The notes below the pieces were generated by a model. The model was not told the origin of the DNA, searched no databases, and saw nothing but the letters and a program-made list of their open reading frames with translations. Position numbers and translations under genes: made by a program. DNA of 64,000 nucleotides, taken from NCBI GenBank assembly GCA_016125185.1, contig WGMG01000006.1, positions 1,364,001 through 1,428,000 on the forward strand, given 5' to 3'. Of this stretch, positions 1-64,000 are shown piece after piece; position 1 is the first letter of the stretch, and each line of letters starts with the position of its first letter. The DNA comes from Armatimonadota bacterium. GTDB taxonomy: Bacteria > Armatimonadota > Fimbriimonadia > Fimbriimonadales > Fimbriimonadaceae.

Positions 1-31
1 AGACGAATCATTTTCCGGAAATTGAATCTCG

Positions 32-823
32 ATGAAGCGCTTTATTAACTGGCTCAAAGGTCTCTTTAACCGAACCATGGACAAGCTTGAGGATCCTGAG
101 ATGATGCTCGAGCAGGCTAAACGGGACATGCAAGTGGCCCTCCAACAGAACCAGGAGAAGGCGGTTCAGGCGATTACACAGAAGAACATGCTCGAGAACA
201 TGCTGAACGAGCAGAAGCGAAAATCGCAGTCCCTCGAGAACCAAGCCGCGATGGCCCTGAAGCAGGACAAGCGCGATCTTGCCACGCAGTTGATGCGCGA
301 GAAGATGAACGTCGATGCGAGCCTGACCAACCTTCAGACTAGCTACGATCAGGCCGTTCAGACCGTCGAACAGATCAAGGTCGGCATCAAGCGACAGCAG
401 GAAGAGGTCCGCAAGAAGACCGCCGAAGCGATGCTCCTGAAGACCCAATGGAAGCAAGCTCAGGTTCAAAATTCCATCAGCAAAGCCCTCGAAGGCTTGA
501 CCTTCGAGAACCAATTTGAAGGCTTCGGTGCGGCGCAAGACCGCATCCGCGAGAAGCAGAGCGAAGCTGCCGCCCGACAGGAACTTCACAACGAATCCTT
601 GGCCGGCAAGATGATGCAGTTGGAAGACACCTCGCGAGACATGGAAGCCGAAGAAGAGCTTTCCAAGCTCGAAGAGCGACTTGGAATGAAGACGACCGCT
701 GCTCCCGCTGAGACTCAGACGGTCAGCGTGACCGACGGTGGAGCCGCCGCTGGCGGAGCCACGGTGGGCGAAGCCGAAAAGGCCCTGGAAGACCTGGAAA
801 AGCGACTGAACAGCGGAAATTAA
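32..823 (+). CDS. pspA: PspA/IM30 family membrane-stress protein
   Basis: A 263-residue, almost wholly alpha-helical protein rich in Glu, Lys, Gln and Ala, with the amphipathic N-terminus (MKRFINWLKGLFN) and following helix typical of PspA/IM30. Members of this family coat and repair stressed inner membranes, forming ESCRT-III-like assemblies. The length fits bacterial PspA plus a short Ala/Gly-rich C-terminal tail (about residues 230-250). The ATG at 32 gives the conserved N-terminus. No pspB or pspC neighbour is present, so control must differ from the enterobacterial operon. Family assignment is confident; the exact role in this organism is inferred. Confidence 0.93.
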   Translation: MKRFINWLKGLFNRTMDKLEDPEMMLEQAKRDMQVALQQNQEKAVQAITQKNMLENMLNEQKRKSQSLENQAAMALKQDKRDLATQLMREKMNVDASLTNLQTSYDQAVQTVEQIKVGIKRQQEEVRKKTAEAMLLKTQWKQAQVQNSISKALEGLTFENQFEGFGAAQDRIREKQSEAAARQELHNESLAGKMMQLEDTSRDMEAEEELSKLEERLGMKTTAAPAETQTVSVTDGGAAAGGATVGEAEKALEDLEKRLNSGN

Positions 824-859
824 GCCGCCGTTCGTCGGGTTTGCTAGTAAGCTAATACC

Positions 860-1579
860 ATGGCATCAGCCGACCTCATGAAGCTGTACCAGCTTCACCT
901 GATCGACGTTGGCATCCTCGAAGTCCGAAAGAAAGCCGCCGCTCTCGAAGCGGGCAAGAAATTCCAAAGCGAAGTCGAAGCCTTTACCGCCCAGGTGAAG
1001 GCGCTGGAAGCGGCGTACCACAAGGCGCACGGCGAGCAGAAGGACCTCGAACTTAACAATCAGCAGATCGACGACAAAGTGAAGTCGATCGACAAACTCC
1101 TCTTCGGTGGCACGGTCACCAACCCCAAGGAAGTCGACGCTTACGAGCACCAAGTCACCTCGCTCAAGAAGCAGAAGGAAGCCAACGAAGACCGGCTCTT
1201 GACGGTTTGGGATGAAGTCGCCGCGGCTGAAACCAAGCTGAAGAAAGGTCAGGCCGAACTCGGCGAGAAACAGTCGGCCTTCGACGATTGGAGGAAAAAG
1301 GCGGTCGCCGTCAAAAACCAACTCGAAACCCGGTTCAAGGAACTGACGGCCCAACGTCCCGACGCGGCCAAGGGCCTTCCTCCAAACCTCATCGCGACCT
1401 ATGACGCCATTCGCAAACAGCACGGCGGCATTGGCCTCTCAAAGGTCACCAAGCAGCAGACCTGTGAAGAATGCGGAACCAAGGTGGCCGACAAGAGTAT
1501 TGAATCCATCAAGGACGATAAGATGGTTACCTGCGAAGAATGTCACCGAATCCTCTACTGGACGGGCGGTCTGGTGTGA
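860..1579 (+). CDS. Zinc-ribbon coiled-coil protein (CT398/DUF164-like)
   Basis: 239 residues: a long charged coiled coil (about 1-180) followed by a C4 zinc ribbon with paired CEEC motifs about 30 residues apart near the C-terminus. This is the layout of the CT398-like/DUF164 family, whose chlamydial member is linked to sigma-54 and secretion components; the role here is unknown. Its TGA overlaps the GTG of the next gene (GTGA), so translation is probably coupled. A TAAGCT box six bases before the ATG may be a close -10. Confidence 0.85.
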   Translation: MASADLMKLYQLHLIDVGILEVRKKAAALEAGKKFQSEVEAFTAQVKALEAAYHKAHGEQKDLELNNQQIDDKVKSIDKLLFGGTVTNPKEVDAYEHQVTSLKKQKEANEDRLLTVWDEVAAAETKLKKGQAELGEKQSAFDDWRKKAVAVKNQLETRFKELTAQRPDAAKGLPPNLIATYDAIRKQHGGIGLSKVTKQQTCEECGTKVADKSIESIKDDKMVTCEECHRILYWTGGLV

Positions 1580-2271
1580 GAAAGCTCTCCCTCGTTATGC
1601 TCGCTGCCGCGGCATCGCTGATGGGCGGATGCGCCAAGTTTCCCGCCAACATCACGACCGATGCCACCCGAGTCATCTTTCGCATGACGGTGCGAGGCAC
1701 TATTCGCCAGGACTACGTGTACATCATCCCGATCCGGGTGTCCACCCTCCTCAGCCCCACCGACCAGGGTCCCATTCCCGTCGTGGCGTTCCCCAATGCC
1801 AACGGCTTTGTGGATGGCCACGTGGACTACTTCGTGGTCTGGACCCCCGATACCCAACAGTACACGCTGTACAAGTTCGACGACTCTTCTCTGACGCTCT
1901 ACACCGCGATCGGCGTTCCGATCAACACGGTGGACGTCACTCCGGGCTCGTCCACCACCATCGGCTTCGAGCTGTCGCTTCAGCAGATTCTTGGCTCCGC
2001 AACGTCGTGGGACCAACTTCAGTCGATCCAGGCCAACTTCCTCACGATGAACTACCGGCTGACTGCGGGTGCGAGCGCTTCGGGCCGCATCATCGACTGC
2101 CTCGGCAACACCAACCTACAATCCGACCTCAACGAGCCGGTCACCATCCCGCTGGCGACTTCGGGCACCTACGACAACGCTCGCTTCAACGAAATCGAAC
2201 CGGCGACATCCGATTGTCCCGATCCCGACCTCGACATTTCCGATTGGTCCATCGAGGTCCAACGGCAGTGA
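1576..2271 (+). CDS. Predicted lipoprotein of unknown function
   Basis: The start chosen is the GTG at 1576, which overlaps the preceding stop and opens a lipoprotein signal peptide (VRKLSLVMLAAAASLMGGC); Cys19 would be lipidated although MGGC is not a perfect lipobox. The mature part (about 210 residues) is rich in beta-type sequence and has no motif I recognise. It ends in a GTGA overlap with the RmlD-like gene. An in-frame upstream ATG at 1540 would destroy the signal peptide, so it is less likely. Confidence 0.8.
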   Translation: MRKLSLVMLAAAASLMGGCAKFPANITTDATRVIFRMTVRGTIRQDYVYIIPIRVSTLLSPTDQGPIPVVAFPNANGFVDGHVDYFVVWTPDTQQYTLYKFDDSSLTLYTAIGVPINTVDVTPGSSTTIGFELSLQQILGSATSWDQLQSIQANFLTMNYRLTAGASASGRIIDCLGNTNLQSDLNEPVTIPLATSGTYDNARFNEIEPATSDCPDPDLDISDWSIEVQRQ

Positions 2272-3131
2272 GGGTACTGGTCCTGGGTGCGAGCGGAATG
2301 CTCGGCACCGACCTGGTGCGCATCCTGCGCGACCGGGACCATGACGTAACCCCATTCACCTCGAAAGACCTCGACCTCACCAACCATAAGGCCGTCCGCG
2401 ACTGCGGGGCGCTCTCCAAGAAGCGGCACGATTGGGTCGTCAACTGCGCCGCCTACACGGCCGTCGACCAGGCCGAACTTGAACCCGAACTCGCGTGGGA
2501 CGTCAACGAAGAGGGCGTGCTCAACCTTGCCGAAAAATTGGAGAACGGCCCTCGCCTCATCCACATCTCCACCGACTTTGTCTTCGACGGCTCCAAGACG
2601 ACGCCCTACACCGAAGAGGACGAGCCAAACCCGATCAGTATCTACGGCCAAACCAAGCTCGGCGGGGAGCGTTACGTCGAGGCGATGATCGACGATGCCG
2701 TCATTTTGCGGACTTCTTGGCTGTACGGTCCCAACGGCAAGAGCTTTCCCAAGACGATGATCAACGCCTACGAAGCGGGCAAGACCCTTCGCGTCGTCAG
2801 CGATAAGGTCGGTTGTCCGACCTACACGAAGGACCTGGCGATGGCGATTACCGAGGCCATCGAAATGAATATTCCTGGCGGTATCTATCACGCCGCTGGC
2901 CCCGACGCCCAATCCTGGCACGACTTCGCCGAGCTGACCCTTTCAACGTGGCGTGGCGAACCCGTGAGTATCGAACCCATTCCGACTTCGGCATACCCCA
3001 CTCCCGCCCAGCGGCCGAACTATAGCGTCCTGGATACCGGCAAGCTCGCCGCCCTTGGCATTTCGCCGTGGCAATCAACCGCCGAGTGCCTAAAAGACTT
3101 CTGCCAGGACCTGAAGGCCCAGGGCCTGTAA
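2268..3131 (+). CDS. rfbD: dTDP-4-dehydrorhamnose reductase (RmlD-like)
   Basis: 287 residues from a GTG overlapping the upstream stop. The N-terminus has the NAD(P)-binding glycine motif (GASGMLG), then STDFVFDG and the catalytic YGQTK (YxxxK), followed by RTSWLYG, all hallmarks of RmlD/RfbD. The enzyme performs the last reduction to dTDP-L-rhamnose for cell-surface glycans. No other rml genes lie nearby, so a related sugar reductase of the same family is possible. Third gene of a set joined by four-base overlaps. Confidence 0.88.
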   Translation: MRVLVLGASGMLGTDLVRILRDRDHDVTPFTSKDLDLTNHKAVRDCGALSKKRHDWVVNCAAYTAVDQAELEPELAWDVNEEGVLNLAEKLENGPRLIHISTDFVFDGSKTTPYTEEDEPNPISIYGQTKLGGERYVEAMIDDAVILRTSWLYGPNGKSFPKTMINAYEAGKTLRVVSDKVGCPTYTKDLAMAITEAIEMNIPGGIYHAAGPDAQSWHDFAELTLSTWRGEPVSIEPIPTSAYPTPAQRPNYSVLDTGKLAALGISPWQSTAECLKDFCQDLKAQGL

Positions 3132-3229
3132 CCGTATCCCTACCGGTTTTTGCTGGCCGCTTTGACCAGTGGCATCCAACTTGCAACCACCTTTTCTCGC
3201 CAGGGCACGATGCCCAGGAAAAGGAAATC

Positions 3230-3529
3230 ATGGTACGACGGATCGTTACTCTCGCAACCCTTTTTGTCGTCGCTTCGGCCTACGCTGGTGGCGGAAACAA
3301 CAACTACTCGAATTTCGGCAGCAGCAACAACTGGTGCAACACCGGCATCCAGACCAACACGAACAACTGGTGCGGCACCACCAAGAACAACACGGACTGC
3401 AACACGCCAAAGCCGCCGACCAACTGCAATCCGCAACCGCCGACCAACTGCGTCCCCGAGCCTTCGTCGATCGCCGCTCTCGCCGTGGGTGGATTCGGTC
3501 TCATTCGCCGAAAGAAGAAGCGCGCTTAA
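3230..3529 (+). CDS. Small Asn/Cys/Thr-rich PEP-CTERM protein
   Basis: 99 residues: a signal peptide (ending about ASAYA), a low-complexity middle of NNW, CNT and PPTNC repeats with about seven cysteines, then a PEP-CTERM-like tail (VPEPSS, a short hydrophobic segment, RRKKKRA). Proteins with this tail are exported and processed by exosortase. The ATG at 3230 has a purine-rich ribosome site (AAAAGG) and gives the signal peptide. A strong terminator follows at 3555. Function unknown; the Cys/Asn repeats suggest a structural surface role (inference). Confidence 0.8.
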   Translation: MVRRIVTLATLFVVASAYAGGGNNNYSNFGSSNNWCNTGIQTNTNNWCGTTKNNTDCNTPKPPTNCNPQPPTNCVPEPSSIAALAVGGFGLIRRKKKRA

Positions 3530-3554
3530 GCCGCTTTAACTAAGGAATTCTCGC

Positions 3555-3601
3555 AAAAGAACAGGGGTTTCGCCGTATCGCGAAGCTCCTGTTCTTTTTT
3601 T
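3555..3601 (+). terminator. Rho-independent terminator
   Basis: An 11-base inverted repeat (AAAAGAACAGG at 3555-3565 with CCTGTTCTTTT at 3588-3598), with further imperfect pairing inside, runs into a T tract. It closes the small PEP-CTERM gene. Confidence 0.85.
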
Positions 3602-3628
3602 GCGATCAGGTATCCTTTTAGGTTCAAA

Positions 3629-5434
3629 ATGACCTTTAACGCACGCACTCATCATTGTGGAGATATCCGCCTTTCCCAGAAGGGAGAGACGGTTACGCTG
3701 AATGGCTGGATCCACCGCGTGCGGGATTTGGGCGGCCTCTGGTTTGCCGACGTTCGCGACCGGACCGGTCTCGTCCAAATCTTCATCGAACCGGAGAAGT
3801 TTCCCAACCGATTCGACCTGCGAAACGAATGCGTGATTGAGGTAACTGGCGTCGTCACCGAGCGCGACGAGCGCAACAAAAACCCCGAGTCGCCAACCGG
3901 CGAAGTCGAGATCGTCGTCGAGTCGTACCAGGTCCTTTCCGCTTCCAAACCTCTTCCCTTTCCCGTCAGCGACGAAAGCCAGATGGAGTCGGTCAGTGAA
4001 GACCTGCGCATCAAGCACCGCTACCTCGACCTGCGTCGCGCCAAGATGTATCGCGGCTTGGCCATTCGAGCCGCCGCCAATCGAAAGATTCGCGAATACC
4101 TCGGCACCCAAGGCTTCCTTGAAGTCGAGACGCCGATCATCACGAAGTCCACTCCCGAAGGCGCTCGCGACTACCTTATCCCCTACCGCCAAACTCCCGG
4201 CCTCTGGTACGCCCTTCCGCAATCGCCGCAGCAGTACAAACAGCTTCTGATGGTGGCGGGTGTGGAGCGATACTTCCAGATCGCCCGATGCTTTCGCGAC
4301 GAATCCAGCCGAGCCGACCGACAGCCGGAGTTCAGCCAGCTCGACCTTGAGATGTCGTTCATCACGCAGGAAGACATTCTCCAGCTCAATGAGAACACGG
4401 TTCGCTACGTCGTCAACGGCCTGATCGAGGAATTCGGTCTCCAGAAGGACCCGGTGCAGGACTTCCCACGCATGACTTTTGACGAAGCGATGGACCAGTA
4501 CGGCTGCGACAAGCCGGACATCCGCTTCGGCCTGGAACTATTCGATATCAGCGCCGAAGTCGAGGGCTGTGAGTTCGGCGTCTTCAACAACGCGATCGAA
4601 TTCGGCGGCAAGATTCGCGGCGTTCGCTATCCGGGCGGCGCAAAGCTTAGTCGCAAGGAAGTCGGCGTGCTGGAAGACTTCGCTCGTGAGTTCGGAGCCA
4701 AGGGCATGGCGTCCATGGCTGTCGAATCCGAAGGCGAAGGCGTCGATCTCGGCAACGGGCTGAAGGTCCGAAGCTCCATTGCTAAGTTCTTCTCGGTCGA
4801 CCAGCTAAGAGCCATCGCTGACAAGGCAAAAGCCGAAGCTGGAGACCTGCTGTGCTTCATCGCCGATAGCTACGAAACCGGCAACAATGTTCTGTACCGA
4901 CTCCGATTGGAGATCGGCGACCGATGCAACCTGCGAGACCCGCGCAAACTGGCGTACATGTGGGTGCTCGACTTCCCGCTCGTCGAGTGGGATGCCGACG
5001 GTCAGCGATGGTCCTCGATGCACCACCCATTCACGATGCCGAAGTCCGAAGACCTCGAGAAACTGGAGTCCAAGCCGGGCGATGTTCGCGCCCAGGCGTA
5101 CGACCTCGTCTGCAACGGTAGCGAGGCGGGCGGCGGCAGCATTCGAATCAATCGACCCGACGTTCAGGCCCGAATCTTCACCTTGCTCGGCATCGACGAC
5201 ACCACCCAGCAAGAGAGGTTTGGACACCTTTTGGAAGCATTCTCTTACGGCGCACCGCCTCATGGCGGCATCGCTTGGGGCATGGATCGCCTGATCATGC
5301 TTCTCACCGATACGGAAAACATCCGCGAAGTAATCGCCTTCCCGAAGACCGGTCCTGGCCACGACCCGATGATGAACGCACCGAGCCCGGTCGATCCACA
5401 GCAGTGGGCCGAACTCGGACTCCGCCTCGGTTAG
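3629..5434 (+). CDS. aspS: Aspartate--tRNA ligase
   Basis: 601 residues, the usual length of bacterial AspRS. It has an N-terminal OB-fold anticodon-binding domain (about 1-110), class II motif 2 (FRDESSRADRQPEFSQLD), a bacterial GAD insertion domain (about 290-420), and motif 3 (GGIAWGMDRL) near the C-terminus. The enzyme charges tRNA-Asp with aspartate. Gene is monocistronic, between a terminator upstream and an independently promoted esterase downstream. A TATCCT box lies 13 bases before the ATG. Confidence 0.98.
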   Translation: MTFNARTHHCGDIRLSQKGETVTLNGWIHRVRDLGGLWFADVRDRTGLVQIFIEPEKFPNRFDLRNECVIEVTGVVTERDERNKNPESPTGEVEIVVESYQVLSASKPLPFPVSDESQMESVSEDLRIKHRYLDLRRAKMYRGLAIRAAANRKIREYLGTQGFLEVETPIITKSTPEGARDYLIPYRQTPGLWYALPQSPQQYKQLLMVAGVERYFQIARCFRDESSRADRQPEFSQLDLEMSFITQEDILQLNENTVRYVVNGLIEEFGLQKDPVQDFPRMTFDEAMDQYGCDKPDIRFGLELFDISAEVEGCEFGVFNNAIEFGGKIRGVRYPGGAKLSRKEVGVLEDFAREFGAKGMASMAVESEGEGVDLGNGLKVRSSIAKFFSVDQLRAIADKAKAEAGDLLCFIADSYETGNNVLYRLRLEIGDRCNLRDPRKLAYMWVLDFPLVEWDADGQRWSSMHHPFTMPKSEDLEKLESKPGDVRAQAYDLVCNGSEAGGGSIRINRPDVQARIFTLLGIDDTTQQERFGHLLEAFSYGAPPHGGIAWGMDRLIMLLTDTENIREVIAFPKTGPGHDPMMNAPSPVDPQQWAELGLRLG

Positions 5435-5449
5435 CCCGCAAAACTACCT

Positions 5450-5455
5450 TATAAT
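5450..5455 (+). promoter_or_regulatory. TATAAT box, probable leaderless promoter
   Basis: A perfect TATAAT ends six bases before the ATG at 5462, so transcription should begin at or within a base or two of the start codon. Confidence 0.55.
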
Positions 5456-5461
5456 GAGGGT

Positions 5462-6157
5462 ATGGTCTCCCTCGTTGTAAGCTTGCTTTTGCAAACCGTC
5501 GATCACGACATTGTCTACTCGACGATCTCTGGCAAGGACTTGAAGCTCGACGCGTATCGACCCAAAGACCCCATCGGTAAGGTGTTCATCGCCATCCACG
5601 GCGGCGGCTTTGTCGGCGGGGCGAAAGGCGGCGACACAGCCGCGATCTGTCAGTACCTTTCTTCGCGAGGGTTCACTTGTTTCGACATTGACTACCGCTT
5701 GCAGTCCGACGTTGGCGGCACCATCCAGGACGCCATGAAGGCCGCCCAAGCCGACACGGTGGTGGCTTACAACTGGGTCGTCAAGCACGCTAAGGAGTAC
5801 GGCGGCAACCCGGACAAAATTTCGATTGGCGGCTCATCGGCAGGGGCGATTACGGCTCTCGCCGTCACTTACATCAAGCGTCTGCCCGTCAAGTCAGTGG
5901 TGGACCTCTGGGGTGGCATGTACGGCAACGAGAAGGAACTGCGCAAAGGCGATCCGCCCGTTTTGATCGTCCACGGTACGGCCGACAGGATCGTCCCTTT
6001 TGTGCAAGCTCAAAACCTCGCTAATCAGGCCAAGATGGCGGGTGTCAAGTACCGGTTCCTCAAGACCAACGGCGGACATTCCATGAACCTCAGAACCGAG
6101 ATTGACCACTACACGATCTTGGAGCACATCGACTCGTTCCTGCGTGAAACGCAATAG
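5462..6157 (+). CDS. Alpha/beta hydrolase, carboxylesterase type
   Basis: 231 residues. It has the oxyanion-hole HGGGF motif (about residues 45-50), the nucleophile elbow GGSSAGA, and downstream Asp (GTADRIVPF) and His (GGHSM) completing the catalytic triad. This matches the hormone-sensitive-lipase/BD-FAE type esterases. The N-terminal 12 residues are hydrophobic but short, so export is uncertain. Substrate unknown. The stop abuts the end of the convergent small gene at 6158. Confidence 0.85.
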   Translation: MVSLVVSLLLQTVDHDIVYSTISGKDLKLDAYRPKDPIGKVFIAIHGGGFVGGAKGGDTAAICQYLSSRGFTCFDIDYRLQSDVGGTIQDAMKAAQADTVVAYNWVVKHAKEYGGNPDKISIGGSSAGAITALAVTYIKRLPVKSVVDLWGGMYGNEKELRKGDPPVLIVHGTADRIVPFVQAQNLANQAKMAGVKYRFLKTNGGHSMNLRTEIDHYTILEHIDSFLRETQ

Positions 6158-6349
6158 CTAACGTTTGGGCGGTTGGACGGGTCGCCGCGACTCGATCAAC
6201 CGCTCCCGGAAGTCATTAAACGAGCAAATAGTGCGAATTCCGAGAATCTGAGACACACTCACAGCCGTCTCCCAATTATGGGGGTTCACCTTTCCGTCGA
6301 GACAGCGCTTTGCTTCGGCGTCGTATCGGTGGCAATCCTTACAATCCAA
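6158..6349 (-). CDS. Small cysteine-containing protein (63 aa)
   Basis: Starts at a TTG preceded by GGGAG at good spacing. The N-terminus is MDCKDCHRYD followed by another Cys at residue 16 and one near 41, so four cysteines and a His could bind a metal or an Fe-S cluster (inference). The rest is a basic, Arg/Pro-rich tail. It is convergent with the esterase with no gap. I do not recognise the family; codon use and the ribosome site support a real gene. Confidence 0.55.
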   Translation of the reverse strand: MDCKDCHRYDAEAKRCLDGKVNPHNWETAVSVSQILGIRTICSFNDFRERLIESRRPVQPPKR

Positions 6350-6366
6350 AACAGGCTCCCGTAAGT

Positions 6367-7347
6367 ATGCTTTCGACCATTTTCGTGACTTCTATTTTAC
6401 AGACGCAGACGGGTCAAAGTCCGTCGCTCCAAGTTGTGGGAAACAAAATAAACGTCACGATCGGCAAAAAGATGGAGTCTGTCGATGCCACCGTCGATCC
6501 GTCGAAAGAAGCTCCCGCCGACCACGTCGCCTACCGGCGTGACAAGATGTGGGCGGTGTGGGACAGCCGAGGACTGACCGTTCGCAATGGCGAAAAAGTC
6601 TTCTCCACCAAACTTGGCGACATCGCCGTTTCGCCTCGCGCGTTTGCTCGCGAAGATATCCTCAAGACGCTCGATCTTTTCAAAGCCAAGCAGCGAACCA
6701 AGGACTGCGATTCGCTGAGCGGGTCCGTCCGCATCGGCACCAAGTGCTACTTTCTTCCCCGCTGGACTCAAAAAGACGGCACGACCTGGCTGGAAGCTCT
6801 CATTGTCGTCGATTTCGCCGACGAAACCCTCAAGCCCAAATTCCTGGGGCGGTTCATGGGTTTCAGCACTGCCAACCAAAAGATCGACGACAAGATGTTC
6901 ACCGTCAAGGACCAGCTCTCGATCGTGACCAAGCAGGGCGACACATGGGGCCTTAGTTCCTTCAATGCCGACCAGACGACCTTCGACTTCAACCCACTTG
7001 GCTCGAACTTAGTCTCCTACTATCGAGGCGGATACTTCCTGGAAACTACCAGCTACGGAACCAGCATCGTAGGGCAGATCGACCTCGCGAGCGGTTTACG
7101 CAAGAACCTGTTTGAGACTCGGGCAAAGAACGTTGAGCTTTCGGACGGAAGTTATCTCGCCATCCTGCGAAGCAAGGACAATACGGTCATCAAGAACCTG
7201 AAAACCGGTGGCCAAGTGATGCACGCTGCAAACGCGTACGTGGAACCGCTCGATAACTACGTGTTGGTGTGGACCAAAAACACTCGGACCACCGCGTGGC
7301 TGTATGAGCCAACGCGATGGACCGCGATTGCAACCGGAGCGAACTAA
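6367..7347 (+). CDS. Hypothetical secreted protein, beta-rich
   Basis: 326 residues from the ATG at 6367; the first 18 residues (MLSTIFVTSILQTQTGQS) resemble a short signal peptide. The body reads as repeating beta strands with many Lys, Asp and Thr residues, compatible with a beta-propeller or sandwich, but no motif is recognised. A longer in-frame start at 6310 would lose the signal sequence. A TACAAT box lies at 6340-6345 on this strand. Its stop overlaps the last codons of the convergent sigma-factor gene by four bases. Confidence 0.65.
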   Translation: MLSTIFVTSILQTQTGQSPSLQVVGNKINVTIGKKMESVDATVDPSKEAPADHVAYRRDKMWAVWDSRGLTVRNGEKVFSTKLGDIAVSPRAFAREDILKTLDLFKAKQRTKDCDSLSGSVRIGTKCYFLPRWTQKDGTTWLEALIVVDFADETLKPKFLGRFMGFSTANQKIDDKMFTVKDQLSIVTKQGDTWGLSSFNADQTTFDFNPLGSNLVSYYRGGYFLETTSYGTSIVGQIDLASGLRKNLFETRAKNVELSDGSYLAILRSKDNTVIKNLKTGGQVMHAANAYVEPLDNYVLVWTKNTRTTAWLYEPTRWTAIATGAN

Positions 7348-8618
7348 GCCGCCTTCGGCGTCGGTGTGGCCAGCGATTTCTCGGCGTGAGCCAAGACTTG
7401 GCGGCTGGTCTTTCCATGATGCGGGCAGACCGCGTTGCCGACGAGAATTTGGACGGCCCCGGTCGAGCCGTATCGACCAGAAACCCAGTTCTGCAGGCTA
7501 TCGAACAAGCGGTCCTTGACCACCTGAACATTCTTGCCGCCGCTGGGCAGGATGATTGCGTAGCCGTGCTCTCCGTATCGAGCTACGACGTCGAGACGTC
7601 GTAGGTTCTCGCGGAAGAAGTCGGCCGCGTCGGCCATAAAGTCGAGAATCGACTGCTCGCCGTAGAATCGTCGCAGACCTTCGAGCCCGGTGAACTGAAC
7701 CAGCACCACCGCCACCTCGGTCTTGTCGTGCGAAGCTCGGTGAAGCTCCTCTTCGACTCGGCTTCGGAAGTAGGCCTCCGTGTACGCGCCGCTGTTACCG
7801 TCGATGATGTCGTTGTCGGCCTGAAGGTCGGCGCCGCGAAGCATTCGATCCTTTCGCTCTTCCGAGGTCAGAATCTTGCGAAGCTTCGACAGGCTCTGCC
7901 GCAGAATGTGCGACACGTAGTTGCACGAAATGCCGAGCCGCGAGGCGATTTCCGTCTGGCTGAGCGCCTCGAAGTGGAACAGGGAGAGAACTTCCTTTTC
8001 CAAATCTCGGAGCTGAGACATGGCGTCTTCCAACACCACTCGATCCTCGACCGAGAGCTGCTCAGGCGAAAACTGGGCGGCGTCGATCTTATCGACTTCG
8101 CTCTCGCTCTCGTCGTCGGCGTCGTTCATGCTATCCAGCGAGCCAATGCGCAGAAGGTCTTGCGTCACGATGACTTCGTGCACCGAGCTTTCGCTCACGC
8201 CGAGGTTATCGGCGATCTCTCGTTCGGTCGGTACACGTCCAAGTTCGGTCTGCAGGGCTGCCGCCGCCTTATTGACGCGGTGGCGAAGCTCCTGAAGCCA
8301 AGCAGGTTGTCGGATCGTTTGCGATTTGTCGCGTAAAAAGTGCTTAATTTCTCCCGCAACCAAATAGGTTGCGTACGTATTAAACCGAACTCCTGCCGTC
8401 GCGTCGTATTTGGCCAGCGCGTTGAGAAGACCGATGTACCCTACCTGGACCAGATCCTCGAAGGCTTCGATTCCGGAGAACTTTCGGGCCGTCCTTTCGA
8501 CGAGACCCGAGTAGGTCACCATGATCATGTCCTTGAGTTCTGGCCTGGGATCTTCGAGATATCGAAGAACCAGGTTCTCGGACTCCAAATTCATATTTTG
8601 TTGCGTTTGTAAGCTCAT
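7344..8618 (-). CDS. Group-3 sigma-70 factor fused to a degenerate GGDEF-like domain
   Basis: About 424 residues. The first 260 are a SigB/SigF/WhiG-type sigma factor: region 2 (FEDLVQVGYIGLLNAL, FNTYATYLVAGEIKHFLRDK), region 3 (PTEREIADNLGVSE) and a region 4 helix-turn-helix (LSQTEIASRLGISCNYVS). About residues 285-415 resemble a GGDEF domain (LDVVARYGEHGYAIILP), but the catalytic GGDEF is replaced by GEHGY and the metal/substrate Asp motif is absent, so cyclase activity is unlikely. ATG at 8618 follows AAGGG; an in-frame GTG at 8654 is an alternative. The domain could sense a nucleotide or partner and tune the sigma activity (inference). Confidence 0.88.
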   Translation of the reverse strand: MSLQTQQNMNLESENLVLRYLEDPRPELKDMIMVTYSGLVERTARKFSGIEAFEDLVQVGYIGLLNALAKYDATAGVRFNTYATYLVAGEIKHFLRDKSQTIRQPAWLQELRHRVNKAAAALQTELGRVPTEREIADNLGVSESSVHEVIVTQDLLRIGSLDSMNDADDESESEVDKIDAAQFSPEQLSVEDRVVLEDAMSQLRDLEKEVLSLFHFEALSQTEIASRLGISCNYVSHILRQSLSKLRKILTSEERKDRMLRGADLQADNDIIDGNSGAYTEAYFRSRVEEELHRASHDKTEVAVVLVQFTGLEGLRRFYGEQSILDFMADAADFFRENLRRLDVVARYGEHGYAIILPSGGKNVQVVKDRLFDSLQNWVSGRYGSTGAVQILVGNAVCPHHGKTSRQVLAHAEKSLATPTPKAA

Positions 8619-8677
8619 TCCCTTGATTCCAAGTTCATGGGGCGCCTCTTGCACCCCTCCAATCCATCCGAGTTCGA

Positions 8678-9883
8678 TTACTTGATGTTGTTCACGATGC
8701 TAAAGATCGGGACCATAATCGAGATGGCAATAAATCCGACAACACACCCGAGGAAGATGATCAGCAGAGGCTCGATCAGCGAGGTCAGGCCCTTGACGGT
8801 CTGCTCCACTTCCTGATCGTAAAACTCGCCAACTTTGACCAACATCTCGGGGAGTCGTCCAGACTCCTCACCGACGTCGATCATCGTCGTCACCATGGTC
8901 GGAAACAGGCCCGACGCGGTCAGCGGCACGGAAAGCTTGTTACCTTCCTTCAGGCTGGCGCGGGTCGTGTCGATGGCTTGCGCCAACACCAAGTTCCCGA
9001 GTGTCTCACCGACAATTTCCAAGCTTCGCATCATCGGAACGCCCGAGTTGATCAGCGTGCCAAAGGTTCGCGAGAACCGAGCAACACTCATCTTGAGCGC
9101 CAGGTCGCCAATGACCGGAATGCGTAGCTTGAGAAAATCCCATCGATAGCGGCCTTGAGGCGTCTTCACCCATTGCTTGAGGCCGATAAAGGCGCCTACA
9201 AACATGAGGATGACGGCCCACCAGTAGGCCTGCATAAAGTCGCCGATCGCAAAGAGAAACTTCGTGACGGTCGGCATTGGTGCGTTCATGCCTGCGAAGA
9301 TGTCCTTAAACTTCGGAAGCACGAACGTAAAGAGGGCGAAAAGCATGATCTGGGAGAAGACCAAGACGAGGACCGGATAGGTCATCGCGCTCTTGATCTT
9401 GCCGCGAACTTCGGCCTCGTACTCAAGGAACTGGGCCAGTCGGTCCAGAATGAGGTCCAAGATACCGCCGAGTTCGGCCGCCTTGATCATGTTCACATAA
9501 AGTCGAGAAAAGACGTCTGGGTGCTTGGCCATCGCCTCGTTCAGCGTCATACCGCCCTTCACGTCGACGGTGATGATTTCGAGGGTTGACTTCAGAGCCG
9601 GGTCCTTGCACTGGCCCTGCAGAATGTCCAGACATCGGAGAATCGGAATACCGGCGTCGATCATCGTAGCGAACTGTCGCGAGAACACGACGAGTGCCTT
9701 CGGCTTGATCTTCTTTTTGCCACGGGCTCCGGCCTTAGCCGCCTTGATCGGCTTGACCTCGGCGACGTGAAACTCTTGCTCACGCAGCTTGGCGGCTACG
9801 CTCTGCTCGGATTCACCTTCCATGGTCGACTGAACGACCCTTCCCGAGGCGGTGTCGATTGCTTTATATGCGTACAAAGGCAT
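8678..9883 (-). CDS. pilC: Type II secretion/type IV pilus inner-membrane protein (PilC/GspF)
   Basis: 401 residues beginning MPLYAYKAIDTASGR, the classic GspF/PilC N-terminus, with two T2SSF domains (about 70-195 and 275-395) each ending in membrane segments, three in all. PilC is the platform protein that passes the force of the PilB/PilT ATPases to the growing pilin fibre. No other pilus genes are in the window, so the rest must be elsewhere. GGAG lies upstream of the ATG, with a TATAGGAT-like -10 further out. Confidence 0.95.
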   Translation of the reverse strand: MPLYAYKAIDTASGRVVQSTMEGESEQSVAAKLREQEFHVAEVKPIKAAKAGARGKKKIKPKALVVFSRQFATMIDAGIPILRCLDILQGQCKDPALKSTLEIITVDVKGGMTLNEAMAKHPDVFSRLYVNMIKAAELGGILDLILDRLAQFLEYEAEVRGKIKSAMTYPVLVLVFSQIMLFALFTFVLPKFKDIFAGMNAPMPTVTKFLFAIGDFMQAYWWAVILMFVGAFIGLKQWVKTPQGRYRWDFLKLRIPVIGDLALKMSVARFSRTFGTLINSGVPMMRSLEIVGETLGNLVLAQAIDTTRASLKEGNKLSVPLTASGLFPTMVTTMIDVGEESGRLPEMLVKVGEFYDQEVEQTVKGLTSLIEPLLIIFLGCVVGFIAISIMVPIFSIVNNIK

Positions 9884-10088
9884 TAGTAAGACTCCATCGA
9901 CGCTCCGATACCGGGATTGTCGAATCCTATAGTTCAGTTATCGGAAGAATTGCTGGCAGGACACCAGAAAAATCGCTAGGTTTTTTAGCGTCCATAAGGC
10001 CCAAAATGCATCGCTTTAGGTTCTAGACCGGAAAACCTGAAGTATCGTGAAAGGTTGATAGCAGGTGCATCGCCGCGACCTATGGTTG

Positions 10089-10094
10089 TATAGT
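10089..10094 (+). promoter_or_regulatory. TATAGT box, probable leaderless promoter
   Basis: TATAGT ends seven bases before the ATG at 10102 and no Shine-Dalgarno-like sequence lies between. Confidence 0.5.
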
Positions 10095-10101
10095 CATAGG
10101 T

Positions 10102-11769
10102 ATGCGTTATTTTGCTGTTCTTGTGGGGCTCGTCCCTGCCCTAAGCGTTGCGCAAGCCTCACCCGAGGTTCAGGCCTGGGCAAAGGAGCATTTTGGCCTC
10201 CAAATCGAGTTCCCGACGACATCGTCGACCCAAAACTATCAGCGGGTCGCACAGACCGATGGCACTTATGTGTACAAGCCGAACGGTCCCACTTATCTCT
10301 ACAACGATCCTGCCTGCCAACCATGGCAGGGTGCCTATTCGGTTGTCGATCTCATGCCGACCGGCACGTGGATTCGCGCATCAGTGAACCTGTGGGAGCA
10401 TTTCCGGAACCACAATCCCGGCCCTCCCGACGACTATGATCGTTATCAAATTGCGATCACTGGGCGAGTGCTTTTCCCGAATATGCCCAACAACACGGAT
10501 GGACATAACATCCTTTGGGTCATGGTTCCCGGCATCCCGCCCCGGTACTCCACCAATGATGGATGGTTCGATTACCCGGAGACCCGCGACTGGTATAAGC
10601 CGATCCCCGAAAACCGACCCTATCTCCATGCTCAAGTCCAAGCGTTTGTGACGGGCGTTAACAATTTCGCCGTTGACCTCGCCAAGCCGATGTTTCCAGG
10701 CAAGATTACGGAAAACATCGTCGGCCGTATGGGCTTCCAGCTTGGCAACGAGATCGGCGCCGCCCACCCTGGCGGCTCGGTCTATGGCCCTCCTGGCGAC
10801 TGGACCGGCATGGGGCAGGTCATGGAAGATACGACCAACGGCATTAGCTGGAGGCCCGACGATAACTACACGAGCAGTCTGGCCGGAGGAGCCAGTTGGA
10901 CGAATCCCATCAATCTGCCCGCGTTCTCGTTCCTGACCGAGTCTCGAGGACAGGCGTTCGTCAACCAAACCCTCTACGGACAGGTGAAGTCGATTCAATG
11001 GCCTGGCGCTACAGTTCCTGGCCTCCGCGAAATCTATTCGTACTACGATGAGGTCTTCGGCCCAAGCAACAACTTCGGCTGGGCGGCTCAGGCTAGCCGG
11101 CGATCGGTGCACTTCCGGTCGCCCGTCATCCAGTGGATTCGCGCCAACGACGGTGTTCGCGTGTATTGGCCCGATATCAATCCCGACCTCACGCTGAACG
11201 GTCGATGGGAAAATGCTCAGGAATTCGCCAAGCGTTGGGTTGATGAGTTCGCCCTCGTGCTCAAAGGCTATGGCCGCTTGCCGATGCCGAGCCCGGCCCC
11301 GACCGTGGATATGACCGAGTGCTACCTCACCTACGGCGAGTTGAACTCGAAGATCCTGAGCCCCGACAACTATCAGTTCACCGTCAATGGTGTGCCTAAG
11401 TCGACCGACCAAATTCGAGCCGATGCTCTGCAAATGGGTTCGACCAGCGTGGTTTCCGGTCAGTCGATCGTGGCTCCAGTTCCGCCGAGCCGCCGTGAGC
11501 TATTCGCGGCGATCCGCGACGAACTATACACTCGATCCGTCCAGGGCGGCTTGCCGAACCTGGGCCGAATCTTCTGGGTCAACGGCTACACGTCGGACCC
11601 ACGACGAGAGACAGGGTTCGAGTCGGTCGATCCGATCACATCCTACAATCCTTGGGCCGATTTTCGATTGAGCCCGGCCGAGATTACGACGCTGTTCGGC
11701 ACCTACACCGGTGGTCAATCGACCGGTGTTAACCTCGGAAGAGGTGGCGGAAGCCGCGGACGCGGCTAA
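10102..11769 (+). CDS. Large secreted protein of unknown function
   Basis: 555 residues with a signal peptide (MRYFAVLVGLVPALSVAQA). The mature chain is rich in Trp, Tyr, Pro and Gly, as in secreted carbohydrate-active proteins, and holds a GNEIGAAHPGG segment near residue 212 recalling the acid/base Glu of clan-A glycoside hydrolases. That likeness is one short motif only, so the assignment is speculative. The C-terminus ends in a Gly/Arg run (GRGGGSRGRG). A small hairpin and T tract follow its stop. Confidence 0.75.
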   Translation: MRYFAVLVGLVPALSVAQASPEVQAWAKEHFGLQIEFPTTSSTQNYQRVAQTDGTYVYKPNGPTYLYNDPACQPWQGAYSVVDLMPTGTWIRASVNLWEHFRNHNPGPPDDYDRYQIAITGRVLFPNMPNNTDGHNILWVMVPGIPPRYSTNDGWFDYPETRDWYKPIPENRPYLHAQVQAFVTGVNNFAVDLAKPMFPGKITENIVGRMGFQLGNEIGAAHPGGSVYGPPGDWTGMGQVMEDTTNGISWRPDDNYTSSLAGGASWTNPINLPAFSFLTESRGQAFVNQTLYGQVKSIQWPGATVPGLREIYSYYDEVFGPSNNFGWAAQASRRSVHFRSPVIQWIRANDGVRVYWPDINPDLTLNGRWENAQEFAKRWVDEFALVLKGYGRLPMPSPAPTVDMTECYLTYGELNSKILSPDNYQFTVNGVPKSTDQIRADALQMGSTSVVSGQSIVAPVPPSRRELFAAIRDELYTRSVQGGLPNLGRIFWVNGYTSDPRRETGFESVDPITSYNPWADFRLSPAEITTLFGTYTGGQSTGVNLGRGGGSRGRG

Positions 11770-11771
11770 AT

Positions 11772-11803
11772 CTGAGGGTCCTCAGGTTCAATTCCCTTTT
11801 TTC
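11772..11803 (+). terminator. Possible terminator overlapping the msrB 3' end
   Basis: A short CTGAGG/CCTCAG stem is followed about ten bases later by a T-rich run that lies within the last codons of the convergent msrB. Confidence 0.4.
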
Positions 11804-12267
11804 TTATTGGGAACGAACTTGAGGACCTTTCCGTTCATGCAGTAGCGCAGGCCGGTCGGCTTGGGACCATCGTCAAAGACGTGGCCCAGGTGGCCGTCGC
11901 ATCGCGCGCACAGCACCTCGGTTCGCGTCATGCCAAACGAGGTATCAACCTTGAACCAGATGTTCTTCGTGTCGATCGGCTTGTAGAACGACGGCCAGCC
12001 AGTGCCCGAGTCGTACTTGGTCACGGCTTCGAACAACGGTAGGCCGCAACCGACGCAATAGTAAGTCCCGCCGCCCTTTTGGTCGAGGTTAACTCCACAG
12101 AAGGCGGGTTCGGTGCCTTTGGCTCGCAGAATCTCGTATTGCTCCTTCGTCAACCGCTTTTTCCACTCAGCATCAGAGAGCACGACCTTATCGGGTCGCT
12201 TGGGGCTCGTAGTGGCGATTCCGTCGTACTTGACGACCTGCGTGGCGAGGAGAAGCGCGAAGATCAT
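11788..12267 (-). CDS. msrB: Peptide-methionine (R)-S-oxide reductase
   Basis: 159 residues. Two zinc-binding CxxC pairs (CVGC and CARC), the substrate region SGTGWPSF, and the catalytic cysteine in RYCMNG identify MsrB, which reduces R-methionine sulfoxide in oxidised proteins. The N-terminus ([12 protein letters not shown]) is a short hydrophobic stretch, so an exported form is possible. A TAGAAT box ends five bases before the ATG. Gene stands alone, before an amidase on the same strand. Confidence 0.96.
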
Positions 12268-12272
12268 AACCT

Positions 12273-12278
12273 ATTCTA
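12273..12278 (-). promoter_or_regulatory. TAGAAT box, probable leaderless msrB promoter
   Basis: On the minus strand TAGAAT is separated from the msrB ATG by only five bases. Confidence 0.5.
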
Positions 12279-12301
12279 TGCGCGAGAAGCCGGATTCGTT
12301 C

Positions 12302-12901
12302 CTATTTCTCGTCTTTGGGCTTTCCGTAGTACATGGGAAGACCGATATCCTTGAGCTTGTCCCAAGGGAAATTCTTCGGGTCGTTCTTACGCCCGTACGG
12401 CTTGGCGATGAATTCATGGCTGGTCAGTTGCTTGATCGGGAATCGCCGCATCATGACCTTGATGATCGCGTGAAGCGCGTCGATCTGAGCCTGCGGATAC
12501 GGGTCCTTCCCATCGTTCAAGTTCACCAACTCGATGCCGATTGAAAAGTGGTTGACGTTGTCCCGGCCATAGAAATCCTTGCTCACGCCCGCATGCCAAG
12601 CTCGGTCGAAGGTACTGACGTTCTGCACGATCGAGCCATCTTTGCCGATCGTGAAGTGCGAACTCACTTGGCTCGATTCGCGCTGAAAGGCCTCGGTTGT
12701 TTTTTCGAGGGTGGGGATGACGGTCGAGTGAATGACAATGGTGTCGACGTCGTACCCAGCCGGTCGCTTTCCGTAGTTGGGAGACTGAATCCATACGAGC
12801 TTCATGTAGCCCGGGTCCTTCCACGGATTCGGCATGGGCGACTTACCGTCGCCTTGTTGAAGAGCAAGCAGAATACTGGCGTTGAGAATCGTTCCAATCA
12901 T
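12302..12901 (-). CDS. N-acetylmuramoyl-L-alanine amidase (Amidase_2)
   Basis: 199 residues. The zinc amidase signature is visible: VIHST (first His ligand), HFTIGKDGSIVQ, WHAG, IGIELVN and a distal SHEF followed by a KNDPKNFPWD segment. The family cleaves the lactyl-amide bond between MurNAc and the stem peptide, for recycling or wall remodelling. The N-terminal hydrophobic stretch (about 1-13) suggests export. AAGGAAAG lies upstream of the ATG. Its stop is 34 bases beyond the msrB start. Confidence 0.92.
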   Translation of the reverse strand: MIGTILNASILLALQQGDGKSPMPNPWKDPGYMKLVWIQSPNYGKRPAGYDVDTIVIHSTVIPTLEKTTEAFQRESSQVSSHFTIGKDGSIVQNVSTFDRAWHAGVSKDFYGRDNVNHFSIGIELVNLNDGKDPYPQAQIDALHAIIKVMMRRFPIKQLTSHEFIAKPYGRKNDPKNFPWDKLKDIGLPMYYGKPKDEK

Positions 12902-13082
12902 GAACTTTGACTTTCCTTACTTTCTGGCGGCCAATCGCTCGTTCATAGACTGAAGACAACGACCACCGAGGCAACGAGGATGATCGTCGCCGGATAAAGC
13001 TGGTGATCGGCAAAAGTGGGTTTGGCGAACTTCCCGATTCCCACCCAGGTTACCACCAATGTCGGAATTAGACCAGTCCTGG

Positions 13083-13448
13083 CTACTGAGTGTCTTCTCG
13101 CTCGAGCTTGGCTTTCATTCCCGTCATGTGGCCCGAACCCAAAAGCAGGATGAGCACCAATGAAAGACCGGCCATCAGTCCATTCGGATAGAAGACGCCC
13201 GAGAAGGCACGCGGAGCAAACATGCCAAGCGACAAGACCCCGAGGACGAGGGACATAATTCGACCCACCCGCGGATTTGACTTCCAAAGGAAGAAGGAGC
13301 CGATCATGAGGGCACCAAGCATCGTTCCGCCAACGAGCGACATGATGTGGGGCTTATGCCCGGCGGTTGGGGCAAAGTAAGCCATGCCTCCTAGGGCAAT
13401 GCTGATCATGCCGAACAGAACTACGGCGGCGTTGATGACTTTGGTCAT
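13083..13448 (-). CDS. Small integral membrane protein (TMEM14-like)
   Basis: 121 residues with about four transmembrane helices and Gly-rich GxxxG-type packing (FGMISIALGGMAYF, GGTMLGALMIG), similar in layout to TMEM14/UPF0136 proteins. The start at 13448 is preceded at seven bases by TACAAC. The C-terminal tail is charged. Function unknown. Downstream, 12943-13080 holds an additional hydrophobic open stretch described in the findings. Confidence 0.7.
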   Translation of the reverse strand: MTKVINAAVVLFGMISIALGGMAYFAPTAGHKPHIMSLVGGTMLGALMIGSFFLWKSNPRVGRIMSLVLGVLSLGMFAPRAFSGVFYPNGLMAGLSLVLILLLGSGHMTGMKAKLEREDTQ

Positions 13449-13471
13449 ACCTTAGGTTGTACCCGCTGAAG

Positions 13472-14098
13472 TCATCGGCGACGCATTGCGAAGACGAGAA
13501 CTCCCACCCACGCGGCACCAGCTTCCTTCATCGCCTTGGCGCATTCGTGCGCCGTCGCACCGGTGGTAAAAACGTCATCGACCAGCAGTACCCGCTTCCC
13601 AACCAGCGAGGTCGAGCATCGGAAGGCACCGATGAGATTCTTTGCTCGCTGTTCGGGCTTTAGCTCTACCTGCGGCTTAGTCGCCCGGATTCGCACTAAA
13701 TGTTCGGTTACCAAATCGCTTGGTAACTTTTCGCAGAGCAGACGTGCCTGGTTGAAACCTCGAAACGCTAGCCGACGTCGGTGGATCGGAACGGGAACGA
13801 TGAAGTCAGGTTCGGGGTCCCATTGGTCGAAGACCTCGGAGACGGCGCCTGCCATCAAGTCGACCAACGCAGTCTCCCGTCGATACTTCAGAGCCTTCAC
13901 CAGTTCGGACGCCGACCCTTCGTACGGGTAATGAGCCCTTAGCTCGTCCACCATGGCGACCGGATCGACATACCGGAGTCGTTCGGGTATCAAAGATTGC
14001 GCGCACCGTCGGCACGGAATCTCTTCCGAAAGCATCCGGCACACCGGACACTTCGTCGGATAAACCCAGCCTAGGATCCGCTCAAAGAAGCTGTTCAA
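13472..14098 (-). CDS. comF: ComF family phosphoribosyltransferase-like protein
   Basis: 208 residues. An N-terminal double zinc ribbon (CPVC and CRRC) is followed by a phosphoribosyltransferase fold with the PRPP-loop signature VLLVDDVFTTGAT. ComF proteins act in DNA uptake and related DNA processing during natural transformation. The start overlaps the 3' end of the DUF1854 gene by 17 bases, so the two are probably co-transcribed. Together with the pilC gene this hints at competence, but no other com genes are here. Confidence 0.92.
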   Translation of the reverse strand: MNSFFERILGWVYPTKCPVCRMLSEEIPCRRCAQSLIPERLRYVDPVAMVDELRAHYPYEGSASELVKALKYRRETALVDLMAGAVSEVFDQWDPEPDFIVPVPIHRRRLAFRGFNQARLLCEKLPSDLVTEHLVRIRATKPQVELKPEQRAKNLIGAFRCSTSLVGKRVLLVDDVFTTGATAHECAKAMKEAGAAWVGVLVFAMRRR

Positions 14099-14573
14099 TC
14101 AGCATCTGGCTTCGATCGTCCAACTCGTCCAAGTTCAGAATCTCGTATCGACCGCCGTCCACGCTCGTGATCTGCCATCGTCCCGACGTGAGTTCGTGGG
14201 CATTGTCGCGCCAGTTGCGCACATAAAAATCGGAGTGCCCGCGCGTCGTCTCTACGTCGAACTTCCACATGCTCGCATCGTTCTTCAGCGAATTGATTTT
14301 GGTGATCGCCGGCGTAAAGTAACGTCGGTCGAGCTCGTCGTCGGCCAGCTTTCGCGAGGCTTCGTCCAACTCATCCAGGTCCTCGATCACGCCGATTTCC
14401 TTCTGCTCCATATCGCGAACGGAGATCATCTTCTTCGGCTCGCTCAGCGGGAAAGCCCGCACGAGATGAACGTTAGCCACATCCTTGCCCTCGACTGTGC
14501 AATCCAAAAACAGAGAGTCCGGGCGACGGCGAATCTGGATATCTCCACCCCGGAGGTAATTCAAGTTGGACAT
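14082..14573 (-). CDS. DUF1854 domain protein
   Basis: 163 residues from the ATG at 14573, which lies six bases after a CATACT box; an in-frame GTG at 14597 is less well supported. It contains LVRAFPLSEP, a sequence of the kind found in DUF1854 proteins, then a charged helix (IEDLDELDEASRK) and the WRDNAHELTSGRWQI region. Some DUF1854 proteins sit beside cyanophycin metabolism genes, which are absent here, so no function is proposed. Confidence 0.8.
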   Translation of the reverse strand: MSNLNYLRGGDIQIRRRPDSLFLDCTVEGKDVANVHLVRAFPLSEPKKMISVRDMEQKEIGVIEDLDELDEASRKLADDELDRRYFTPAITKINSLKNDASMWKFDVETTRGHSDFYVRNWRDNAHELTSGRWQITSVDGGRYEILNLDELDDRSQMLIEQLL

Positions 14574-14579
14574 CACTCT

Positions 14580-14585
14580 AGTATG
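14580..14585 (-). promoter_or_regulatory. CATACT box, probable leaderless promoter
   Basis: CATACT on the minus strand is followed after six bases by the ATG at 14573; the same box and spacing precede the MFS gene at 27121. Confidence 0.45.
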
Positions 14586-14619
14586 ACGGATGTCCACCTA
14601 TCCAAGCCTCAAAAACGAC

Positions 14620-14649
14620 AAAAGGGCCGCTCACCTTTGAGCGCCCCTT
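14620..14649 (-). terminator. Terminator of the LuxR-type regulator
   Basis: On the minus strand, GGGCGCTC and GAGCGGCCC pair around a short loop (one bulge) and run into TTTT just beyond the regulator stop at 14673. Confidence 0.65.
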
Positions 14650-14672
14650 CATCAGTATGTTGTTGGTCGGTC

Positions 14673-14948
14673 TTAGCCTTCGCCGCGAACGTGGCCGAAA
14701 GACGGCTCGAACGGAATCAGACCCAGGCGAGTAGCCGCGCGGAATGCTTGGACTCGATTGCTAACCTGCAGCTTGTCATAAATGTTGGCAAGATGAAAGT
14801 CGACGGTTCGCTTCGAGACATAAAGAACATCCGCCGCTTCCTTGCTGCTGTGCCCTTGGGCGATAAGACTAAGAACTTCAATTTCTCGTTTTGTTAATCG
14901 TACAGACCGCTGTGACGCGTCTGCTCTTGTTGCTGTTGTTAATGGCAT
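14673..14948 (-). CDS. HTH-only LuxR-family regulator
   Basis: 91 residues from the ATG at 14948, preceded by GGTGGG. Nearly the whole protein is one LuxR/GerE helix-turn-helix (LTKREIEVLSLIAQGHSSKE then VSKRTVDFHLANIYDKL). There is no receiver or ligand domain, so it may act as a constitutive DNA-binding protein or depend on a partner. A longer open frame exists to 15032, but its extra residues look non-coding. Its own terminator follows. Confidence 0.85.
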   Translation of the reverse strand: MPLTTATRADASQRSVRLTKREIEVLSLIAQGHSSKEAADVLYVSKRTVDFHLANIYDKLQVSNRVQAFRAATRLGLIPFEPSFGHVRGEG

Positions 14949-15166
14949 AACCCACCCCTCACTATCGTTTCCACCGCCTGTACGAATTTGATTCCATCTT
15001 GCGACCCAGGATTGAGATCGAAAACCTGACAATTTTTCTCAGCTAGTACTTGAACGGGTTCAAATGGAGCCGAAATAGGTTCATTTTTTCTTTTGACGTG
15101 TGAGCTACACTCAAGTTCAAATACTAGGTCCTTTAGCCAAAATCTTCATGGTTCATACTTAAGAAG

Positions 15167-15919
15167 ATGGCATCAAATGACTGGAATGCGGATCGTTACG
15201 TCAAGAATGCGGCGTTTGTCTCGGAATACGGATCGGCGGTCGCCGAGCTACTGGGGAATATCTACGGAAAGCGAGTTCTCGACCTAGGCTGCGGCGATGG
15301 ACGCCTAACGTCCGAACTAGTCAATAAGGGCGCAAGCGTCATCGGCATCGATGCCTCCGACAGCATGATCGAATCGGCTCGCGAAAAAGGGCTCGAAGCC
15401 TACGTGCTGGACGCCCTGCAGATGGACTATGAAGCAGAGTTCGACTCCGTCTTCACCAACGCGACTCTTCACTGGATTCCCGACCACCCAAGTCTGACCG
15501 CCAAGGTCTTTCGGGCCCTGAAGCCAGGCGGAGAGTTTGTCGGTGAGTTCGGCGGCCACGGCAACGTCGCCGCCATCAGCACGGCGGTACGGGCTACGTT
15601 GACAAAGCACGGCTATTCCTGGGTCGGAAAAAAGCCGGTCACATATTCTTCCGTGAAGAAATTCGAAGAGGTTCTTCGGGGTGCCGGTTTCGACGTCCCT
15701 TATATTCAACTCATTCCCCGTCCCACGCCGCTGCCAACGGGCGTGCGGGGTTGGTTGGAGACGTTTGGCAAGCCATTCATGGAGGACGCCGACAGCGAGA
15801 CCCAAGCCAAGATGATCGATGATATCGAAGAACTGCTCGCCCCGGCTCTAAGGGATGAGTACGGAAATTGGACGGCGGACTACATCCGCCTTCGGTTTAG
15901 AGCAACGAAGGGCGCCTAA
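15167..15919 (+). CDS. Class I SAM-dependent methyltransferase
   Basis: 250 residues. Motif I (VLDLGCGDGRLT), the acidic loop (VIGIDASDSMI), and FDSVFTNATLHWI with LKPGGEFVGEF are standard for the methyltransferase_11/25 group. The C-terminal part resembles trans-aconitate methyltransferase, but this sequence does not fix the substrate. AAGAAG lies directly upstream of the ATG. The stop codon sits in the loop of a perfect hairpin at 15907-15928. Confidence 0.88.
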   Translation: MASNDWNADRYVKNAAFVSEYGSAVAELLGNIYGKRVLDLGCGDGRLTSELVNKGASVIGIDASDSMIESAREKGLEAYVLDALQMDYEAEFDSVFTNATLHWIPDHPSLTAKVFRALKPGGEFVGEFGGHGNVAAISTAVRATLTKHGYSWVGKKPVTYSSVKKFEEVLRGAGFDVPYIQLIPRPTPLPTGVRGWLETFGKPFMEDADSETQAKMIDDIEELLAPALRDEYGNWTADYIRLRFRATKGA

Positions 15920-15928
15920 GCGCCCTTC
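15907..15928. terminator. Bidirectional hairpin between convergent genes
   Basis: A perfect nine-base stem (GAAGGGCGC and GCGCCCTTC) with a four-base CTAA loop that contains the methyltransferase stop codon. It lies just before the end of the convergent RRM gene; the T tract is weak. Confidence 0.6.
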
Positions 15929-15938
15929 TCAAGGTTTC

Positions 15939-16355
15939 TTACCAGTCTCGGCCGCCGCCGCCGCGTCGGCTGTCGCGACCGCCGCCTCGACCACCGCCAC
16001 CGCCGCCACCGCTTCGGAAGCCGCCACCGCCGCCTCCGCCGCCGCTACGGAAGCCACCGCCACCGCCGCCACCGCCGCCACTTCGGAAGCCGCCACCGCC
16101 GCCTCCACCGCCGAATCGCGGTCGATCTTCCTTCGGACGAGCTTCGTTCACTCGGATCGTTCGACCATCGAGCTGAGCTCCATCCATCTTAGCAATCGCG
16201 GCTTCCAGCTGTTCCTCCGGAACCTCGACGAACCCGAATCCCCGATTCGGAATGATTTTGGCGTTCTGCGGCTGAAATTCGCCGAACGCGACGAGGAGAC
16301 CTTCCTCGTCAGTGCTGTAGGACAGGTTTCCTACAAATAGATTCTTAAGTGCCAT
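15939..16355 (-). CDS. Glycine-rich RRM RNA-binding protein
   Basis: 138 residues from the ATG at 16355. An RNA-recognition motif occupies about 1-75 with RNP2 (LFVGNLSYST) and RNP1 (NRGFGFVEV). It is followed by a low-complexity tail of repeated GGGGFRSGGGG blocks ending in RGGGRDSRRGGG. Similar RRM-glycine proteins in cyanobacteria and plants respond to cold and act as RNA chaperones. GAGGGGAA lies in the leader but rather far from the ATG. Longer in-frame starts add non-RRM residues. Confidence 0.92.
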   Translation of the reverse strand: MALKNLFVGNLSYSTDEEGLLVAFGEFQPQNAKIIPNRGFGFVEVPEEQLEAAIAKMDGAQLDGRTIRVNEARPKEDRPRFGGGGGGGGFRSGGGGGGGGGFRSGGGGGGGGFRSGGGGGGGRGGGRDSRRGGGGRDW

Positions 16356-16538
16356 TTGCGTAGTTCTTAGTTCCCCTCTGTTCTTCTGACCTGGAAACAA
16401 CTCGCAAATCGTCTGACTTTCTGAAACTAGACGGACGTTGAATGTCCGCCACAGCTATTATGGTCTATTTATCCACTAATGTAGCCAAGGAAATTGTCAG
16501 AGTTTCGTCAGGCTCTCACAACCGTCAGAAAGGATAGA

Positions 16539-17777
16539 ATGATGAGCATGCTCAGCCTGCTTGCCTACGGAGCCATCCAATCCCTCGGCGATCCCCTCGA
16601 CGACCCCAAGCTGAAGGGCGCCATGGTGTGTGCGATTGTGACCGATTTGGACGGCAAAGTCCTATTTGAGCGCAATGCCGAACAGCGGGTGATGCCGGCA
16701 AGCAATGAAAAACTCTTCACCTGCGCATTTGCCCTTGCCCAGCGCGGACCCGACTACCAGTCGGCCACCAAGTTCTGGGTCAACAAGTCTCAAATCAAGG
16801 TCGTAGCCGACGGCGATCCCACCCTTGCCTCGTCCAAACTGCTCGACATCCACAACAACTATCACATTGGCCCTGGGCACCGCGTTTTCATCAAGGAAGC
16901 CTACAAATGCGATCGTCCCGATACTTGGCAGATCGGCGACGCCCCCAACCGCTACGCCCCAGCGATCCACGCGTTTAGCGTCGACCGGGCCGGGTTTGAG
17001 CTCCACGCCGGGCCCAAAGGGCTCTCGTACTACCCCCATACGCCAGTCATCGAGACCGTCAAAGTCGTTCCCAATTCTCAGTCCATCCGCATCGACTATC
17101 AGCCGCTCGCCTCAAAACTGCTTGTGACGGGCAAGATGCCAGACAAGGATGAAAAGATCGACACGCTTTCCGATCCCGATCCGACCCAAACCGCCCTTTC
17201 ATGCCTGATGGGCGTCAAGAATCCGATCCTCCAAGACTTGGACGACGAGCCGAAGGACGAACCGACGGAGAAGATCATGAGCCCGCCCATTTCGGAACTG
17301 CTGGGGAGCTGCCTCAAGCCGAGCGACAACTGCCTGGCCGAGCACCTTCTCTTTATTGGCTCGAAGGCTGATTCCTACTCCAACGCTCGAAAGGCAATTA
17401 CCGAATGGCTGACGACCACGGTGGGTCTCGACGGCGACTCGTTCCGATGCGAGGACGGAAGCGGTCTAAGTCGAAAGAACCAGACCACGGTGCACAACAT
17501 CGCAAAGCTCTTGCAGTGGACGACTCAGCAGAAAACGTCGGACTTGTGGCAAGGCTCGCTGGCCCGCGCTGGGGTGGGCACGCTCGCAAAGCGCCTTCAA
17601 AACGTCGATTTTGTTGGGAAAACCGGCAGTCTTGACATGGTCGCAGCCCTCAGTGGTTTCGTAAAGTGTAAGAACGGTGACACCAAAATCGTCTCCGTCA
17701 TCCTAAATCATTTCGGATGCACGGAATCAGACGCAAGGGCGATCATCGACCGGTTTATAGAAAATGTCAGTCAGTGA
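16539..17777 (+). CDS. dacB: D-alanyl-D-alanine carboxypeptidase (S13, PBP4-type)
   Basis: 412 residues from tandem ATGs at 16539, with AAAGGAT upstream. The three penicillin-binding motifs are present in order: SNEK (SxxK, about residue 55), SDN (about 261) and KTG (about 361). An inserted domain between the first two motifs is typical of peptidase family S13. The hydrophobic N-terminus (MLSLLAYGAIQSLG) is a probable signal. The enzyme trims peptidoglycan peptides. It overlaps the next gene by 14 bases. Confidence 0.93.
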   Translation: MMSMLSLLAYGAIQSLGDPLDDPKLKGAMVCAIVTDLDGKVLFERNAEQRVMPASNEKLFTCAFALAQRGPDYQSATKFWVNKSQIKVVADGDPTLASSKLLDIHNNYHIGPGHRVFIKEAYKCDRPDTWQIGDAPNRYAPAIHAFSVDRAGFELHAGPKGLSYYPHTPVIETVKVVPNSQSIRIDYQPLASKLLVTGKMPDKDEKIDTLSDPDPTQTALSCLMGVKNPILQDLDDEPKDEPTEKIMSPPISELLGSCLKPSDNCLAEHLLFIGSKADSYSNARKAITEWLTTTVGLDGDSFRCEDGSGLSRKNQTTVHNIAKLLQWTTQQKTSDLWQGSLARAGVGTLAKRLQNVDFVGKTGSLDMVAALSGFVKCKNGDTKIVSVILNHFGCTESDARAIIDRFIENVSQ

Positions 17778-18117
17778 AGTAACATCGGCACGGAATCTGC
17801 GAATGAAACAGGCAATGAGCATTGCCTTCCCCACCCGCAGTATGGCCGCGTTGCTGGCGATCGCCATCATTGACTTGATCATGACCGCCGTCCTGCACTC
17901 GAAGGGCATGATCGTCGAGCTCAATCCGCTGATGCGAGGCTTCATCACCCAAAGTGAGTGGCTGTTCGCCTTCGTCAAGGGACTCACTATCGGCGTCGCG
18001 TGGGGCACGATGGCGTGGTACGCCCAACAGAACAAAGAGTTCGTGGGCCGAGCCTGCACCATCGGCGCGCTCAGCTACGTAACCGTTTGGACGACCTGGT
18101 TCATCACTGGCCGCTAA
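17764..18117 (+). CDS. Small membrane protein, DUF5658-like
   Basis: 117 residues with three predicted membrane segments (about 27-45, 63-82 and 97-115) and a conserved-looking VELNPLMRGF segment between the first two, the layout of DUF5658 proteins. The start lies within the dacB 3' end, so it is probably co-translated. Function unknown. Its stop overlaps the convergent thioesterase stop by four bases. Confidence 0.75.
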   Translation: MSVSEVTSARNLRMKQAMSIAFPTRSMAALLAIAIIDLIMTAVLHSKGMIVELNPLMRGFITQSEWLFAFVKGLTIGVAWGTMAWYAQQNKEFVGRACTIGALSYVTVWTTWFITGR

Positions 18118-18644
18118 CCAGCCAACGCGGCATCCAGTTCCGCATCCGACATATGCTCGATGCGGTCGTAGGCGGCTAGCCGTTCCTCTCGGAGCTTCTT
18201 GCGCGCGTCGCGGCGCTGTTGTCCTTGCAAGAATCGAATTTTTTCTTCCCGTGTTTCGCAGACCAGGCGTGGGACTTCGGCGGGCACTCCGTCCTTCAAA
18301 GAGACCATCGTTACCCGCGCTGTGTTGGTGTGTCGCTTGATGCCTTTGCGAAGGTTTTCGGCAACGACTTCGACGATTACCTCCATCGAAGTTCGGCCCA
18401 CGAACACGATCTGCCCCGTCAACGTGACAAGCTCGCCGACTTCGATTGGCTCATGAAAGTCCACCTGGTCGAAGCTAGCGGTGACGCAGACGCCTCCTGA
18501 GTGCTTCGCCGAGGCAGCATACGCGCAAAGGTCGATCTTGGCGAGCAGTTCGCCACCGAACAGTTTGCCAAGGAAATTGGCTTCGTTGGGCCGAATGACT
18601 TCGGCGATGGTGACGAGAGTGTCCGAGGCGCGCACACCTTGCAT
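18114..18644 (-). CDS. Acyl-CoA thioesterase (hotdog fold, YciA-like)
   Basis: 176 residues from the ATG at 18644 (an in-frame TTG at 18653 is possible). NEANFLGKLFGGELLAKID and the ASFDQVDFHEPIEVGELVTL segment are characteristic of hotdog acyl-CoA thioesterases. These hydrolyse acyl-CoA to free acid and CoA. The C-terminus is an Arg/Glu-rich helix. A 14-base palindrome directly precedes the start codon. Confidence 0.93.
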   Translation of the reverse strand: MQGVRASDTLVTIAEVIRPNEANFLGKLFGGELLAKIDLCAYAASAKHSGGVCVTASFDQVDFHEPIEVGELVTLTGQIVFVGRTSMEVIVEVVAENLRKGIKRHTNTARVTMVSLKDGVPAEVPRLVCETREEKIRFLQGQQRRDARKKLREERLAAYDRIEHMSDAELDAALAG

Positions 18645-18646
18645 TG

Positions 18647-18660
18647 AGTACAAGTGTACT
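18647..18660. promoter_or_regulatory. Palindrome AGTACA-N2-TGTACT before thioesterase
   Basis: Perfect six-base arms with a two-base centre lie immediately upstream of the thioesterase ATG. It may be an operator; no regulator gene is adjacent. Confidence 0.35.
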
Positions 18661-18673
18661 TGAGCTTACTTCG

Positions 18674-19435
18674 CTAAGGATGAACGACACCAGGGAGCGG
18701 AAGCGGAAACTTGTCGGCACTTTCGTCGATTCCACTTTCGGCCCTGAATTGCACTTTTACTTCCTCAATTTCATGTCGTATTTGAACGGGCACTTCGTTG
18801 AGTCGATAAATTCTTACTTGGTCCTTAGCTTGAACGACGACGCAATCATCGAACACCGAGAGCTGGCTGTTTCGAGGCAATTGATTCATAAGCTCCATTG
18901 CCATTCGGACCTCGTTGATCCGCCTAGACTCCGAAATCTTCCCATAGTCGAAGTCCCGTTCTTCGCTCGGGTACCCGGAGGGCGTCGGCGAGGGGTAGCC
19001 GCAATCAGTCTCTCCGCTTTCCCAGATTCCATCCTTACCGTAAGCGACGCCCAAGATGTTGAATCGAGACGGCGAAACAGATTGGCCAAGTCGCCTCATC
19101 ACAGTCACCATCCAAGGCGCCAATTTACAGGGTTTCGTAGCGATCACTATGAATGAATAGTCAGCTCGCTTTCCCTTCGGTCCAGCCAATCCCTGGGCTT
19201 CTCTCATGTAGTCGCTAGGAGACATCACTTTGTGTGTTTTCGGGTTCCATAGAGCGTCCCGAAGCTTGTCCACCCGGTCAGACCGAGACAAATACTCTCT
19301 CAACATGGCCATACCGTCGGTCTCAGAGTAGCGAACAGGGCGAGTCCAAGAATAGAAAGAGATTCCGCCTAAACCGACAACGACCAAGAAACTCCCAATC
19401 AAGGGATTCAATCTTCGCCGTTTAGCCTTGTCCAT
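18674..19435 (-). CDS. Hypothetical membrane-anchored protein
   Basis: 253 residues with a basic N-terminus (MDKAKRRRLNP), one membrane segment (about 12-30), then a soluble extracytoplasmic domain of mixed alpha/beta sequence. No motif is recognised. It overlaps the 3' end of the GH16 gene by 14 bases, so the two are likely one transcript. Confidence 0.7.
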   Translation of the reverse strand: MDKAKRRRLNPLIGSFLVVVGLGGISFYSWTRPVRYSETDGMAMLREYLSRSDRVDKLRDALWNPKTHKVMSPSDYMREAQGLAGPKGKRADYSFIVIATKPCKLAPWMVTVMRRLGQSVSPSRFNILGVAYGKDGIWESGETDCGYPSPTPSGYPSEERDFDYGKISESRRINEVRMAMELMNQLPRNSQLSVFDDCVVVQAKDQVRIYRLNEVPVQIRHEIEEVKVQFRAESGIDESADKFPLPLPGVVHP

Positions 19436-20195
19436 GCTCAGCTACTTTCTGATACACCCGAACGTAATCCACCACATAGCGGCTCGGATAGATGCTTTCG
19501 TCGACGCCTTGCTGGCCGCCCCAGTTGCCGCCGATAGCGAGATTCAGAATCAAATACTGAGGCGCATTGAATGGCCACTTTCCAGGATCGTCGCTATCCT
19601 TGTCGTACTCCAAGACCGATTTACCGTCGAAGTACCACGTCAGCTTGTTTTTCGTCCATTCGAGCCCGTAGGTATGAAAGTCGTCCCAAACCTTCGGAAC
19701 ATCGATATGCGTTCCCTTGTTCGCGTCCTTGCAGTGGACATTGAAATGCACCTTGGCTGGATCGAAGCCGACGTTTTCCATAATGTCGATCTCGCCACAC
19801 AGCGGCCAGCCAACCTTGCCGATGTTGGAACCGAGGGTCCATATCGCGGGCCATGTCCCCTTGCCGGTGGGGATCTTGGCTCGAACCTCGATGTATCCGT
19901 AGGTGAAGTCGAACTTGCCTTGCGAGGTGATGCTCGCCGAGGTGACTTCATGCTTCTCGAATCCGTCGTGTCGAGCCGTGATGGTGAGGTCACCGTTTGT
20001 AACCATCGCGTTTTCGAGGCGATCCTTTGTGTAGTACTGCTTCTCGCCGTTGCGAACGAATCCGACTTCGTACGTCCACTTCTTGGGGTCCGGCAAACCA
20101 CGGTAATTAAACTCCTCGTTCCAAAGAAGCCGATAGCCCGGGATCGGCGACGGAATCTGCTGAAGAGCGATGGCAACGAGCCCCAATGTGAGCAT
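19422..20195 (-). CDS. Secreted glycoside hydrolase family 16
   Basis: 257 residues with a short signal peptide (MLTLGLVAIALQQ). The GH16 active-site motif GEIDIMENVG, with nucleophile and acid/base Glu, lies near residues 133-140, and WNEEFNY and a C-terminal YVRVYQK strand are typical of laminarinase-like members. It likely cleaves beta-1,3 or mixed-linkage glucans; the exact substrate cannot be read from sequence. TATAGT ends six bases before the ATG. Confidence 0.93.
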   Translation of the reverse strand: MLTLGLVAIALQQIPSPIPGYRLLWNEEFNYRGLPDPKKWTYEVGFVRNGEKQYYTKDRLENAMVTNGDLTITARHDGFEKHEVTSASITSQGKFDFTYGYIEVRAKIPTGKGTWPAIWTLGSNIGKVGWPLCGEIDIMENVGFDPAKVHFNVHCKDANKGTHIDVPKVWDDFHTYGLEWTKNKLTWYFDGKSVLEYDKDSDDPGKWPFNAPQYLILNLAIGGNWGGQQGVDESIYPSRYVVDYVRVYQKVAEHGQG

Positions 20196-20201
20196 AGGTT
20201 A

Positions 20202-20207
20202 ACTATA
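20202..20207 (-). promoter_or_regulatory. TATAGT box, probable leaderless GH16 promoter
   Basis: On the minus strand TATAGT is followed by six bases and then the GH16 ATG. Confidence 0.5.
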
Positions 20208-20239
20208 CAGCGACGACGGTGGCACTGAAAACTATATGA

Positions 20240-21016
20240 CTATAGCGCGGCCGCGTGGACGACCTGCGCAAAGTCTTCAGCCTTCAGGGAAGCCCCGCCA
20301 ACTAGACCGCCATCGATGTCGCTCTGTGCAAAGAGTTCGGCCGCATTGCCCGGGTTCACGCTTCCGCCGTACTGAATTCGCACAACCTCGCGTACAGACG
20401 CAGGCAGACAAGACCGAATCATTGCGCAAACGCGATTGGCTTCCGCCGCGTCGCAGACCTTGCCTGTTCCAATCGCCCAAACCGGTTCGTAAGCCACGAC
20501 CAGAGGCTCTAGCTCTGAGTCCGAAATTCCGGTCAGCGCACCGGCAATCTGCGTTGAAATCACTTCGTCGGTTCGCCCGGCTTCCCTTTCCGCCAAGGTC
20601 TCGCCGACGCATACAATCGGAATAAGTCCTTCGGCCAAACACGCCTTCAGCTTCAAGTTAACCGTCTCATCCGTCTCGGCAAAAGAGCCGATCGTCGATT
20701 CCGGCACTTCCAGCTTGCCGAACCGACCTCGCCGCTCCGAGTGGCCGATAATCGCGTAAGTCGCCCCCACGTCCTTCAGCATTTTCGGCGACGTAAAGCC
20801 GGTAAACGCCCCCGACTCCTTCCAAAAAACATCTTGCGCGCCGATGCCCACGGTCCCTTCTCGAACCAGGTCCGAGATGTATAGAAACGGAGGACAGAAG
20901 CCATATTCGACCGAGTCCAAGTCGCCCAGTAAAGCGTGGAACAGCTTCGCCGTCTCCAGCGCCTCGGCGCGGGTCTTGTTCATTTTCCAGTTGCCGATTA
21001 CGATCTTCTTTCTCAT
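20240..21016 (-). CDS. tpiA: Triose-phosphate isomerase
   Basis: 258 residues from the ATG at 21016, which has GGAGAG upstream and overlaps the preceding stop (ATGA). It begins MRKKIVIGNWKMNK and contains the catalytic His (IIGHSERR), the Glu loop (VVAYEPVWAIGTGK) and the phosphate-binding IQYGGSV. The enzyme interconverts DHAP and glyceraldehyde-3-phosphate. Unusually, it follows a DUF1385 gene rather than gapA/pgk. Confidence 0.98.
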   Translation of the reverse strand: MRKKIVIGNWKMNKTRAEALETAKLFHALLGDLDSVEYGFCPPFLYISDLVREGTVGIGAQDVFWKESGAFTGFTSPKMLKDVGATYAIIGHSERRGRFGKLEVPESTIGSFAETDETVNLKLKACLAEGLIPIVCVGETLAEREAGRTDEVISTQIAGALTGISDSELEPLVVAYEPVWAIGTGKVCDAAEANRVCAMIRSCLPASVREVVRIQYGGSVNPGNAAELFAQSDIDGGLVGGASLKAEDFAQVVHAAAL

Positions 21017-22047
21017 GCTTTGCTCTCCTTCAGCGACTCTTCGCCCGCCAAACAGGCCTTCAGCGACTCCAGCGCGACCTCTATCTGGTCGTCGCGAGGC
21101 TCGCTGGTTGTGATGTACTGGGTCCACAAACCGGGCAGGAACAGCTTCATGATAAGGCTGTTGTCGCGGAACTTGCCCGCGAACCGCAGAAGTTCGTAGG
21201 CTACCCCTGCGATAATGGGCAGGATCGCCACGTGCAGCAAGAAGTTCGACAGAGCCTCGGTCAGAAACACGCCCTTATTGATGCGGGGAATGAAGGTGAA
21301 AACGAAGAACTCGAGAATGATGACGATGATGGCGAAGCTGGTTCCACACCGTGGGTGCAATCGCGTTTGCTTCTTGCAGTTCTCCAACGTCAGCGGCAGT
21401 TCGGCTTCCCACGTATTGATCGCCTTGTGCTCGGCCCCGTGGTACTTGAACACTTCCTTCACCATCTCCAACTGGCCGATGGCGATCAGGTAGCCGAGGA
21501 AGAAAATGGCATGGATCGCTTCGATCGTGCCGTTGGTGGGAATGTCTCCCCAATGCTGCTTCTCACGCAGGAACGTGCCCAGCGCCTGGGGCAAAAGTTT
21601 GAATGCGACGAGGGCGAACACGATCGAAATGATCATCGTGACCATCACCACCCCGTCCTGAATCTTTTTGGCGGTCGCAACTTCCTTGGCCACGACTTCG
21701 TCCTTGGTCACCGGTTCGTTTGGATGCTGGCTTTCCAGTTCGTGCTCGACTTTCTCGACCGACTTTTCGTCCAGTGGCTGATATTCGGGAGCAAGTTGAA
21801 CCTGCGAGGCGAACTTCATCGCCCGAGTTCCCAGCGACATCGCATCGAGAAGCGCCCACGTTCCGCGCAAAAACGGCGTCTTCAGCCACTTTTGGCGACC
21901 GATCCACGTCTTCTCCAGCGGTTCGGCTCGCACGATCAATTCTTGGTTTGGGGCGCGGCACGCGACGGCAAAATACTTCGGGGAGCGCATCATTACGCCC
22001 TCGACGATGGCCTGGCCACCAACACTTAGGAATTCGTCCTTGGACAT
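21013..22047 (-). CDS. DUF1385 (YqhQ-like) membrane protein
   Basis: 344 residues. VGGQAIVEGVMMRSP at the N-terminus, HGAEHKAINTWE and a C-terminal HPRCGTSF are diagnostic of DUF1385, a predicted metal-binding membrane family. About four to five membrane segments lie in the C-terminal two thirds. TATAAT precedes the ATG by eight bases. Function unknown; co-translated with tpiA through an ATGA overlap. Confidence 0.92.
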   Translation of the reverse strand: MSKDEFLSVGGQAIVEGVMMRSPKYFAVACRAPNQELIVRAEPLEKTWIGRQKWLKTPFLRGTWALLDAMSLGTRAMKFASQVQLAPEYQPLDEKSVEKVEHELESQHPNEPVTKDEVVAKEVATAKKIQDGVVMVTMIISIVFALVAFKLLPQALGTFLREKQHWGDIPTNGTIEAIHAIFFLGYLIAIGQLEMVKEVFKYHGAEHKAINTWEAELPLTLENCKKQTRLHPRCGTSFAIIVIILEFFVFTFIPRINKGVFLTEALSNFLLHVAILPIIAGVAYELLRFAGKFRDNSLIMKLFLPGLWTQYITTSEPRDDQIEVALESLKACLAGEESLKESKA

Positions 22048-22055
22048 CCGGTCAA

Positions 22056-22061
22056 ATTATA
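22056..22061 (-). promoter_or_regulatory. TATAAT box before DUF1385-tpiA
   Basis: A perfect TATAAT on the minus strand ends eight bases before the DUF1385 ATG, giving a leaderless or nearly leaderless transcript. Confidence 0.5.
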
Positions 22062-22186
22062 CCGAGCAGGGTCAATGGGGACCAAATACCTAGGGTTTGT
22101 AAGAGTTTTGTTAATAAAAGACGCCATTGTGCTAACGGCATCGAACTTGCTTAATAATAATCCTGTCTTACATGGAAGGAAGCGAA

Positions 22187-22381
22187 ATGAACTCTACGAT
22201 AACTAGAGGACTTGAGCTTACCGAGGAAGAGGCGTTTGCTCTATTGAGCCTTTGCATCACCAGCCCTGTGTCGGTGGACGAGGTTTCGAAACAAGCAATT
22301 CTAAAACTAGCGGAATATTGCTCGCAACGGAGCGAACCAAGCAATTATAAAGAAATTCATATCAAAGCCGCAGTTGTCTAA
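22187..22381 (+). CDS. Small hypothetical protein (64 aa)
   Basis: Starts at the ATG at 22187, which has AAGGAAG at good spacing. The sequence (LTEEEAFALLSLCI then KQAILKLAEYC) is a pair of amphipathic helices with two cysteines. A strong terminator follows closely, which supports an independent small gene. No family is recognised. Confidence 0.6.
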   Translation: MNSTITRGLELTEEEAFALLSLCITSPVSVDEVSKQAILKLAEYCSQRSEPSNYKEIHIKAAVV

Positions 22382-22402
22382 ATTGGTAACTTGAGCGTCA
22401 AA

Positions 22403-22434
22403 GGGGAAAGCATTAGCTTTCCCTTCCTCATTTT
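22403..22434 (+). terminator. Rho-independent terminator
   Basis: Perfect eight-base stem GGGAAAGC/GCTTTCCC with an ATTA loop, followed by a T-rich stretch. It ends the 64-residue gene. Confidence 0.8.
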
Positions 22435-22461
22435 AGGGGTTCTCTGCCAAAATGAAACCAG

Positions 22462-23562
22462 ATGCCGAAGGTCGCCGACGCTCTTTCGTTTTTGGAATCC
22501 ATTGCCCCGTCTCGCTGGGCGTTCGACTTCGATAATGTGGGCCTGCTTTTTGGCGGTCGCGACCAGGACGTCACCGGTATTGCGTTCGCCCTGGACGCCT
22601 CCCACGGTCTGATCAACTTCGCCCAGTCGTTTGGCGCGAATCTGCTGATCACCCATCACCCGATTTTCTTCAGCGGCACGAAGAGCGTGGACTGCGGTTC
22701 TGCCGACGGACGCCTGGTCCTTTCCCTTGCGCAGGCCGGATGTAATCTGATCGCCGCCCACACCAACTGGGACTGCGCTCCGGGTGGCATCAGCGACACA
22801 ATGGCCGAACTCCTGGAACTGACGCCTCGTGCCTCGTTTGGCGATGGTGCCGAAGTTCCCTATTCCAAGATTGTTACCTTCGTTCCGGTCGAATATACCG
22901 ACGCGATTCTCGACGTCATGGCCGACCATGGCGCGGGTTTCATCGGCAACTATCGCCGATGCGCCTTCAAGTCATCCGGCATCGGCACGTTTGAACCGAT
23001 GGAAGGGTCGGATCCCTTCATCGGCCGCGTCGGCAAATCGGAAGAGGTCGAGGAGGATCGTCTCGAAATGATCTGTCCTTCGAGACTAGTCGATGACGTC
23101 GTCGAGGCCCTGGTCGAAAAGCATCCTTACGAGCAGCCCGCCTTCGACGTCATCCCGCTTCGCCCCCTGGTTGAGCAACCGCTCGGGCGAATCGGCACAC
23201 TGGATGCTCCCACCAAACTCTCCGACTTCCGCCTCAAATGCGAGAAGGCATTCGGCGGTCCGGCGCTCGCGTGGGGCGACCCTGGTAAGCCTATTGAGCG
23301 GGTAGCCGTCGTGGGTGGGGCAGGCGATCACAGTTGGCACGATGCCCTACGCGATGGCGCCGACGCGTTTGTGACCGGCGAAGTGAAGCACCACATCGCG
23401 AAGGAAGCCAGCGACGCCGGGCTCGCCATCCTCAGTTGCGGACATTTCGCGACGGAGAATCCCGGAATGGGATCGCTGATGGAGATGTTCGACGAGCACT
23501 TTCCGCATCTCCGATGCAAGCTCTACACGCCGAATGCAGGTGAGTCTGCGCGACCGATTTAG
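22462..23562 (+). CDS. Nif3-like dinuclear metal-centre protein
   Basis: 366 residues, the long form of the NIF3/YbgI family with an internal domain (about 125-230) between the metal-binding halves. LLITHHPIFF near residue 70 and AHTNWD near 100 carry metal ligands, and GEVKHHIAKEAS with SCGHFATENPG supply the others. Family members form toroidal hexamers; one role proposed is GTP cyclohydrolase-like, but function remains unclear. It overlaps the next convergent gene by four bases. Confidence 0.94.
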   Translation: MPKVADALSFLESIAPSRWAFDFDNVGLLFGGRDQDVTGIAFALDASHGLINFAQSFGANLLITHHPIFFSGTKSVDCGSADGRLVLSLAQAGCNLIAAHTNWDCAPGGISDTMAELLELTPRASFGDGAEVPYSKIVTFVPVEYTDAILDVMADHGAGFIGNYRRCAFKSSGIGTFEPMEGSDPFIGRVGKSEEVEEDRLEMICPSRLVDDVVEALVEKHPYEQPAFDVIPLRPLVEQPLGRIGTLDAPTKLSDFRLKCEKAFGGPALAWGDPGKPIERVAVVGGAGDHSWHDALRDGADAFVTGEVKHHIAKEASDAGLAILSCGHFATENPGMGSLMEMFDEHFPHLRCKLYTPNAGESARPI

Positions 23563-23837
23563 GCCGGGCGATTGTACGAGCGTCGGTTTCTTCGCCTGAC
23601 AACAACGACTCCCGTCATCATGCCAAGCGAGGCAACTACGCCGCCGGACGTCACCTTGAACAGTGGATCGTCCAAAACGCTGTCCCTTCCGTCATAGTCA
23701 CCACACTTGTTGGCCCTAACTGGACTAGGCGGGCCGGCAGGTTCCGAATACTGATGATGGTTGACTTGGAATTGCGCAAGGCAAACGATCGGCACGAACG
23801 CAATCCCAATGGTTAAGCCTTTGAGCCCCGATCTCAT
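23559..23837 (-). CDS. Small exported protein with C-terminal anchor
   Basis: 92 residues: a signal peptide (MRSGLKGLTIGIAFVPIVCLAQ), a short polar centre (HHQYSEPAGPPSP, KCGDYDGRDS), and a C-terminal hydrophobic helix followed by RRRNRRSYNR. The layout recalls a sorting-tail protein but it lacks the PEP motif. No family is recognised. Confidence 0.55.
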   Translation of the reverse strand: MRSGLKGLTIGIAFVPIVCLAQFQVNHHQYSEPAGPPSPVRANKCGDYDGRDSVLDDPLFKVTSGGVVASLGMMTGVVVVRRRNRRSYNRPA

Positions 23838-24036
23838 GTAAGTGTGAGTGCTCTTTTGGGGCCGGAAAGTTCAAACAGTACCAACAGATTCTGAAAGCGG
23901 CGTTCGGTCGAACATAGATGTACCAAGGACGCGCTACCATCTCGGAACAATTTATCAAACCGCCCAGTCTGAAGCGATAACGGATTGATGGCATTCAAGA
24001 AGGGTATTTAAGCCCTCGCAAAGTACAGAGGAAAAT

Positions 24037-24687
24037 ATGAATCTCAACATTCGACTTATCTCGACGGTCGCGATGGCGGCCGGTGCCATCGCCGCAAATG
24101 CAACGCTGACCGACATCGGTCAATTCACCGGTTCGATTTCGGAATCTTTCGAGAGCTTTCCCAACTTCAATCAAGGTCCTGTGTTCCAGACTGAACCATG
24201 GGCAGTGATGGGCGGCGGCGCCAGCTTTACTAGTCAGAATCACGACCTCGCCATCTACGAACCTTCGGCGGCGGCCCTTTGGTATCTCGATTCATCCGGG
24301 TGGGCTCAAGTTGCCGATGGCACGAAAGGAATGGGAATGAACTCCGACAGCGTTTGGGACCTGACGTTTGTGAACGATCAAACCGAATTCGGAGGATTCT
24401 GGGGGCTCGATACACCTTTCACACATAGCGAGGCGACGGTTTCGTTCTTCGATGCCTCTAATAACTTGGTCGGGCAAACATCGTTCTCCTACGACCATTC
24501 GACGAATCATGACGGCGGTCTCGACTGGAACGGATGGTCCAGCGACATTGCCTTCCGCAAAGTCGAGGTCCAGGGCCGTTACATGGTCGTCGACGGCATC
24601 CAAGCGGCGGCCGTGCCAGAGCCCGCTTCGCTCAGTGTTATGGCGCTGGGCATAGTCGCTATGCTTCGTCGCCGAAAGACTAGATAG
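24037..24687 (+). CDS. PEP-CTERM sorting-domain secreted protein
   Basis: 216 residues: signal peptide (about 1-22), a beta-rich body with FWGLDTPF and ATVSFFDASNN segments typical of PEP-CTERM jelly-roll proteins, and a C-terminal VPEPASLSVMALGIVAM plus RRRKTR tail. Such proteins are exported and cleaved by exosortase, often in exopolysaccharide matrix contexts. AGAGGAAA precedes the ATG. A strong terminator separates it from the GH43 gene. Confidence 0.9.
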   Translation: MNLNIRLISTVAMAAGAIAANATLTDIGQFTGSISESFESFPNFNQGPVFQTEPWAVMGGGASFTSQNHDLAIYEPSAAALWYLDSSGWAQVADGTKGMGMNSDSVWDLTFVNDQTEFGGFWGLDTPFTHSEATVSFFDASNNLVGQTSFSYDHSTNHDGGLDWNGWSSDIAFRKVEVQGRYMVVDGIQAAAVPEPASLSVMALGIVAMLRRRKTR

Positions 24688-24698
24688 CCCGACAATCA

Positions 24699-24740
24699 CG
24701 AAGTCCCGTCGACAAACATCAGCGGGACTTCGGCATTTCC
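24699..24740 (+). terminator. Rho-independent terminator
   Basis: Perfect ten-base stem CGAAGTCCCG/CGGGACTTCG with a 14-base loop, followed by GCATTTCC. The stem is strong but the T tract is short. Confidence 0.7.
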
Positions 24741-24746
24741 CATATG

Positions 24747-24760
24747 CTGAACCGGTTCAG
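24747..24760. promoter_or_regulatory. LacI-type operator palindrome
   Basis: CTGAACCGGTTCAG is a perfect 14-base palindrome with the central CG typical of LacI/GalR operators. It directly abuts the TATAAT of the GH43 gene, so a bound repressor would block the promoter (inference). No LacI gene is in the window. Confidence 0.55.
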
Positions 24761-24766
24761 TATAAT
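24761..24766 (+). promoter_or_regulatory. TATAAT box of the GH43 gene
   Basis: A perfect TATAAT lies seven bases before the ATG at 24774, consistent with a leaderless transcript. Confidence 0.55.
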
Positions 24767-24773
24767 GGCGAAT

Positions 24774-26534
24774 ATGTGGTCGACAGCGAAGTCGTCATTG
24801 GTAGCCTTGACCGTTTGCTTGGCTGGTCTCGCGTGGTCCCAGCGCACTTACTGCAATCCGATCAACGTCGACTACGGCTACTGCCCGATCCCGAACTTTG
24901 TTCAACAGGGCAAGCATCGAGCTACCGCCGATCCCGTCATCGTCACTTTCAAGGGCGATTACTACCTCTTTTCGACCAACCAATGGGGCTACTGGTGGAG
25001 CCACGACATGTCCCATTGGACCTTCGTCGCCCACAAATTTCTTCGGCCCGACATCGCGACGCTTGACGGGAATCCGATCTATGACGAGCTATGCGCACCC
25101 GCAGTCTGGGTCATGGGCGACCAACTCATGGTTATTGGCTCGACCTACCAGAAAAATTGGCAGATCATGGCCAGCGGCGACCCAAAGAACAATGAGTGGC
25201 ACGAGGCCATCCACGAGTTTCCGGTCGGCGCGTGGGACCCCGCCTTTTTCCTCGACGACGATGGCCGGTTGTATCTCTACCATGGATCCAGCAACGCGTT
25301 TCCGATCTACGCATGGGAGATCGACCCGAAAACCCTTCTACCGATCTCAGAGCGAAAGGACCTTTTTGGCGTGGGAACCCACGGCTGGGAACGGTTCGGC
25401 GAGGCTAACGACAACACGTTTCTCAAACCGTTCATCGAGGGAGCCTGGATGACGAAGCACGGCGGCAAGTACTACCTGCAGTATGCGGCGCCGGGCACCG
25501 AGTTTAGCGGCTATGGCGACGGCGTTTACGTGGCCGATCACCCCCTCGGACCGTTCACCTACCAAGCCAGCAACCCGTTCTCGCTCAAACCAGGCGGATT
25601 CGCCCGTGGCGCGGGTCACGGCGCAACTTACCAGGACTTCAACGGCGACTGGTGGCATGTTTCTACCATCGGCATCTGCGTGAAAAACAATTTCGAGCGC
25701 CGAATCGGGATTTGGCCGGCTAACTTTGATTCCGACGGCGTGCTGTCCTGCGACCAAGCCTACGGCGACTATCCAACGTATCTGCCTGACCCCAGGCAAA
25801 AGGGTTTTGCGGGATGGATGCTCCTGAACTATAATCGCTCGGTACAGGTTTCATCGACTCTTGGCGGATTCGCGCCGAATTACGCGGTGGACGAAAGCAT
25901 CAAGACTTATTGGTCGGCCAAGACCGGCAACAAGGGCGAATGGATCGAGACCGAACTTAACGAGCCATCGACCGTCCGGGCGGTGCAGATCAATTACGCC
26001 GACCAAGACGCCGACGTCATGGGCAAAGCCCCAGGGCTCTACCATCAATATCAGCTCTTCGCCTCCCTCGATGGCAGGCGGTGGAGCCTAATCGTCGATA
26101 AGGCGATGAACAAGACCGACGTTCCGCACGACTACGTGGAACTCGAAAAGCCGGTCGAAGCCAAGTACCTTAAACTCGTGAATATCCACATGCCCACCGG
26201 CAAGTTCGCCATTAGCGGCATTCGGGCCTTTGGGCTCGGGCATGGTCAGCCGCCCAAGCCGGTCCAGGGGTTCGTCGCCTTGCGCGGAACCGGAAAGGAC
26301 AATATGGGCATCCGTGAGAACGCGTGGCTGAAGTGGGCGCCAAGCGATGACGCCGATGGATATGTGGTGCGCGTGGGTGTGGCTCCCGACAAGCTCACCA
26401 ACAGCGTGATGGTGTACGGCGCGAATGAATACTATTGGCGCTACATGGACGCGGATAAGACCTATTACTTCCAAATCGAAGCGTTCAACCAGAACGGAAT
26501 CTCGGCGCGGAGCGAAGTTATGAAAGCTGAGTGA
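24774..26534 (+). CDS. Secreted GH43 glycosidase with F5/8C-like domain
   Basis: 586 residues from ATG 24774, chosen because it follows the -10 box at leaderless spacing and opens a clean signal peptide (MWSTAKSSLVALTVCLAGLAWSQ); ATGs at 24744 and 24765 overlap the promoter. The GH43 five-blade propeller carries the three acidic residues: ADP (about 53), WDPAFF (about 153) and IEGAW (about 222). A discoidin/F5-8C-like carbohydrate-binding domain (about 340-490) and a FN3-like C-terminus follow. Likely acts on arabinoxylan or related plant polysaccharide (family knowledge; exact substrate unknown). Confidence 0.92.
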   Translation: MWSTAKSSLVALTVCLAGLAWSQRTYCNPINVDYGYCPIPNFVQQGKHRATADPVIVTFKGDYYLFSTNQWGYWWSHDMSHWTFVAHKFLRPDIATLDGNPIYDELCAPAVWVMGDQLMVIGSTYQKNWQIMASGDPKNNEWHEAIHEFPVGAWDPAFFLDDDGRLYLYHGSSNAFPIYAWEIDPKTLLPISERKDLFGVGTHGWERFGEANDNTFLKPFIEGAWMTKHGGKYYLQYAAPGTEFSGYGDGVYVADHPLGPFTYQASNPFSLKPGGFARGAGHGATYQDFNGDWWHVSTIGICVKNNFERRIGIWPANFDSDGVLSCDQAYGDYPTYLPDPRQKGFAGWMLLNYNRSVQVSSTLGGFAPNYAVDESIKTYWSAKTGNKGEWIETELNEPSTVRAVQINYADQDADVMGKAPGLYHQYQLFASLDGRRWSLIVDKAMNKTDVPHDYVELEKPVEAKYLKLVNIHMPTGKFAISGIRAFGLGHGQPPKPVQGFVALRGTGKDNMGIRENAWLKWAPSDDADGYVVRVGVAPDKLTNSVMVYGANEYYWRYMDADKTYYFQIEAFNQNGISARSEVMKAE

Positions 26535-26553
26535 GTCAGATGGTGGAACGGAA

Positions 26554-27069
26554 TTAGCCTGGATAAGGCCAGACATCTTTTCGCATCTTCACCGCATATG
26601 AACCGCGAGTCGCCTCGATCTCTCGACTAATTTCTTCCGAAGCTGCCTGGTCGACCGTGAAAACAATTCGCTTGCTGGCGACGCAAACCCAGGAATGGAA
26701 ATCGAGAACGAAAGCCTTGTATTTAGGATCGGTCGAAGTTCTAATTTGACTCTTAGCGAGATCTGTCAATGTTCCGCGCCGAATGACCTTACCGCTCTGA
26801 TTGATTAAGAGAATCGTTCCGTCCTTAACCTCTACTCGCGAGTTCTTTCGATTCAAGAAGTCGATACTTAGCAGTCCGGCAAAAAATGCAAAGAAACTGG
26901 TGGCCGCAGCAAGGAACCAACCTTTCGTTGCAATGGTGGAGTCCGGAAACGACGTAAATATCTGAAAGAGAATCCAGCCAAGCCCTCCGACCTGCACTGC
27001 AATGGCTACTCTAAGTCTGCTTAGGTCCATTTCATTGTGAATTGGATAGCTCATCATGGCAAGATTCAT
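26554..27069 (-). CDS. Hypothetical two-helix membrane protein
   Basis: 171 residues from ATG 27069, which is five bases after a TAGAAT box. Two membrane segments (about 18-36 and 47-68) precede a cytosolic domain with strand-rich sequence (VEVKDGTILLINQSGKVIRR) of a PH-like or bPH type; that fold is a guess. Codon use is like the neighbours. Convergent with the GH43 gene, divergent from the MFS gene. Confidence 0.65.
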   Translation of the reverse strand: MNLAMMSYPIHNEMDLSRLRVAIAVQVGGLGWILFQIFTSFPDSTIATKGWFLAAATSFFAFFAGLLSIDFLNRKNSRVEVKDGTILLINQSGKVIRRGTLTDLAKSQIRTSTDPKYKAFVLDFHSWVCVASKRIVFTVDQAASEEISREIEATRGSYAVKMRKDVWPYPG

Positions 27070-27074
27070 CACCA

Positions 27075-27080
27075 ATTCTA
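27075..27080 (-). promoter_or_regulatory. TAGAAT box, probable leaderless promoter
   Basis: TAGAAT on the minus strand ends five bases before the ATG at 27069. Confidence 0.45.
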
Positions 27081-27108
27081 GTCAGTCTACACGGGTTTGC
27101 CATCGGGT

Positions 27109-27114
27109 CATACT
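27109..27114 (+). promoter_or_regulatory. CATACT box of the MFS gene
   Basis: CATACT is followed by six bases and the GTG at 27121, and faces away from the divergent promoter at 27075. Confidence 0.45.
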
Positions 27115-27120
27115 AACTTG

Positions 27121-28260
27121 GTGAGGTCACGAGACGAGAACCGGAAGCAGCAACTCTCGACCCGCATCGCGTTCCTCGTCGCTGGCATCGGGTTTTCGAC
27201 GCTGGCCCCTCTGGTACCAACCGTGAAGGCGCGGTTTTCCCTGGATGAAAGCTCGCTTGGTTTATTGCTGCTGTGCGTCGGGCTGGGTTCTCTTGGCGTC
27301 ATGCCGTTTGGCGGGGCGCTAGCCGCGCGCTTTGGGTGCCGAAAGGTCATCGTGGCTTCCGCCATTGCACTGGCTCTTAGCCTGCCTGGCATCATCCTGG
27401 CTACGAGCATCCCCTTGTTGGCCATCTCTCTCCTACTCATGGGCGCGGGTGGTGGCACCCTCGACGTGGTGATGAACATTCAGGCCGTGATCGTCGAGGA
27501 GGAGAGCGGTCGGCCCATGATGTCAGGCTTTCATGGCCTTTTCAGCGTGGGCGGAATCGTCGGAGCCGGGAGCCTGACCGGCATGATGAGCCTTGGGGTT
27601 GATCCCAAGATTTGTCAGGTGGGAATTGCGACTGCGCTCCTTTTGATGATTGTCGCGGCGAGCCCATCGATGGTCGGCCACCATCCAACGATTCATCCAG
27701 CGGAACGGAGCTTCGTCTTTCCCCGCGGCAAGGTTCTGTTGCTCGGGGTTCTGGCCCTCATTCTGTTTATGGCCGAGGGATCGGTCGCCGACTGGAGCGG
27801 TGTTCTGCTCACCAAGTTTCGGGGCGTGCAACCTGCTCAAGCAGGTCTTGGGTACGTGGCCTTTTCGGCTATGATGACCCTGAACCGCCTGACGGGCGAT
27901 TTTGTCATCCACCGACTGGGGCGCCGGTCGGTGATGCTTACGGGCTCGCTGGTTGGCGGGCTCGGCTTTGTGGTTGCCGCTTTCACTCCGTTTTGGCTTG
28001 GCTCGCTAGTTGGCTTTGCGATGGTGGGCATTGGGCTTTCGAATGTGGTGCCGATCCTCTTTTCGGAGACCGGGAAGCAAGATGTGATGCCTGGAAGCGT
28101 GGCCCTCTCGTCCGTTTCGACGATGGGCTACGTTGGGCTTCTCGCCGGTCCGCCGATGCTGGGGTTCATCGCGCGGGGCTCGAGTTTGCTGGTTTCGCTG
28201 TCGGTCTTAGCGGTTCTCTGCGTTGGCGTGGCCGCAACTTCGAGGCTAGCCACAGACTAA
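27121..28260 (+). CDS. MFS transporter
   Basis: 379 residues from GTG 27121, preferred over an in-frame TTG at 27097 because it lies at leaderless distance from CATACT. About 12 hydrophobic segments, with the loop 2-3 signature GGALAARFGCRKVI and an equivalent DFVIHRLGRRSVML in the second half. Similar to the FucP/YbjJ-like sugar or drug transporters; beside a GH43 gene, sugar uptake is a reasonable inference but unproven. A terminator with competing hairpins follows. Confidence 0.92.
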   Translation: MRSRDENRKQQLSTRIAFLVAGIGFSTLAPLVPTVKARFSLDESSLGLLLLCVGLGSLGVMPFGGALAARFGCRKVIVASAIALALSLPGIILATSIPLLAISLLLMGAGGGTLDVVMNIQAVIVEEESGRPMMSGFHGLFSVGGIVGAGSLTGMMSLGVDPKICQVGIATALLLMIVAASPSMVGHHPTIHPAERSFVFPRGKVLLLGVLALILFMAEGSVADWSGVLLTKFRGVQPAQAGLGYVAFSAMMTLNRLTGDFVIHRLGRRSVMLTGSLVGGLGFVVAAFTPFWLGSLVGFAMVGIGLSNVVPILFSETGKQDVMPGSVALSSVSTMGYVGLLAGPPMLGFIARGSSLLVSLSVLAVLCVGVAATSRLATD

Positions 28261-28291
28261 GAACCTAGGGCTGGGCTTCGCCCGGGTCGTC

Positions 28292-28319
28292 CCGAGGATC
28301 GGGACTCCTCGGACTTTTT
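28292..28319 (+). terminator. Terminator with an overlapping alternative hairpin
   Basis: CCGAGGA/TCCTCGG (28292-28298 and 28306-28312) forms a seven-base stem followed by ACTTTTT. A second stem, GTCCCGA/TCGGGAC (28289-28295 and 28299-28305), shares bases and is mutually exclusive with it. Confidence 0.7.
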
Positions 28320-28416
28320 CTGGCGTGGGCCAAGATACTATGCCCCTTCAGGGCTTGTTAAGGCGTTTTTCCAGTGAATCCATTGTTTTAAGAGGTTTAG
28401 CCTGGCGCCGAAACGC

Positions 28417-28446
28417 TTGGCACTTAGGCGCGTCTTCCTTTACACT
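28417..28446 (+). promoter_or_regulatory. -35/-10 promoter of the large secreted protein
   Basis: TTGGCA (28417-28422) and TACACT (28441-28446) are separated by 18 bases, placing the transcription start just before GGGGA and the ATG at 28463. Confidence 0.5.
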
Positions 28447-28462
28447 GTCGTTGGGGAACTAT

Positions 28463-30574
28463 ATGGTCGGGATTTACCTCGCCGCTTTCGTCCTGGGAAA
28501 TTGGGGCCCTTCGCCCACCCAAGGAACGCAAGAAAAAAAGGAGCCGGTGATCAAAGCCGAAAACGGGTTTGTTCGCGCCACCTTTACTTCGCCCAAGGGT
28601 CCCATCACCGTCATTCTGCCCGACGACATTCAGCCTGGCGATACGATTTCGGGCACGGTTTTTCCGGGTTCGAAAGACATCAATATTGGCGACGTGCAGA
28701 TCGATATCGGCGACGTGCACGGAACGGTTACCGATCCCGGCAGTCCTCGTCGCACGTGGAAGATTCCCGAGGGCATCACTCCTCGCCTCAGCCTTTCGGG
28801 TTGGATCAACGGTGGCGAGACCCTCGGCACAACCTACGTTCCTGTCGGGCCATCGACCAAGAAGCCCGACGCCTACACGATCCCAAGCGCCGCCCGCATC
28901 GGCGCTCCGTTCGTGGTGAAAGGTCCCTACGATGGCGAAGCCGCCAATACGACCGTTTTGGTCGGTGGCCAGCCCATCCCAATCGTAGCGGAATCGCCGC
29001 GACAGTCGGTGGTCATCGTTCCGACCCTCACCGAGACTGGCCCCTCCAAGCTGGTGGTGGAAGAAGGCGGGCAATACGCCAAGGGACCGATTCAGTTATT
29101 GCGCGTCGATCTTTCGACCCCCAAGTCCAACCTTTTGCGGGGCGAGAAATCCGAGCTCAAGCTTCATGTGGAGGGCCTCGACGGGCTCCAGACCAAAGAA
29201 GCGCCGATGGTCGTCATCGAAAACCTCACACCGTCGGTCATCGACCTAGAAGGTCGACCCAAGCACTTTGTGATCCTCAAAGCCAACGCCAAGGGCGAGT
29301 TCGATCGGAACTTCCTCATCACCAGCATCCTGCCCGGAAGTTTCGGGGTTTCCGCCGTGGTCCAGCCGGGAACGGGCACCACCGCATCTCCTACGAGCGC
29401 GATCGTTCGCGGCGAAGTTCTTCCGACAACCTCAAACCCCGGCGCGGCGTCCACGATCAAAGACTTGTCGGACATTCCGCCGCCGTTCCTCTACGCCAAC
29501 ATTCCGCTTCGGGGTGGCACCTACGATGGCCGCTTCTACGACATCGCGGACAGCACAGGCAAGGGTCCGTGCGAGCAGAACTACGCCGAACTTTTCCAAC
29601 TCCTCCACGCCCTCCAGAAACAGCTCGACGCCAACAAACAGGCGACCGAGGACAATCCGTTGGTGCAGGAGGTCCGGCTCTACCAGATGCTCGCACGACT
29701 GCTGCAGAACCCGCCGGAGATGAATGACGCGATCAAGAATCTTCTAGAAGGCAAATTCAAAGAGTTCTACGACTCACTCCAAACCAAAGAAGGTGTGGCA
29801 AAGACCCTCGACTACATGTCGAAAATGATCGATTTCATCGTCAAGTACGACAAGAGCCTCACCGACGCGCAAAAAGCCAAACTCAAGGGCCTCAGCACGC
29901 GCATCAACTACATTCTCAGCCACAACGAATCGTTCGAGGACCTGAAATCCAAACTGGAAGAGGCGATCAACGAGTTCAAAGCGTTGGTGGAAGACCCGCT
30001 GGGATTCCTGGAAGGCAAGATCAAGCAGGGCTTGGAAGATGAGCTGAAGAAGCTAGTCGTAAAGGCCGTGGGTGAGAAAGCGGCGGGCGCGATCTTCAGC
30101 ATCCTTAGCGACCTCGTCAACCTCTCCGATTTCCTGCAGAACCAAGCCGAACACGACGCCCTGCAGAACAAGATCAACGAGCTCTTACAGAGCATTTACG
30201 ACAAGTCGGTCGCCGATCCCTGCTTCCGCATCACGACCGAGTGGAACGAGCGGATCAAGCCGTATATTTGGTTCAAAGGACCGGAATGGTCAGGGCTCCG
30301 GGTCAAGATCAAGCCGGTCATCTACTGTTACGACGAGAAGACCAAGAAGTATCGAATCTGCGAGGACAGCGGCATTCAGATCGTGGACGAATTCGGGTCG
30401 AACAACGAACTTGATACGTTTGTTCCCAAGCTCGGCGACGGGGAGATATGGAAAGTGGACTACAAGATCGATGCGAGCCAGACGACCAAATGTGGTCAGA
30501 AGTGTATGGTGTTGATTCAGATCACCGGTGGACCGAACGGCGACATGTGGATGTGGGCCGGTTCCCTTCCCTAG
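28463..30574 (+). CDS. Large secreted protein with beta domains and coiled coil
   Basis: 703 residues from ATG 28463, which follows TTGGGGA and the promoter at 28417-28446; longer in-frame starts (28325) would be transcribed only from further upstream. A short hydrophobic N-terminus is followed by about 370 residues of beta-sandwich-like sequence (an IPT-like FVVKGPYDGEAANTTVLVGGQ segment), then a long helical stretch (about 400-580, many Lys/Glu/Leu), and a Cys-containing C-terminal domain. No enzyme motif is seen. Function unknown; surface or matrix role inferred. Confidence 0.72.
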   Translation: MVGIYLAAFVLGNWGPSPTQGTQEKKEPVIKAENGFVRATFTSPKGPITVILPDDIQPGDTISGTVFPGSKDINIGDVQIDIGDVHGTVTDPGSPRRTWKIPEGITPRLSLSGWINGGETLGTTYVPVGPSTKKPDAYTIPSAARIGAPFVVKGPYDGEAANTTVLVGGQPIPIVAESPRQSVVIVPTLTETGPSKLVVEEGGQYAKGPIQLLRVDLSTPKSNLLRGEKSELKLHVEGLDGLQTKEAPMVVIENLTPSVIDLEGRPKHFVILKANAKGEFDRNFLITSILPGSFGVSAVVQPGTGTTASPTSAIVRGEVLPTTSNPGAASTIKDLSDIPPPFLYANIPLRGGTYDGRFYDIADSTGKGPCEQNYAELFQLLHALQKQLDANKQATEDNPLVQEVRLYQMLARLLQNPPEMNDAIKNLLEGKFKEFYDSLQTKEGVAKTLDYMSKMIDFIVKYDKSLTDAQKAKLKGLSTRINYILSHNESFEDLKSKLEEAINEFKALVEDPLGFLEGKIKQGLEDELKKLVVKAVGEKAAGAIFSILSDLVNLSDFLQNQAEHDALQNKINELLQSIYDKSVADPCFRITTEWNERIKPYIWFKGPEWSGLRVKIKPVIYCYDEKTKKYRICEDSGIQIVDEFGSNNELDTFVPKLGDGEIWKVDYKIDASQTTKCGQKCMVLIQITGGPNGDMWMWAGSLP

Positions 30575-31068
30575 TGGCTGACGATCGCCTCGACGGCGAC
30601 TTTGCCCGCAACCGCGACGATAAGAATCGCGATGAGGATCAGCATTGCGTATCCGATTAGGTGTCCGAACTTTTCGCTGAAGGTCGGGGTCTCTTCGCGT
30701 CGCGCCAACACCGGTTTCGACTTGCTCCGCTCGGCCAAGAGTTGGACCGAGCGCATCTTCATCAGCGGATTTCCGAGCGGATCGGGCGGCGTGTGGCCCG
30801 TGCGCTCGACTCGGTACAGCGGCTCCTCCAGTTCGCGGAGAGTTCCGGCCAGCCTCGCTTCTCGATGTTCCTCGTGGATGCGCTCCAACTCGGCGGCCAC
30901 GTAATGGGGATCGAGGTGAAGGGCCTCGGCGACGTCCTCAACGGTGACGGCTTCGGGTCGAGTGATTGGGTGCCAGTTCTCAACCTCGTTCAGCCGAGCG
31001 ATCAACTCACGTAAGGTCTCGACGTCGGCAATTTCGGTCTGCCGAGACACTATCTGATCGCTCTCCAT
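30571..31068 (-). CDS. Hypothetical protein with C-terminal membrane helix
   Basis: 165 residues: an N-terminal helical domain with a winged-helix-like stretch (TVEDVAEALHLDPHYVAAELERI), a linker, and a C-terminal membrane helix (IGYAMLILIAILIVAVAG). Tail-anchored topology is likely. No family recognised. Overlaps the convergent upstream stop by four bases. Confidence 0.65.
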   Translation of the reverse strand: MESDQIVSRQTEIADVETLRELIARLNEVENWHPITRPEAVTVEDVAEALHLDPHYVAAELERIHEEHREARLAGTLRELEEPLYRVERTGHTPPDPLGNPLMKMRSVQLLAERSKSKPVLARREETPTFSEKFGHLIGYAMLILIAILIVAVAGKVAVEAIVSH

Positions 31069-31118
31069 TTTTATTTCATATTACGTGATTTCAGTTCGTT
31101 TGGTTGAACCTATATCGT

Positions 31119-31970
31119 TCAGAGTTGGCGAGCATTGAACGTATCGCCATCGGCGATACGCCCGGTCTGATACCCTTTAAGGAACCAGCGGACACGCTGG
31201 GCCGACGTTCCGTGCGTAAACGAGTCGGGTACGACGTAGCCTTGCGACTCTTTCTGGAGCTTGTCATCGCCGATCTGTGATGCCGCGTTCACGGCTTCTT
31301 GAATGTCCTGCTTATCTATGTGAAGGTCGGTGGCGTAGTGAGCCCATACGCCAGCCAGAAAGTCGGCCTGGAGTTCCATGCGGACCGAGACCTTGTTGAA
31401 ATCCTTGCCGCTGAGTCGGGCCCGGGCGGCATCGACCTGATGGCTGGTGCCCAGCAGATTCTGGACATGGTGTCCGACTTCGTGGGCGATGACATACGCT
31501 TGCGCAAAGTCACCACCAGCGCCAAGCTGGTTCTTCAGCGTGTCGTAAAAGCTAAGGTCGATGTACACCTGCGAGTCGCCAGGACAGTAGAACGGTCCGA
31601 CGGCAGCATCAGCCAAACCGCAAGCCGACTGCACACGATCCGAGAAAAGTACGAGCTTCGGATCGACATACTGCTTGCCGGTCTGCTCCGGCAGGATCTT
31701 GCTCCAAACTTCTTCGGTCTCCTTGAGAACCTTGCTAACAAACTTCTTGCCCGCATCGTCGCCCGGCCCACTGGAAGCGGTGCCGCCAAGTTGCGATTGG
31801 GAACCGGTGCTCGAAAGAGCCCCCTTCAGGTCGTTTGGATTTCCACCTAGCAGCGTGTAGAGAATGACAATGACGATCGTTCCCAGCCCACCCCCGATGG
31901 CGAGTTTTCCGGCCGGTGCTCCACGTCGATCCTCGACGTTTGAACTCTCCTCAATGTCGTCCAATCGCAT
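31119..31970 (-). CDS. Neutral zinc metallopeptidase (YpfJ-like)
   Basis: 283 residues from ATG 31970, seven bases after TACAAT; a second ATG at 31976 overlaps that spacing less well. One N-terminal membrane helix (about 25-45), then the family zinc site HEVGHHVQNLLG and the conserved QVYIDLSFYDTL and ELQADFLAGVWAHYA regions of PF04228 proteins. The catalytic domain probably faces the periplasm. Substrate unknown. A paralogue follows upstream at 32011. Confidence 0.92.
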   Translation of the reverse strand: MRLDDIEESSNVEDRRGAPAGKLAIGGGLGTIVIVILYTLLGGNPNDLKGALSSTGSQSQLGGTASSGPGDDAGKKFVSKVLKETEEVWSKILPEQTGKQYVDPKLVLFSDRVQSACGLADAAVGPFYCPGDSQVYIDLSFYDTLKNQLGAGGDFAQAYVIAHEVGHHVQNLLGTSHQVDAARARLSGKDFNKVSVRMELQADFLAGVWAHYATDLHIDKQDIQEAVNAASQIGDDKLQKESQGYVVPDSFTHGTSAQRVRWFLKGYQTGRIADGDTFNARQL

Positions 31971-31977
31971 GGCCATT

Positions 31978-31983
31978 ATTGTA
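31978..31983 (-). promoter_or_regulatory. TACAAT box, probable leaderless promoter
   Basis: TACAAT on the minus strand ends seven bases before the ATG at 31970. Confidence 0.45.
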
Positions 31984-32010
31984 CGGCATGGCCCGGTCGC
32001 CGCGGCGGGA

Positions 32011-32805
32011 CTATTTCGACGTCAGGATCGAGTCGCCAGCCCGAATCGAGCCGCTGTCGAACCCCTTTTCCATCCAATCGACGCGCTCTTTGGCCGATGC
32101 ATAGTCCATCGGGTCTGGAATCGAGCCATCCTTGGGCAAGGTCGGTCGAATCGAAACATCGAAGTCGGCCAGCATCTTAATCGCCTTTTCGATATTGGTC
32201 CGTTTGAATTCGAACTTAAGGTCGACCGACGCCCAGACACCGGCGTAATAGTCGGCTTGATGTTCGTACTTCAGGCGGAGCTTCGCCTTGTCGGCTTCAG
32301 AAGCAGTGGCTAGGAGCCCGTCAAGCTCTGTGTCCTTACCAAGAACGTGCTGGATGTGATGGCCAAATTCGTGAGCGAACAGTATGGTCGCGGCGAGGTC
32401 GGCGTCGGCCCCGGGCGGAGGTGATTCCAGCAGAGATTGGTTGTACGCGATGGTGGATGAATCTCGAAGGTAGAAGCCGCATCCGTTCAGGAGCGTTCCT
32501 TTCCCAGGATTGGGGTAGCCCTTTTTGTAAAACGACATGTTCCCGGGCTGCTCGTATTGATGCCCGGTAAGGTCTACGAACCGCCGAGCCCACGTCATCT
32601 GAACCGTGGACCAAGCCTTATCGAGCTTCTCAGCCGCCGCGACGACGTTCAGCGCCGACTGAGAAGGCCGTTCTGGAGGTCGTGAGCACTTCAGGTAGCC
32701 AATGACGCTAAGGCAGAACGCCAAGCCACCGCCACCGAGGATGTACCACGGCATCCAGTCGCGTTTTTCTTGTTCTTCGGGCTCCTTCTGGTCGTATTCG
32801 CTCAC
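32011..32805 (-). CDS. Neutral zinc metallopeptidase paralogue
   Basis: 264 residues from GTG 32805, six bases after TAGACT. One membrane helix (about 20-40), then HEFGHHIQHVLGK with a downstream KYEHQADYYAGVWA region equivalent to the neighbour's. Sequence identity to the 31119-31970 protein is limited outside the motifs, so the duplication is old. Substrate unknown. Confidence 0.88.
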   Translation of the reverse strand: MSEYDQKEPEEQEKRDWMPWYILGGGGLAFCLSVIGYLKCSRPPERPSQSALNVVAAAEKLDKAWSTVQMTWARRFVDLTGHQYEQPGNMSFYKKGYPNPGKGTLLNGCGFYLRDSSTIAYNQSLLESPPPGADADLAATILFAHEFGHHIQHVLGKDTELDGLLATASEADKAKLRLKYEHQADYYAGVWASVDLKFEFKRTNIEKAIKMLADFDVSIRPTLPKDGSIPDPMDYASAKERVDWMEKGFDSGSIRAGDSILTSK

Positions 32806-32811
32806 GTCCTG

Positions 32812-32817
32812 AGTCTA
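32812..32817 (-). promoter_or_regulatory. TAGACT box, probable leaderless promoter
   Basis: TAGACT on the minus strand is followed by six bases and the GTG start at 32805. Confidence 0.45.
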
Positions 32818-32832
32818 CGACATCCGACCGGT

Positions 32833-33279
32833 TTAGTGCGGGGTGAGATTCAGGTTATCGATGAGGGTGTGGAGCGCATTTCTCAGATTGGTCAGCTTGG
32901 ACTTATCGGTGTAGTCGAGGGCCAGGCTGATGCGGTAATGGTGGAAGTCGAGCTTATAGTCCTCGCCATTTTTGCGGCTGTTCCGGTAGCCGATCCAGTT
33001 CGTCATGCGGATGGTGGTGAAACCATCCCCCTTATGTGCCTTCGAATTTCGCAGGAGGGAGGGCATGTCGGTTCGCGAACGCAGAACGCTCATCGAAATC
33101 GAGCCGTCTTCGGACTTGATTAGCCCTGAGCCAATCTTCACATCGGTAAAGCCCAAGGGCAGCGCGGTTACGGCGTAGTCCGTAACCGCAGGATTTTTCT
33201 GGTCCGCGTTATACACGGGAAGCTTCAAGGTCTGCCCCACAGGAGCAAGCGCGATGGCCATTGCGATCGAAGTAACCAT
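32833..33279 (-). CDS. Hypothetical secreted protein (148 aa)
   Basis: 148 residues with a hydrophobic start (MVTSIAMAIALAPVGQ) and a beta-rich body (DVKIGSGLIKSEDGSISMSVLRS). No motif recognised. It lies between the peptidase pair and the tricorn-type protease, all on the same strand. Confidence 0.6.
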   Translation of the reverse strand: MVTSIAMAIALAPVGQTLKLPVYNADQKNPAVTDYAVTALPLGFTDVKIGSGLIKSEDGSISMSVLRSRTDMPSLLRNSKAHKGDGFTTIRMTNWIGYRNSRKNGEDYKLDFHHYRISLALDYTDKSKLTNLRNALHTLIDNLNLTPH

Positions 33280-33354
33280 AACAAACTCTTTGGACGACCG
33301 GAGCGCTTAGATTGCTCCGATCGGCCAAAGCGTACCACCCTTTAGGCCTAGCGG

Positions 33355-36300
33355 CTACGATCCGCCGTTCTTGACCCGATCCTTAGCTGGTGGCTCGTGC
33401 GGCTTAACCGGTGGGTTCTTCTTGATCTCGTTCAGCAGGTACTCAATCGCCTTGTCGATCTGCGGGTCAGAGCCCTTGATGAACGCGTTCGGATCGCTGG
33501 GAACATCGATGTCCGGCGACACGCCCTTACCCTCGATGGCCCACTTACCGTCGGGAGTCCACATGCCGTAGTTGGGCACGCTGATTTTGCCGCCGTCGGC
33601 CAATGGCCAACCCGGATCGGAGCCAACTTCGCCACCCATCGTTCGCCGTCCGAATAGCGGTCCACGCTTGATACTTCGGAACCGGTGAGGGAATTCCTCA
33701 CCGCATGAGATGTCGAACTCGTTGATGAGCGCTGCCATCGGGCCCGTGAAATAGTCGCCCTGACGGGTCCACGAGTAGGGGCTGTTGCGCATGTTGAAGA
33801 AGCCGGTCAGGGACTCGTTCAGGATTCGGTTGATGTAGTCCTGCACAAAGCCACCATTGTTGAACCGTCCATCGATGATGAACCCTTCCTTGTTTCGCTG
33901 GTAGAAGTACTGGCGAATGAAGTCGTTCATGTCGCTGTTCGACATCGCCGCGAGGTGGAGGTACCCGAGTTTGCCACCGCTTTTCTTATCGACGTATTGC
34001 CGATTGGCTTCGACCCACTCCAGGTACCGCATGCGGTGCTCGCTGGGGACGGGCTTGATGAAGTAGGTTTTGGCCCCTTCCATCGTGGGCTTGTCATTGA
34101 CGGTGACCGATACGGTCTGTCCCGCGCGCCCCGCGAGCTTATCGAGCGGATCGGCATCGAGCGAAAGCTTCTCACCGCCAATGGCGAGGAGGAACATGCC
34201 TTCCTTGATATTCTTGCCTGCGCCGAGCAGAGGCGACATTTCCGAGGTCGTGTATCCATCGCCCCGGAGAATCTTCGTGACCTTGTAGCAACCCGATGGG
34301 TCGGCGGCGAGATCGGCTCCGAGGTAGGCGTTGGGAACCCTCGGCTTGATATCCTGTTGGTCGCCGGGCGTCAGGTATTCGTGCGAACTGCCCACCCCGG
34401 CCTGAAGCCATCGGATGAGTTCGTCGAGGTCGCTGCGGGAGCGGACCGACGGCAGAAAAGTGGCATATTCGTCCCCAATGGCTTTCCAGTCCACGCCGTG
34501 CATGTTGGACACATAGAAGTAGTCCCGCATGTGCCGCCAAGCGTCCCAATAAATCTGCTTCCACTCGGCAGGCGGATCAATCGAAAGGCGAAGGTTTCCG
34601 TAATTCTCCGTCTTCTTTCCTTCACCATCGATCCCAATCGTTCGGTTGGGTTTGCCGGGGATCAGCAGGGTCTTTCCGTCATCGGAAAGCGTAAATGTCG
34701 CCGACTTTGCGACATCGCCACCGGCTTTGGAATTGACATCGAAGAATTTAACTTCGGCGTCCGTGGCATAAAGAACGCGAGTGCCGGACATGGCGACTTT
34801 CGTGACCTGCGCCGGTTCGATAGGCAATTCGATTCGTCGATCGAAGAGGCCATCGACATCGATCTTGACATCGACCTTCTTGTCGTCCTTCTTCTCCGCT
34901 TCCGCTTTTTGCCCCTCCTCGGGATCCTTAGGAGCAAGCGGATTTTCGCCATCCGCCGATAGCGGCGCGATGCACACAATGCTCATCGGCTGGACGTTCA
35001 GTTGATTGAGGATGGGGTCGGCCTGGGTATCGATGCGCCGGTTGGTGACGAACACCAGGTATTTGCCGTCCTGCGAGAAGGCGGGGGCGATGTCGTTGGC
35101 ACGGCCATCGCTGACCTGGTAGGTTTTGCCCGTCGGAATGTTGTAAAGCTCGATGGCACTAAGCTGATTAACGTTATCCAGAGCCAGCGAGAAGGTGATC
35201 CAATTCGAATTGGGCGAGAACTCGTAGGCGGCGGCAAACCAGGTGAACGGGATCGTCGCAACGATCTTGTCGGTCGCGGTCTCAACGTTCACGATTCGAA
35301 TGTGCATTTCGGAGTCCGTGAACGAGACCCACTTGCTATCGGGCGAGAACCGCACGCCCCAAATCTGGCCCTTCGTGTCCTTGGTCAGTTGCTTGGGGTT
35401 TGAGCCGTCTGCGTCGGCAACATAAACCTGCTCCTCGCCAGTGCTGTCGTCCACGTAAGCGATCTTCTTTGCATCAGGCGACATGGCAGGATGGCGATAC
35501 CGAACGCCGGGCTTGGCGAGCAGGACTCGGGCCTCGCCTTCACCCATCGGCACCGTCACGATTTGGCCACGGGCTTCGACGAGGACGCGCTTGCCGGTCG
35601 GAGTCAGGCTCACATCTTGGGCAAAATCTTCGGCTCGGACCGTCGTCGGTCGCTCGTGAATGAGGTCGCTGTTGAGAGTAACTTCGACCTTCTGAGCCTT
35701 ACCAGTAGCCGGATCAAAAACATCTAACTCGTGGCCGCTTTCGAATACCAGTCGCTTGCCATCGGTCTGCACTTCGCGGATTTCCACGTCGGAGTCGAAC
35801 TCCTTCTTGGCCTTTCCGCCTCCCGCAGGAATCGACATCAACGTGAAATGAGCTTGGTTCTCGTTGACGAAGTACACGCGGCCACCACACCAGGTCGGAT
35901 ATTCGTTGGTACCCTCGATGTCCGTGATCTGCTTGAACTCAGGGCTGGCCCCGGCTTGTCGAAGCCAAATTTGGTTCTGCATGCCACCGATGTAGCGGAA
36001 CCACGCCATGTACCAGCGGTCGAATCGAGTGAAAACGTACGAATCGCTGGTCGCGCCAAAGCTGATGTGGGAGGCGAACTCGAGCGGCATTTGGGTTGGC
36101 ACCCCACCGGCCGCCGGGACGGTTTCGTACGAGTAGTTGGTCGGGACGCCAAAGTAGCGGATGACGACGTTTTTGCCGTCCGGCGTCCAGCCGTTCACAC
36201 CACGGATGCCCTCTAGGCTCGTGAGCTTCTTCGGTGTGCCGCCAGCGGTGGGCATGACGTAGGCTTGCGGGGTTCCGTCATATTCGCCCATGAACACGAT

Positions 36301-36507
36301 CTGCGTTCCATCGGGCGAGAAACGAGCGAACCTCTCCGTTCCCGCATCGGTCGTCAACCGGTGAGTTTCGCCGGTCTTGAGGTTCCCAAGCCAAAGATCG
36401 CCCTCATTGGTGAACACGATCTGGTCGCCATGGATATCCGGGTATCGCAGGAATGCGGAGGTCGGGGCCTGGTTGGCGGCGATGGCGAAGATGATCGGGA
36501 AAATCAC
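33355..36507 (-). CDS. Tricorn-type protease (S41 with beta-propellers)
   Basis: 1050 residues from GTG 36507, which is seven bases after TATAGT. A signal peptide is followed by two WD40/TolB-like beta-propellers (about 20-560), a PDZ domain (about 740-830) and the S41 catalytic domain. SSHEYL near 707 carries the tricorn His, the nucleophile Ser is in ISCGEEF near 932, and the Glu is in EGKGVSPDI near 991. Tricorn proteases degrade oligopeptides made by other peptidases; here it is predicted to be exported. Confidence 0.95.
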   Translation of the reverse strand: MIFPIIFAIAANQAPTSAFLRYPDIHGDQIVFTNEGDLWLGNLKTGETHRLTTDAGTERFARFSPDGTQIVFMGEYDGTPQAYVMPTAGGTPKKLTSLEGIRGVNGWTPDGKNVVIRYFGVPTNYSYETVPAAGGVPTQMPLEFASHISFGATSDSYVFTRFDRWYMAWFRYIGGMQNQIWLRQAGASPEFKQITDIEGTNEYPTWCGGRVYFVNENQAHFTLMSIPAGGGKAKKEFDSDVEIREVQTDGKRLVFESGHELDVFDPATGKAQKVEVTLNSDLIHERPTTVRAEDFAQDVSLTPTGKRVLVEARGQIVTVPMGEGEARVLLAKPGVRYRHPAMSPDAKKIAYVDDSTGEEQVYVADADGSNPKQLTKDTKGQIWGVRFSPDSKWVSFTDSEMHIRIVNVETATDKIVATIPFTWFAAAYEFSPNSNWITFSLALDNVNQLSAIELYNIPTGKTYQVSDGRANDIAPAFSQDGKYLVFVTNRRIDTQADPILNQLNVQPMSIVCIAPLSADGENPLAPKDPEEGQKAEAEKKDDKKVDVKIDVDGLFDRRIELPIEPAQVTKVAMSGTRVLYATDAEVKFFDVNSKAGGDVAKSATFTLSDDGKTLLIPGKPNRTIGIDGEGKKTENYGNLRLSIDPPAEWKQIYWDAWRHMRDYFYVSNMHGVDWKAIGDEYATFLPSVRSRSDLDELIRWLQAGVGSSHEYLTPGDQQDIKPRVPNAYLGADLAADPSGCYKVTKILRGDGYTTSEMSPLLGAGKNIKEGMFLLAIGGEKLSLDADPLDKLAGRAGQTVSVTVNDKPTMEGAKTYFIKPVPSEHRMRYLEWVEANRQYVDKKSGGKLGYLHLAAMSNSDMNDFIRQYFYQRNKEGFIIDGRFNNGGFVQDYINRILNESLTGFFNMRNSPYSWTRQGDYFTGPMAALINEFDISCGEEFPHRFRSIKRGPLFGRRTMGGEVGSDPGWPLADGGKISVPNYGMWTPDGKWAIEGKGVSPDIDVPSDPNAFIKGSDPQIDKAIEYLLNEIKKNPPVKPHEPPAKDRVKNGGS

Positions 36508-36514
36508 ACCTAAG

Positions 36515-36520
36515 ACTATA
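36515..36520 (-). promoter_or_regulatory. TATAGT box of the tricorn gene
   Basis: TATAGT on the minus strand is followed by seven bases and the GTG start at 36507. Confidence 0.5.
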
Positions 36521-36644
36521 TCATTTTGGGGTTACGAAAGTTCCCAACTCAATATTGGATCCCACCCGAAATGCCAGGGCCACTGGTCCTATTACCGCCT
36601 TCCCTATTTTCCGCACCCGCCGTATAATTCGCCTCGGAGAGGTG

Positions 36645-39083
36645 ATGCAAGTGAAGGGGCTTGTCACGTTCGTTTTTCTTGCTTTAGTTTCGCTGGCAAC
36701 GGCCGACCAAAGCATTTATTCGGAGCAACTGAACAATAGTTGGCAGAATTGGAGTTGGGCGAATGTCAACTTCAGCAATTCGACGCCGGTGCACGGCGGC
36801 ACAAAGTCGATCTCGGTGACGGCCACTGGCCCAAACCAAGCTCTGTACCTCCACCACAACGCGCAGTGGACCACCGGCTACCAGTCGCTGACCTTCTGGA
36901 TGCACGGTGGCACCTCGGGGGGTCAACTTCTGCAAGTTCAGGCATCGGTCAATGGCGATATTCTCCCCGCTTACCCATTGCCCGCGCTCACAGCGAATAC
37001 TTGGACCAAAGTTGTCGAGCCGTTGGTCGGCATCGGAGTGCATGGCGTCAATTCCTTCGATGGCTTTTGGATTCAAGATCGAAGCGGGACGACCCAAGGC
37101 ACCTACTACGTCGATGACGTTTCGCTCGTCGATACCCCCGGATCGACGGCTTCCCTTCCGGCGTTCGACGACGTGCTCCTGAATAGCTGGCAGAATTGGA
37201 GTTGGGCGACGGTCAACTTGGGCAATACGAGCCCAACGCACGGTGGGACGAAGTCGATTTCCGTTCACGAAAACGCGGCTTACGACGGTTTCTATCTGCA
37301 CCACGCCGCCCTCGATAGCTCACTTTACCGGACCATCTCGTTCTGGATCAACGGCGGGGCGTCGGGCGGACAACAGCTTCAGGTAATGGCGACGGCAAAT
37401 GGCTCTCCTGGCGTTGGATTCAGCCTTCCCGCTCTGCCTGCCAATAAGTGGGTGCAGTATGTGATCCCTCTGAGCAAGCTGGGCATCCCAGCCCGCGGGG
37501 ATTTCGACGGTTTTTGGATTCAAGGGCGCACGAATTCGGTGAACGCAACCTACTACGTCGACGACCTGAGCTTGAACGTTGAGCCGGTCGTCAACGCCCC
37601 GGCGATGATCTCCATCGATGCGGGCATCAAGTATAGGATTTCGCCTTATATTTATGGGGCCAACACGACCGACTACGCGGGGCTCGGCACCGGATTCCGG
37701 TTCGCGCGCTCGGGCGGGAACCGCCTGACGGCGTACAACTGGGAGAACAATGCCAGCAATGCCGGCTCGGATTGGTACTTCCAAAACGACGGCTATCTGG
37801 GGTCGACCGACGAGGCCGGATGGACAGATCGAACCTTCATCCAGGCGGCGATCGCCGGTGGCGCGATCCCGTTGGTGACGATTCCGACCGTCGGACACGT
37901 TTCGTCCGACAAATGGGGCGACGGCGACGTTCGCAACTATCCTGACTACCTGAACACGCGGTTTAAGGTCTCGAAGGCGGCTAAGCCGGGTGGCAATTTC
38001 GTGTATCCGCCCGACACCACCGACGGATACGTGTACCAGGACGAGTGCGTCCACTACCTGATGCAGTTTGCCCAGCCGAGCTTCCCCATCATGTTCGACC
38101 TCGACAACGAGCCCGACTTGTGGTCGTCGACCCATAACGAGGTCCACCCGACTCCGGCGACCTACGCCGAGATGATCGCATTGAGCACCGAATATGCCTC
38201 GGCGATCAAGAACGTGTACCCTTCGGCGACCATCTTTGGGCCCGTCAACTACGGCTGGTATGGCTTTATGACCTTGCAGGGCGCCTCCGATGGCGGGGGA
38301 CGAAACTTCCTCGATGTGTATCTCGACGGGATGCGGAGTGCCGAGGTTCAGGACGGAAAGCGATTGCTCGACGTGCTGGACGTGCATTGGTATCCCGAAG
38401 CGCAGGGCGACGGACATCGGATCGTCAGCGACGGCGACACGCCGGGCATGAGCGAAGCGCGCATCCAGTCGCCGAGGTCCCTTTGGGATTCGTCGTACGT
38501 CGAAGCCAGTTGGATCACGCAGTCGATGGGCAACGCACCGATCCGCCTGATTCCGATGATCCAGGATCGGATTCACGCCCACTATCCCGGCACCAAGCTC
38601 GGGTTCACCGAGTATAGCTATGGCGGCGCCAACGCCATCAGCGGCGCGATCGCGCAGGCCGACGTGTTGGGGCTGATGGGCCGAAACGGCGTCTTCGCCG
38701 CCGCGAACTGGTATCTGAATTCGAGTTCCTTGGCGACGCTGGCGGGCTTTCGCTCGTTCATCAATTACGACGGCGCGGGCGCGCACTTTGGCGACTTAGG
38801 CGCGTTTGTCAGCGGCGAAACCGCGGCGGAGAACTCGGTCTACGCATCGGTGACTGCGGAACGAAACCCGGATATGGTGATCGTGGTGATCAATAAGACG
38901 GAGGGAGTGACGCCGTTCACGCTGAGCATCGCCGGTTTCCGACCGAAGGCCGGGACGGCCTATACGGTGACGGACGGGCACTTCGCGTCGCCGACGACGT
39001 CGGCGGTGAAGGCCGTGGGTCAGGTGGTGAAGTTCGATGCTCCGCCCCAGAGCGTGACGACGATCGTGTTGCCAAAAAGCTGA
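36645..39083 (+). CDS. Secreted GH44 glycosidase with duplicated N-terminal domain
   Basis: 812 residues from ATG 36645, which has GGAGAGGTG just upstream and TATAAT at 36623-36628. Signal peptide (about 1-21); then two copies of a roughly 140-residue carbohydrate-binding-like domain, each opening with SWQNWSWA(N/T)VN and THGGTKSI or VHGGTKSI (starts near 29 and 177); then the GH44 catalytic domain with acid/base Glu in DNEPDLW (near 488) and nucleophile Glu in GFTEYSYGG (near 655). GH44 enzymes are endoglucanases or xyloglucanases. Its last 83 bases are repeated at 41178 onward. Confidence 0.93.
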   Translation: MQVKGLVTFVFLALVSLATADQSIYSEQLNNSWQNWSWANVNFSNSTPVHGGTKSISVTATGPNQALYLHHNAQWTTGYQSLTFWMHGGTSGGQLLQVQASVNGDILPAYPLPALTANTWTKVVEPLVGIGVHGVNSFDGFWIQDRSGTTQGTYYVDDVSLVDTPGSTASLPAFDDVLLNSWQNWSWATVNLGNTSPTHGGTKSISVHENAAYDGFYLHHAALDSSLYRTISFWINGGASGGQQLQVMATANGSPGVGFSLPALPANKWVQYVIPLSKLGIPARGDFDGFWIQGRTNSVNATYYVDDLSLNVEPVVNAPAMISIDAGIKYRISPYIYGANTTDYAGLGTGFRFARSGGNRLTAYNWENNASNAGSDWYFQNDGYLGSTDEAGWTDRTFIQAAIAGGAIPLVTIPTVGHVSSDKWGDGDVRNYPDYLNTRFKVSKAAKPGGNFVYPPDTTDGYVYQDECVHYLMQFAQPSFPIMFDLDNEPDLWSSTHNEVHPTPATYAEMIALSTEYASAIKNVYPSATIFGPVNYGWYGFMTLQGASDGGGRNFLDVYLDGMRSAEVQDGKRLLDVLDVHWYPEAQGDGHRIVSDGDTPGMSEARIQSPRSLWDSSYVEASWITQSMGNAPIRLIPMIQDRIHAHYPGTKLGFTEYSYGGANAISGAIAQADVLGLMGRNGVFAAANWYLNSSSLATLAGFRSFINYDGAGAHFGDLGAFVSGETAAENSVYASVTAERNPDMVIVVINKTEGVTPFTLSIAGFRPKAGTAYTVTDGHFASPTTSAVKAVGQVVKFDAPPQSVTTIVLPKS

Positions 39084-39307
39084 GGCGGTCAGGCGTCCGA
39101 ACAGTGATCGAAAAAGTCGCTTGGGAGCTTCTTGGCCGCCAGCCAGGCTTCAATTCTGGCCCTTTTCATCGCCTGATGTTCCGGGCCTTGCATCTCGTTT
39201 TCCAGAAGGACGATTCGATCGATCAGATCAAACTTGTACGGCAAGTCTGGCGCTAACTGGTCGATTAGGCGCTGACGATCCGGCTCAATGGGCAGGCGTT
39301 GGGGACC
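38998..39307. repeat. 310-bp direct repeat, left copy
   Basis: Matches 41178-41487 without gaps, with 17 differences (about 94.5 percent identity). It covers the last GH44 codons and stop plus the 3' half of the gene whose intact copy is at 41269-41904. The two copies bracket the orphan RHS module. Confidence 0.9.
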
Positions 39308-39355
39308 AGTCACATGCACCATGATGTCTACATCAAACTTGTCCAAAACCTTCAA
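39089..39355 (-). pseudogene. Truncated copy of the 41269-41904 protein
   Basis: Its last 71 residues nearly match the C-terminus of the 211-residue protein encoded at 41269-41904, both ending FFDHCSDA; the upstream 15 or so residues (MKVLDKFDVDIMVHVT) are unrelated and the rest of the gene is missing. The break lies at the end of the 310-bp repeat. It could still be expressed, but it looks like a duplication remnant. Confidence 0.8.
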
Positions 39356-39358
39356 TGA

Positions 39359-40261
39359 CTAACCATAAACGAGCTTTCGAAATCTCTCTCGAGCTTCCGA
39401 AAGCTTTTCTAGCATTGCTAGAATCTCTCTTGTGTGCGATGGCTGAGCAATCCTACGCAAGGACTCGCGCTTGTTTACGATAAACTCGAGATGTTCCTTA
39501 AACGTTCGGCGAACTCGACTTGAAAATAGAAGGTTTTCCACATCAGCAAGCAACACAAATTCGCCGGACTCTCGATCACCCAGTTTTAACCAGATCGCGT
39601 CGCTTCCCCCATCCTTTATCAAGATTTCAAGGCCATTGCCTGAGATAGAGCGTATACCTAGGTCGCTTTCAAGGCTTATTGTCGGTGCTTCTCCAAATGC
39701 TGCGGCAATAAGCTCGGCAAGTTCGCCTTGGGGCCCCATGCGTTCGCGGACTATCTCAACCAGCTCCGGCCCAACCTCCTCAAGGCGTCGAAACAAGATA
39801 TTCATCGACGGCCCATCCACGAACTCTTCGTTGTCGAAGAGTTCCGTCATCAATCGAAGATAAATGGAACTAGTATTGGCCCATGGTCGACCAAGTCCCT
39901 TGAAGACGCTTGGATCCGAGCACTTCTTTAGAACCAGTCGATTTTCAACCAACCATTCTAAATATTCTTCCAAACTAGAAGACACATTTCTTCCACCAAG
40001 TTCAATTTGCAGGGTACGAATGTCCTTGAAAGAGGTATGTCGTTTTACTTCCAAGGGAGCAAATTCAAGGACGTCTACATAGCCAGTCGGCGAAAAATCT
40101 CTGTCGCGAATGAATTTTAGCCGACAAAAGTCTCCCTCGATGATCATACTTGGCCAATTATTTTCAGGATGGCGCTCTAATACTGCCCAGAACTTAAATA
40201 TCCTAGGCAAGAATGCCTCAATTCGATTGAGCGGTGAAGAAGACTCAACTATTTCGGTCAT
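39359..40261 (-). CDS. Candidate immunity protein of the orphan RHS toxin
   Basis: 300 residues, mixed alpha/beta, with no motif I recognise. Its ATG overlaps the stop of the RHS C-terminal fragment (ATGA), the arrangement typical of toxin-immunity pairs, which is the only basis for the proposed role. Sequence is visibly more AT-rich than the core genes. It lies inside the repeat-bracketed segment. Confidence 0.6.
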   Translation of the reverse strand: MTEIVESSSPLNRIEAFLPRIFKFWAVLERHPENNWPSMIIEGDFCRLKFIRDRDFSPTGYVDVLEFAPLEVKRHTSFKDIRTLQIELGGRNVSSSLEEYLEWLVENRLVLKKCSDPSVFKGLGRPWANTSSIYLRLMTELFDNEEFVDGPSMNILFRRLEEVGPELVEIVRERMGPQGELAELIAAAFGEAPTISLESDLGIRSISGNGLEILIKDGGSDAIWLKLGDRESGEFVLLADVENLLFSSRVRRTFKEHLEFIVNKRESLRRIAQPSHTREILAMLEKLSEARERFRKLVYG

Positions 40262-41088
40262 GGTTTGTATAAGTATCTACCTCCACGTCCAACTTTATAG
40301 CCTTTGGAGAGAAGATATCGGAGTTCTTTACCAAGGTATCCGTACATATCACCAATCTCTTCAGTCTTCACCGGATCAGCAAGAACAAACTTGGCTCCTC
40401 TTGCGATAGCCCGATCAAGGAATTTTTGGTTGGCAGCCCATGCGGTACCTTCATCCACCATTTTTTTCCAAACTGCATCCGGAACAGTAAATACCTTGCC
40501 ACCTATTTTTTCGGCAACCTGAGTGTATCGACCGACTCTCCCAAGAACCACAATATCTTCGGCCTTCTTAGTGATCGACGCTAAACGTGTTGTAGCCCCA
40601 AGAACCTTAAATGCCTTCGACGCTGCCGCAGCTTGTTTCACTTTGACAACGAATTTTGTTGCCGCAACAACCTTTGAAATCTTGTCTATTGCCCCTATCT
40701 GCGCGGCCTGGATAAGGCACTCTTTGGAAACATGGGCGCAGATCACCGCGCCGTCGTAGCCAGGCTGATGCTTCGCCCACTCATTCTCTTTTCCGGTAAA
40801 GACATAGGCTATGGCGCACAAACCGGTCTTCGCCCCATCCCTAAAGCCGTCGGCTGTAAATAGGAATCCGCAAATCTCGACATCAGTGCCGTAAGGGTCC
40901 ACCATCATCACCGGATTGCCTTCGCAATATGTATAAGTGTTTGCCCCGCCCTCATACCCAATGGGATCGCGACTGAGCCACCGACCCGACCCTGGATCGT
41001 AAAACCGGTGGAGGCAATAATACATATTTGAGAGGCCGTCGCCGTAGTATCCAAACTGCCCTTTGTACTGGAATGGCTGATTGAGCAA
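40258..41088 (-). CDS. Orphan RHS C-terminal fragment with toxin-like tip
   Basis: 276 residues from a TTG at 41088. The first 70 are the end of an RHS core (LHRFYDPGSGRWLSRDPIGYEGGAN, then NPVMMVDPYG), followed by a variable about 200-residue tip with no recognised catalytic motif. The RHS frame runs on upstream without a start (YDAYGRPVW) to about 41175, where it breaks exactly at the 310-bp repeat. The core sequence differs from the full RHS protein at 47501, so it came from another RHS gene. Known Rhs loci keep such displaced toxin modules as a recombination reserve. Confidence 0.72.
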   Translation of the reverse strand: MLNQPFQYKGQFGYYGDGLSNMYYCLHRFYDPGSGRWLSRDPIGYEGGANTYTYCEGNPVMMVDPYGTDVEICGFLFTADGFRDGAKTGLCAIAYVFTGKENEWAKHQPGYDGAVICAHVSKECLIQAAQIGAIDKISKVVAATKFVVKVKQAAAASKAFKVLGATTRLASITKKAEDIVVLGRVGRYTQVAEKIGGKVFTVPDAVWKKMVDEGTAWAANQKFLDRAIARGAKFVLADPVKTEEIGDMYGYLGKELRYLLSKGYKVGRGGRYLYKP

Positions 41089-41177
41089 CTTTGTACTTCC
41101 AGCCGAACCATCATTTGAATTTGAGTTCGTCCAAACGGGCCGACCGTAGGCATCGTAAAGGAGCCATTGAGAGGTGG

Positions 41178-41487
41178 CGTCGGCGGTGAAGGCCGTGGGT
41201 CAGGTGGTGAAGTTCGACGCTCCGCCCCAGAGTGTGACAACGATCGTGTTGCCAAAGAGTTGAGGCGGTCAGGCGTCCGAGCAGTGATCGAAAAAGTCGC
41301 TTGGGAGCTTCTTAGCCACCAGCCAGGTTTGAATTCTGGCCCTCTTCATCGCCTGATGTTCCGAGCTTTGCATCTCGTTTTCCAGAAGGACGATTCGATC
41401 GATCAGATCAAACTTGTACGGCAAGTCCGGCACTAACTGATCGATTAGACGCTGACGATCCGGCTCAATGGGCAGGCGTTGGGGACC
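41178..41487. repeat. 310-bp direct repeat, right copy
   Basis: Counterpart of 38998-39307. Its first 87 bases are an orphaned GH44 tail (SAVKAVGQVVKFDAPP to LPKS and stop at about 41264); the remainder is the 3' part of the intact 41269-41904 gene. Confidence 0.9.
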
Positions 41488-41904
41488 CGAACCCAGGTAG
41501 CGAGCACATTGAAGGTTATACAAATCTCGAACACCATCGAACTTTTGGAACCTTTGCAGGGAAGCGTCGGAAAAAGCTCTCAACGGTCGCATCCTCTCGA
41601 TGTACGATGCCACTTCGGTTCTGATGTATTCGATACTCTCATGCAAGTCCTTATTGGGCCATGACGAACTGATTCCTTGCCGAATTGCGTAAGTGTTCAA
41701 CATGCCAATGTCATCCGGGAAAAGGGAGACATTCGTGAACATGGTTAAAGCTGTGGACCCCACCTCCATGCGAAGTCGCTGAACGTAAAGGCCGACATAG
41801 TAGCCTGGGCTGAGCCCTAAATAAGTAGTCGGACCCTTTGCAACCGATCCAGCGGGCATCGCTTCTATGCCAAATCTATGAGAAAACTTCCTGTCGTACT
41901 TCAT
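41269..41904 (-). CDS. Unknown protein, intact copy of duplicated gene
   Basis: 211 residues. Opening MKYDRKFSHRFGIEAMP, then mixed alpha/beta sequence and a Leu/Arg-rich helical C-terminus (YKFDLIDRIVLLENEMQ). No family recognised. Its start overlaps the stop of the 102-residue gene upstream (ATGA), so they form a two-gene unit. Given its place in the immunity array, an immunity or toxin-linked role is possible but unproven. The 3' end is duplicated at 39089. Confidence 0.65.
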   Translation of the reverse strand: MKYDRKFSHRFGIEAMPAGSVAKGPTTYLGLSPGYYVGLYVQRLRMEVGSTALTMFTNVSLFPDDIGMLNTYAIRQGISSSWPNKDLHESIEYIRTEVASYIERMRPLRAFSDASLQRFQKFDGVRDLYNLQCARYLGSGPQRLPIEPDRQRLIDQLVPDLPYKFDLIDRIVLLENEMQSSEHQAMKRARIQTWLVAKKLPSDFFDHCSDA

Positions 41905-42209
41905 GGTTTGCGGCTTGTTCCTTTATCTCGCGATACCTTTGCAACTTGATAGGCCCTTTTGATTTGGTCGTTCAATGGTTGCATCAGGCTCTCATCCATC
42001 TTAAAGTCTTGTATCAGATTGGTGAAGTCCAGGAATATCGTCCATCTTCGCACGAGTTCATCGAAGTCTGTGGAGCTCAGGTCAGGAGGGCAAACGTAAA
42101 ATGTTCCGCTATCGGAGTCGAAAGCGACTTCGACTTCGACGGGATCGAGTCGATCTGGTACTCGCTTGACGGCAAGCCTGGGACGGTACTTTGCGGTAAT
42201 CATTTTCAT
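41901..42209 (-). CDS. Unknown small protein coupled to 41269-41904
   Basis: 102 residues beginning MKMITAKYRPRLAVKRVPD, with a short strand-rich half (VEVAFDSDSGTFYVCPPD) and a helical C-terminus. Stop overlaps the next start by four bases. No family recognised; the pairing resembles a toxin-antitoxin or immunity operon but no motif supports that. Confidence 0.6.
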   Translation of the reverse strand: MKMITAKYRPRLAVKRVPDRLDPVEVEVAFDSDSGTFYVCPPDLSSTDFDELVRRWTIFLDFTNLIQDFKMDESLMQPLNDQIKRAYQVAKVSRDKGTSRKP

Positions 42210-42327
42210 TTCAAGCCTTGATTTAGACAGTATTTAATCTAGGGTCTCCTAAATGTGATTGCAAAGAAGTGGCATGCCTAGAGATGCCCATCTGTTAACC
42301 GAAGCACTGACTGTCCCATCTACCAGC

Positions 42328-42710
42328 CTATTCGACACTTTGCGCAAGCCTGACGATCGTGCCAGTCCTGACCGATATTTCGACCACGGTGAATCGATAG
42401 TCTGAAGGCTTCGAACCCTGCGGATCGTTGTAAACGACCCAGAGATCGGCCTCTTCACAGCTTTTCATGTGCCGGTGGCATATTTCTTCATCCACGTCTG
42501 CTCGGTTAGAACGGCTTTGGAGATGGCCAGCGCGGTTTCCTCCTTCGTCACAAAGCCGTCTTGAGGGATTTGGCCGAGCCGATCTCCCTCCAAATAGTGA
42601 TGAAGCTGGGCGGGCACTTGATCGTGGTCCTGCTGACCGACGCAATAGCGCCACCCAACGGCGCTAAGGACGGCGAGATTGACGAGGACGATGAGTAGTT
42701 TATGCTTCAT
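42328..42710 (-). pseudogene. Frameshifted NTF2-fold immunity protein
   Basis: Reading from ATG 42710, MKHKLLIVLVNLAVL and DGFVTKEETALAISKAVL match the N-terminal half of NTF2-fold immunity proteins, but the frame ends at a TGA at about 42465. The C-terminal half (CEEADLWVVYNDPQG, YRFTVVEISVRTG) continues in another frame to a stop at 42328. The parts align with the interrupted gene at 45682-45990 plus 42767-42829. A one-base shift near 42468 explains the break; a sequencing error is the alternative. Confidence 0.7.
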
Positions 42711-42766
42711 TTCGGACTCTCGCAGGCGCGGGCACTCTATTATCCTTCGACCGCTAGAGTGAACGG

Positions 42767-42829
42767 CTACGGAAGTAAGCCGAACTCTTCTACACCACCG
42801 TTGAGGGGGTTGATCTTCACAAAGTACCT
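42767..42829 (-). pseudogene. 3' end of an immunity gene cut by the IS element
   Basis: Encodes RYFVKINPLNGGVEEFGLLP and stop, the missing C-terminus of the gene that starts at 45990. It is in frame with the 5' part once the inserted element and one copy of the flanking repeat are removed. Confidence 0.75.
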
Positions 42830-42841
42830 CTCCTCAAGAGG
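42830..42841. repeat. Direct repeat at left end of the IS element
   Basis: CTCCTCAAGAGG, identical to 45682-45693. It overlaps the outer bases of the terminal inverted repeat and probably contains the target-site duplication (IS1595 elements are known to make 8-bp duplications). Confidence 0.6.
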
Positions 42842-42862
42842 CAACAATATACTTCACACACC
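42838..42862 (+). repeat. Left terminal inverted repeat
   Basis: 25 bases starting GAGGCAACAATATAC and ending CACACC; its inverted partner at 45660-45684 differs at three positions. Confidence 0.75.
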
Positions 42863-42879
42863 CAGGGAAGGTGTAAAGC

Positions 42880-43749
42880 GTGATCGCTGAAAAACCAAAA
42901 TTCATGCCCTGGGTTTATAATTCGTACAAGTTATGGAGCCTGTACGAGATGCTTATTGAATTCCACGCGGATGCGCTTATAAACGCGATCAAAACTCTGC
43001 AAAGCAACGCGACTCATGCTCAAAGACACGCTGAACAGGAAGCGATAGGACAAGTTCACTTCGATGACACTGTTCGCACAAAGTTGGTTGGTAACTTGGA
43101 CACCTTAGCCGAGCAATTTCGCAATGCAGGAATGCCATTTTCCGCTAAGGGGTTATTACGTGCAAAAGAGGAAATTGAACAGCCTAGATGCACATTTGCG
43201 TTGGCATCCCGCGTCCTTGAGGAATGTATTGCCAGGATGGAGGATGACGCCGGATTAAGTACGTTTTGGTATATGGACGCTGAGAGCGCAGATTGGTTCA
43301 ATACCGATCCTGTAGCGTATTTTGGTGAAAGGGTTCACGACAAACTTCAACAGGCGAGGTTTGATATGCAAGAGGCAATTTTGTGCTTTGCTTTTGATCG
43401 CTACTCCGCGTCTATGGTGCATCTCACCAAAGTCACGGAATTTGCTTTGAGGAGATTTGCCACAAAAACCCTTGGAGCAAGCGCACTGGTTGGTACAAAC
43501 TTTCGTCCCGCAAACTGGAATACGCTGTCGGGCCAAATAGGGCGGCATGTTCGATCCATGCCCACAACAACGGCTAAAGACTTGAAGAAAAAGGATGCGA
43601 TGCTCGAAGCATTGAATCGGTTTGATACCGTTAGATTGATTCGCAATAGAGCCAGTCACGCGGACAAAGACCAGTTCACGGCGAAAGAGGCAAAGGACTA
43701 CTTAAAATCACTGCCTATATTCCTTCAACAAGTGATTGACGTTATCTGA
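42880..43749 (+). CDS. HEPN-like passenger protein
   Basis: 289 residues from GTG 42880, preceded by AAGGTG and starting only 18 bases inside the element's terminal repeat. All-helical sequence; near the C-terminus, RLIRNRASHADK gives the R-x4-H signature of HEPN domains, many of which are RNases in toxin-antitoxin, abortive-infection or CRISPR systems. The first 170 residues show no known motif. A defence or addiction role is inferred. Overlaps the convergent gene by eight bases. Confidence 0.7.
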   Translation: MIAEKPKFMPWVYNSYKLWSLYEMLIEFHADALINAIKTLQSNATHAQRHAEQEAIGQVHFDDTVRTKLVGNLDTLAEQFRNAGMPFSAKGLLRAKEEIEQPRCTFALASRVLEECIARMEDDAGLSTFWYMDAESADWFNTDPVAYFGERVHDKLQQARFDMQEAILCFAFDRYSASMVHLTKVTEFALRRFATKTLGASALVGTNFRPANWNTLSGQIGRHVRSMPTTTAKDLKKKDAMLEALNRFDTVRLIRNRASHADKDQFTAKEAKDYLKSLPIFLQQVIDVI

Positions 43750-44254
43750 CGGCTTCTGTACTTACCTTCCAATCCAGTTTTGGGTTAGCACCCTCATAGA
43801 CGTAAGCCACGCCGTCACCGCGCATTTCCTCAACCTTTCCGATAATTAGTCTCTTGTCTATCGTGGCTGAGAGGAAAGCATGAAAGGTTCTTGTCTCGCC
43901 TGCCTTTAGATTACGAAATGTGTCGATCAAATCAGGATGCTCACCTTTAATCGGCTCATTACCGTTGAGCGGCTGGAATACGGTGAAGACACCAGTAAGT
44001 TCAACCTTTGTGGCGTCTACTTTTGAAGTATTCGTAATCGTCCCTTCAACTTCATATCTTCCCCGCAAGTAGCCAACAGTTCCCCGCACTTCGATGTCTT
44101 CTTTCTTGACCGTCGCAATGGGTGCCGCTGGCACGGCATTTCGGCTCTTTACGATCCAAACCGCATTGCCCAGCACAGACACAACGAGAAGGGCAATCAG
44201 TACCATTCTCTGCTTGCTGAGAGTATTGACACGAGTATCGGCTGGTACGTCCAT
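43742..44254 (-). CDS. Membrane-anchored FxLYD-like passenger protein
   Basis: 170 residues: a single N-terminal membrane helix (MVLIALLVVSVLGNAVWIV), then an immunoglobulin-like beta domain (VEGTITNTSKVDATKVELTGVF, FRNLKAGETRTFHAFL) of the FxLYD/DUF3426 type. GGAGAAG precedes the ATG. Divergent from the XRE gene with a 12-base gap. Role unknown. Confidence 0.65.
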   Translation of the reverse strand: MDVPADTRVNTLSKQRMVLIALLVVSVLGNAVWIVKSRNAVPAAPIATVKKEDIEVRGTVGYLRGRYEVEGTITNTSKVDATKVELTGVFTVFQPLNGNEPIKGEHPDLIDTFRNLKAGETRTFHAFLSATIDKRLIIGKVEEMRGDGVAYVYEGANPKLDWKVSTEAVR

Positions 44255-44266
44255 ACGCTTCTCCAG

Positions 44267-44548
44267 ATGCTACCAAGATCGGTGCAACTACATAGGCAAC
44301 CATACCCTGTATTGTCCTCGCCTGTCCAGAACTCGGAATACGATGATTTCCGCACTCTGCTTATTGAAGCAAGGGTGAAATCTGGCATAAGCCAACGTGA
44401 GCTTTGCAAGCGATTGAGCAAACCGCCGACCTACGTTACGAAGATCGAAAGCGGAGTCAGGCGCATTGATACCGTTGAGACAATCGCGTTCCTGAGAGAA
44501 GTCGGTGCTGATCCGCTCAAGTTCTTCTCAACGCTCTTGGAAGACTAA
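44267..44548 (+). CDS. XRE-family helix-turn-helix regulator
   Basis: 93 residues. LLIEARVKSGISQRELCKRL followed by TYVTKIESGVRRID is a Cro/CI-type HTH. No sensor domain. The first 25 residues are not conserved-looking and the true start may be later. As the only regulator in the element it could control the HEPN gene or the transposase (inference). Confidence 0.8.
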   Translation: MLPRSVQLHRQPYPVLSSPVQNSEYDDFRTLLIEARVKSGISQRELCKRLSKPPTYVTKIESGVRRIDTVETIAFLREVGADPLKFFSTLLED

Positions 44549-44691
44549 TCAGCGGCGGGTTTAGCCTTTCCGCTTTTTGGTTTTCCGGCCTTTACGATTC
44601 TTTCCGTTAGCTTTTTGAACGCCTGAAACTCTGCGCTTTGGTTTTGGTCCTCGGGTTGATTTCCTGATCCATTTGTTTTTGATTTTTTCAT
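44545..44691 (-). CDS. Small companion protein of the transposase
   Basis: 48 residues (MKKSKTNGSGNQPE, then FKKLTERIVKAGK and a Lys-rich tail). Its ATG overlaps the transposase stop (ATGA), so it is translationally coupled to it. Small Lys-rich ORFs with an F-x-x-L pattern are often seen after ISXO2-like transposases; the function is unknown. Confidence 0.55.
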   Translation of the reverse strand: MKKSKTNGSGNQPEDQNQSAEFQAFKKLTERIVKAGKPKSGKAKPAAD

Positions 44692-45635
44692 GCGATTGCT
44701 CCGGTGGCTAACACCTTTCCGGTTAGCTCTTTGTAGGGCAGCTTCTTTCCAACGATACATGAAACAGCTTTCAAGAAACGATCAGAATCCGTTCCTTTGC
44801 GTTCATTGAATCGGAAAACCTGTTCACCGACATATCGGAAAAGGTGCGTTGGCTCCACGCTTACATACGTTCCGCTGATCGTTCTTTTGAGAAGTGACCA
44901 GAAGTTCTCAATACCGTTAGTGTGGACGTTTCCGCGCACATACTCTTGTGCGTGGTGAATGACTTCGTGTTCGTAGTGATACTTCATGAAGTCGTATCCA
45001 TTGTGCTGATCTGTGTAGAGTTTTGATCCTCGCATAATGCTTTTCGTCAGCAGTTTCGTTACGGTTGGCCGATCCGGTTTCTGAATGACTTCTGCTTTCA
45101 CGCTTCCACCACGTTCCAGCATTCCTAGAACTGTTGTCTTTCCAAACGAACCACCAAGACCGCCGCGTTGTTCTCGTCGCCATTGGTGCATGTTCTTTGC
45201 CTTGCCGCCGATATATGTTTCGTCGGCCTCAATTTCACCGGACAGCTTATCAATCGTTCCGTTGTGAAGAGCTTCGCGGATGCGATGAAGCATGAACCAC
45301 GCCGTTTTCTGTGTGACGCCTAATGATCGGTGGATTTCATAAGAACTGATTCCATTCTTTGCGTTGGCAATAAGCCAAATCGCCGCAAGCCATTTATCGA
45401 GCGAGATTGGCGAGTCCTCAAAGATGGTTCCGATCTTGACCGAGAACTGCTTCTTGCAAGCCTTGCATTTCCAAATTCTGCGCGTTGAAAGGAACGAATG
45501 TTCTTTGCCGCCGCAGTGAGGACAAATAACATCATCGCCCCATCGAAGCGACTTTACAAACTCGAACGCTATCTGATCGTCCGAGAAATACCGCATCGCC
45601 TCCATCAGCGTCTTTGGCAGGTTCGTTGAATTCAT
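44688..45635 (-). CDS. IS1595 family (ISXO2-like) transposase
   Basis: 315 residues. An N-terminal zinc ribbon (CPHCGGKEH and CKACKKQF) and the ISXO2 DDE nuclease follow: EADETYIGGKAKN (first Asp), LYTDQHNGYDF (second Asp), and HTNGIENFWSLLKR (N/E region). Length is normal and no frameshift is seen, so the element may be active. Gene is followed by the coupled 48-residue ORF. Confidence 0.95.
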   Translation of the reverse strand: MNSTNLPKTLMEAMRYFSDDQIAFEFVKSLRWGDDVICPHCGGKEHSFLSTRRIWKCKACKKQFSVKIGTIFEDSPISLDKWLAAIWLIANAKNGISSYEIHRSLGVTQKTAWFMLHRIREALHNGTIDKLSGEIEADETYIGGKAKNMHQWRREQRGGLGGSFGKTTVLGMLERGGSVKAEVIQKPDRPTVTKLLTKSIMRGSKLYTDQHNGYDFMKYHYEHEVIHHAQEYVRGNVHTNGIENFWSLLKRTISGTYVSVEPTHLFRYVGEQVFRFNERKGTDSDRFLKAVSCIVGKKLPYKELTGKVLATGAIA

Positions 45636-45659
45636 TTGAACCTAGTATACCCTGAATTA

Positions 45660-45684
45660 GGTGTGTCATGTATATTATTGCCTC
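45660..45684 (-). repeat. Right terminal inverted repeat
   Basis: Read on the minus strand it starts GAGGCAATAATATAC and ends CACACC, pairing with 42838-42862 at 22 of 25 positions. Confidence 0.75.
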
Positions 45685-45693
45685 CTCAAGAGG
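45682..45693. repeat. Direct repeat at right end of the IS element
   Basis: CTCCTCAAGAGG, identical to 42830-42841 and in the same orientation. Removing one copy with the element restores the immunity frame. Confidence 0.6.
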
Positions 45694-45990
45694 GGTTGCT
45701 GTACCCAACTTTGGATTCTTGGTATAGCCAATCCAATATACGCCGACCTTCTCAACATACACCGTCTTTTCGTCGACACTGAAGAGGTATCGCAAGTGTA
45801 GTCGAGCTATATCGAGGGCTTGAAGCTTGGTTCGTACCAAACCATCAACGTTGGTGACTACACGGTGCGAGTTTTGCAACCAGTATTCGGTTGGCTTGTC
45901 GATGAGTTTGTCGGACTTTGTCTGGTGGCTGAAGCAGAAGACGAATGCACCGGCAAGACCAACGACCGCCAACAACTTTGTAACTTTCAC
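45682..45990 (-). pseudogene. NTF2-fold immunity gene, 5' part, split by IS1595
   Basis: From GTG 45990, 103 codons encode a signal-like start (MKVTKLLAVVGLAGAFVFCF), the helical VRTKLQALDIARLHLRYLF segment and YWIGYTKNPKLG, then run into the element. Joined to 42767-42829 the product is 123 residues and aligns with the frameshifted homologue at 42328-42710. It is of the NTF2-fold immunity type that protects against polymorphic toxins. Confidence 0.75.
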
Positions 45991-46045
45991 AGGTCATTTT
46001 AGACGTTGGCAAAGTCGCCTGTACAACCCCCGAGCTTACGCGGTG

Positions 46046-46354
46046 CTAAGCCTCGAGGGTGAGATCCCTTTCCAGTTCGGCTGGAACATCCCAATACGCT
46101 GACATGACGGTAATAAAGTTCTTGAGCGAAATTGTCTCCGTGTTCGAAACATCAAAGACATTGGCCAGACAGCTTTCCATGTCAAGCGCTCTGTCCCACT
46201 CTAGACTCCGGGGACCTAGGGCCAAGGTAAGGTGTTTCGTCTCTTGCTTTCCACTTCCTCGCGGGAACTTGACACCGTCCATATCCAAGATGTCTTTGGG
46301 CTCAAATCCCCACACACCGCCAATCCTGGTGCTATCGTCGCCTTCCAGTTTCAT
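46046..46354 (-). CDS. Candidate immunity protein (module B)
   Basis: 102 residues, acidic, beginning MKLEGDDSTRIGGVWGFEP. No family recognised. Its ATG overlaps the TGA of a short upstream frame ending FANIELDS (46351-46407), the same coupling seen for the toxin-immunity pair at 40258. The role is inferred from position. Confidence 0.55.
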   Translation of the reverse strand: MKLEGDDSTRIGGVWGFEPKDILDMDGVKFPRGSGKQETKHLTLALGPRSLEWDRALDMESCLANVFDVSNTETISLKNFITVMSAYWDVPAELERDLTLEA

Positions 46355-46407
46355 GAATCCAATTCGATATTAGCGAACGCCGCATCGTACCTTCTTGTTC
46401 CCACGTA
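46351..46407 (-). pseudogene. Toxin-tail remnant, module B
   Basis: An 18-codon open tail (YVGTRRYDAAFANIELDS) ending in TGA overlapped by the next ATG. It emerges from the 29-base hairpin repeat at 46404-46432. Interpretation as the end of a lost RHS toxin is inference. Confidence 0.4.
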
Positions 46408-46432
46408 TCCTCTCAGTCCCGAAATGCGGGGC
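46404..46432. repeat. 29-bp hairpin repeat, copy 1
   Basis: Shares 27 of 29 bases with 46982-47010. It contains a GTCCCG/CGGGGC stem and precedes module B on the minus strand. Confidence 0.7.
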
Positions 46433-46451
46433 CATACCATAGTCACAGTTG

Positions 46452-46475
46452 CATAACTCACCATGGTGAGTTATG
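46452..46475. repeat. 24-bp perfect palindrome
   Basis: CATAACTCACCA followed by its exact reverse complement; it includes the stop codon of the 46458-46877 gene. No T tract follows on either strand. Confidence 0.6.
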
Positions 46476-46877
46476 TAGCATTTTCTCCTCATCCTCGTCA
46501 GGAGGATGATTCGCGACAATAAGCTTCGGGCAACCTTCGAGACGCAGCTCGCCAAAGTCGAGCACTTCAAGGGGCATAGGATTTCCAATATCATAACAAT
46601 TAACCATCCAGGGCCGCAAATCGCCACTGGATAACGACATTAAGTCGGTAAGGCGAATTTCAATAACCACCCACTTATCTGGATAACTGCTATCTTTCAC
46701 GTGAAAGCGTCGTTTGCACAGCAAGTAGACTCGTTCAGTATTTTGCCACGATTCGTCGGTACTGCGAACTGCGTAATTTGGTACCTCATCACCTAAATTG
46801 GTCCAGGCGCGCATCACCTCGCATTCCCATAGGTACTGAGGAAGACCATCTGGCCATAAAGAGAAACGAGCTATCAT
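46458..46877 (-). CDS. Candidate immunity protein (module A)
   Basis: 139 residues (MIARFSLWPDGLPQYLWECE), with a central EVVI-type strand pattern (DKWVVIEIRLTDLMSL) and an acidic C-terminus. No named family recognised. Its ATG overlaps the TGA of a short toxin-like tail upstream, which suggests it was the immunity partner of a toxin now lost. Confidence 0.6.
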   Translation of the reverse strand: MIARFSLWPDGLPQYLWECEVMRAWTNLGDEVPNYAVRSTDESWQNTERVYLLCKRRFHVKDSSYPDKWVVIEIRLTDLMSLSSGDLRPWMVNCYDIGNPMPLEVLDFGELRLEGCPKLIVANHPPDEDEEKMLHNSPW

Positions 46878-46990
46878 TTTGACGGGTCTGTTGTCGGAGG
46901 CGGAATTAGCGGTCTCCCATCAACAGGAGCGACATGGAACTTCAATCTTAACGAGGGCCTCATCATGCCATTATGGATCTGCGTATCCTC
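46874..46990 (-). pseudogene. Toxin-tail remnant, module A
   Basis: A 38-codon open frame without a proper start, ending KFHVAPVDGRPLIPPP and TTDPSK, then TGA overlapping the next ATG. It starts at the 29-base hairpin repeat. Probably the C-terminal stub of an RHS-type toxin (inference from position and coupling). Confidence 0.45.
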
Positions 46991-47010
46991 TCAGCCCCGA
47001 AACGCGGGGC
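46982..47010. repeat. 29-bp hairpin repeat, copy 2
   Basis: Partner of 46404-46432; contains a perfect GCCCCG/CGGGGC stem with a five-base loop. It marks the upstream boundary of module A. The rest of the 46878-47112 gap shows nothing else recognisable. Confidence 0.7.
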
Positions 47011-47112
47011 AGATTGTCAGGTCTGGTCCGCCGAAGCATTAAGGCGAAGGCTGGAACGCGGGCCACACCAAATCATGGCTACCCAGCTCACGCAAGTGAC
47101 TCGTCAATCACC

Positions 47113-47511
47113 CTATTGGCCGCCGGAACCGCTTCCTAGCTTATCAAAGTAAGGACCACCAGCAATACCGTTCTTCTGCATGTACATAAGATATTCACCA
47201 TTGGGTAAAAAGAGCTTGAAAAGCCTATCCTTGTCCGAAATACTACTCCAGCGCTTACCTTGAAGCTTGGGGTTCATGTGGATTACAACGACTTCGGCGT
47301 TTTTCTTGATCGTCTGAACAGACCGGTAGGCAGGAGTATCAGGCTTCCAGTGAAAGTTAAGAATATCCTTCCAACAACTCAGCTTCCCGGTTTGTTTAGC
47401 GTACTCTACTACTACTGCGTATGCTGAATCGCACACCATAGAAGCTATCGAACCTCGACCAGGGTCTTGATTACATTTAATCAAAATTAATACAAGTCCG
47501 TTAGCCACCAT
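47113..47511 (-). CDS. Candidate immunity protein of the RHS toxin
   Basis: About 132 residues from ATG 47511, with GGAGGT upstream, starting 11 bases inside the RHS 3' end; an in-frame ATG at 47550 is possible. Content is mixed alpha/beta (VVVIHMNPKLQGKRW, LFLPNGEYLMYMQKNG). No family recognised; the assignment as immunity rests on its place directly after the toxin tip. Confidence 0.65.
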   Translation of the reverse strand: MVANGLVLILIKCNQDPGRGSIASMVCDSAYAVVVEYAKQTGKLSCWKDILNFHWKPDTPAYRSVQTIKKNAEVVVIHMNPKLQGKRWSSISDKDRLFKLFLPNGEYLMYMQKNGIAGGPYFDKLGSGSGGQ

Positions 47512-50500
47512 TATATTTTTTATACCTCCTTTGGAGTTCTCTTTGTTCATTTATTACTTGATAAAGTGGGCTACCTCTATATTTAGGCATTAGTTCATTA
47601 CACCTTTTTATGGTTTTATCACATGCCCTAACTTCCTTCTCATTCTTTGAAAACTTGCTTCCCATGTCATCCACATGCTGTAGCTCATGAGTGAGGATGA
47701 GTGCGAGTTCCAATTCACGCTTACCTAAAACAATGTCGTTTCCGCTATCTTCCAGATTCTTAAAGTAGGTTCGAGCTATCGTGATCCTCTTCTTGCCTTC
47801 ACTCGGAACTTCCGCGGCAGCCCGTGACGGCTTCCCATTATTATCTAAAAAGGGCTCCCCGGATTCATTTTTCACCATACTCATTTTATCGTCATCCTCA
47901 ATAAATAGCCCTGAATCTGGGTCCGGATCATTGAGCAGCTTTAGTAAGGCATCCGCATCATCTGCATACCCTTCTTCGCGAAGTTTACCGGCTACTTCCT
48001 GAACTCTCTTGCCCTCAGTTGAGTCAGGAAGAATTTTCTCTTTTAGTCCTGTAGAATCAACCGCCTTGAGCGGGTTATTCTTAGCATATCGATACCAGTT
48101 CCGGCCGTCTCGAACTGGATCCCTCGAAATAAATCGCCCCGTCTCGGGGTCGTAATAGCGGTGTCCGAGAAGCTTGAGGCCGGATTCGGCGTCTTCTTGG
48201 TAGCCGAAGTTCGCGGCGAATCCCTTTTGGGTGAGAGAACTTCCGACATGCGTCGCGTTGCCGAAGGCATCATAGGTTGCGGTGTCCGTTACCGTACCGC
48301 TAGCCGTCATCGCTTTCATCGAGCCGAGGCGGTCCGTGTGAACGAAGCTCGTCGTGCTTCCCGTCTTCTCAGAGATGCCGGGGACCATCGAGGCAAGACC
48401 GTCGGAGAGCACCGGAGCGGTCACGCCTATGCCGTCACGCTTGTACGTCCGACTTCCGAACGGTCCACTTTTGGCGGTTCGTGTTCCCAGGCCATTATAC
48501 GTGTAGTTTGTCGCGGTAGTCCCATACACGGTCGCGCTCGTCATCCGGTCGTCGTAGTCCCATGTGAAGTTGCGCGTGTAGAGGCCAGTTACGGAGGTCA
48601 TGCGGCCGGCATTGTCCCAGTTGTAGTAAGCCGTACCGTTGGACTTCGCCAAAGTTTGGAGCTTGTCGGCCGCATCGTACGTGTACGTGTCAACGTTGAT
48701 CCCCGACGTTTTCGTCAGGCGGTTGCCGTTGTGGTCGTAGGTGTACCCATAGCTATAGCCACCGCTTTGACTCTCCGTCTTGAGCTGGTCGATATCATCA
48801 TAGGTGTAACTTGTCGAGACCGAGTTCACCACCTTTGACATTAGGTTGTTGACGTAGTCGTAGTTGTACGTTTCCTGATGGAATACGCCCGAAGCGTTCG
48901 AGTGGGCGATGTAGTTCAGTCGGTCGTTGCCATCGTAGTCATAGCTGGTGCTTGTGGCACCGTCGCTCTTGGTTCTAAGTCGCCCGTACGAGTCATAGCC
49001 AAACGTCGTCGACACGCCATCCGCGCTCTTCGAGATGCCGGTCAGCTTCTCGTTGGTGTACGTGTAGAGGGTGTCGTTCCCGCCTTCGGTGAGCTTGGTG
49101 CGACGGTTCCACTGGTCGTAAACGTAGTCCATCGTGCCCTGCGGAGTCACGAGCTGAGTCACGTTGTCGCCGTTGTCGTAAGTCCAACTCGACGTACCGG
49201 TGCTGTCGACCATGTTCGTCTGGCGACCATCGTAATCGTACGCAAGGGTCGTCGGCGTGCCGGTGGGGTACGTGACCGTCGTCAGATTGTCGGTGTCATC
49301 GTAGGCATACTGGATCGTTTGGCTCAGACCGTTGATGCGACGGGTCTGGTTGCCATTTCCGTCGAATTTATACTGCTCGTTCGTACCATCGGCAAACAGA
49401 ATCTGCTTCAGTTCTCCACGATACGTGTAGTAGTAGTACCGGTAGTACCCGTTGCCATTCTGAACGGACGTCAGGTTGCCGTCGGCGTCGAAATTGTAGT
49501 GTTCAGTGTCGCCTCGGGCATTGTCGACCGATGTCACTCGCCCAATGCCATCTCGGTGCAATGTCGTCGTGCGACTAAGAGGATCGGTGGCAGTCGAAAT
49601 GTCGCCGATGGCATTCATCACGACCGAGGCGGTCGCCGAGTCGAACCGCGTCGTGCTTGTTAGCCGCCCCCAATCGTCGTAATAGAAGTTGGAGGTGCGG
49701 TTGCGGTTGTCCGTGACGGAAATCGGCTTGCCCAGCAACTTTCCGGTTCCGTAAGTGATCGTCGCGGAGCCATCGGGTGTCACCACGTTGTTCGGAAGAT
49801 ACGCAGAGTTATAGTTGATCTGAGTCGTGACACCTTCCGCACTCGCGGTCGCCATCGAACCATCGCTGTTGTAGGTGTAGGTCCCCAACGTGTGGCTATT
49901 GCCATCCACCACGCTCGTCAGCGTGCCCGGAATCGTCCCGCGATTGTAGTACGTCGTGACGCCCCGAGCATCCTTGGCCGTAACAATGTCATTCCAGGAG
50001 TTGTAGGTCGCCTCGTTGTCCTTACCCGCCGCATATTGACGCGGATCCTGGGTGCTCAGTACGTTGGCAAACGCATCGTAGATGTAACGGTACACATGGC
50101 CGCGGGCGTCGGTGTACTGGCTGACGTTGTAGTACTGGTCGTACTTGTAGCCGGTGATGAAGTTCTCTTGGTCCTTGATCTGAGTCAGGAGGCCGCCATC
50201 GTAGTACTCGGTCGTTTTGACTCCGCTTGGCTCAACGAACTCGGTCGACCCACTGTTGTAGTTGTAGGTGTAAACCGGATTGTTCGAGTTGCCGTTGCCG
50301 TAAACCGGGAGCTTGAAGGTCTTGAGGCGATTGGTGTCGTAGGTCTGCACCCACTGCCGCCCGAGGACGTCGGTTTCCGTTAGAATCGGGGCGCAAGAGG
50401 AGTAGTCGGCTGCTGTGTATCCATACGTAAACGTTTCGGTCGGCCGCGTTCCGCTGAGGGTCGGATAAGTAATGCCGCCCATCGTGATGCTGTGGTCGGT

Positions 50501-51868
50501 GGAGCGGAAGCCATAGCCCAGGTCCCACACCCGATTGCCGGGCGCGGTGACTTTGCTAAAGTAAGCCGTCGACATGCCAGCATACATGCCCGACTGACTG
50601 TAGTTGGAATACCAAGAGTCATTGAGCTCGATGTAATCGCCGGTGGGAGACTGGATGCGCAGGATGCCCGGAGCTGAAGTGGTCGCCCCCAGAATCCGGC
50701 TGATCGTCACCGTGTTTCCGTATCGATCATGGTAAGAAGTCAGTTTCCCATGCTGGTTGAACACGTACGTCATCTGCGACTTCGTACGGAGAAGCCATTG
50801 AGTCGGAGTCGTCCCCGCATCGCCATTGGGGATCAGGACATCGTAGAACCCAGTGGGCGGGAAGAAAACGCCGGCGAAGCTGCTATTCGGTACGACGTAC
50901 TTGAAGACTAGGCGGCGACCGTCGGGATAGGTCACGACAGCGGTCGAAAGATTGTTGGTCAGGTTGCGGCCCGTGTACGTAACGCTGAAGTCGATGTTTG
51001 AGCGCCAACCCTTGCCCCAGCCAATATCGTTCGCGTCTTGGTTGTTATGGTAGAGGGTCAGACCAAACGGAACTCCGCCCTTGACCTTCCAGCCTACGAT
51101 GGGAACCGTGGTGAGGCGATTGCCGGTTTGCGTGTTGACTTGACCGCTGGCGAACTCCGATCCGCCACCTGCGCGGGTGCCTTCCCAAGGGAAAGAACTG
51201 CCGGCATGAGCGCCGTTTCCGCCAGACCCAATAATCGTGCTTCCGGTGGTCCCGCCATCGGTCGAACCCGTCGTGCTGGTGGTGCTGCCGGTTGTCGATG
51301 TGGTGCTGGTGGTGGATGTCGTACTAGTGGTCGAAGTCGATGTGGAACCGGTCGTGAAGGTTGAGTCTCCGATCGTGCCGGTTGTGCTACTCGTCGTAGA
51401 AGTGGTCGAAGTTGTCGAGGTCGTACTCGTCGTCGAAGTCGAGTTGGTGTTCGGGTTGATGCCTCCGCCCGGCGTTGAATCGGGATCGGACTGATTCTTC
51501 GGGGCAGGTTCGGGGCGGCCATAGAGAGCGCCATCATCGCCTGGGTCGACGTAGGCAGGATTGGAAAGGGGCAGAAGCGCCGCTTCGGACTGCTGACCAA
51601 CTTGAATCTGCGACGCTGTCTCGATTTGTCCTAGGTCGTCGGCCGAGTAAAAGTCACCTCGGTTGTCCGGCTGCACAATCGGGTTCGAGATGGTTCCCGG
51701 CGACACCGGTGACTCGGTATAGTCCGTGCTGAGGAACATGCTCAGGTTGGCGGCAACCGACGTAAAGACGCTGTTGAAGCCCTGTGCCGACGACGTATAC
51801 GCCATCAGCACGGCAGCAAAAACGCTCACAATCTTGAACGAACGACGACTTCTGTCCCGAAAGGCCAT
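47501..51868 (-). CDS. Secreted RHS-repeat protein with metallopeptidase-like toxin tip
   Basis: 1455 residues from ATG 51868 (TTG 51874 also in frame). Signal peptide; Ser/Thr-rich linker of TST repeats (about 140-215); N-terminal domain; long series of YD repeats (TYDANG-type, about 500-1150); RHS core (HTDRLGSMKAM, GHRYYDPETGRFISRDP, NNPLKAVDSTGL); then a variable 190-residue tip with HELQH near 1394, a zincin-type HExxH site, after LALILT. RHS shells encapsulate and release such tips into rivals. Sec-type export and no T6SS genes here. Immunity gene follows immediately. Confidence 0.93.
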   Translation of the reverse strand: MAFRDRSRRSFKIVSVFAAVLMAYTSSAQGFNSVFTSVAANLSMFLSTDYTESPVSPGTISNPIVQPDNRGDFYSADDLGQIETASQIQVGQQSEAALLPLSNPAYVDPGDDGALYGRPEPAPKNQSDPDSTPGGGINPNTNSTSTTSTTSTTSTTSTTSSTTGTIGDSTFTTGSTSTSTTSTTSTTSTTSTTGSTTSTTGSTDGGTTGSTIIGSGGNGAHAGSSFPWEGTRAGGGSEFASGQVNTQTGNRLTTVPIVGWKVKGGVPFGLTLYHNNQDANDIGWGKGWRSNIDFSVTYTGRNLTNNLSTAVVTYPDGRRLVFKYVVPNSSFAGVFFPPTGFYDVLIPNGDAGTTPTQWLLRTKSQMTYVFNQHGKLTSYHDRYGNTVTISRILGATTSAPGILRIQSPTGDYIELNDSWYSNYSQSGMYAGMSTAYFSKVTAPGNRVWDLGYGFRSTDHSITMGGITYPTLSGTRPTETFTYGYTAADYSSCAPILTETDVLGRQWVQTYDTNRLKTFKLPVYGNGNSNNPVYTYNYNSGSTEFVEPSGVKTTEYYDGGLLTQIKDQENFITGYKYDQYYNVSQYTDARGHVYRYIYDAFANVLSTQDPRQYAAGKDNEATYNSWNDIVTAKDARGVTTYYNRGTIPGTLTSVVDGNSHTLGTYTYNSDGSMATASAEGVTTQINYNSAYLPNNVVTPDGSATITYGTGKLLGKPISVTDNRNRTSNFYYDDWGRLTSTTRFDSATASVVMNAIGDISTATDPLSRTTTLHRDGIGRVTSVDNARGDTEHYNFDADGNLTSVQNGNGYYRYYYYTYRGELKQILFADGTNEQYKFDGNGNQTRRINGLSQTIQYAYDDTDNLTTVTYPTGTPTTLAYDYDGRQTNMVDSTGTSSWTYDNGDNVTQLVTPQGTMDYVYDQWNRRTKLTEGGNDTLYTYTNEKLTGISKSADGVSTTFGYDSYGRLRTKSDGATSTSYDYDGNDRLNYIAHSNASGVFHQETYNYDYVNNLMSKVVNSVSTSYTYDDIDQLKTESQSGGYSYGYTYDHNGNRLTKTSGINVDTYTYDAADKLQTLAKSNGTAYYNWDNAGRMTSVTGLYTRNFTWDYDDRMTSATVYGTTATNYTYNGLGTRTAKSGPFGSRTYKRDGIGVTAPVLSDGLASMVPGISEKTGSTTSFVHTDRLGSMKAMTASGTVTDTATYDAFGNATHVGSSLTQKGFAANFGYQEDAESGLKLLGHRYYDPETGRFISRDPVRDGRNWYRYAKNNPLKAVDSTGLKEKILPDSTEGKRVQEVAGKLREEGYADDADALLKLLNDPDPDSGLFIEDDDKMSMVKNESGEPFLDNNGKPSRAAAEVPSEGKKRITIARTYFKNLEDSGNDIVLGKRELELALILTHELQHVDDMGSKFSKNEKEVRACDKTIKRCNELMPKYRGSPLYQVINEQRELQRRYKKYNGG

Positions 51869-51950
51869 AACCAAAAACCCCGTACCTCTCCCGGCATTTG
51901 CGCGGGCAAAAGTACTTTCGCGTTACATCTTATCGCAGGACTATTGGAAA

Positions 51951-51956
51951 TGTATA
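51951..51956 (-). promoter_or_regulatory. Possible -10 of the RHS gene
   Basis: TATACA on the minus strand lies in the AT-rich 190-base gap upstream of the RHS gene, about 85 bases from its ATG. Weak support. Confidence 0.25.
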
Positions 51957-52058
51957 AGAGAATTTAAGAATTTTAATGATAGATAATTTTTTATTGTTCA
52001 AATCTAAGGACAAAAATCTTACTAGCCCCTATTTGCGTCGGAACGAAGGGCCCAAAGG

Positions 52059-53033
52059 CTATCCAAACAGCTCGACTAGCTTGTCCTGCAACGCGTCCTT
52101 CTCTGCGTTTATAACCTGCCTGGCCGGGTCGGCATCGTACCATCCGATGATCTCTTCAGCCCCACGAGCGAACGGATAAGTGCAAACGAAGTCCGGAGCG
52201 GTACGCTTGATTTTGGTGTTATCGAAGATCATGCTGTTAGCTTTGTCACCCAAGAGGCCCGGTCCCCAATTCGGGTCATGAGCCGCCAACGTCTCGGAGG
52301 CGATGTGGACCTTTCGCGCCGTCGTTCCGGCGGCGGCAGCCACGATGTCGTAGATCTGATTCCAGTTCAGCAGTTCATCGCTCGTGATGTGGTAGGCCTC
52401 GCCGATCGCGTGCGAGTTTCCGAGCAAAGGCACAAAGCCCTTGGCGAAGTCCTTGTGATGCGTGAGCACCCAAAGCGACGTGCCATCGCCATGCACCACT
52501 ACCGGCTTCCCTTTCCGCATCCGACCGACCACCGTCCAACCGTGATCGAACGGGAGCAGCCGCTGGTCGTAGGTGTGCGACGGACGAACGATCGTGATCG
52601 GAAACTTCATGTTCCGATAAGCCTCCACCAGCATCTCTTCGCACGCGATCTTGTTGCGCGAGTACTCCCAAAAGGGGTTGTCGAGGATCGTCGACTCAGT
52701 CACAGGAAGCGTCGAGGGTGGCGTCTGGTACGCGCTGGCCGAACTAATGAACACGTATTGGCTGACCTTGCCCGCAAACATCTCGATGTCCTGCCGGATG
52801 TGGTCGGGAGTGAATGCAATCCAGTTCACCACCACATCGAAGGTCATGTTCGCCAAGGCTTCCTCCATCGACTTGGGGTCACGGACGTCGCCAAAAATCT
52901 GCTTCGCATCTTCCGGCGTATCGCGGGTCGATTTGCCTCGGTTCAGGAAATACAGGTCGATGCCGCGATCAAGAGCTAGGGGCGCACATCCCGAGCTGAT
53001 GATGCCGGTTCCGCCGATGAAGAGCACTTTCAT
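52059..53033 (-). CDS. NAD-dependent epimerase/dehydratase (extended SDR)
   Basis: 324 residues. Glycine motif GGTGIISSG, then the acidic region and the YSRNK active-site motif (YxxxK) near residue 130. Related to the SDR epimerases that resemble plant mRNA-binding CSP41 proteins. Substrate unknown. TAGAAT ends six bases before the ATG. It lies just outside the RHS region and is on the same strand. Confidence 0.9.
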   Translation of the reverse strand: MKVLFIGGTGIISSGCAPLALDRGIDLYFLNRGKSTRDTPEDAKQIFGDVRDPKSMEEALANMTFDVVVNWIAFTPDHIRQDIEMFAGKVSQYVFISSASAYQTPPSTLPVTESTILDNPFWEYSRNKIACEEMLVEAYRNMKFPITIVRPSHTYDQRLLPFDHGWTVVGRMRKGKPVVVHGDGTSLWVLTHHKDFAKGFVPLLGNSHAIGEAYHITSDELLNWNQIYDIVAAAAGTTARKVHIASETLAAHDPNWGPGLLGDKANSMIFDNTKIKRTAPDFVCTYPFARGAEEIIGWYDADPARQVINAEKDALQDKLVELFG

Positions 53034-53039
53034 GACCCG

Positions 53040-53045
53040 ATTCTA
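53040..53045 (-). promoter_or_regulatory. TAGAAT box of the epimerase gene
   Basis: TAGAAT on the minus strand is followed by six bases and the ATG at 53033. Confidence 0.5.
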
Positions 53046-53085
53046 CTTTCCTAGCTCAGACCGGTGGGTCTAACGAACGAACTTC

Positions 53086-53135
53086 GTTAATCTACACTTT
53101 TTTGTCAAGAATCAGGAAATCGGTCAGTTAATCTA
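53086..53135 (+). promoter_or_regulatory. Paired GTTAATCTA boxes upstream of 53152
   Basis: GTTAATCTA occurs at 53086-53094 and 53127-53135, about four helix turns apart, ahead of the secreted protein gene. They may bind a regulator (inference). Confidence 0.35.
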
Positions 53136-53151
53136 GACAAAATAGTAAAGT

Positions 53152-54438
53152 ATGAAATTGCTCCGTACTCTTTTCGTGGCTGCGAGCGCCCTTCTGGTCG
53201 CGGCCGCGCAAGCCCATTTCGTATGGGCCAACTTCCGAGACGTCAAAAGCCGCGAGGTCGTGGTGACCTTCGCAGAGGTCCCAGGCGACTCGGTTCTTTC
53301 CATCATGAACAAGGTCGGCGGCCGCATCGCCGTTCAGAGCAAAGGAGCATCAAAGGGCAGGACCACGGTCCCAACCGAGACGACTTATCATTGGAAAGGC
53401 ACCAAAGGCGTGTTCCTGGGAAGCCTCGATTACGGCGTCGTCGACCACGGCCAGGGTCCTTACATGCTGACCTACTGGTTCAAGGCGGTCTCGCGTCCGA
53501 TCCAGGCGGCAAAGGCCGTGGGTAAAGGTCTTGAGATCGTCGCTGACCAGCACGCGGACCATTGGGAGGTTAAGGTCCTCATGGATGGCAAACCGTGCCC
53601 GAACGCTCAGGTCGTGTGGGGCTCGGGCGAAGCCGAGCAAAAGGAGCCCGCAAGTAAGCCGGTGAACATTCCCGTTCCTGGCGCTCCCAAAGAGCTTCCC
53701 GTGCGAGCCGTGCTAGAGCAAAAGACTCCGGGCACATTCGAGGGCAAGGCTTACCCTTCGAAGAAAATCTGGTCGACCCTTGTTCTGCCCGCCGTTGGCC
53801 AAGCACCAAAAGGAGCCGATGAGAGCGCATATCTTGCACTCCAGAACGCGACGATGGGTCGCGAAACCATTGGCCATGCGGCTCCGTTTTCGTGTTCCTT
53901 CCGGGCCACCAACGGCGATCAAACCGCTACGGGCACTGTGAGCGTCGATGACCAAGACAAGATCACCGTTAAGGTCGATGGAGTTCAGGAAGAAGGTTCC
54001 AAGCACGTCACTCAACAAATCACAAGTCTCTTCTCGCACCGGCTGGGGCGCGAGTTTTGGAAGGGCGAAGGACAGTACTCGCTAACCTGGTCCCCCAAAG
54101 ACTCTGGCCTCTTGTCGGTAAACGACAAAATGCAGTCGTTCTATCGATTCGACCAGCAAGGCATCAAGATGGTTCAGCGCACATTCGGCCCGAACATTCT
54201 GGTTCTGGATATCAAATCGTCGATTGAAACGCCGTGGGGTGGACTCCTTTCGAAGGAGTACTCGGCCACGCAAAAGCGAGTTTCGGATGGCGTCGTCACC
54301 AGTCGCCTGAACTACAAGGACGACTTCCTTCCGTTCCAAGACGAATGGATGCCGAAAAGTCGAACCGTTACGGGCGATGTCGAGGGGCGCAAGATCACGA
54401 TGAGCGTGACTTTCTTCGATTACAAGTTGGGAAGCTAA
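53152..54438 (+). CDS. Secreted DUF4198/DUF3386-like two-domain protein
   Basis: 428 residues: signal peptide (MKLLRTLFVAASALLVAAAQA), then a DUF4198-like beta domain with HFVWANF (about 22-230), and a C-terminal DUF3386-like domain (about 235-428; SGLLSVNDKMQSFYRFD, FLPFQDEWMPKSRTVTG). DUF4198 proteins are linked to periplasmic metal uptake; DUF3386 is of unknown function. An AATAGT box precedes the ATG by five bases. Confidence 0.75.
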   Translation: MKLLRTLFVAASALLVAAAQAHFVWANFRDVKSREVVVTFAEVPGDSVLSIMNKVGGRIAVQSKGASKGRTTVPTETTYHWKGTKGVFLGSLDYGVVDHGQGPYMLTYWFKAVSRPIQAAKAVGKGLEIVADQHADHWEVKVLMDGKPCPNAQVVWGSGEAEQKEPASKPVNIPVPGAPKELPVRAVLEQKTPGTFEGKAYPSKKIWSTLVLPAVGQAPKGADESAYLALQNATMGRETIGHAAPFSCSFRATNGDQTATGTVSVDDQDKITVKVDGVQEEGSKHVTQQITSLFSHRLGREFWKGEGQYSLTWSPKDSGLLSVNDKMQSFYRFDQQGIKMVQRTFGPNILVLDIKSSIETPWGGLLSKEYSATQKRVSDGVVTSRLNYKDDFLPFQDEWMPKSRTVTGDVEGRKITMSVTFFDYKLGS

Positions 54439-54451
54439 CCCCCAAAATGGT

Positions 54452-54475
54452 CCACCCCGCTGGAACGCGGGGTGG
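54452..54475. terminator. Hairpin between convergent genes
   Basis: Perfect nine-base stem CCACCCCGC/GCGGGGTGG with a six-base loop, flanked by CTAACC and GGTTAG that can extend it. Probably terminates both the 53152 and 54499 genes. Confidence 0.6.
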
Positions 54476-54498
54476 TTAGGGGTTTGGCTTGATGGTCT

Positions 54499-56079
54499 CT
54501 AGATCACTTCTGCGGTCGTGCTTTCTACCACGATAGCCGCAGTAAGCGATGGGGAAGGCTCCGCCTTCTCGATCGCATACTGAACGAAGTCAGCCAAGTC
54601 AAACCTCGCTCCTTTGCCAATTTCCGGTTGCCACCGAGGATCGACGGAAAGGAACGATGTCGGGTCTCCGTGAAGAAGACCGATGAAGACTTCGGCGACG
54701 ATCTGTGCGCCAACTGGACCCAGCCGCGCCTGGCCATGAACTCGAAGGTTCTTGGCCGCTTCGGCCAGGATGTAGACCCACAACGGAGTCTTGCCTTCGA
54801 AGTTCGCGCTGATGTCGGTGATCATCGCTGGCTGATCGACTTCGTCGGGATGTTCCAGCGCCTTGCCGATCAGAACATCCTGGGACTGCATCGGGACGAG
54901 CCCCATCGCTAGCGCCACGCTTTCACCCGAAGGCAAGCCCATCTGCTGACCGCGTAACAGGTTTCGGAAGGCTAGGTTGAGCACGGGAGCGCCGTCCATC
55001 ACGTCATCACCAACCACCGAGCCAGGCAGGTCCTTGAGGGGATCGACCATCGACGTATCGATCTTATAGGCGTACTGCACACGGTCGGTTTCCGTCTGGT
55101 GCCGATGGTCCATCTCCAGGAATCGGTGCCAGTCGATCGCCCACGACGACTTGAAGGCGTCGAACGAGTTCAGGCCTCCGTTCGGGTCCATCCGATTGAA
55201 GATCGGCAGAAGGGTGGCGTCGTCTTCATTAAGGCGGTAGCCAGGGCGAACCATCGAGTGGCCAAGCCGGTAAGCCGCCGCCGAGAATTCGATTGGGATG
55301 TAGGGATCGTTTCGATAGTGATAGAAGGCCAATCTAGGAGCCAGCGACTCCACACGGTCATCCGAGTTCTGCCGATTGGGCAGGATTCGGTCGATCACCT
55401 CCGGGTTTACCAATCGCGGCAGAAAGTCGTTGAGGACGATGTACTGGTAGTGCCATCGCACCAGCGTTTGAGCCTCGGCAAAGGAGAGCGTCGGGCAGTC
55501 GTCCACGAGTCGGTTGTGGAACCGGTGGAAGGTGCTTTCCAACTGTGAGACGATCACATTCTCATCGTTTCGCGGATCGCCGATGATGGCTCGCTTCCTG
55601 CCGGTTGGCGGATTGCTTCGCGGCAGGTCGTGAGCGAACGGATTTCTCATCGCGCCGGTGAGGGGCGTACCCAAAATGAATTTCTTGCCGGTGTACAGGT
55701 AAGGCTGATCGTCCGGCCCGCGGCCATAAATGTTGTCGAGGTCAAAGCGGGGTGTTCGGAAATCGACCAGGGCATCCGGGTCGTTCATCTTCTGCAGTGA
55801 ACTCGCCGGATCGAAGGTTAGGTCGTGATCTACAAACTGACCGAAATAGGTGTAGCCCGCCGGGATGTGGCTTTCTTCCCCATCGGCCCCGTCTTTTGCA
55901 TCATGATCCCCCATCGTAATGGCTTGGGCCAAGGCCAAGAGGTCGTCCTCAGAGTGTTCCAAAGCCGGAAGATTCCTAAACATCCGGCCAAATTTGCCCT
56001 CGAAGAGGGGTGAGCCCGCCACAGAGCTCGAACCACGAACACCGCTTCCATGCGGCGACTTAAAAGCATTGTTGTTCAT
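54499..56079 (-). CDS. Animal-type haem peroxidase family protein
   Basis: 526 residues from ATG 56079 (longer GTG start at 56115 possible). FGQFVDHDLTFDP contains the distal His, followed by a calcium-binding region, the catalytic Arg region (QLESTFHRFHNRLVDD), and WHYQYIVLNDFLPRLV with the proximal side. These mark bacterial members of the cyclooxygenase/myeloperoxidase superfamily. No signal peptide is evident. The physiological substrate is unknown. Confidence 0.92.
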   Translation of the reverse strand: MNNNAFKSPHGSGVRGSSSVAGSPLFEGKFGRMFRNLPALEHSEDDLLALAQAITMGDHDAKDGADGEESHIPAGYTYFGQFVDHDLTFDPASSLQKMNDPDALVDFRTPRFDLDNIYGRGPDDQPYLYTGKKFILGTPLTGAMRNPFAHDLPRSNPPTGRKRAIIGDPRNDENVIVSQLESTFHRFHNRLVDDCPTLSFAEAQTLVRWHYQYIVLNDFLPRLVNPEVIDRILPNRQNSDDRVESLAPRLAFYHYRNDPYIPIEFSAAAYRLGHSMVRPGYRLNEDDATLLPIFNRMDPNGGLNSFDAFKSSWAIDWHRFLEMDHRHQTETDRVQYAYKIDTSMVDPLKDLPGSVVGDDVMDGAPVLNLAFRNLLRGQQMGLPSGESVALAMGLVPMQSQDVLIGKALEHPDEVDQPAMITDISANFEGKTPLWVYILAEAAKNLRVHGQARLGPVGAQIVAEVFIGLLHGDPTSFLSVDPRWQPEIGKGARFDLADFVQYAIEKAEPSPSLTAAIVVESTTAEVI

Positions 56080-56224
56080 ATAACCCACTAACGCAACGTC
56101 GCGTCTTTCCGCCACTTTATCACACCTTTCTCACCCAGCGTAAAGAGAAATAGGCATTTTGTCATAAAACGAATTATTAACATGTAGGAAAGACGCTAGA
56201 TGCGAACCAGACAGGGCCCCTCGG

Positions 56225-56253
56225 TTGCGCTTCCTGGCGATGATCGGTATGAT
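56225..56253 (+). promoter_or_regulatory. Promoter-like TTGCGC-N17-TATGAT
   Basis: TTGCGC at 56225-56230 and TATGAT at 56248-56253, 17 bases apart, would start transcription near 56260 and favours the ATG at 56332 for the aspartokinase. Confidence 0.4.
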
Positions 56254-56331
56254 TTCCGTGTGGATCTTCGCGGAGCAGGCGGCCAACCGTCAACGGGTAC
56301 CGAATTTGAAGTTCGGAAAGGCATTTCAAAA

Positions 56332-58137
56332 ATGACGCTGGAGCCAGGGTTTGCCCTGGTCCATATCTCGCGAATTCCACCAGAGCAGCTTCACACCGAG
56401 CGGCTGCGAATCCTGCGAATGCTTGCCGACTCCGGGGTCAGCGCCAAGTTTCCCAAACTCACGGGAACCGGCATTTCGCTGACGATTTTTGAGAATCGTG
56501 CCGACGATGTCGAGAAGATCCTTGAGACTTGTGGCCAGTATTTTTCGGTCAAGCGTGGCCGGAGCGTGCTGACTATTTACGCTCCGAACATCCGCGAGGA
56601 AGAAGGGCTCATGAGCCGCATCATCGGCCACGCCATCACGGCGGGCGTCCACATTGACCACATCGGCGATATGCACGACCAAACCACGATGGTCATCGAA
56701 GCCGGATCGGCGGAAAAACTGCTTCAAAGCTTCGAAGAGAGCGATGACGCTCCTGCTCAGATCGATTACCAGGGACCGTTCAGCGGCAAGAAGGTCAAGG
56801 TCATGAAGTTCGGTGGCTCCAGCATCGAGTCGGCCGAGGCCCGTTTGGCCGCGGCGATGAAGGTCGTAACCGCTCGCGAGATGGGCTTTCAGCCCGTCGT
56901 GGTCATTGGCTCTATCGGACGCAAAGGACTTCCCTATTCGACCGACACACTGGTTGGCCTCCTCCAGGACATCGACACCAACATAAGCCCGAATCCTCGC
57001 GAGCTCGATCTCATCGTCTCGTCTGGAGAGGCTCTGTCGGGCGTCGTCTTTGCCCACACGCTCAAGACCCTTGGGCATAACGCCGAGGCATTTCGAGGTG
57101 GTCAAGCTGGAATCGAGACGGACGGCGAGTACGGAAATTCCCGAATTGTCGCCATTCGGCCCGAGCGCATCGAAAAATGCCTTCTCGATGGCAACATTCC
57201 TGTCATCTGTGGCTTTCAGGGCACTGGCGGCGCAGGCACAGAAGCGGCTGGAGAGGTCACCACGCTAGGGCGCGGCGGATCGGATACAACGGCCTCGGCG
57301 ATGGCCGTCGCTCTTGGCGCGGACTCAGTCGAAATCTATTCCGATGTCGACGGCATCAAGACCGCCAACCCGAATGTCATCCCCGAAGCCCAAACGCTTC
57401 ATGAAGTCACCTACGGCGAAGTCGCGGCCGTCTCGCACCTTGGTGCCAAGGTCGTTCATCCTCGGGCCGTTGATATTGCCCTTACCCACGGCATTCCTCT
57501 CTGGATCAAAAACACCTTCTCCGACGATCCTGGAACGCGAGTCGTGGTCGACGATGAAGCTCCTGAGCGCCGAATCACTGGTGTCATTCGGACGGGACGG
57601 CTGGTTTATCTCAAGTTCGACCTCAGTGACGCCTCGCCTGAAGATCGAGCCATGCTGGAGGGGCGTATCTACGAAACGATGGCCGAAAACGGCATCAGTC
57701 TCTTCATGATCAACATCAGCACGAAAAGCACCGGCTTCGCCATTCCCCGCTCCTCGTTCCCGCTCTTTGCCCACCTTTGCGATGGCCTCGTGCTACCGTC
57801 GGTGTCGAAGGAACGCTCCGCATATTTACTCCAAGTTGGTGAGGAGCCTTCGCCGCAGGTGGTCAACCAAACTCGGCTCCTGGCTAGCCTTGCCGAAGTC
57901 CACGGAATTACGACTTGCGTTACGCCTGGTTGTTCGATGGTTTCAATCGTAGGACACGAATACATCGAGCGGCCTGGCGTTTTGGTAGCGATATTATCCG
58001 TTCTCAATGCGGCAGGAATCTCGGTTCTGCAAACCAGCGATAGCAATTACTCGCTGAGTCTGTTGGTGCCGGAAGCTGAAACAAATCGAACAGTGCGGCT
58101 CTTGTTCGACTACTTCGACTTGGGCACCCCCGAGTAA
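56332..58137 (+). CDS. Aspartokinase with additional N-terminal ACT-like pair
   Basis: 601 residues from ATG 56332, after GGAAAGG and downstream of a promoter-like site; an in-frame ATG at 56200 (with AGGAAAG) adds 44 atypical residues. About 1-140 form two ACT-like repeats (LEPGFALVHISRIP, VLTIYAPNIREEEGLMSRI). The kinase starts near 156 (VMKFGGSSIES) with GEVTTLGRGGSDTTA and EIYSDVDGIKTANP; two ACT domains end the protein. It phosphorylates aspartate for Lys, Thr and Met synthesis; extra ACTs suggest unusual feedback control. Confidence 0.92.
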   Translation: MTLEPGFALVHISRIPPEQLHTERLRILRMLADSGVSAKFPKLTGTGISLTIFENRADDVEKILETCGQYFSVKRGRSVLTIYAPNIREEEGLMSRIIGHAITAGVHIDHIGDMHDQTTMVIEAGSAEKLLQSFEESDDAPAQIDYQGPFSGKKVKVMKFGGSSIESAEARLAAAMKVVTAREMGFQPVVVIGSIGRKGLPYSTDTLVGLLQDIDTNISPNPRELDLIVSSGEALSGVVFAHTLKTLGHNAEAFRGGQAGIETDGEYGNSRIVAIRPERIEKCLLDGNIPVICGFQGTGGAGTEAAGEVTTLGRGGSDTTASAMAVALGADSVEIYSDVDGIKTANPNVIPEAQTLHEVTYGEVAAVSHLGAKVVHPRAVDIALTHGIPLWIKNTFSDDPGTRVVVDDEAPERRITGVIRTGRLVYLKFDLSDASPEDRAMLEGRIYETMAENGISLFMINISTKSTGFAIPRSSFPLFAHLCDGLVLPSVSKERSAYLLQVGEEPSPQVVNQTRLLASLAEVHGITTCVTPGCSMVSIVGHEYIERPGVLVAILSVLNAAGISVLQTSDSNYSLSLLVPEAETNRTVRLLFDYFDLGTPE

Positions 58138-58162
58138 AGACCACGGGGGTCGAAGGCTGAAG

Positions 58163-58168
58163 TACCAT
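58163..58168 (+). promoter_or_regulatory. TACCAT box, possible leaderless promoter
   Basis: TACCAT ends seven bases before the ATG at 58176. Confidence 0.35.
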
Positions 58169-58175
58169 AAGGGGT

Positions 58176-58775
58176 ATGGCGATCCCGCTCCTGCTTGCGC
58201 TTTCGATGGTGACGACCACCGACCTCACCTTTGTCCGGCACGGTGAGACCATCGCAAACGCGACGGGTAAGTACAACTCGAAGACGATCGACACGTTCAG
58301 CAAGAAGGGGGAGGCTCAGGTGAAAGCTCTCACCCAAAAACTGCTGAAAGAGAAGCCCTACGACATTATTCTGGTATCGCCATCGCCGCGAGCCCTGAAG
58401 ACCATCGCCCCGTACCTAAAAGAAATCCATCGACAAGCGTTAGTGTGGCCGCTTCTTTATGAGTGCTGCACGAGTAAGCGACCGGCCAATGCCCACGCGA
58501 CAAAGTTCACCTACAGCAAGCAACAAGTGGACGTACCCAGCATGATCGCGCCCCAGTTTCGCATCGGTCGGTACGACATTTACCTGCCGAACTCACCCGA
58601 CTACAATGCCGGACTGGCTCAGGTATCGGCTTCGGTCGCCTTCTTCAAGAAGACCTACGCCGGTAAGCGAGTGCTGATCGTCGGTCACTCGGGACATGGT
58701 GGTCAGTTCCTTCACGCCTTCACCAGCAAGTACATCCGCCTCGAAAACGCGAGCCCGGTCCACGTAAAATTCTAA
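58176..58775 (+). CDS. Histidine phosphatase superfamily protein
   Basis: 199 residues. LTFVRHGETIANATGKYNS carries the RHGE phosphohistidine motif; a second catalytic His is in VGHSGHGG near the C-terminus, and VSPSPRALKT matches the usual SxxxRAxxT. The N-terminus (MAIPLLLALSMVTTT) is hydrophobic and may direct export. Substrate unknown. Ends four bases into the convergent ABM gene. Confidence 0.88.
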   Translation: MAIPLLLALSMVTTTDLTFVRHGETIANATGKYNSKTIDTFSKKGEAQVKALTQKLLKEKPYDIILVSPSPRALKTIAPYLKEIHRQALVWPLLYECCTSKRPANAHATKFTYSKQQVDVPSMIAPQFRIGRYDIYLPNSPDYNAGLAQVSASVAFFKKTYAGKRVLIVGHSGHGGQFLHAFTSKYIRLENASPVHVKF

Positions 58776-59092
58776 AGGTCGATCGGCTCGTATCCCGCAA
58801 ACATTTGGTCGCTTTCGGGCACCTGATTGACCTTGATGTAGTCCGAGCAAGCCTCGTAGCGATCCCATAGCTTTCTGACTTCGGGGTCATGGTGGGCCCG
58901 TTCGATCGCCTCCGATGACACCCATTCAAAAACCTCGACAACGGTGCCGTCTTTAGCTTTCATCGCAAGGGTCGGACGTTCGGTCGCCAATCCAAGACCA
59001 CGCAGAATCGGTAAATGATCCCTCACCACACCCAGCAACTCGTCGTCCTTGCCCGGTTTGGGCCGAAACGCGCAGATAACCATGATTCCCAT
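58772..59092 (-). CDS. Antibiotic biosynthesis monooxygenase (ABM) family protein
   Basis: 106 residues with the ferredoxin-like ABM pattern: MVICAFRPKPGKDDEL, central RPTLAMKAKDGTVVEVFEWVS and a C-terminal helix. ABM proteins include small monooxygenases and haem-degrading enzymes, so no reaction is assigned. TATACT ends seven bases before the ATG. Confidence 0.82.
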   Translation of the reverse strand: MGIMVICAFRPKPGKDDELLGVVRDHLPILRGLGLATERPTLAMKAKDGTVVEVFEWVSSEAIERAHHDPEVRKLWDRYEACSDYIKVNQVPESDQMFAGYEPIDL

Positions 59093-59099
59093 GAGCGTC

Positions 59100-59105
59100 A
59101 GTATA
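59100..59105 (-). promoter_or_regulatory. TATACT box, probable leaderless promoter
   Basis: TATACT on the minus strand is followed by seven bases and the ATG at 59092. Confidence 0.5.
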
Positions 59106-59106
59106 G

Positions 59107-59754
59107 CTACGAATCGACACGGACGGAGAGGAGACGCACCGGCAGGTCCGCATTCTCTGCAGGGGCATAAGAGTGGGGTTCAGCGCTCCAAAACGTAATG
59201 CTTTCACCCTGATCCAGGGTCACCGAGTCAGAACCGACGTAGACCACGGCCTTCCCTTCCAAAACGTAAACGTACTCCTCGCCCGCGTGAGATCGCGTTT
59301 CGCTCCGCGAGAAAACTTCGATAATCGTCGGCTTGATACGTCCTTGTTCGAGCCGGCTCGCCAGAATGTTGAGCGGCGCAACACCTTCCCGAGAACTAAG
59401 CGCGGCGCGGGCCTCGACGCTGTGCTGGGCCGCCGAAGGTAACGGGCCATCGCCGAAATGCACGAGGTCGAACCAGGAGTCGTTTTCGCCGTGATGGACG
59501 GCGTAGGGCCGATCGCCCATCGGGTTTTCCAGCAATAAGCGATCCAAGTGAAGGCCCAATACTTGGGCCACCTTTAAGTATGTGCTTCGGCGAGAGGTGC
59601 GCCCGGATTCGACTTGAACCACCGATGTCTTGCTGATTCCCGCCTTCTCGGCCAGTTGGCGAATGGACAACTGCTGTTGCATCCGCGTCCGGCGCATCCT
59701 CGCTCCGGCGATGGCTCGAGCGTTCTCATCCCATCGCGGCTCGGAACCTGGCAT
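59107..59754 (-). CDS. XRE-cupin transcriptional regulator
   Basis: 215 residues. An XRE helix-turn-helix (RTRMQQQLSIRQLAEKAGIS with TSVVQVESGRTSRR, about 22-75) is joined to a C-terminal cupin domain (about 130-210; HAGEEYVYVLEGKAVVYVG). Such proteins usually sense a small molecule and repress nearby genes. It is divergent from 59781 and 14 bases from the ABM gene, so either could be a target (inference). Confidence 0.9.
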   Translation of the reverse strand: MPGSEPRWDENARAIAGARMRRTRMQQQLSIRQLAEKAGISKTSVVQVESGRTSRRSTYLKVAQVLGLHLDRLLLENPMGDRPYAVHHGENDSWFDLVHFGDGPLPSAAQHSVEARAALSSREGVAPLNILASRLEQGRIKPTIIEVFSRSETRSHAGEEYVYVLEGKAVVYVGSDSVTLDQGESITFWSAEPHSYAPAENADLPVRLLSVRVDS

Positions 59755-59780
59755 GCAGAGAACGGTACCCTATAAGGCTC

Positions 59781-60338
59781 ATGAGACTCTATCGGATGGG
59801 CGACGAGGGACCAGAGCAGATTCCGGCGTTCGACCGCGATAGTTACGAAGTCTTCCGGTACCCGGGTGGCACCGAGTGCCTTGTGGTCCGAGTCGTTTCG
59901 GACCGTTTGGGATTCCTCCGACTCCTGTTGGGCAGCCTAGATCAAGAGGTCAAGATTTTGTATATTCTTGTCCAATCGATCCAAGAAGGTGAGGTACCGG
60001 GCCGGTACCTTTCTCCAGCCTTGTTGCCAAGCGATGCGATCCGGTTCCTCGATGAGTTTGGAGACTTCTTGGTGGAAGACGCTCGGCACGAATTCTGGTT
60101 CATGACGAAGGATCGGCGCCGCATCGTCTGCGATATCCACGACCGGATCTGGCTGTACGGTCCCCTTGATTGGTCGATGCCTTGTATCGAGGAGTTCGGA
60201 ATCCCAAATGGAATCGTCGAACCGATTTCTTTCCCGCACAGCCACCGCTACGCCTTCGGCGATACCGACTTGTCTCCTCGACTTCGCTCGCTCTGGGAGT
60301 GGCACTACTCGCCGCTGGATGATCGCGACGGCGAGTAG
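59781..60338 (+). CDS. Hypothetical protein (185 aa)
   Basis: 185 residues, acidic, with a strand-helix pattern (YEVFRYPGGTECLVVRVVSD, VKILYILVQSIQEG) and a Trp-rich C-terminus. No family recognised. TATAAG lies just upstream of its ATG, within a shared region with the divergent XRE-cupin gene. Real by codon use and the divergent promoter arrangement. Confidence 0.6.
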   Translation: MRLYRMGDEGPEQIPAFDRDSYEVFRYPGGTECLVVRVVSDRLGFLRLLLGSLDQEVKILYILVQSIQEGEVPGRYLSPALLPSDAIRFLDEFGDFLVEDARHEFWFMTKDRRRIVCDIHDRIWLYGPLDWSMPCIEEFGIPNGIVEPISFPHSHRYAFGDTDLSPRLRSLWEWHYSPLDDRDGE

Positions 60339-60345
60339 CAACGAC

Positions 60346-61815
60346 TTAGGGTTGAATTTTGGCGCGGACCTTGTCGATTTCATCCATCGTGCCGCCCAAA
60401 GACCAGGAACTGTAGCCCTTTGATGGCGAGAGTCGCATCAGCCCTAGTTCATCCTGCAGGAACCCTTCAGCGGCTTTCCAATCTTGCAGTTCTTCCGCTC
60501 GCTTCGCTCTCGTCGCGGCGCGCGAGATCGCCGTATAGACTTCATTGCCAAAATCCATGTAGCTCAGCTTTTGAGCCCACCTCGGATAGTCTTGACACGT
60601 CGGCCCTGTAACAGTTTTCTGAAGCAACGACTGCTCGGTACCCGGATCGTTTGAATTCAGTTGCCACCGCTTCACTTCTCTGCCATCCGCATATCGTGAG
60701 ATCGCCTGAATCATTTGTCCCAAGCTACCGTCCTTGTTCTTGACAATCCAGAAGTCCAGCGTCCGCTTTCGCTCAGCGGAGACCGGGCGGTATGGAACGA
60801 AGACCTCCATCTGAATCGTGCCGTCTTTAGGAATCGTTTCCATTCCAAAGTTCCCAAACAGATCGCCAAGGCGGACATAGTCGGTGTTCAAGTCGTCTTT
60901 GAGATGAATCGAATATCCGCTCCATGAATTCCAGGTCCGGCTGCCTGACTGGTATGCCACCAACACCGTTCCGTCCTGGGCTACATCGACGGCTCTGACG
61001 ATCAGATCGTGCTTTTTGAGCGCCAACCGGCAAACGGTTTTCGCTGTCATCGAATCCAAAAACTCATTGCTCGCCTGCTCGGCGGACACGACTCGATGCG
61101 ATTTGAGGTCCGAGGTATCGATCGACACATCGTCGCGGTAATCGAACACCATATTGGTGTTTGGCCGCCAATTTCCTTGTTCCAGAGACTCGACCACCAT
61201 GTGGATCGGAAGTTGGGAGTCGGGATCGGCTTCGATGATGTACCGCTCCGGAAGGTCGCCGTTCTTAATGACGGCGCGAATAACTTCCTTCCCATTCACA
61301 ACCGCCTTCGTCACTGTCGCCTGCTTCTTCACGGAGAAAATGCTTGCGCTCCCCAACATATCTGAAAGGCGCATTCGCAAGCCGTTCCGGCGCGGACTCT
61401 GAACATAAGCCCCGATCGTGGAATCGTAGCTATACGTGGTCGCACCGATCTCGTACTCGCGCTCATCCCCTGCCGCGTTCGTAGTGAAGACGTCGCCCTT
61501 GGAGATAGTCGTCGATCGCACCAGGACCTGTTTTGCCCCATCCTCCATGCTGTAGGTGAGCATTCGGCAACTCACTTTCCGATCCATCGCCGACACCATG
61601 CCCCCAATGCTGGCTTGGGCTTGCACGGCGGGAAAAACCCATATGCCCGTCGCAATGGCGGTGCCACAGGTCGCGGTGAAAAAGACTCGGCGCTTGACAC
61701 GCCGTTTACCATCGAATCTGGCAAGCGCGCGGTCGATCTTAGCGTCGGCAGTTTCGGAGAGCGGCTCGACGGGAAAGGCGGCACGAAGATGGCGGTCGAA
61801 CATTTGGTCGTTCAT
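60346..61815 (-). CDS. Probable anti-sigma factor with large outer domain
   Basis: 489 residues: a cytosolic N-terminus (MNDQMFDRHLRAAFPVEPLS), one membrane helix (about 45-65), and an extracytoplasmic domain of about 400 residues with LolA/RseB-like beta sequence. Its ATG overlaps the stop of the ECF sigma gene (ATGA), so it is probably the cognate anti-sigma factor. No zinc HxxxCxxC motif is visible, so the assignment rests mainly on the coupling and topology. Confidence 0.7.
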   Translation of the reverse strand: MNDQMFDRHLRAAFPVEPLSETADAKIDRALARFDGKRRVKRRVFFTATCGTAIATGIWVFPAVQAQASIGGMVSAMDRKVSCRMLTYSMEDGAKQVLVRSTTISKGDVFTTNAAGDEREYEIGATTYSYDSTIGAYVQSPRRNGLRMRLSDMLGSASIFSVKKQATVTKAVVNGKEVIRAVIKNGDLPERYIIEADPDSQLPIHMVVESLEQGNWRPNTNMVFDYRDDVSIDTSDLKSHRVVSAEQASNEFLDSMTAKTVCRLALKKHDLIVRAVDVAQDGTVLVAYQSGSRTWNSWSGYSIHLKDDLNTDYVRLGDLFGNFGMETIPKDGTIQMEVFVPYRPVSAERKRTLDFWIVKNKDGSLGQMIQAISRYADGREVKRWQLNSNDPGTEQSLLQKTVTGPTCQDYPRWAQKLSYMDFGNEVYTAISRAATRAKRAEELQDWKAAEGFLQDELGLMRLSPSKGYSSWSLGGTMDEIDKVRAKIQP

Positions 61816-62339
61816 TTTTGGTTTCCTTGTAAATTGGTGAGGCGGCGAACCCGCTTCCGAGCTCTACCGAGAAGGGAGTTGGCGGCCTTGACGCTGCGTC
61901 CTAGGATCACGGCGATTTCCTCGATCGACAGATCATCGACGACCTGCATCAAGAGGGCGTCGCGTTCGTCGGGCGGCAGTTTGGCCACGATCGCCGCGGC
62001 TTGATCGGCCTCGGCTCTGGTCACGAACTCATCCATCGCATCGGACGTCGAATCACTCTCGCGGAGCGACCACTTGGGACGCTTCTTGCGAAGCGAGTCG
62101 GCGACTTTGCGTCGGGCAATTCCGAGCAACCAAAGTCGCGGATCACCCTTACGATGATTCCAATGCCGGTAGGCATCGACGAAGATCGACGCGACGACAT
62201 CCTCGGCTTCCTCGACGGGGCGGATGCGCCTCGAAACGAATGCAAAGACAAGGTCTTGATACTGTCGCCGGGCATCGACAAACGATGTGGCGGACGTCTT
62301 GGGCGGAAGTTCGACGGCTTCGAGTTTAGATTGGGTCAA
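61812..62339 (-). CDS. ECF RNA polymerase sigma factor
   Basis: 175 residues from TTG 62339, chosen because a perfect AAGGAG lies six bases upstream; a longer frame to 62390 lacks a ribosome site. Region 2 (YQDLVFAFVSRRIRPVEEAEDVVASIFVDAYR) and the region 4 HTH (LSIEEIAVILGRSVKAANSLLGRAR) are clear. It would direct RNA polymerase to stress or envelope promoters, under its downstream anti-sigma partner. Confidence 0.92.
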   Translation of the reverse strand: MTQSKLEAVELPPKTSATSFVDARRQYQDLVFAFVSRRIRPVEEAEDVVASIFVDAYRHWNHRKGDPRLWLLGIARRKVADSLRKKRPKWSLRESDSTSDAMDEFVTRAEADQAAAIVAKLPPDERDALLMQVVDDLSIEEIAVILGRSVKAANSLLGRARKRVRRLTNLQGNQK

Positions 62340-62393
62340 CGAAATCTCCTTGGCAACTGCATTCACGAAGGAGTTCGCGCCAAGGCGCAAAAC

Positions 62394-62900
62394 CTATCGC
62401 TGATTTGCTTTCGGTTTGGCCATCATCGTTGCCCCATCCCAGTGCTCGTCAGCCTTACCGTCCTTGATTCGCCACATGTCAAACCAAGTCGTGGTGTAGG
62501 TTTTGCCCGGCTCGTTGGGGTTGGGAAGTTCCTGAACGGTCGCAACGGCGACTAGGTCGCCTTCGGCGAGGACGGCAACGACCTTCGTTCGCCACTCGCT
62601 CGGCTTCGGAATCGGCTTACTGGGCATTGCCGAAAAGAATTTGACGACTGTATCGCGGCCGTTGGCCACGTTCGGGTTGTGCTGGATGTAGCCTTCGGTC
62701 AGGTACTTCGGCGCTTCGTCCCAATGCCCAGCCTCCAAGAGGTCGCGGATGATGTGAAGCACCACCTGCTTATTGGCGTTCAGCTTCTTGTTGGGACTCG
62801 CAAAGAGCTTTTCCGGGTCCTTGACTCCGGTCACCGGCGTCTGCGCCGGGGCGGCAACCGTTCCGAGCAGGGCGAGAGAGGCGATGGACCAGAGTTTCAT
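62394..62900 (-). CDS. Secreted SnoaL/NTF2-like protein
   Basis: 168 residues with a signal peptide (MKLWSIASLALLGTVAAPAQT) and a SnoaL-like polyketide-cyclase/NTF2 fold (HWDEAPKYLTEGYIQHNPNVANGRDTVVKFF, VATVQELPNP, FDMWRIKDGKADEHWD). Family members are isomerases, hydrolases or binding proteins; no reaction can be assigned. TACATT ends five bases before the ATG. Confidence 0.85.
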   Translation of the reverse strand: MKLWSIASLALLGTVAAPAQTPVTGVKDPEKLFASPNKKLNANKQVVLHIIRDLLEAGHWDEAPKYLTEGYIQHNPNVANGRDTVVKFFSAMPSKPIPKPSEWRTKVVAVLAEGDLVAVATVQELPNPNEPGKTYTTTWFDMWRIKDGKADEHWDGATMMAKPKANQR

Positions 62901-62905
62901 GGCTC

Positions 62906-62911
62906 AATGTA
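62906..62911 (-). promoter_or_regulatory. TACATT box, probable leaderless promoter
   Basis: TACATT on the minus strand is followed by five bases and the ATG at 62900. Confidence 0.45.
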
Positions 62912-62978
62912 CCTGCCTTACGGAGTTTTTCACCGGCTTCGTTCCAAGGTCAGTAGACTATTGGGACCGGATCGACAA

Positions 62979-63776
62979 ATGGATATTGGAATCATCGGAA
63001 TTGGTAAGGTTGGCGAGGCGATCGCCGTGGGTCTGCGAGACGCCGAAAGCCAGGATTGGAACCTCGTTGGAGCCACGACGGCCACCGCCAAAAGCGCCCA
63101 AACGGCGTCGGAAAGAATCGGCATTCCAGTAACAACCGACAGCCGCGCCCTGGCAACATCGGCCAAAGTTCTCTTACTTTGCGTGAAGCCCTATCAGGCC
63201 CAAAAGGCGTTGGAAGCAATCGCCCAAGATCTAACAGCCGAGCACCTGGTTATCTCGGTGGCGGCGGGCGTCACCGTGGCTCAACTCACCGAATGGTCGG
63301 GCGGAAAACCCCACATCGTTCGGGCCATGCCGAATACCCCGGCGCTAATTGGGCAAGGCATGACCGTCATCGCCAGCGGACCAGAAGAAGCCCAAATCGC
63401 AAAAGCGATCAAGATTTTCGAATGCGTCGGCAAAACGGCGACGGTAGCCGAGCACCTGATGGACGGGGTCACCGGATTGAGCGGGTGCGGTCCCGCCTAC
63501 ATCTACGTGATGATCGAGGCGCTGAGCGAGGCGGGGGTCAGCGTGGGCTTGCCCCGCGATGTTTCGACCTTGTTGGCCGCACAAACGATGCTCGGATCGG
63601 CCCAGATGGTTCTCGAACGCGGTCGCCATCCGGCCATGCTCAAGGACGAAGTCACAACCCCTGCAGGATGCACCATCGACGGCCTTATCGCCCTCGAAGA
63701 GGGCAAGATGCGAGCGACGCTGATCCGCGCCGTTCGCGCGGCGACCGACCGAAGCAAGACCCTCGGCTCAAGCTAG
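62979..63776 (+). CDS. proC: Pyrroline-5-carboxylate reductase
   Basis: 265 residues from ATG 62979, giving the NAD(P)-binding start MDIGIIGIGKVGEA. KPYQAQKALEAI, VRAMPNTPALIGQGMT and the proline-reductase signature region (AGCTIDGLIALEEGKM) identify ProC, which makes L-proline from pyrroline-5-carboxylate with NAD(P)H. TAGACT lies about 20 bases upstream. Other proline genes are not nearby. Confidence 0.95.
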   Translation: MDIGIIGIGKVGEAIAVGLRDAESQDWNLVGATTATAKSAQTASERIGIPVTTDSRALATSAKVLLLCVKPYQAQKALEAIAQDLTAEHLVISVAAGVTVAQLTEWSGGKPHIVRAMPNTPALIGQGMTVIASGPEEAQIAKAIKIFECVGKTATVAEHLMDGVTGLSGCGPAYIYVMIEALSEAGVSVGLPRDVSTLLAAQTMLGSAQMVLERGRHPAMLKDEVTTPAGCTIDGLIALEEGKMRATLIRAVRAATDRSKTLGSS

Positions 63777-64000
63777 CGCGGTCCGTATCCCTGCCACACC
63801 CATTCCAGCGCCTGCGGAAGGGTTTGGCGCAGGACGCGTCCGTCAGTATGACCAGCGTCCTTGGCGAAAACAAACTGATAGTGATATCGCTTCGCCTTGA
63901 GGATTCCCGCCATCCGCCGGTTAGCCAACACCCAGTTGTGGTAAGTCTCCTCGGGATCGTTGGCGCGAAGGTCCTTCTCGCTGACTTCCATCCAAATGCG
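63773..64000 (-). CDS. Esterase-like alpha/beta hydrolase, C-terminal part
   Basis: Open to the window edge; only about 75 C-terminal residues are visible (WMEVSEKDLRANDPEETYHN, KDAGHTDGRVLRQTLPQALEWVWQGY). The GH in DAGHTDG and the following helix fit the catalytic His of enterochelin-esterase-like or PHB-depolymerase-like hydrolases. Overlaps the proC stop by four bases. Confidence 0.6.
   Translation of the reverse strand, partial: RIWMEVSEKDLRANDPEETYHNWVLANRRMAGILKAKRYHYQFVFAKDAGHTDGRVLRQTLPQALEWVWQGYGPR

Follow-up and report, generated by a model that had tools for sequence, protein, structure and literature searches.

Among the closest described systems to the gene reported here is RsiG–WhiG, in which c-di-GMP arms the anti-sigma factor RsiG and so controls the sigma factor WhiG and, in Rubrobacter, type IV pilus genes via FliA/WhiG-type promoters (PMC8325347). 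RsiG has been reported from Actinobacteria only, and it forms with WhiG what has been described as the sole sigma/anti-sigma pair on which c-di-GMP acts (PMC8325347). An earlier note on the present locus, made from its sequence alone, had drawn the comparison with Streptomyces WhiG under c-di-GMP control through the separate anti-sigma RsiG. The second relevant group consists of GGDEF domains that bind c-di-GMP at their allosteric I-site. In PleD a c-di-GMP dimer is bound there by the RxxD motif (R359, D362) and R390, all from one domain, and by R313 contributed by a neighboring domain (PMC7288161, PMC8041772). Degenerate GGDEF domains with an intact RxxD, for example PopA, are established c-di-GMP receptors (PMC12564702), and in Campylobacter lineages without active cyclases degenerate GGDEF domains are found in which the I-sites are degenerate too (PMC9239204).

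We analyzed a stretch of 64,000 nucleotides, referred to as the window, from a member of the Fimbriimonas family (Armatimonadota), and find that it encodes a sigma factor continuing into a degenerate GGDEF domain (Table 1). The open reading frame runs from an ATG at 8618 to a stop at 7344 (424 codons, 424 aa), with an alternative GTG start at 8654 that would give 436 codons. The nearest named relatives are from a Fimbriimonas MAG, at 87% identity, and from an Armatimonadetes MAG, at 85%. Pfam recognizes Sigma70_r2 (residues 35–99), Sigma70_r3 (110–162) and Sigma70_r4 (199–248), all above their cut-offs, followed after a short linker by GGDEF (PF00990, residues 273–416, E 1.8e-12; score 47.7 bits, cut-off 23.8). 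Membership of the sigma-70 family is clear (TIGR02937, 93.4 against 42.9 bits). The best subfamily match is TIGR02980 (SigB/SigF/SigG) with 180.2 bits, and FliA/WhiG is the next-closest named class; as the TIGR02980 score lies below the curated cut-off of 234 bits, we call the factor only SigB/WhiG-like. An AlphaFold2 model of residues 255–424, built on a three-sequence alignment (pLDDT 79.9), matches WspR (Foldseek E 1.6e-8) and PleD (4.7e-8) as well as DgcB, GcbC and DgcR, several of the matched structures being c-di-GMP complexes. The C-terminal domain thus has a GGDEF fold, as predicted by the model. A full-length model, also from three sequences, was poor (pLDDT 54) and gives no arrangement of the domains. 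The earlier note had claimed a fusion of a sigma factor to a degenerate GGDEF domain and a C-terminal region folding like GGDEF. Both claims held, the former by the reading frame, Pfam and full-length relatives throughout the phylum, and the latter by the structure prediction that it had proposed as a check; the strand, which it had left unstated, proves to be the minus strand.

Table 1. Features of the fusion locus and of a second region of the window (positions in the window; residues of the fusion protein).
Feature	Position	Strand	Basis or remark
Sigma factor–degenerate GGDEF fusion gene	7344..8618	-	Open frame, Pfam, phylum-wide relatives
Sigma-70 regions 2, 3, 4 (residues 35-248)	7875..8516	-	Pfam above cut-off
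Degenerate GGDEF domain (residues 273-416)	7371..7802	-	Pfam PF00990; modelled fold like PleD/WspR
R294, secondary I-site Arg (in trans) by alignment	7737..7739	-	Equivalent to PleD R313 (WspR R195); 114/115
RRLD (R340-D343), primary c-di-GMP I-site RxxD by alignment	7590..7601	-	Aligns with PleD R359/D362
GEHGY, degenerate GG(D/E)EF active-site motif	7560..7574	-	No intact motif among 115 homologues
R370, third I-site Arg by alignment	7509..7511	-	Equivalent to PleD R390; 108/113
pilC, type IV pilus / T2SS inner-membrane platform protein	8678..9883	-	Pfam T2SSF, E 2e-62
TCCGATAA, FliA/WhiG-type -10-like element	9938..9945	-	62 bp upstream of pilC start
IS1595-type transposase	44688-45635		Within low-GC island
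Rhs-repeat gene, 1457 aa	47501-51874	-	

A hallmark of the domain is the loss of its active site. RYGEHGY (residues 347–353) occupies the position of RxGGDEF, so that both G/D/E catalytic positions are lost, and the positions of the metal-binding Asp (308) and the GTP-binding Asn (316) hold Q and R, respectively. The motif is degenerate in all 87 fusions aligned first and, in the wider set, intact in none of 115. Among the 144 columns of the domain the active-site columns rank 16–128 for conservation, and those contacting GTP or metal rank 47–128, with the buried F alone being kept. As none of the requirements for a diguanylate cyclase is met (motif, metal Asp, GTP Asn/Asp), the domain cannot be one, which is an inference from sequence alone.

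The domain is, on the other hand, best conserved at its I-site. R340 and D343 are the domain's only two invariant columns, with RxxD present in 87/87 sequences of the first alignment and in 114 of the 115 homologues of the wider set that have these columns. Divergent fusions that had not been used to spot the pattern carry RxxD in every complete sequence except one (L207), which has QxxD. The four I-site residues R340, D343, R294 and R370 rank 1, 2, 5 and 8 of 144, and the chance of four random columns all ranking that high is 4e-6, a rough figure as columns are not independent. The reverse order is seen in 65 motif-intact GGDEF controls of the same phylum, drawn from 13 genomes in a sample that favors high-scoring domains, in which active-site columns rank 1–19 and I-site columns 29–51. 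Among the 12 controls without the motif, three (L140, L142, L148) look like fusions themselves and three depart only slightly from the motif; the remaining six are degenerate non-fusion domains, and RxxD is kept in just one of them. RxxD is common in GGDEF domains (40/65 motif-intact controls), and its presence in a single protein proves little; the case for I-site function rests on its invariance across the fusions and not on its mere presence. We conclude from the alignment, without binding data, that the allosteric c-di-GMP site has been retained in full across the phylum, with RxxD and both further arginines, and the domain fulfils the sequence criteria of a PopA-like effector (A-site lost, RxxD kept).

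These results bear on further points of the earlier note. Its claim that catalytic residues are missing at the GGDEF active-site position held, and the survey of fused homologues for binding-site residues that it had suggested gave RxxD in 114/115 and an intact catalytic motif in 0/115. It had missed the intact RxxD I-site formed by RRLD, five residues ahead of GEHGY. It had left the choice between nucleotide sensing and a vestigial sensor, of which we favor sensing, since the I-site is the best-conserved part of a domain whose active site has decayed; binding itself has not been demonstrated. Finally, confinement of the fusion to one genome, which would have refuted the idea, was looked for and not found, as the fusion is conserved far beyond its source genome (see below).

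As a separate observation, R287-x-x-E290-E291-x-x-R294 is nearly invariant in the fusions (residues 287–295; window 7734–7760, minus strand). R287, E290 and E291 lie outside the published I-site and are far rarer in motif-intact controls (22/65, 16/65 and 27/65, respectively).

A search of 291 Armatimonadota genomes gave full-length fusion matches in all families of the order and in many other families. A profile built from 31 members for a wider search added fusions in families f4–f11, f15, f18, f20–f23, f28, f30 and f44, and gave sigma-only matches in families f24, f25, f27, f39–f43 and f45; the fusion is found in most families of Armatimonadota. In a tree of the sigma part, a branch (SH-aLRT 98) separates 32 fused sequences from 20 unfused SigB-type factors, and some of the latter come from genomes that also bear the fusion. 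A single origin of the fusion followed by losses is the simplest reading. A plasmid search returned only unfused sigma matches among its 20 best, none covering 80% of the query. We found no report of a sigma–GGDEF fusion in the open-access literature searched, which leaves out most subscription journals, and only Armatimonadota were surveyed by sequence. Domain-architecture databases may already list the fusion without any study of it.

The gene directly upstream of the fusion is pilC, ending 59 bp before the sigma ATG. This arrangement, on the same strand, recurs in 80 of 115 fusion loci from many families, and in the other 35 pilC is not adjacent. In ten of these 35 loci that were examined the neighbors are unrelated to each other, as are the upstream genes in the pilC-less families f12, f13 and f19. 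In eight fusion-less genomes of the same genus the best PilC is just 41–44% identical to that of the window, whereas two fusion-bearing genomes have both this 41–44% paralogue and a 75–79% orthologue. The fusion-less genomes hold the paralogue alone, so that the fusion and its own pilC have been lost together in these eight genomes.

Within 200 bp upstream of pilC, the FliA/WhiG -10 element GCCGATAA (at most one mismatch) was found in 23 of 63 loci, compared with 4.5 +/- 1.7 in shuffled sequence, usually 45–70 bp before the start codon, and CCGACAA was found in 14 loci where 0.5 were expected. The FliA/WhiG regulon promoter sought was TAAA-N15-GCCGATAA; a complete TAAA-N16-GCCGATAA is present in L195 and L185 only (family f11). 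SigB-type (GGGTAT) and TATAAT elements, also considered as the pilC promoter, are not enriched upstream of pilC. From the enrichment of the -10 element we infer that the pilC–sigma operon may be transcribed by a factor of the FliA/WhiG class, probably the fusion itself. In the source genome no FliA/WhiG-type element was noticed in the expected position before other pilin, PilB/T ATPase or PilM genes, and a pilus regulon beyond pilC is therefore unsupported.

Some other features of these regions deserve mention. AACCTAAAG recurs upstream of the putative pilC promoter, at about 9990 on the minus strand of the window and also in L010, L014–L017 and L091, and in L014–L016 it is arranged as an almost perfect inverted repeat, CTTTAGGTTTGA...TCAAACCTAAAG. 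CCTAAAG is found upstream of pilC in nine loci against 0.4 expected. The recurring element could be an operator or a terminator. The source genome (G000) has an unusually large pilin-like set, with 68 matches to prepilin N-methylation and six long ones to PilB/PilT-type ATPases.

Other GGDEF proteins besides the fusion are encoded in 11/11 fusion-bearing genomes examined. Two reduced genomes of 1.5 Mb from the same family (G132 and G133, with fusions L050 and L100) have only two GGDEF domains, one with an intact GGEEF motif and that of the fusion. With a single PilC match and two to PilZ in addition, the set could amount to a minimal c-di-GMP circuit. PilZ matches were absent from the two fusion-less genomes tested (G080, G088), and two or three were present in three fusion-bearing ones. 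No stand-alone RsbW-like anti-sigma factor was seen in the source genome, where all PF13581 matches lie in frames of at least 390 aa.

Elsewhere in the window, positions 40000–48000 form a low-GC island (0.48 against 0.56–0.57 around it) at the C-terminal end of the Rhs-repeat gene, and this island also holds several small ORFs without Pfam match. It appears to be a horizontally acquired Rhs toxin-tip and immunity region.

The fold, the degenerate active site, the conserved I-site, the single fused clade and the pilC linkage are established by computation. On balance we favor reading the fusion as a SigB/WhiG-class alternative sigma factor that carries a c-di-GMP receptor within itself, although no binding, structural or expression data exist. 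Type IV pili would be its most likely target, by inference only, and a regulon beyond pilC has no support. In the mechanism we propose, a c-di-GMP dimer would contact R340, D343 and R370 in one fusion protein and R294 in another, so that two sigma proteins become cross-linked in the way that the GGDEF domains of PleD or DgcR are cross-linked, and this would alter whether the sigma regions can bind RNA polymerase. In the simplest version, high c-di-GMP would keep the sigma factor dimeric and inactive and a drop in c-di-GMP would free it, so that the domain would serve as a built-in anti-sigma factor; the freed sigma factor would then transcribe its own pilC–sigma operon from the FliA/WhiG-type promoter, giving positive feedback. 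Without experimental data, we can only infer as possibilities that c-di-GMP binds, that R294 and RxxD mediate dimerization, that access to RNA polymerase is controlled and that the factor regulates its own gene. We are guessing at the direction of control, by analogy with I-site inhibition and with RsiG–WhiG, and at the wider regulon. A bolder reading, which we would as readily doubt as believe, is that the whole phylum uses one-component, c-di-GMP-gated sigma factors that need no anti-sigma factor, having evolved independently of RsiG–WhiG and yet arriving, like it, at a WhiG-class sigma factor with a link to type IV pili.

The alternative that we take most seriously is that the GGDEF domain no longer binds nucleotide and has become a module for dimerization or protein contact, acting for example as an intramolecular inhibitor or as a dock for a partner; RxxD would then persist because it makes a structural contact to RNA polymerase or to the sigma regions. 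Action through protein contacts is possible for degenerate GGDEF domains. That R287, E290 and E291 are as conserved as R294 points to a family-specific role for the helix on which they lie, perhaps as an interface, and this alternative remains possible. It is weakened by two points, namely that a merely structural role would hardly select for precisely those four residues by which PleD binds c-di-GMP, and that RxxD has been lost from most of the other degenerate GGDEF domains in the phylum. The I-site could also pair the fusion with one active cyclase in a mixed GGDEF pair held by shared c-di-GMP, in which case the sigma factor would report a local cyclase rather than the global pool. I-site c-di-GMP dimers do bridge two GGDEF domains (PMC8041772, PMC7288161), and the two reduced genomes keep exactly one motif-intact GGDEF protein beside the fusion, but R294 and RxxD are together sufficient for a homodimer and the genes seen beside the fusion in the window include no diguanylate cyclase, and we regard such docking as unlikely.

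Less credible still is that the former active site binds and senses GTP or some other nucleotide, for which the degenerate GGDEF domain of Caulobacter CC3396, which binds GTP (cited in PMC7288161), is a precedent; this would be hard to reconcile with the lack of conservation at every column contacting GTP or metal (buried F excepted). As for an accidental fusion, by recent read-through or as a functionless vestige, the motif does look degenerate in a single sequence, but the one fused clade, the retention across the phylum and the invariant positions in an otherwise diverse domain all but exclude it, and we consider it refuted by this conservation.

Compared with SigB/SigF/SigG and their RsbW/SpoIIAB anti-sigma factors, the fusion is alike in its sigma regions, which are closest to TIGR02980 and SigB, and differs in falling below the TIGR02980 cut-off, in its extra C-terminal domain and in the absence of any stand-alone RsbW-like protein found in the source genome. 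With the product-inhibited cyclases PleD, WspR and DgcR it shares the fold and the four I-site residues (RxxD, R390 and R313* in PleD). These are, however, active cyclases that use the I-site for feedback, whereas in the fusion it would serve as the output. PopA, PelD and similar degenerate-GGDEF effectors have likewise lost the A-site and kept the RxxD I-site (PMC12564702, PMC7288161), but their outputs are protein targeting or exopolysaccharide synthesis, and no sigma factor is among those described in these two papers. If our reading is true, the fusion would be the most direct known path from c-di-GMP to promoter choice, and would offer a first handle on regulation in the little-studied phylum Armatimonadota. 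The likeness to RsiG–WhiG lies in the WhiG/SigB-class sigma factor, with c-di-GMP control of the fusion being inferred, and in the link to type IV pili. The receptors, on the other hand, are different: RsiG is a separate coiled-coil anti-sigma factor with the motif E(X)3S(X)2R(X)3Q(X)3D, which is absent from all 117 sequences of the set, and the fusion has a built-in GGDEF I-site domain. As the two receptors are structurally unrelated, the solutions look convergent, and the fusion would, if confirmed, represent a second and structurally unrelated wiring of c-di-GMP to a WhiG-class sigma factor and type IV pili.
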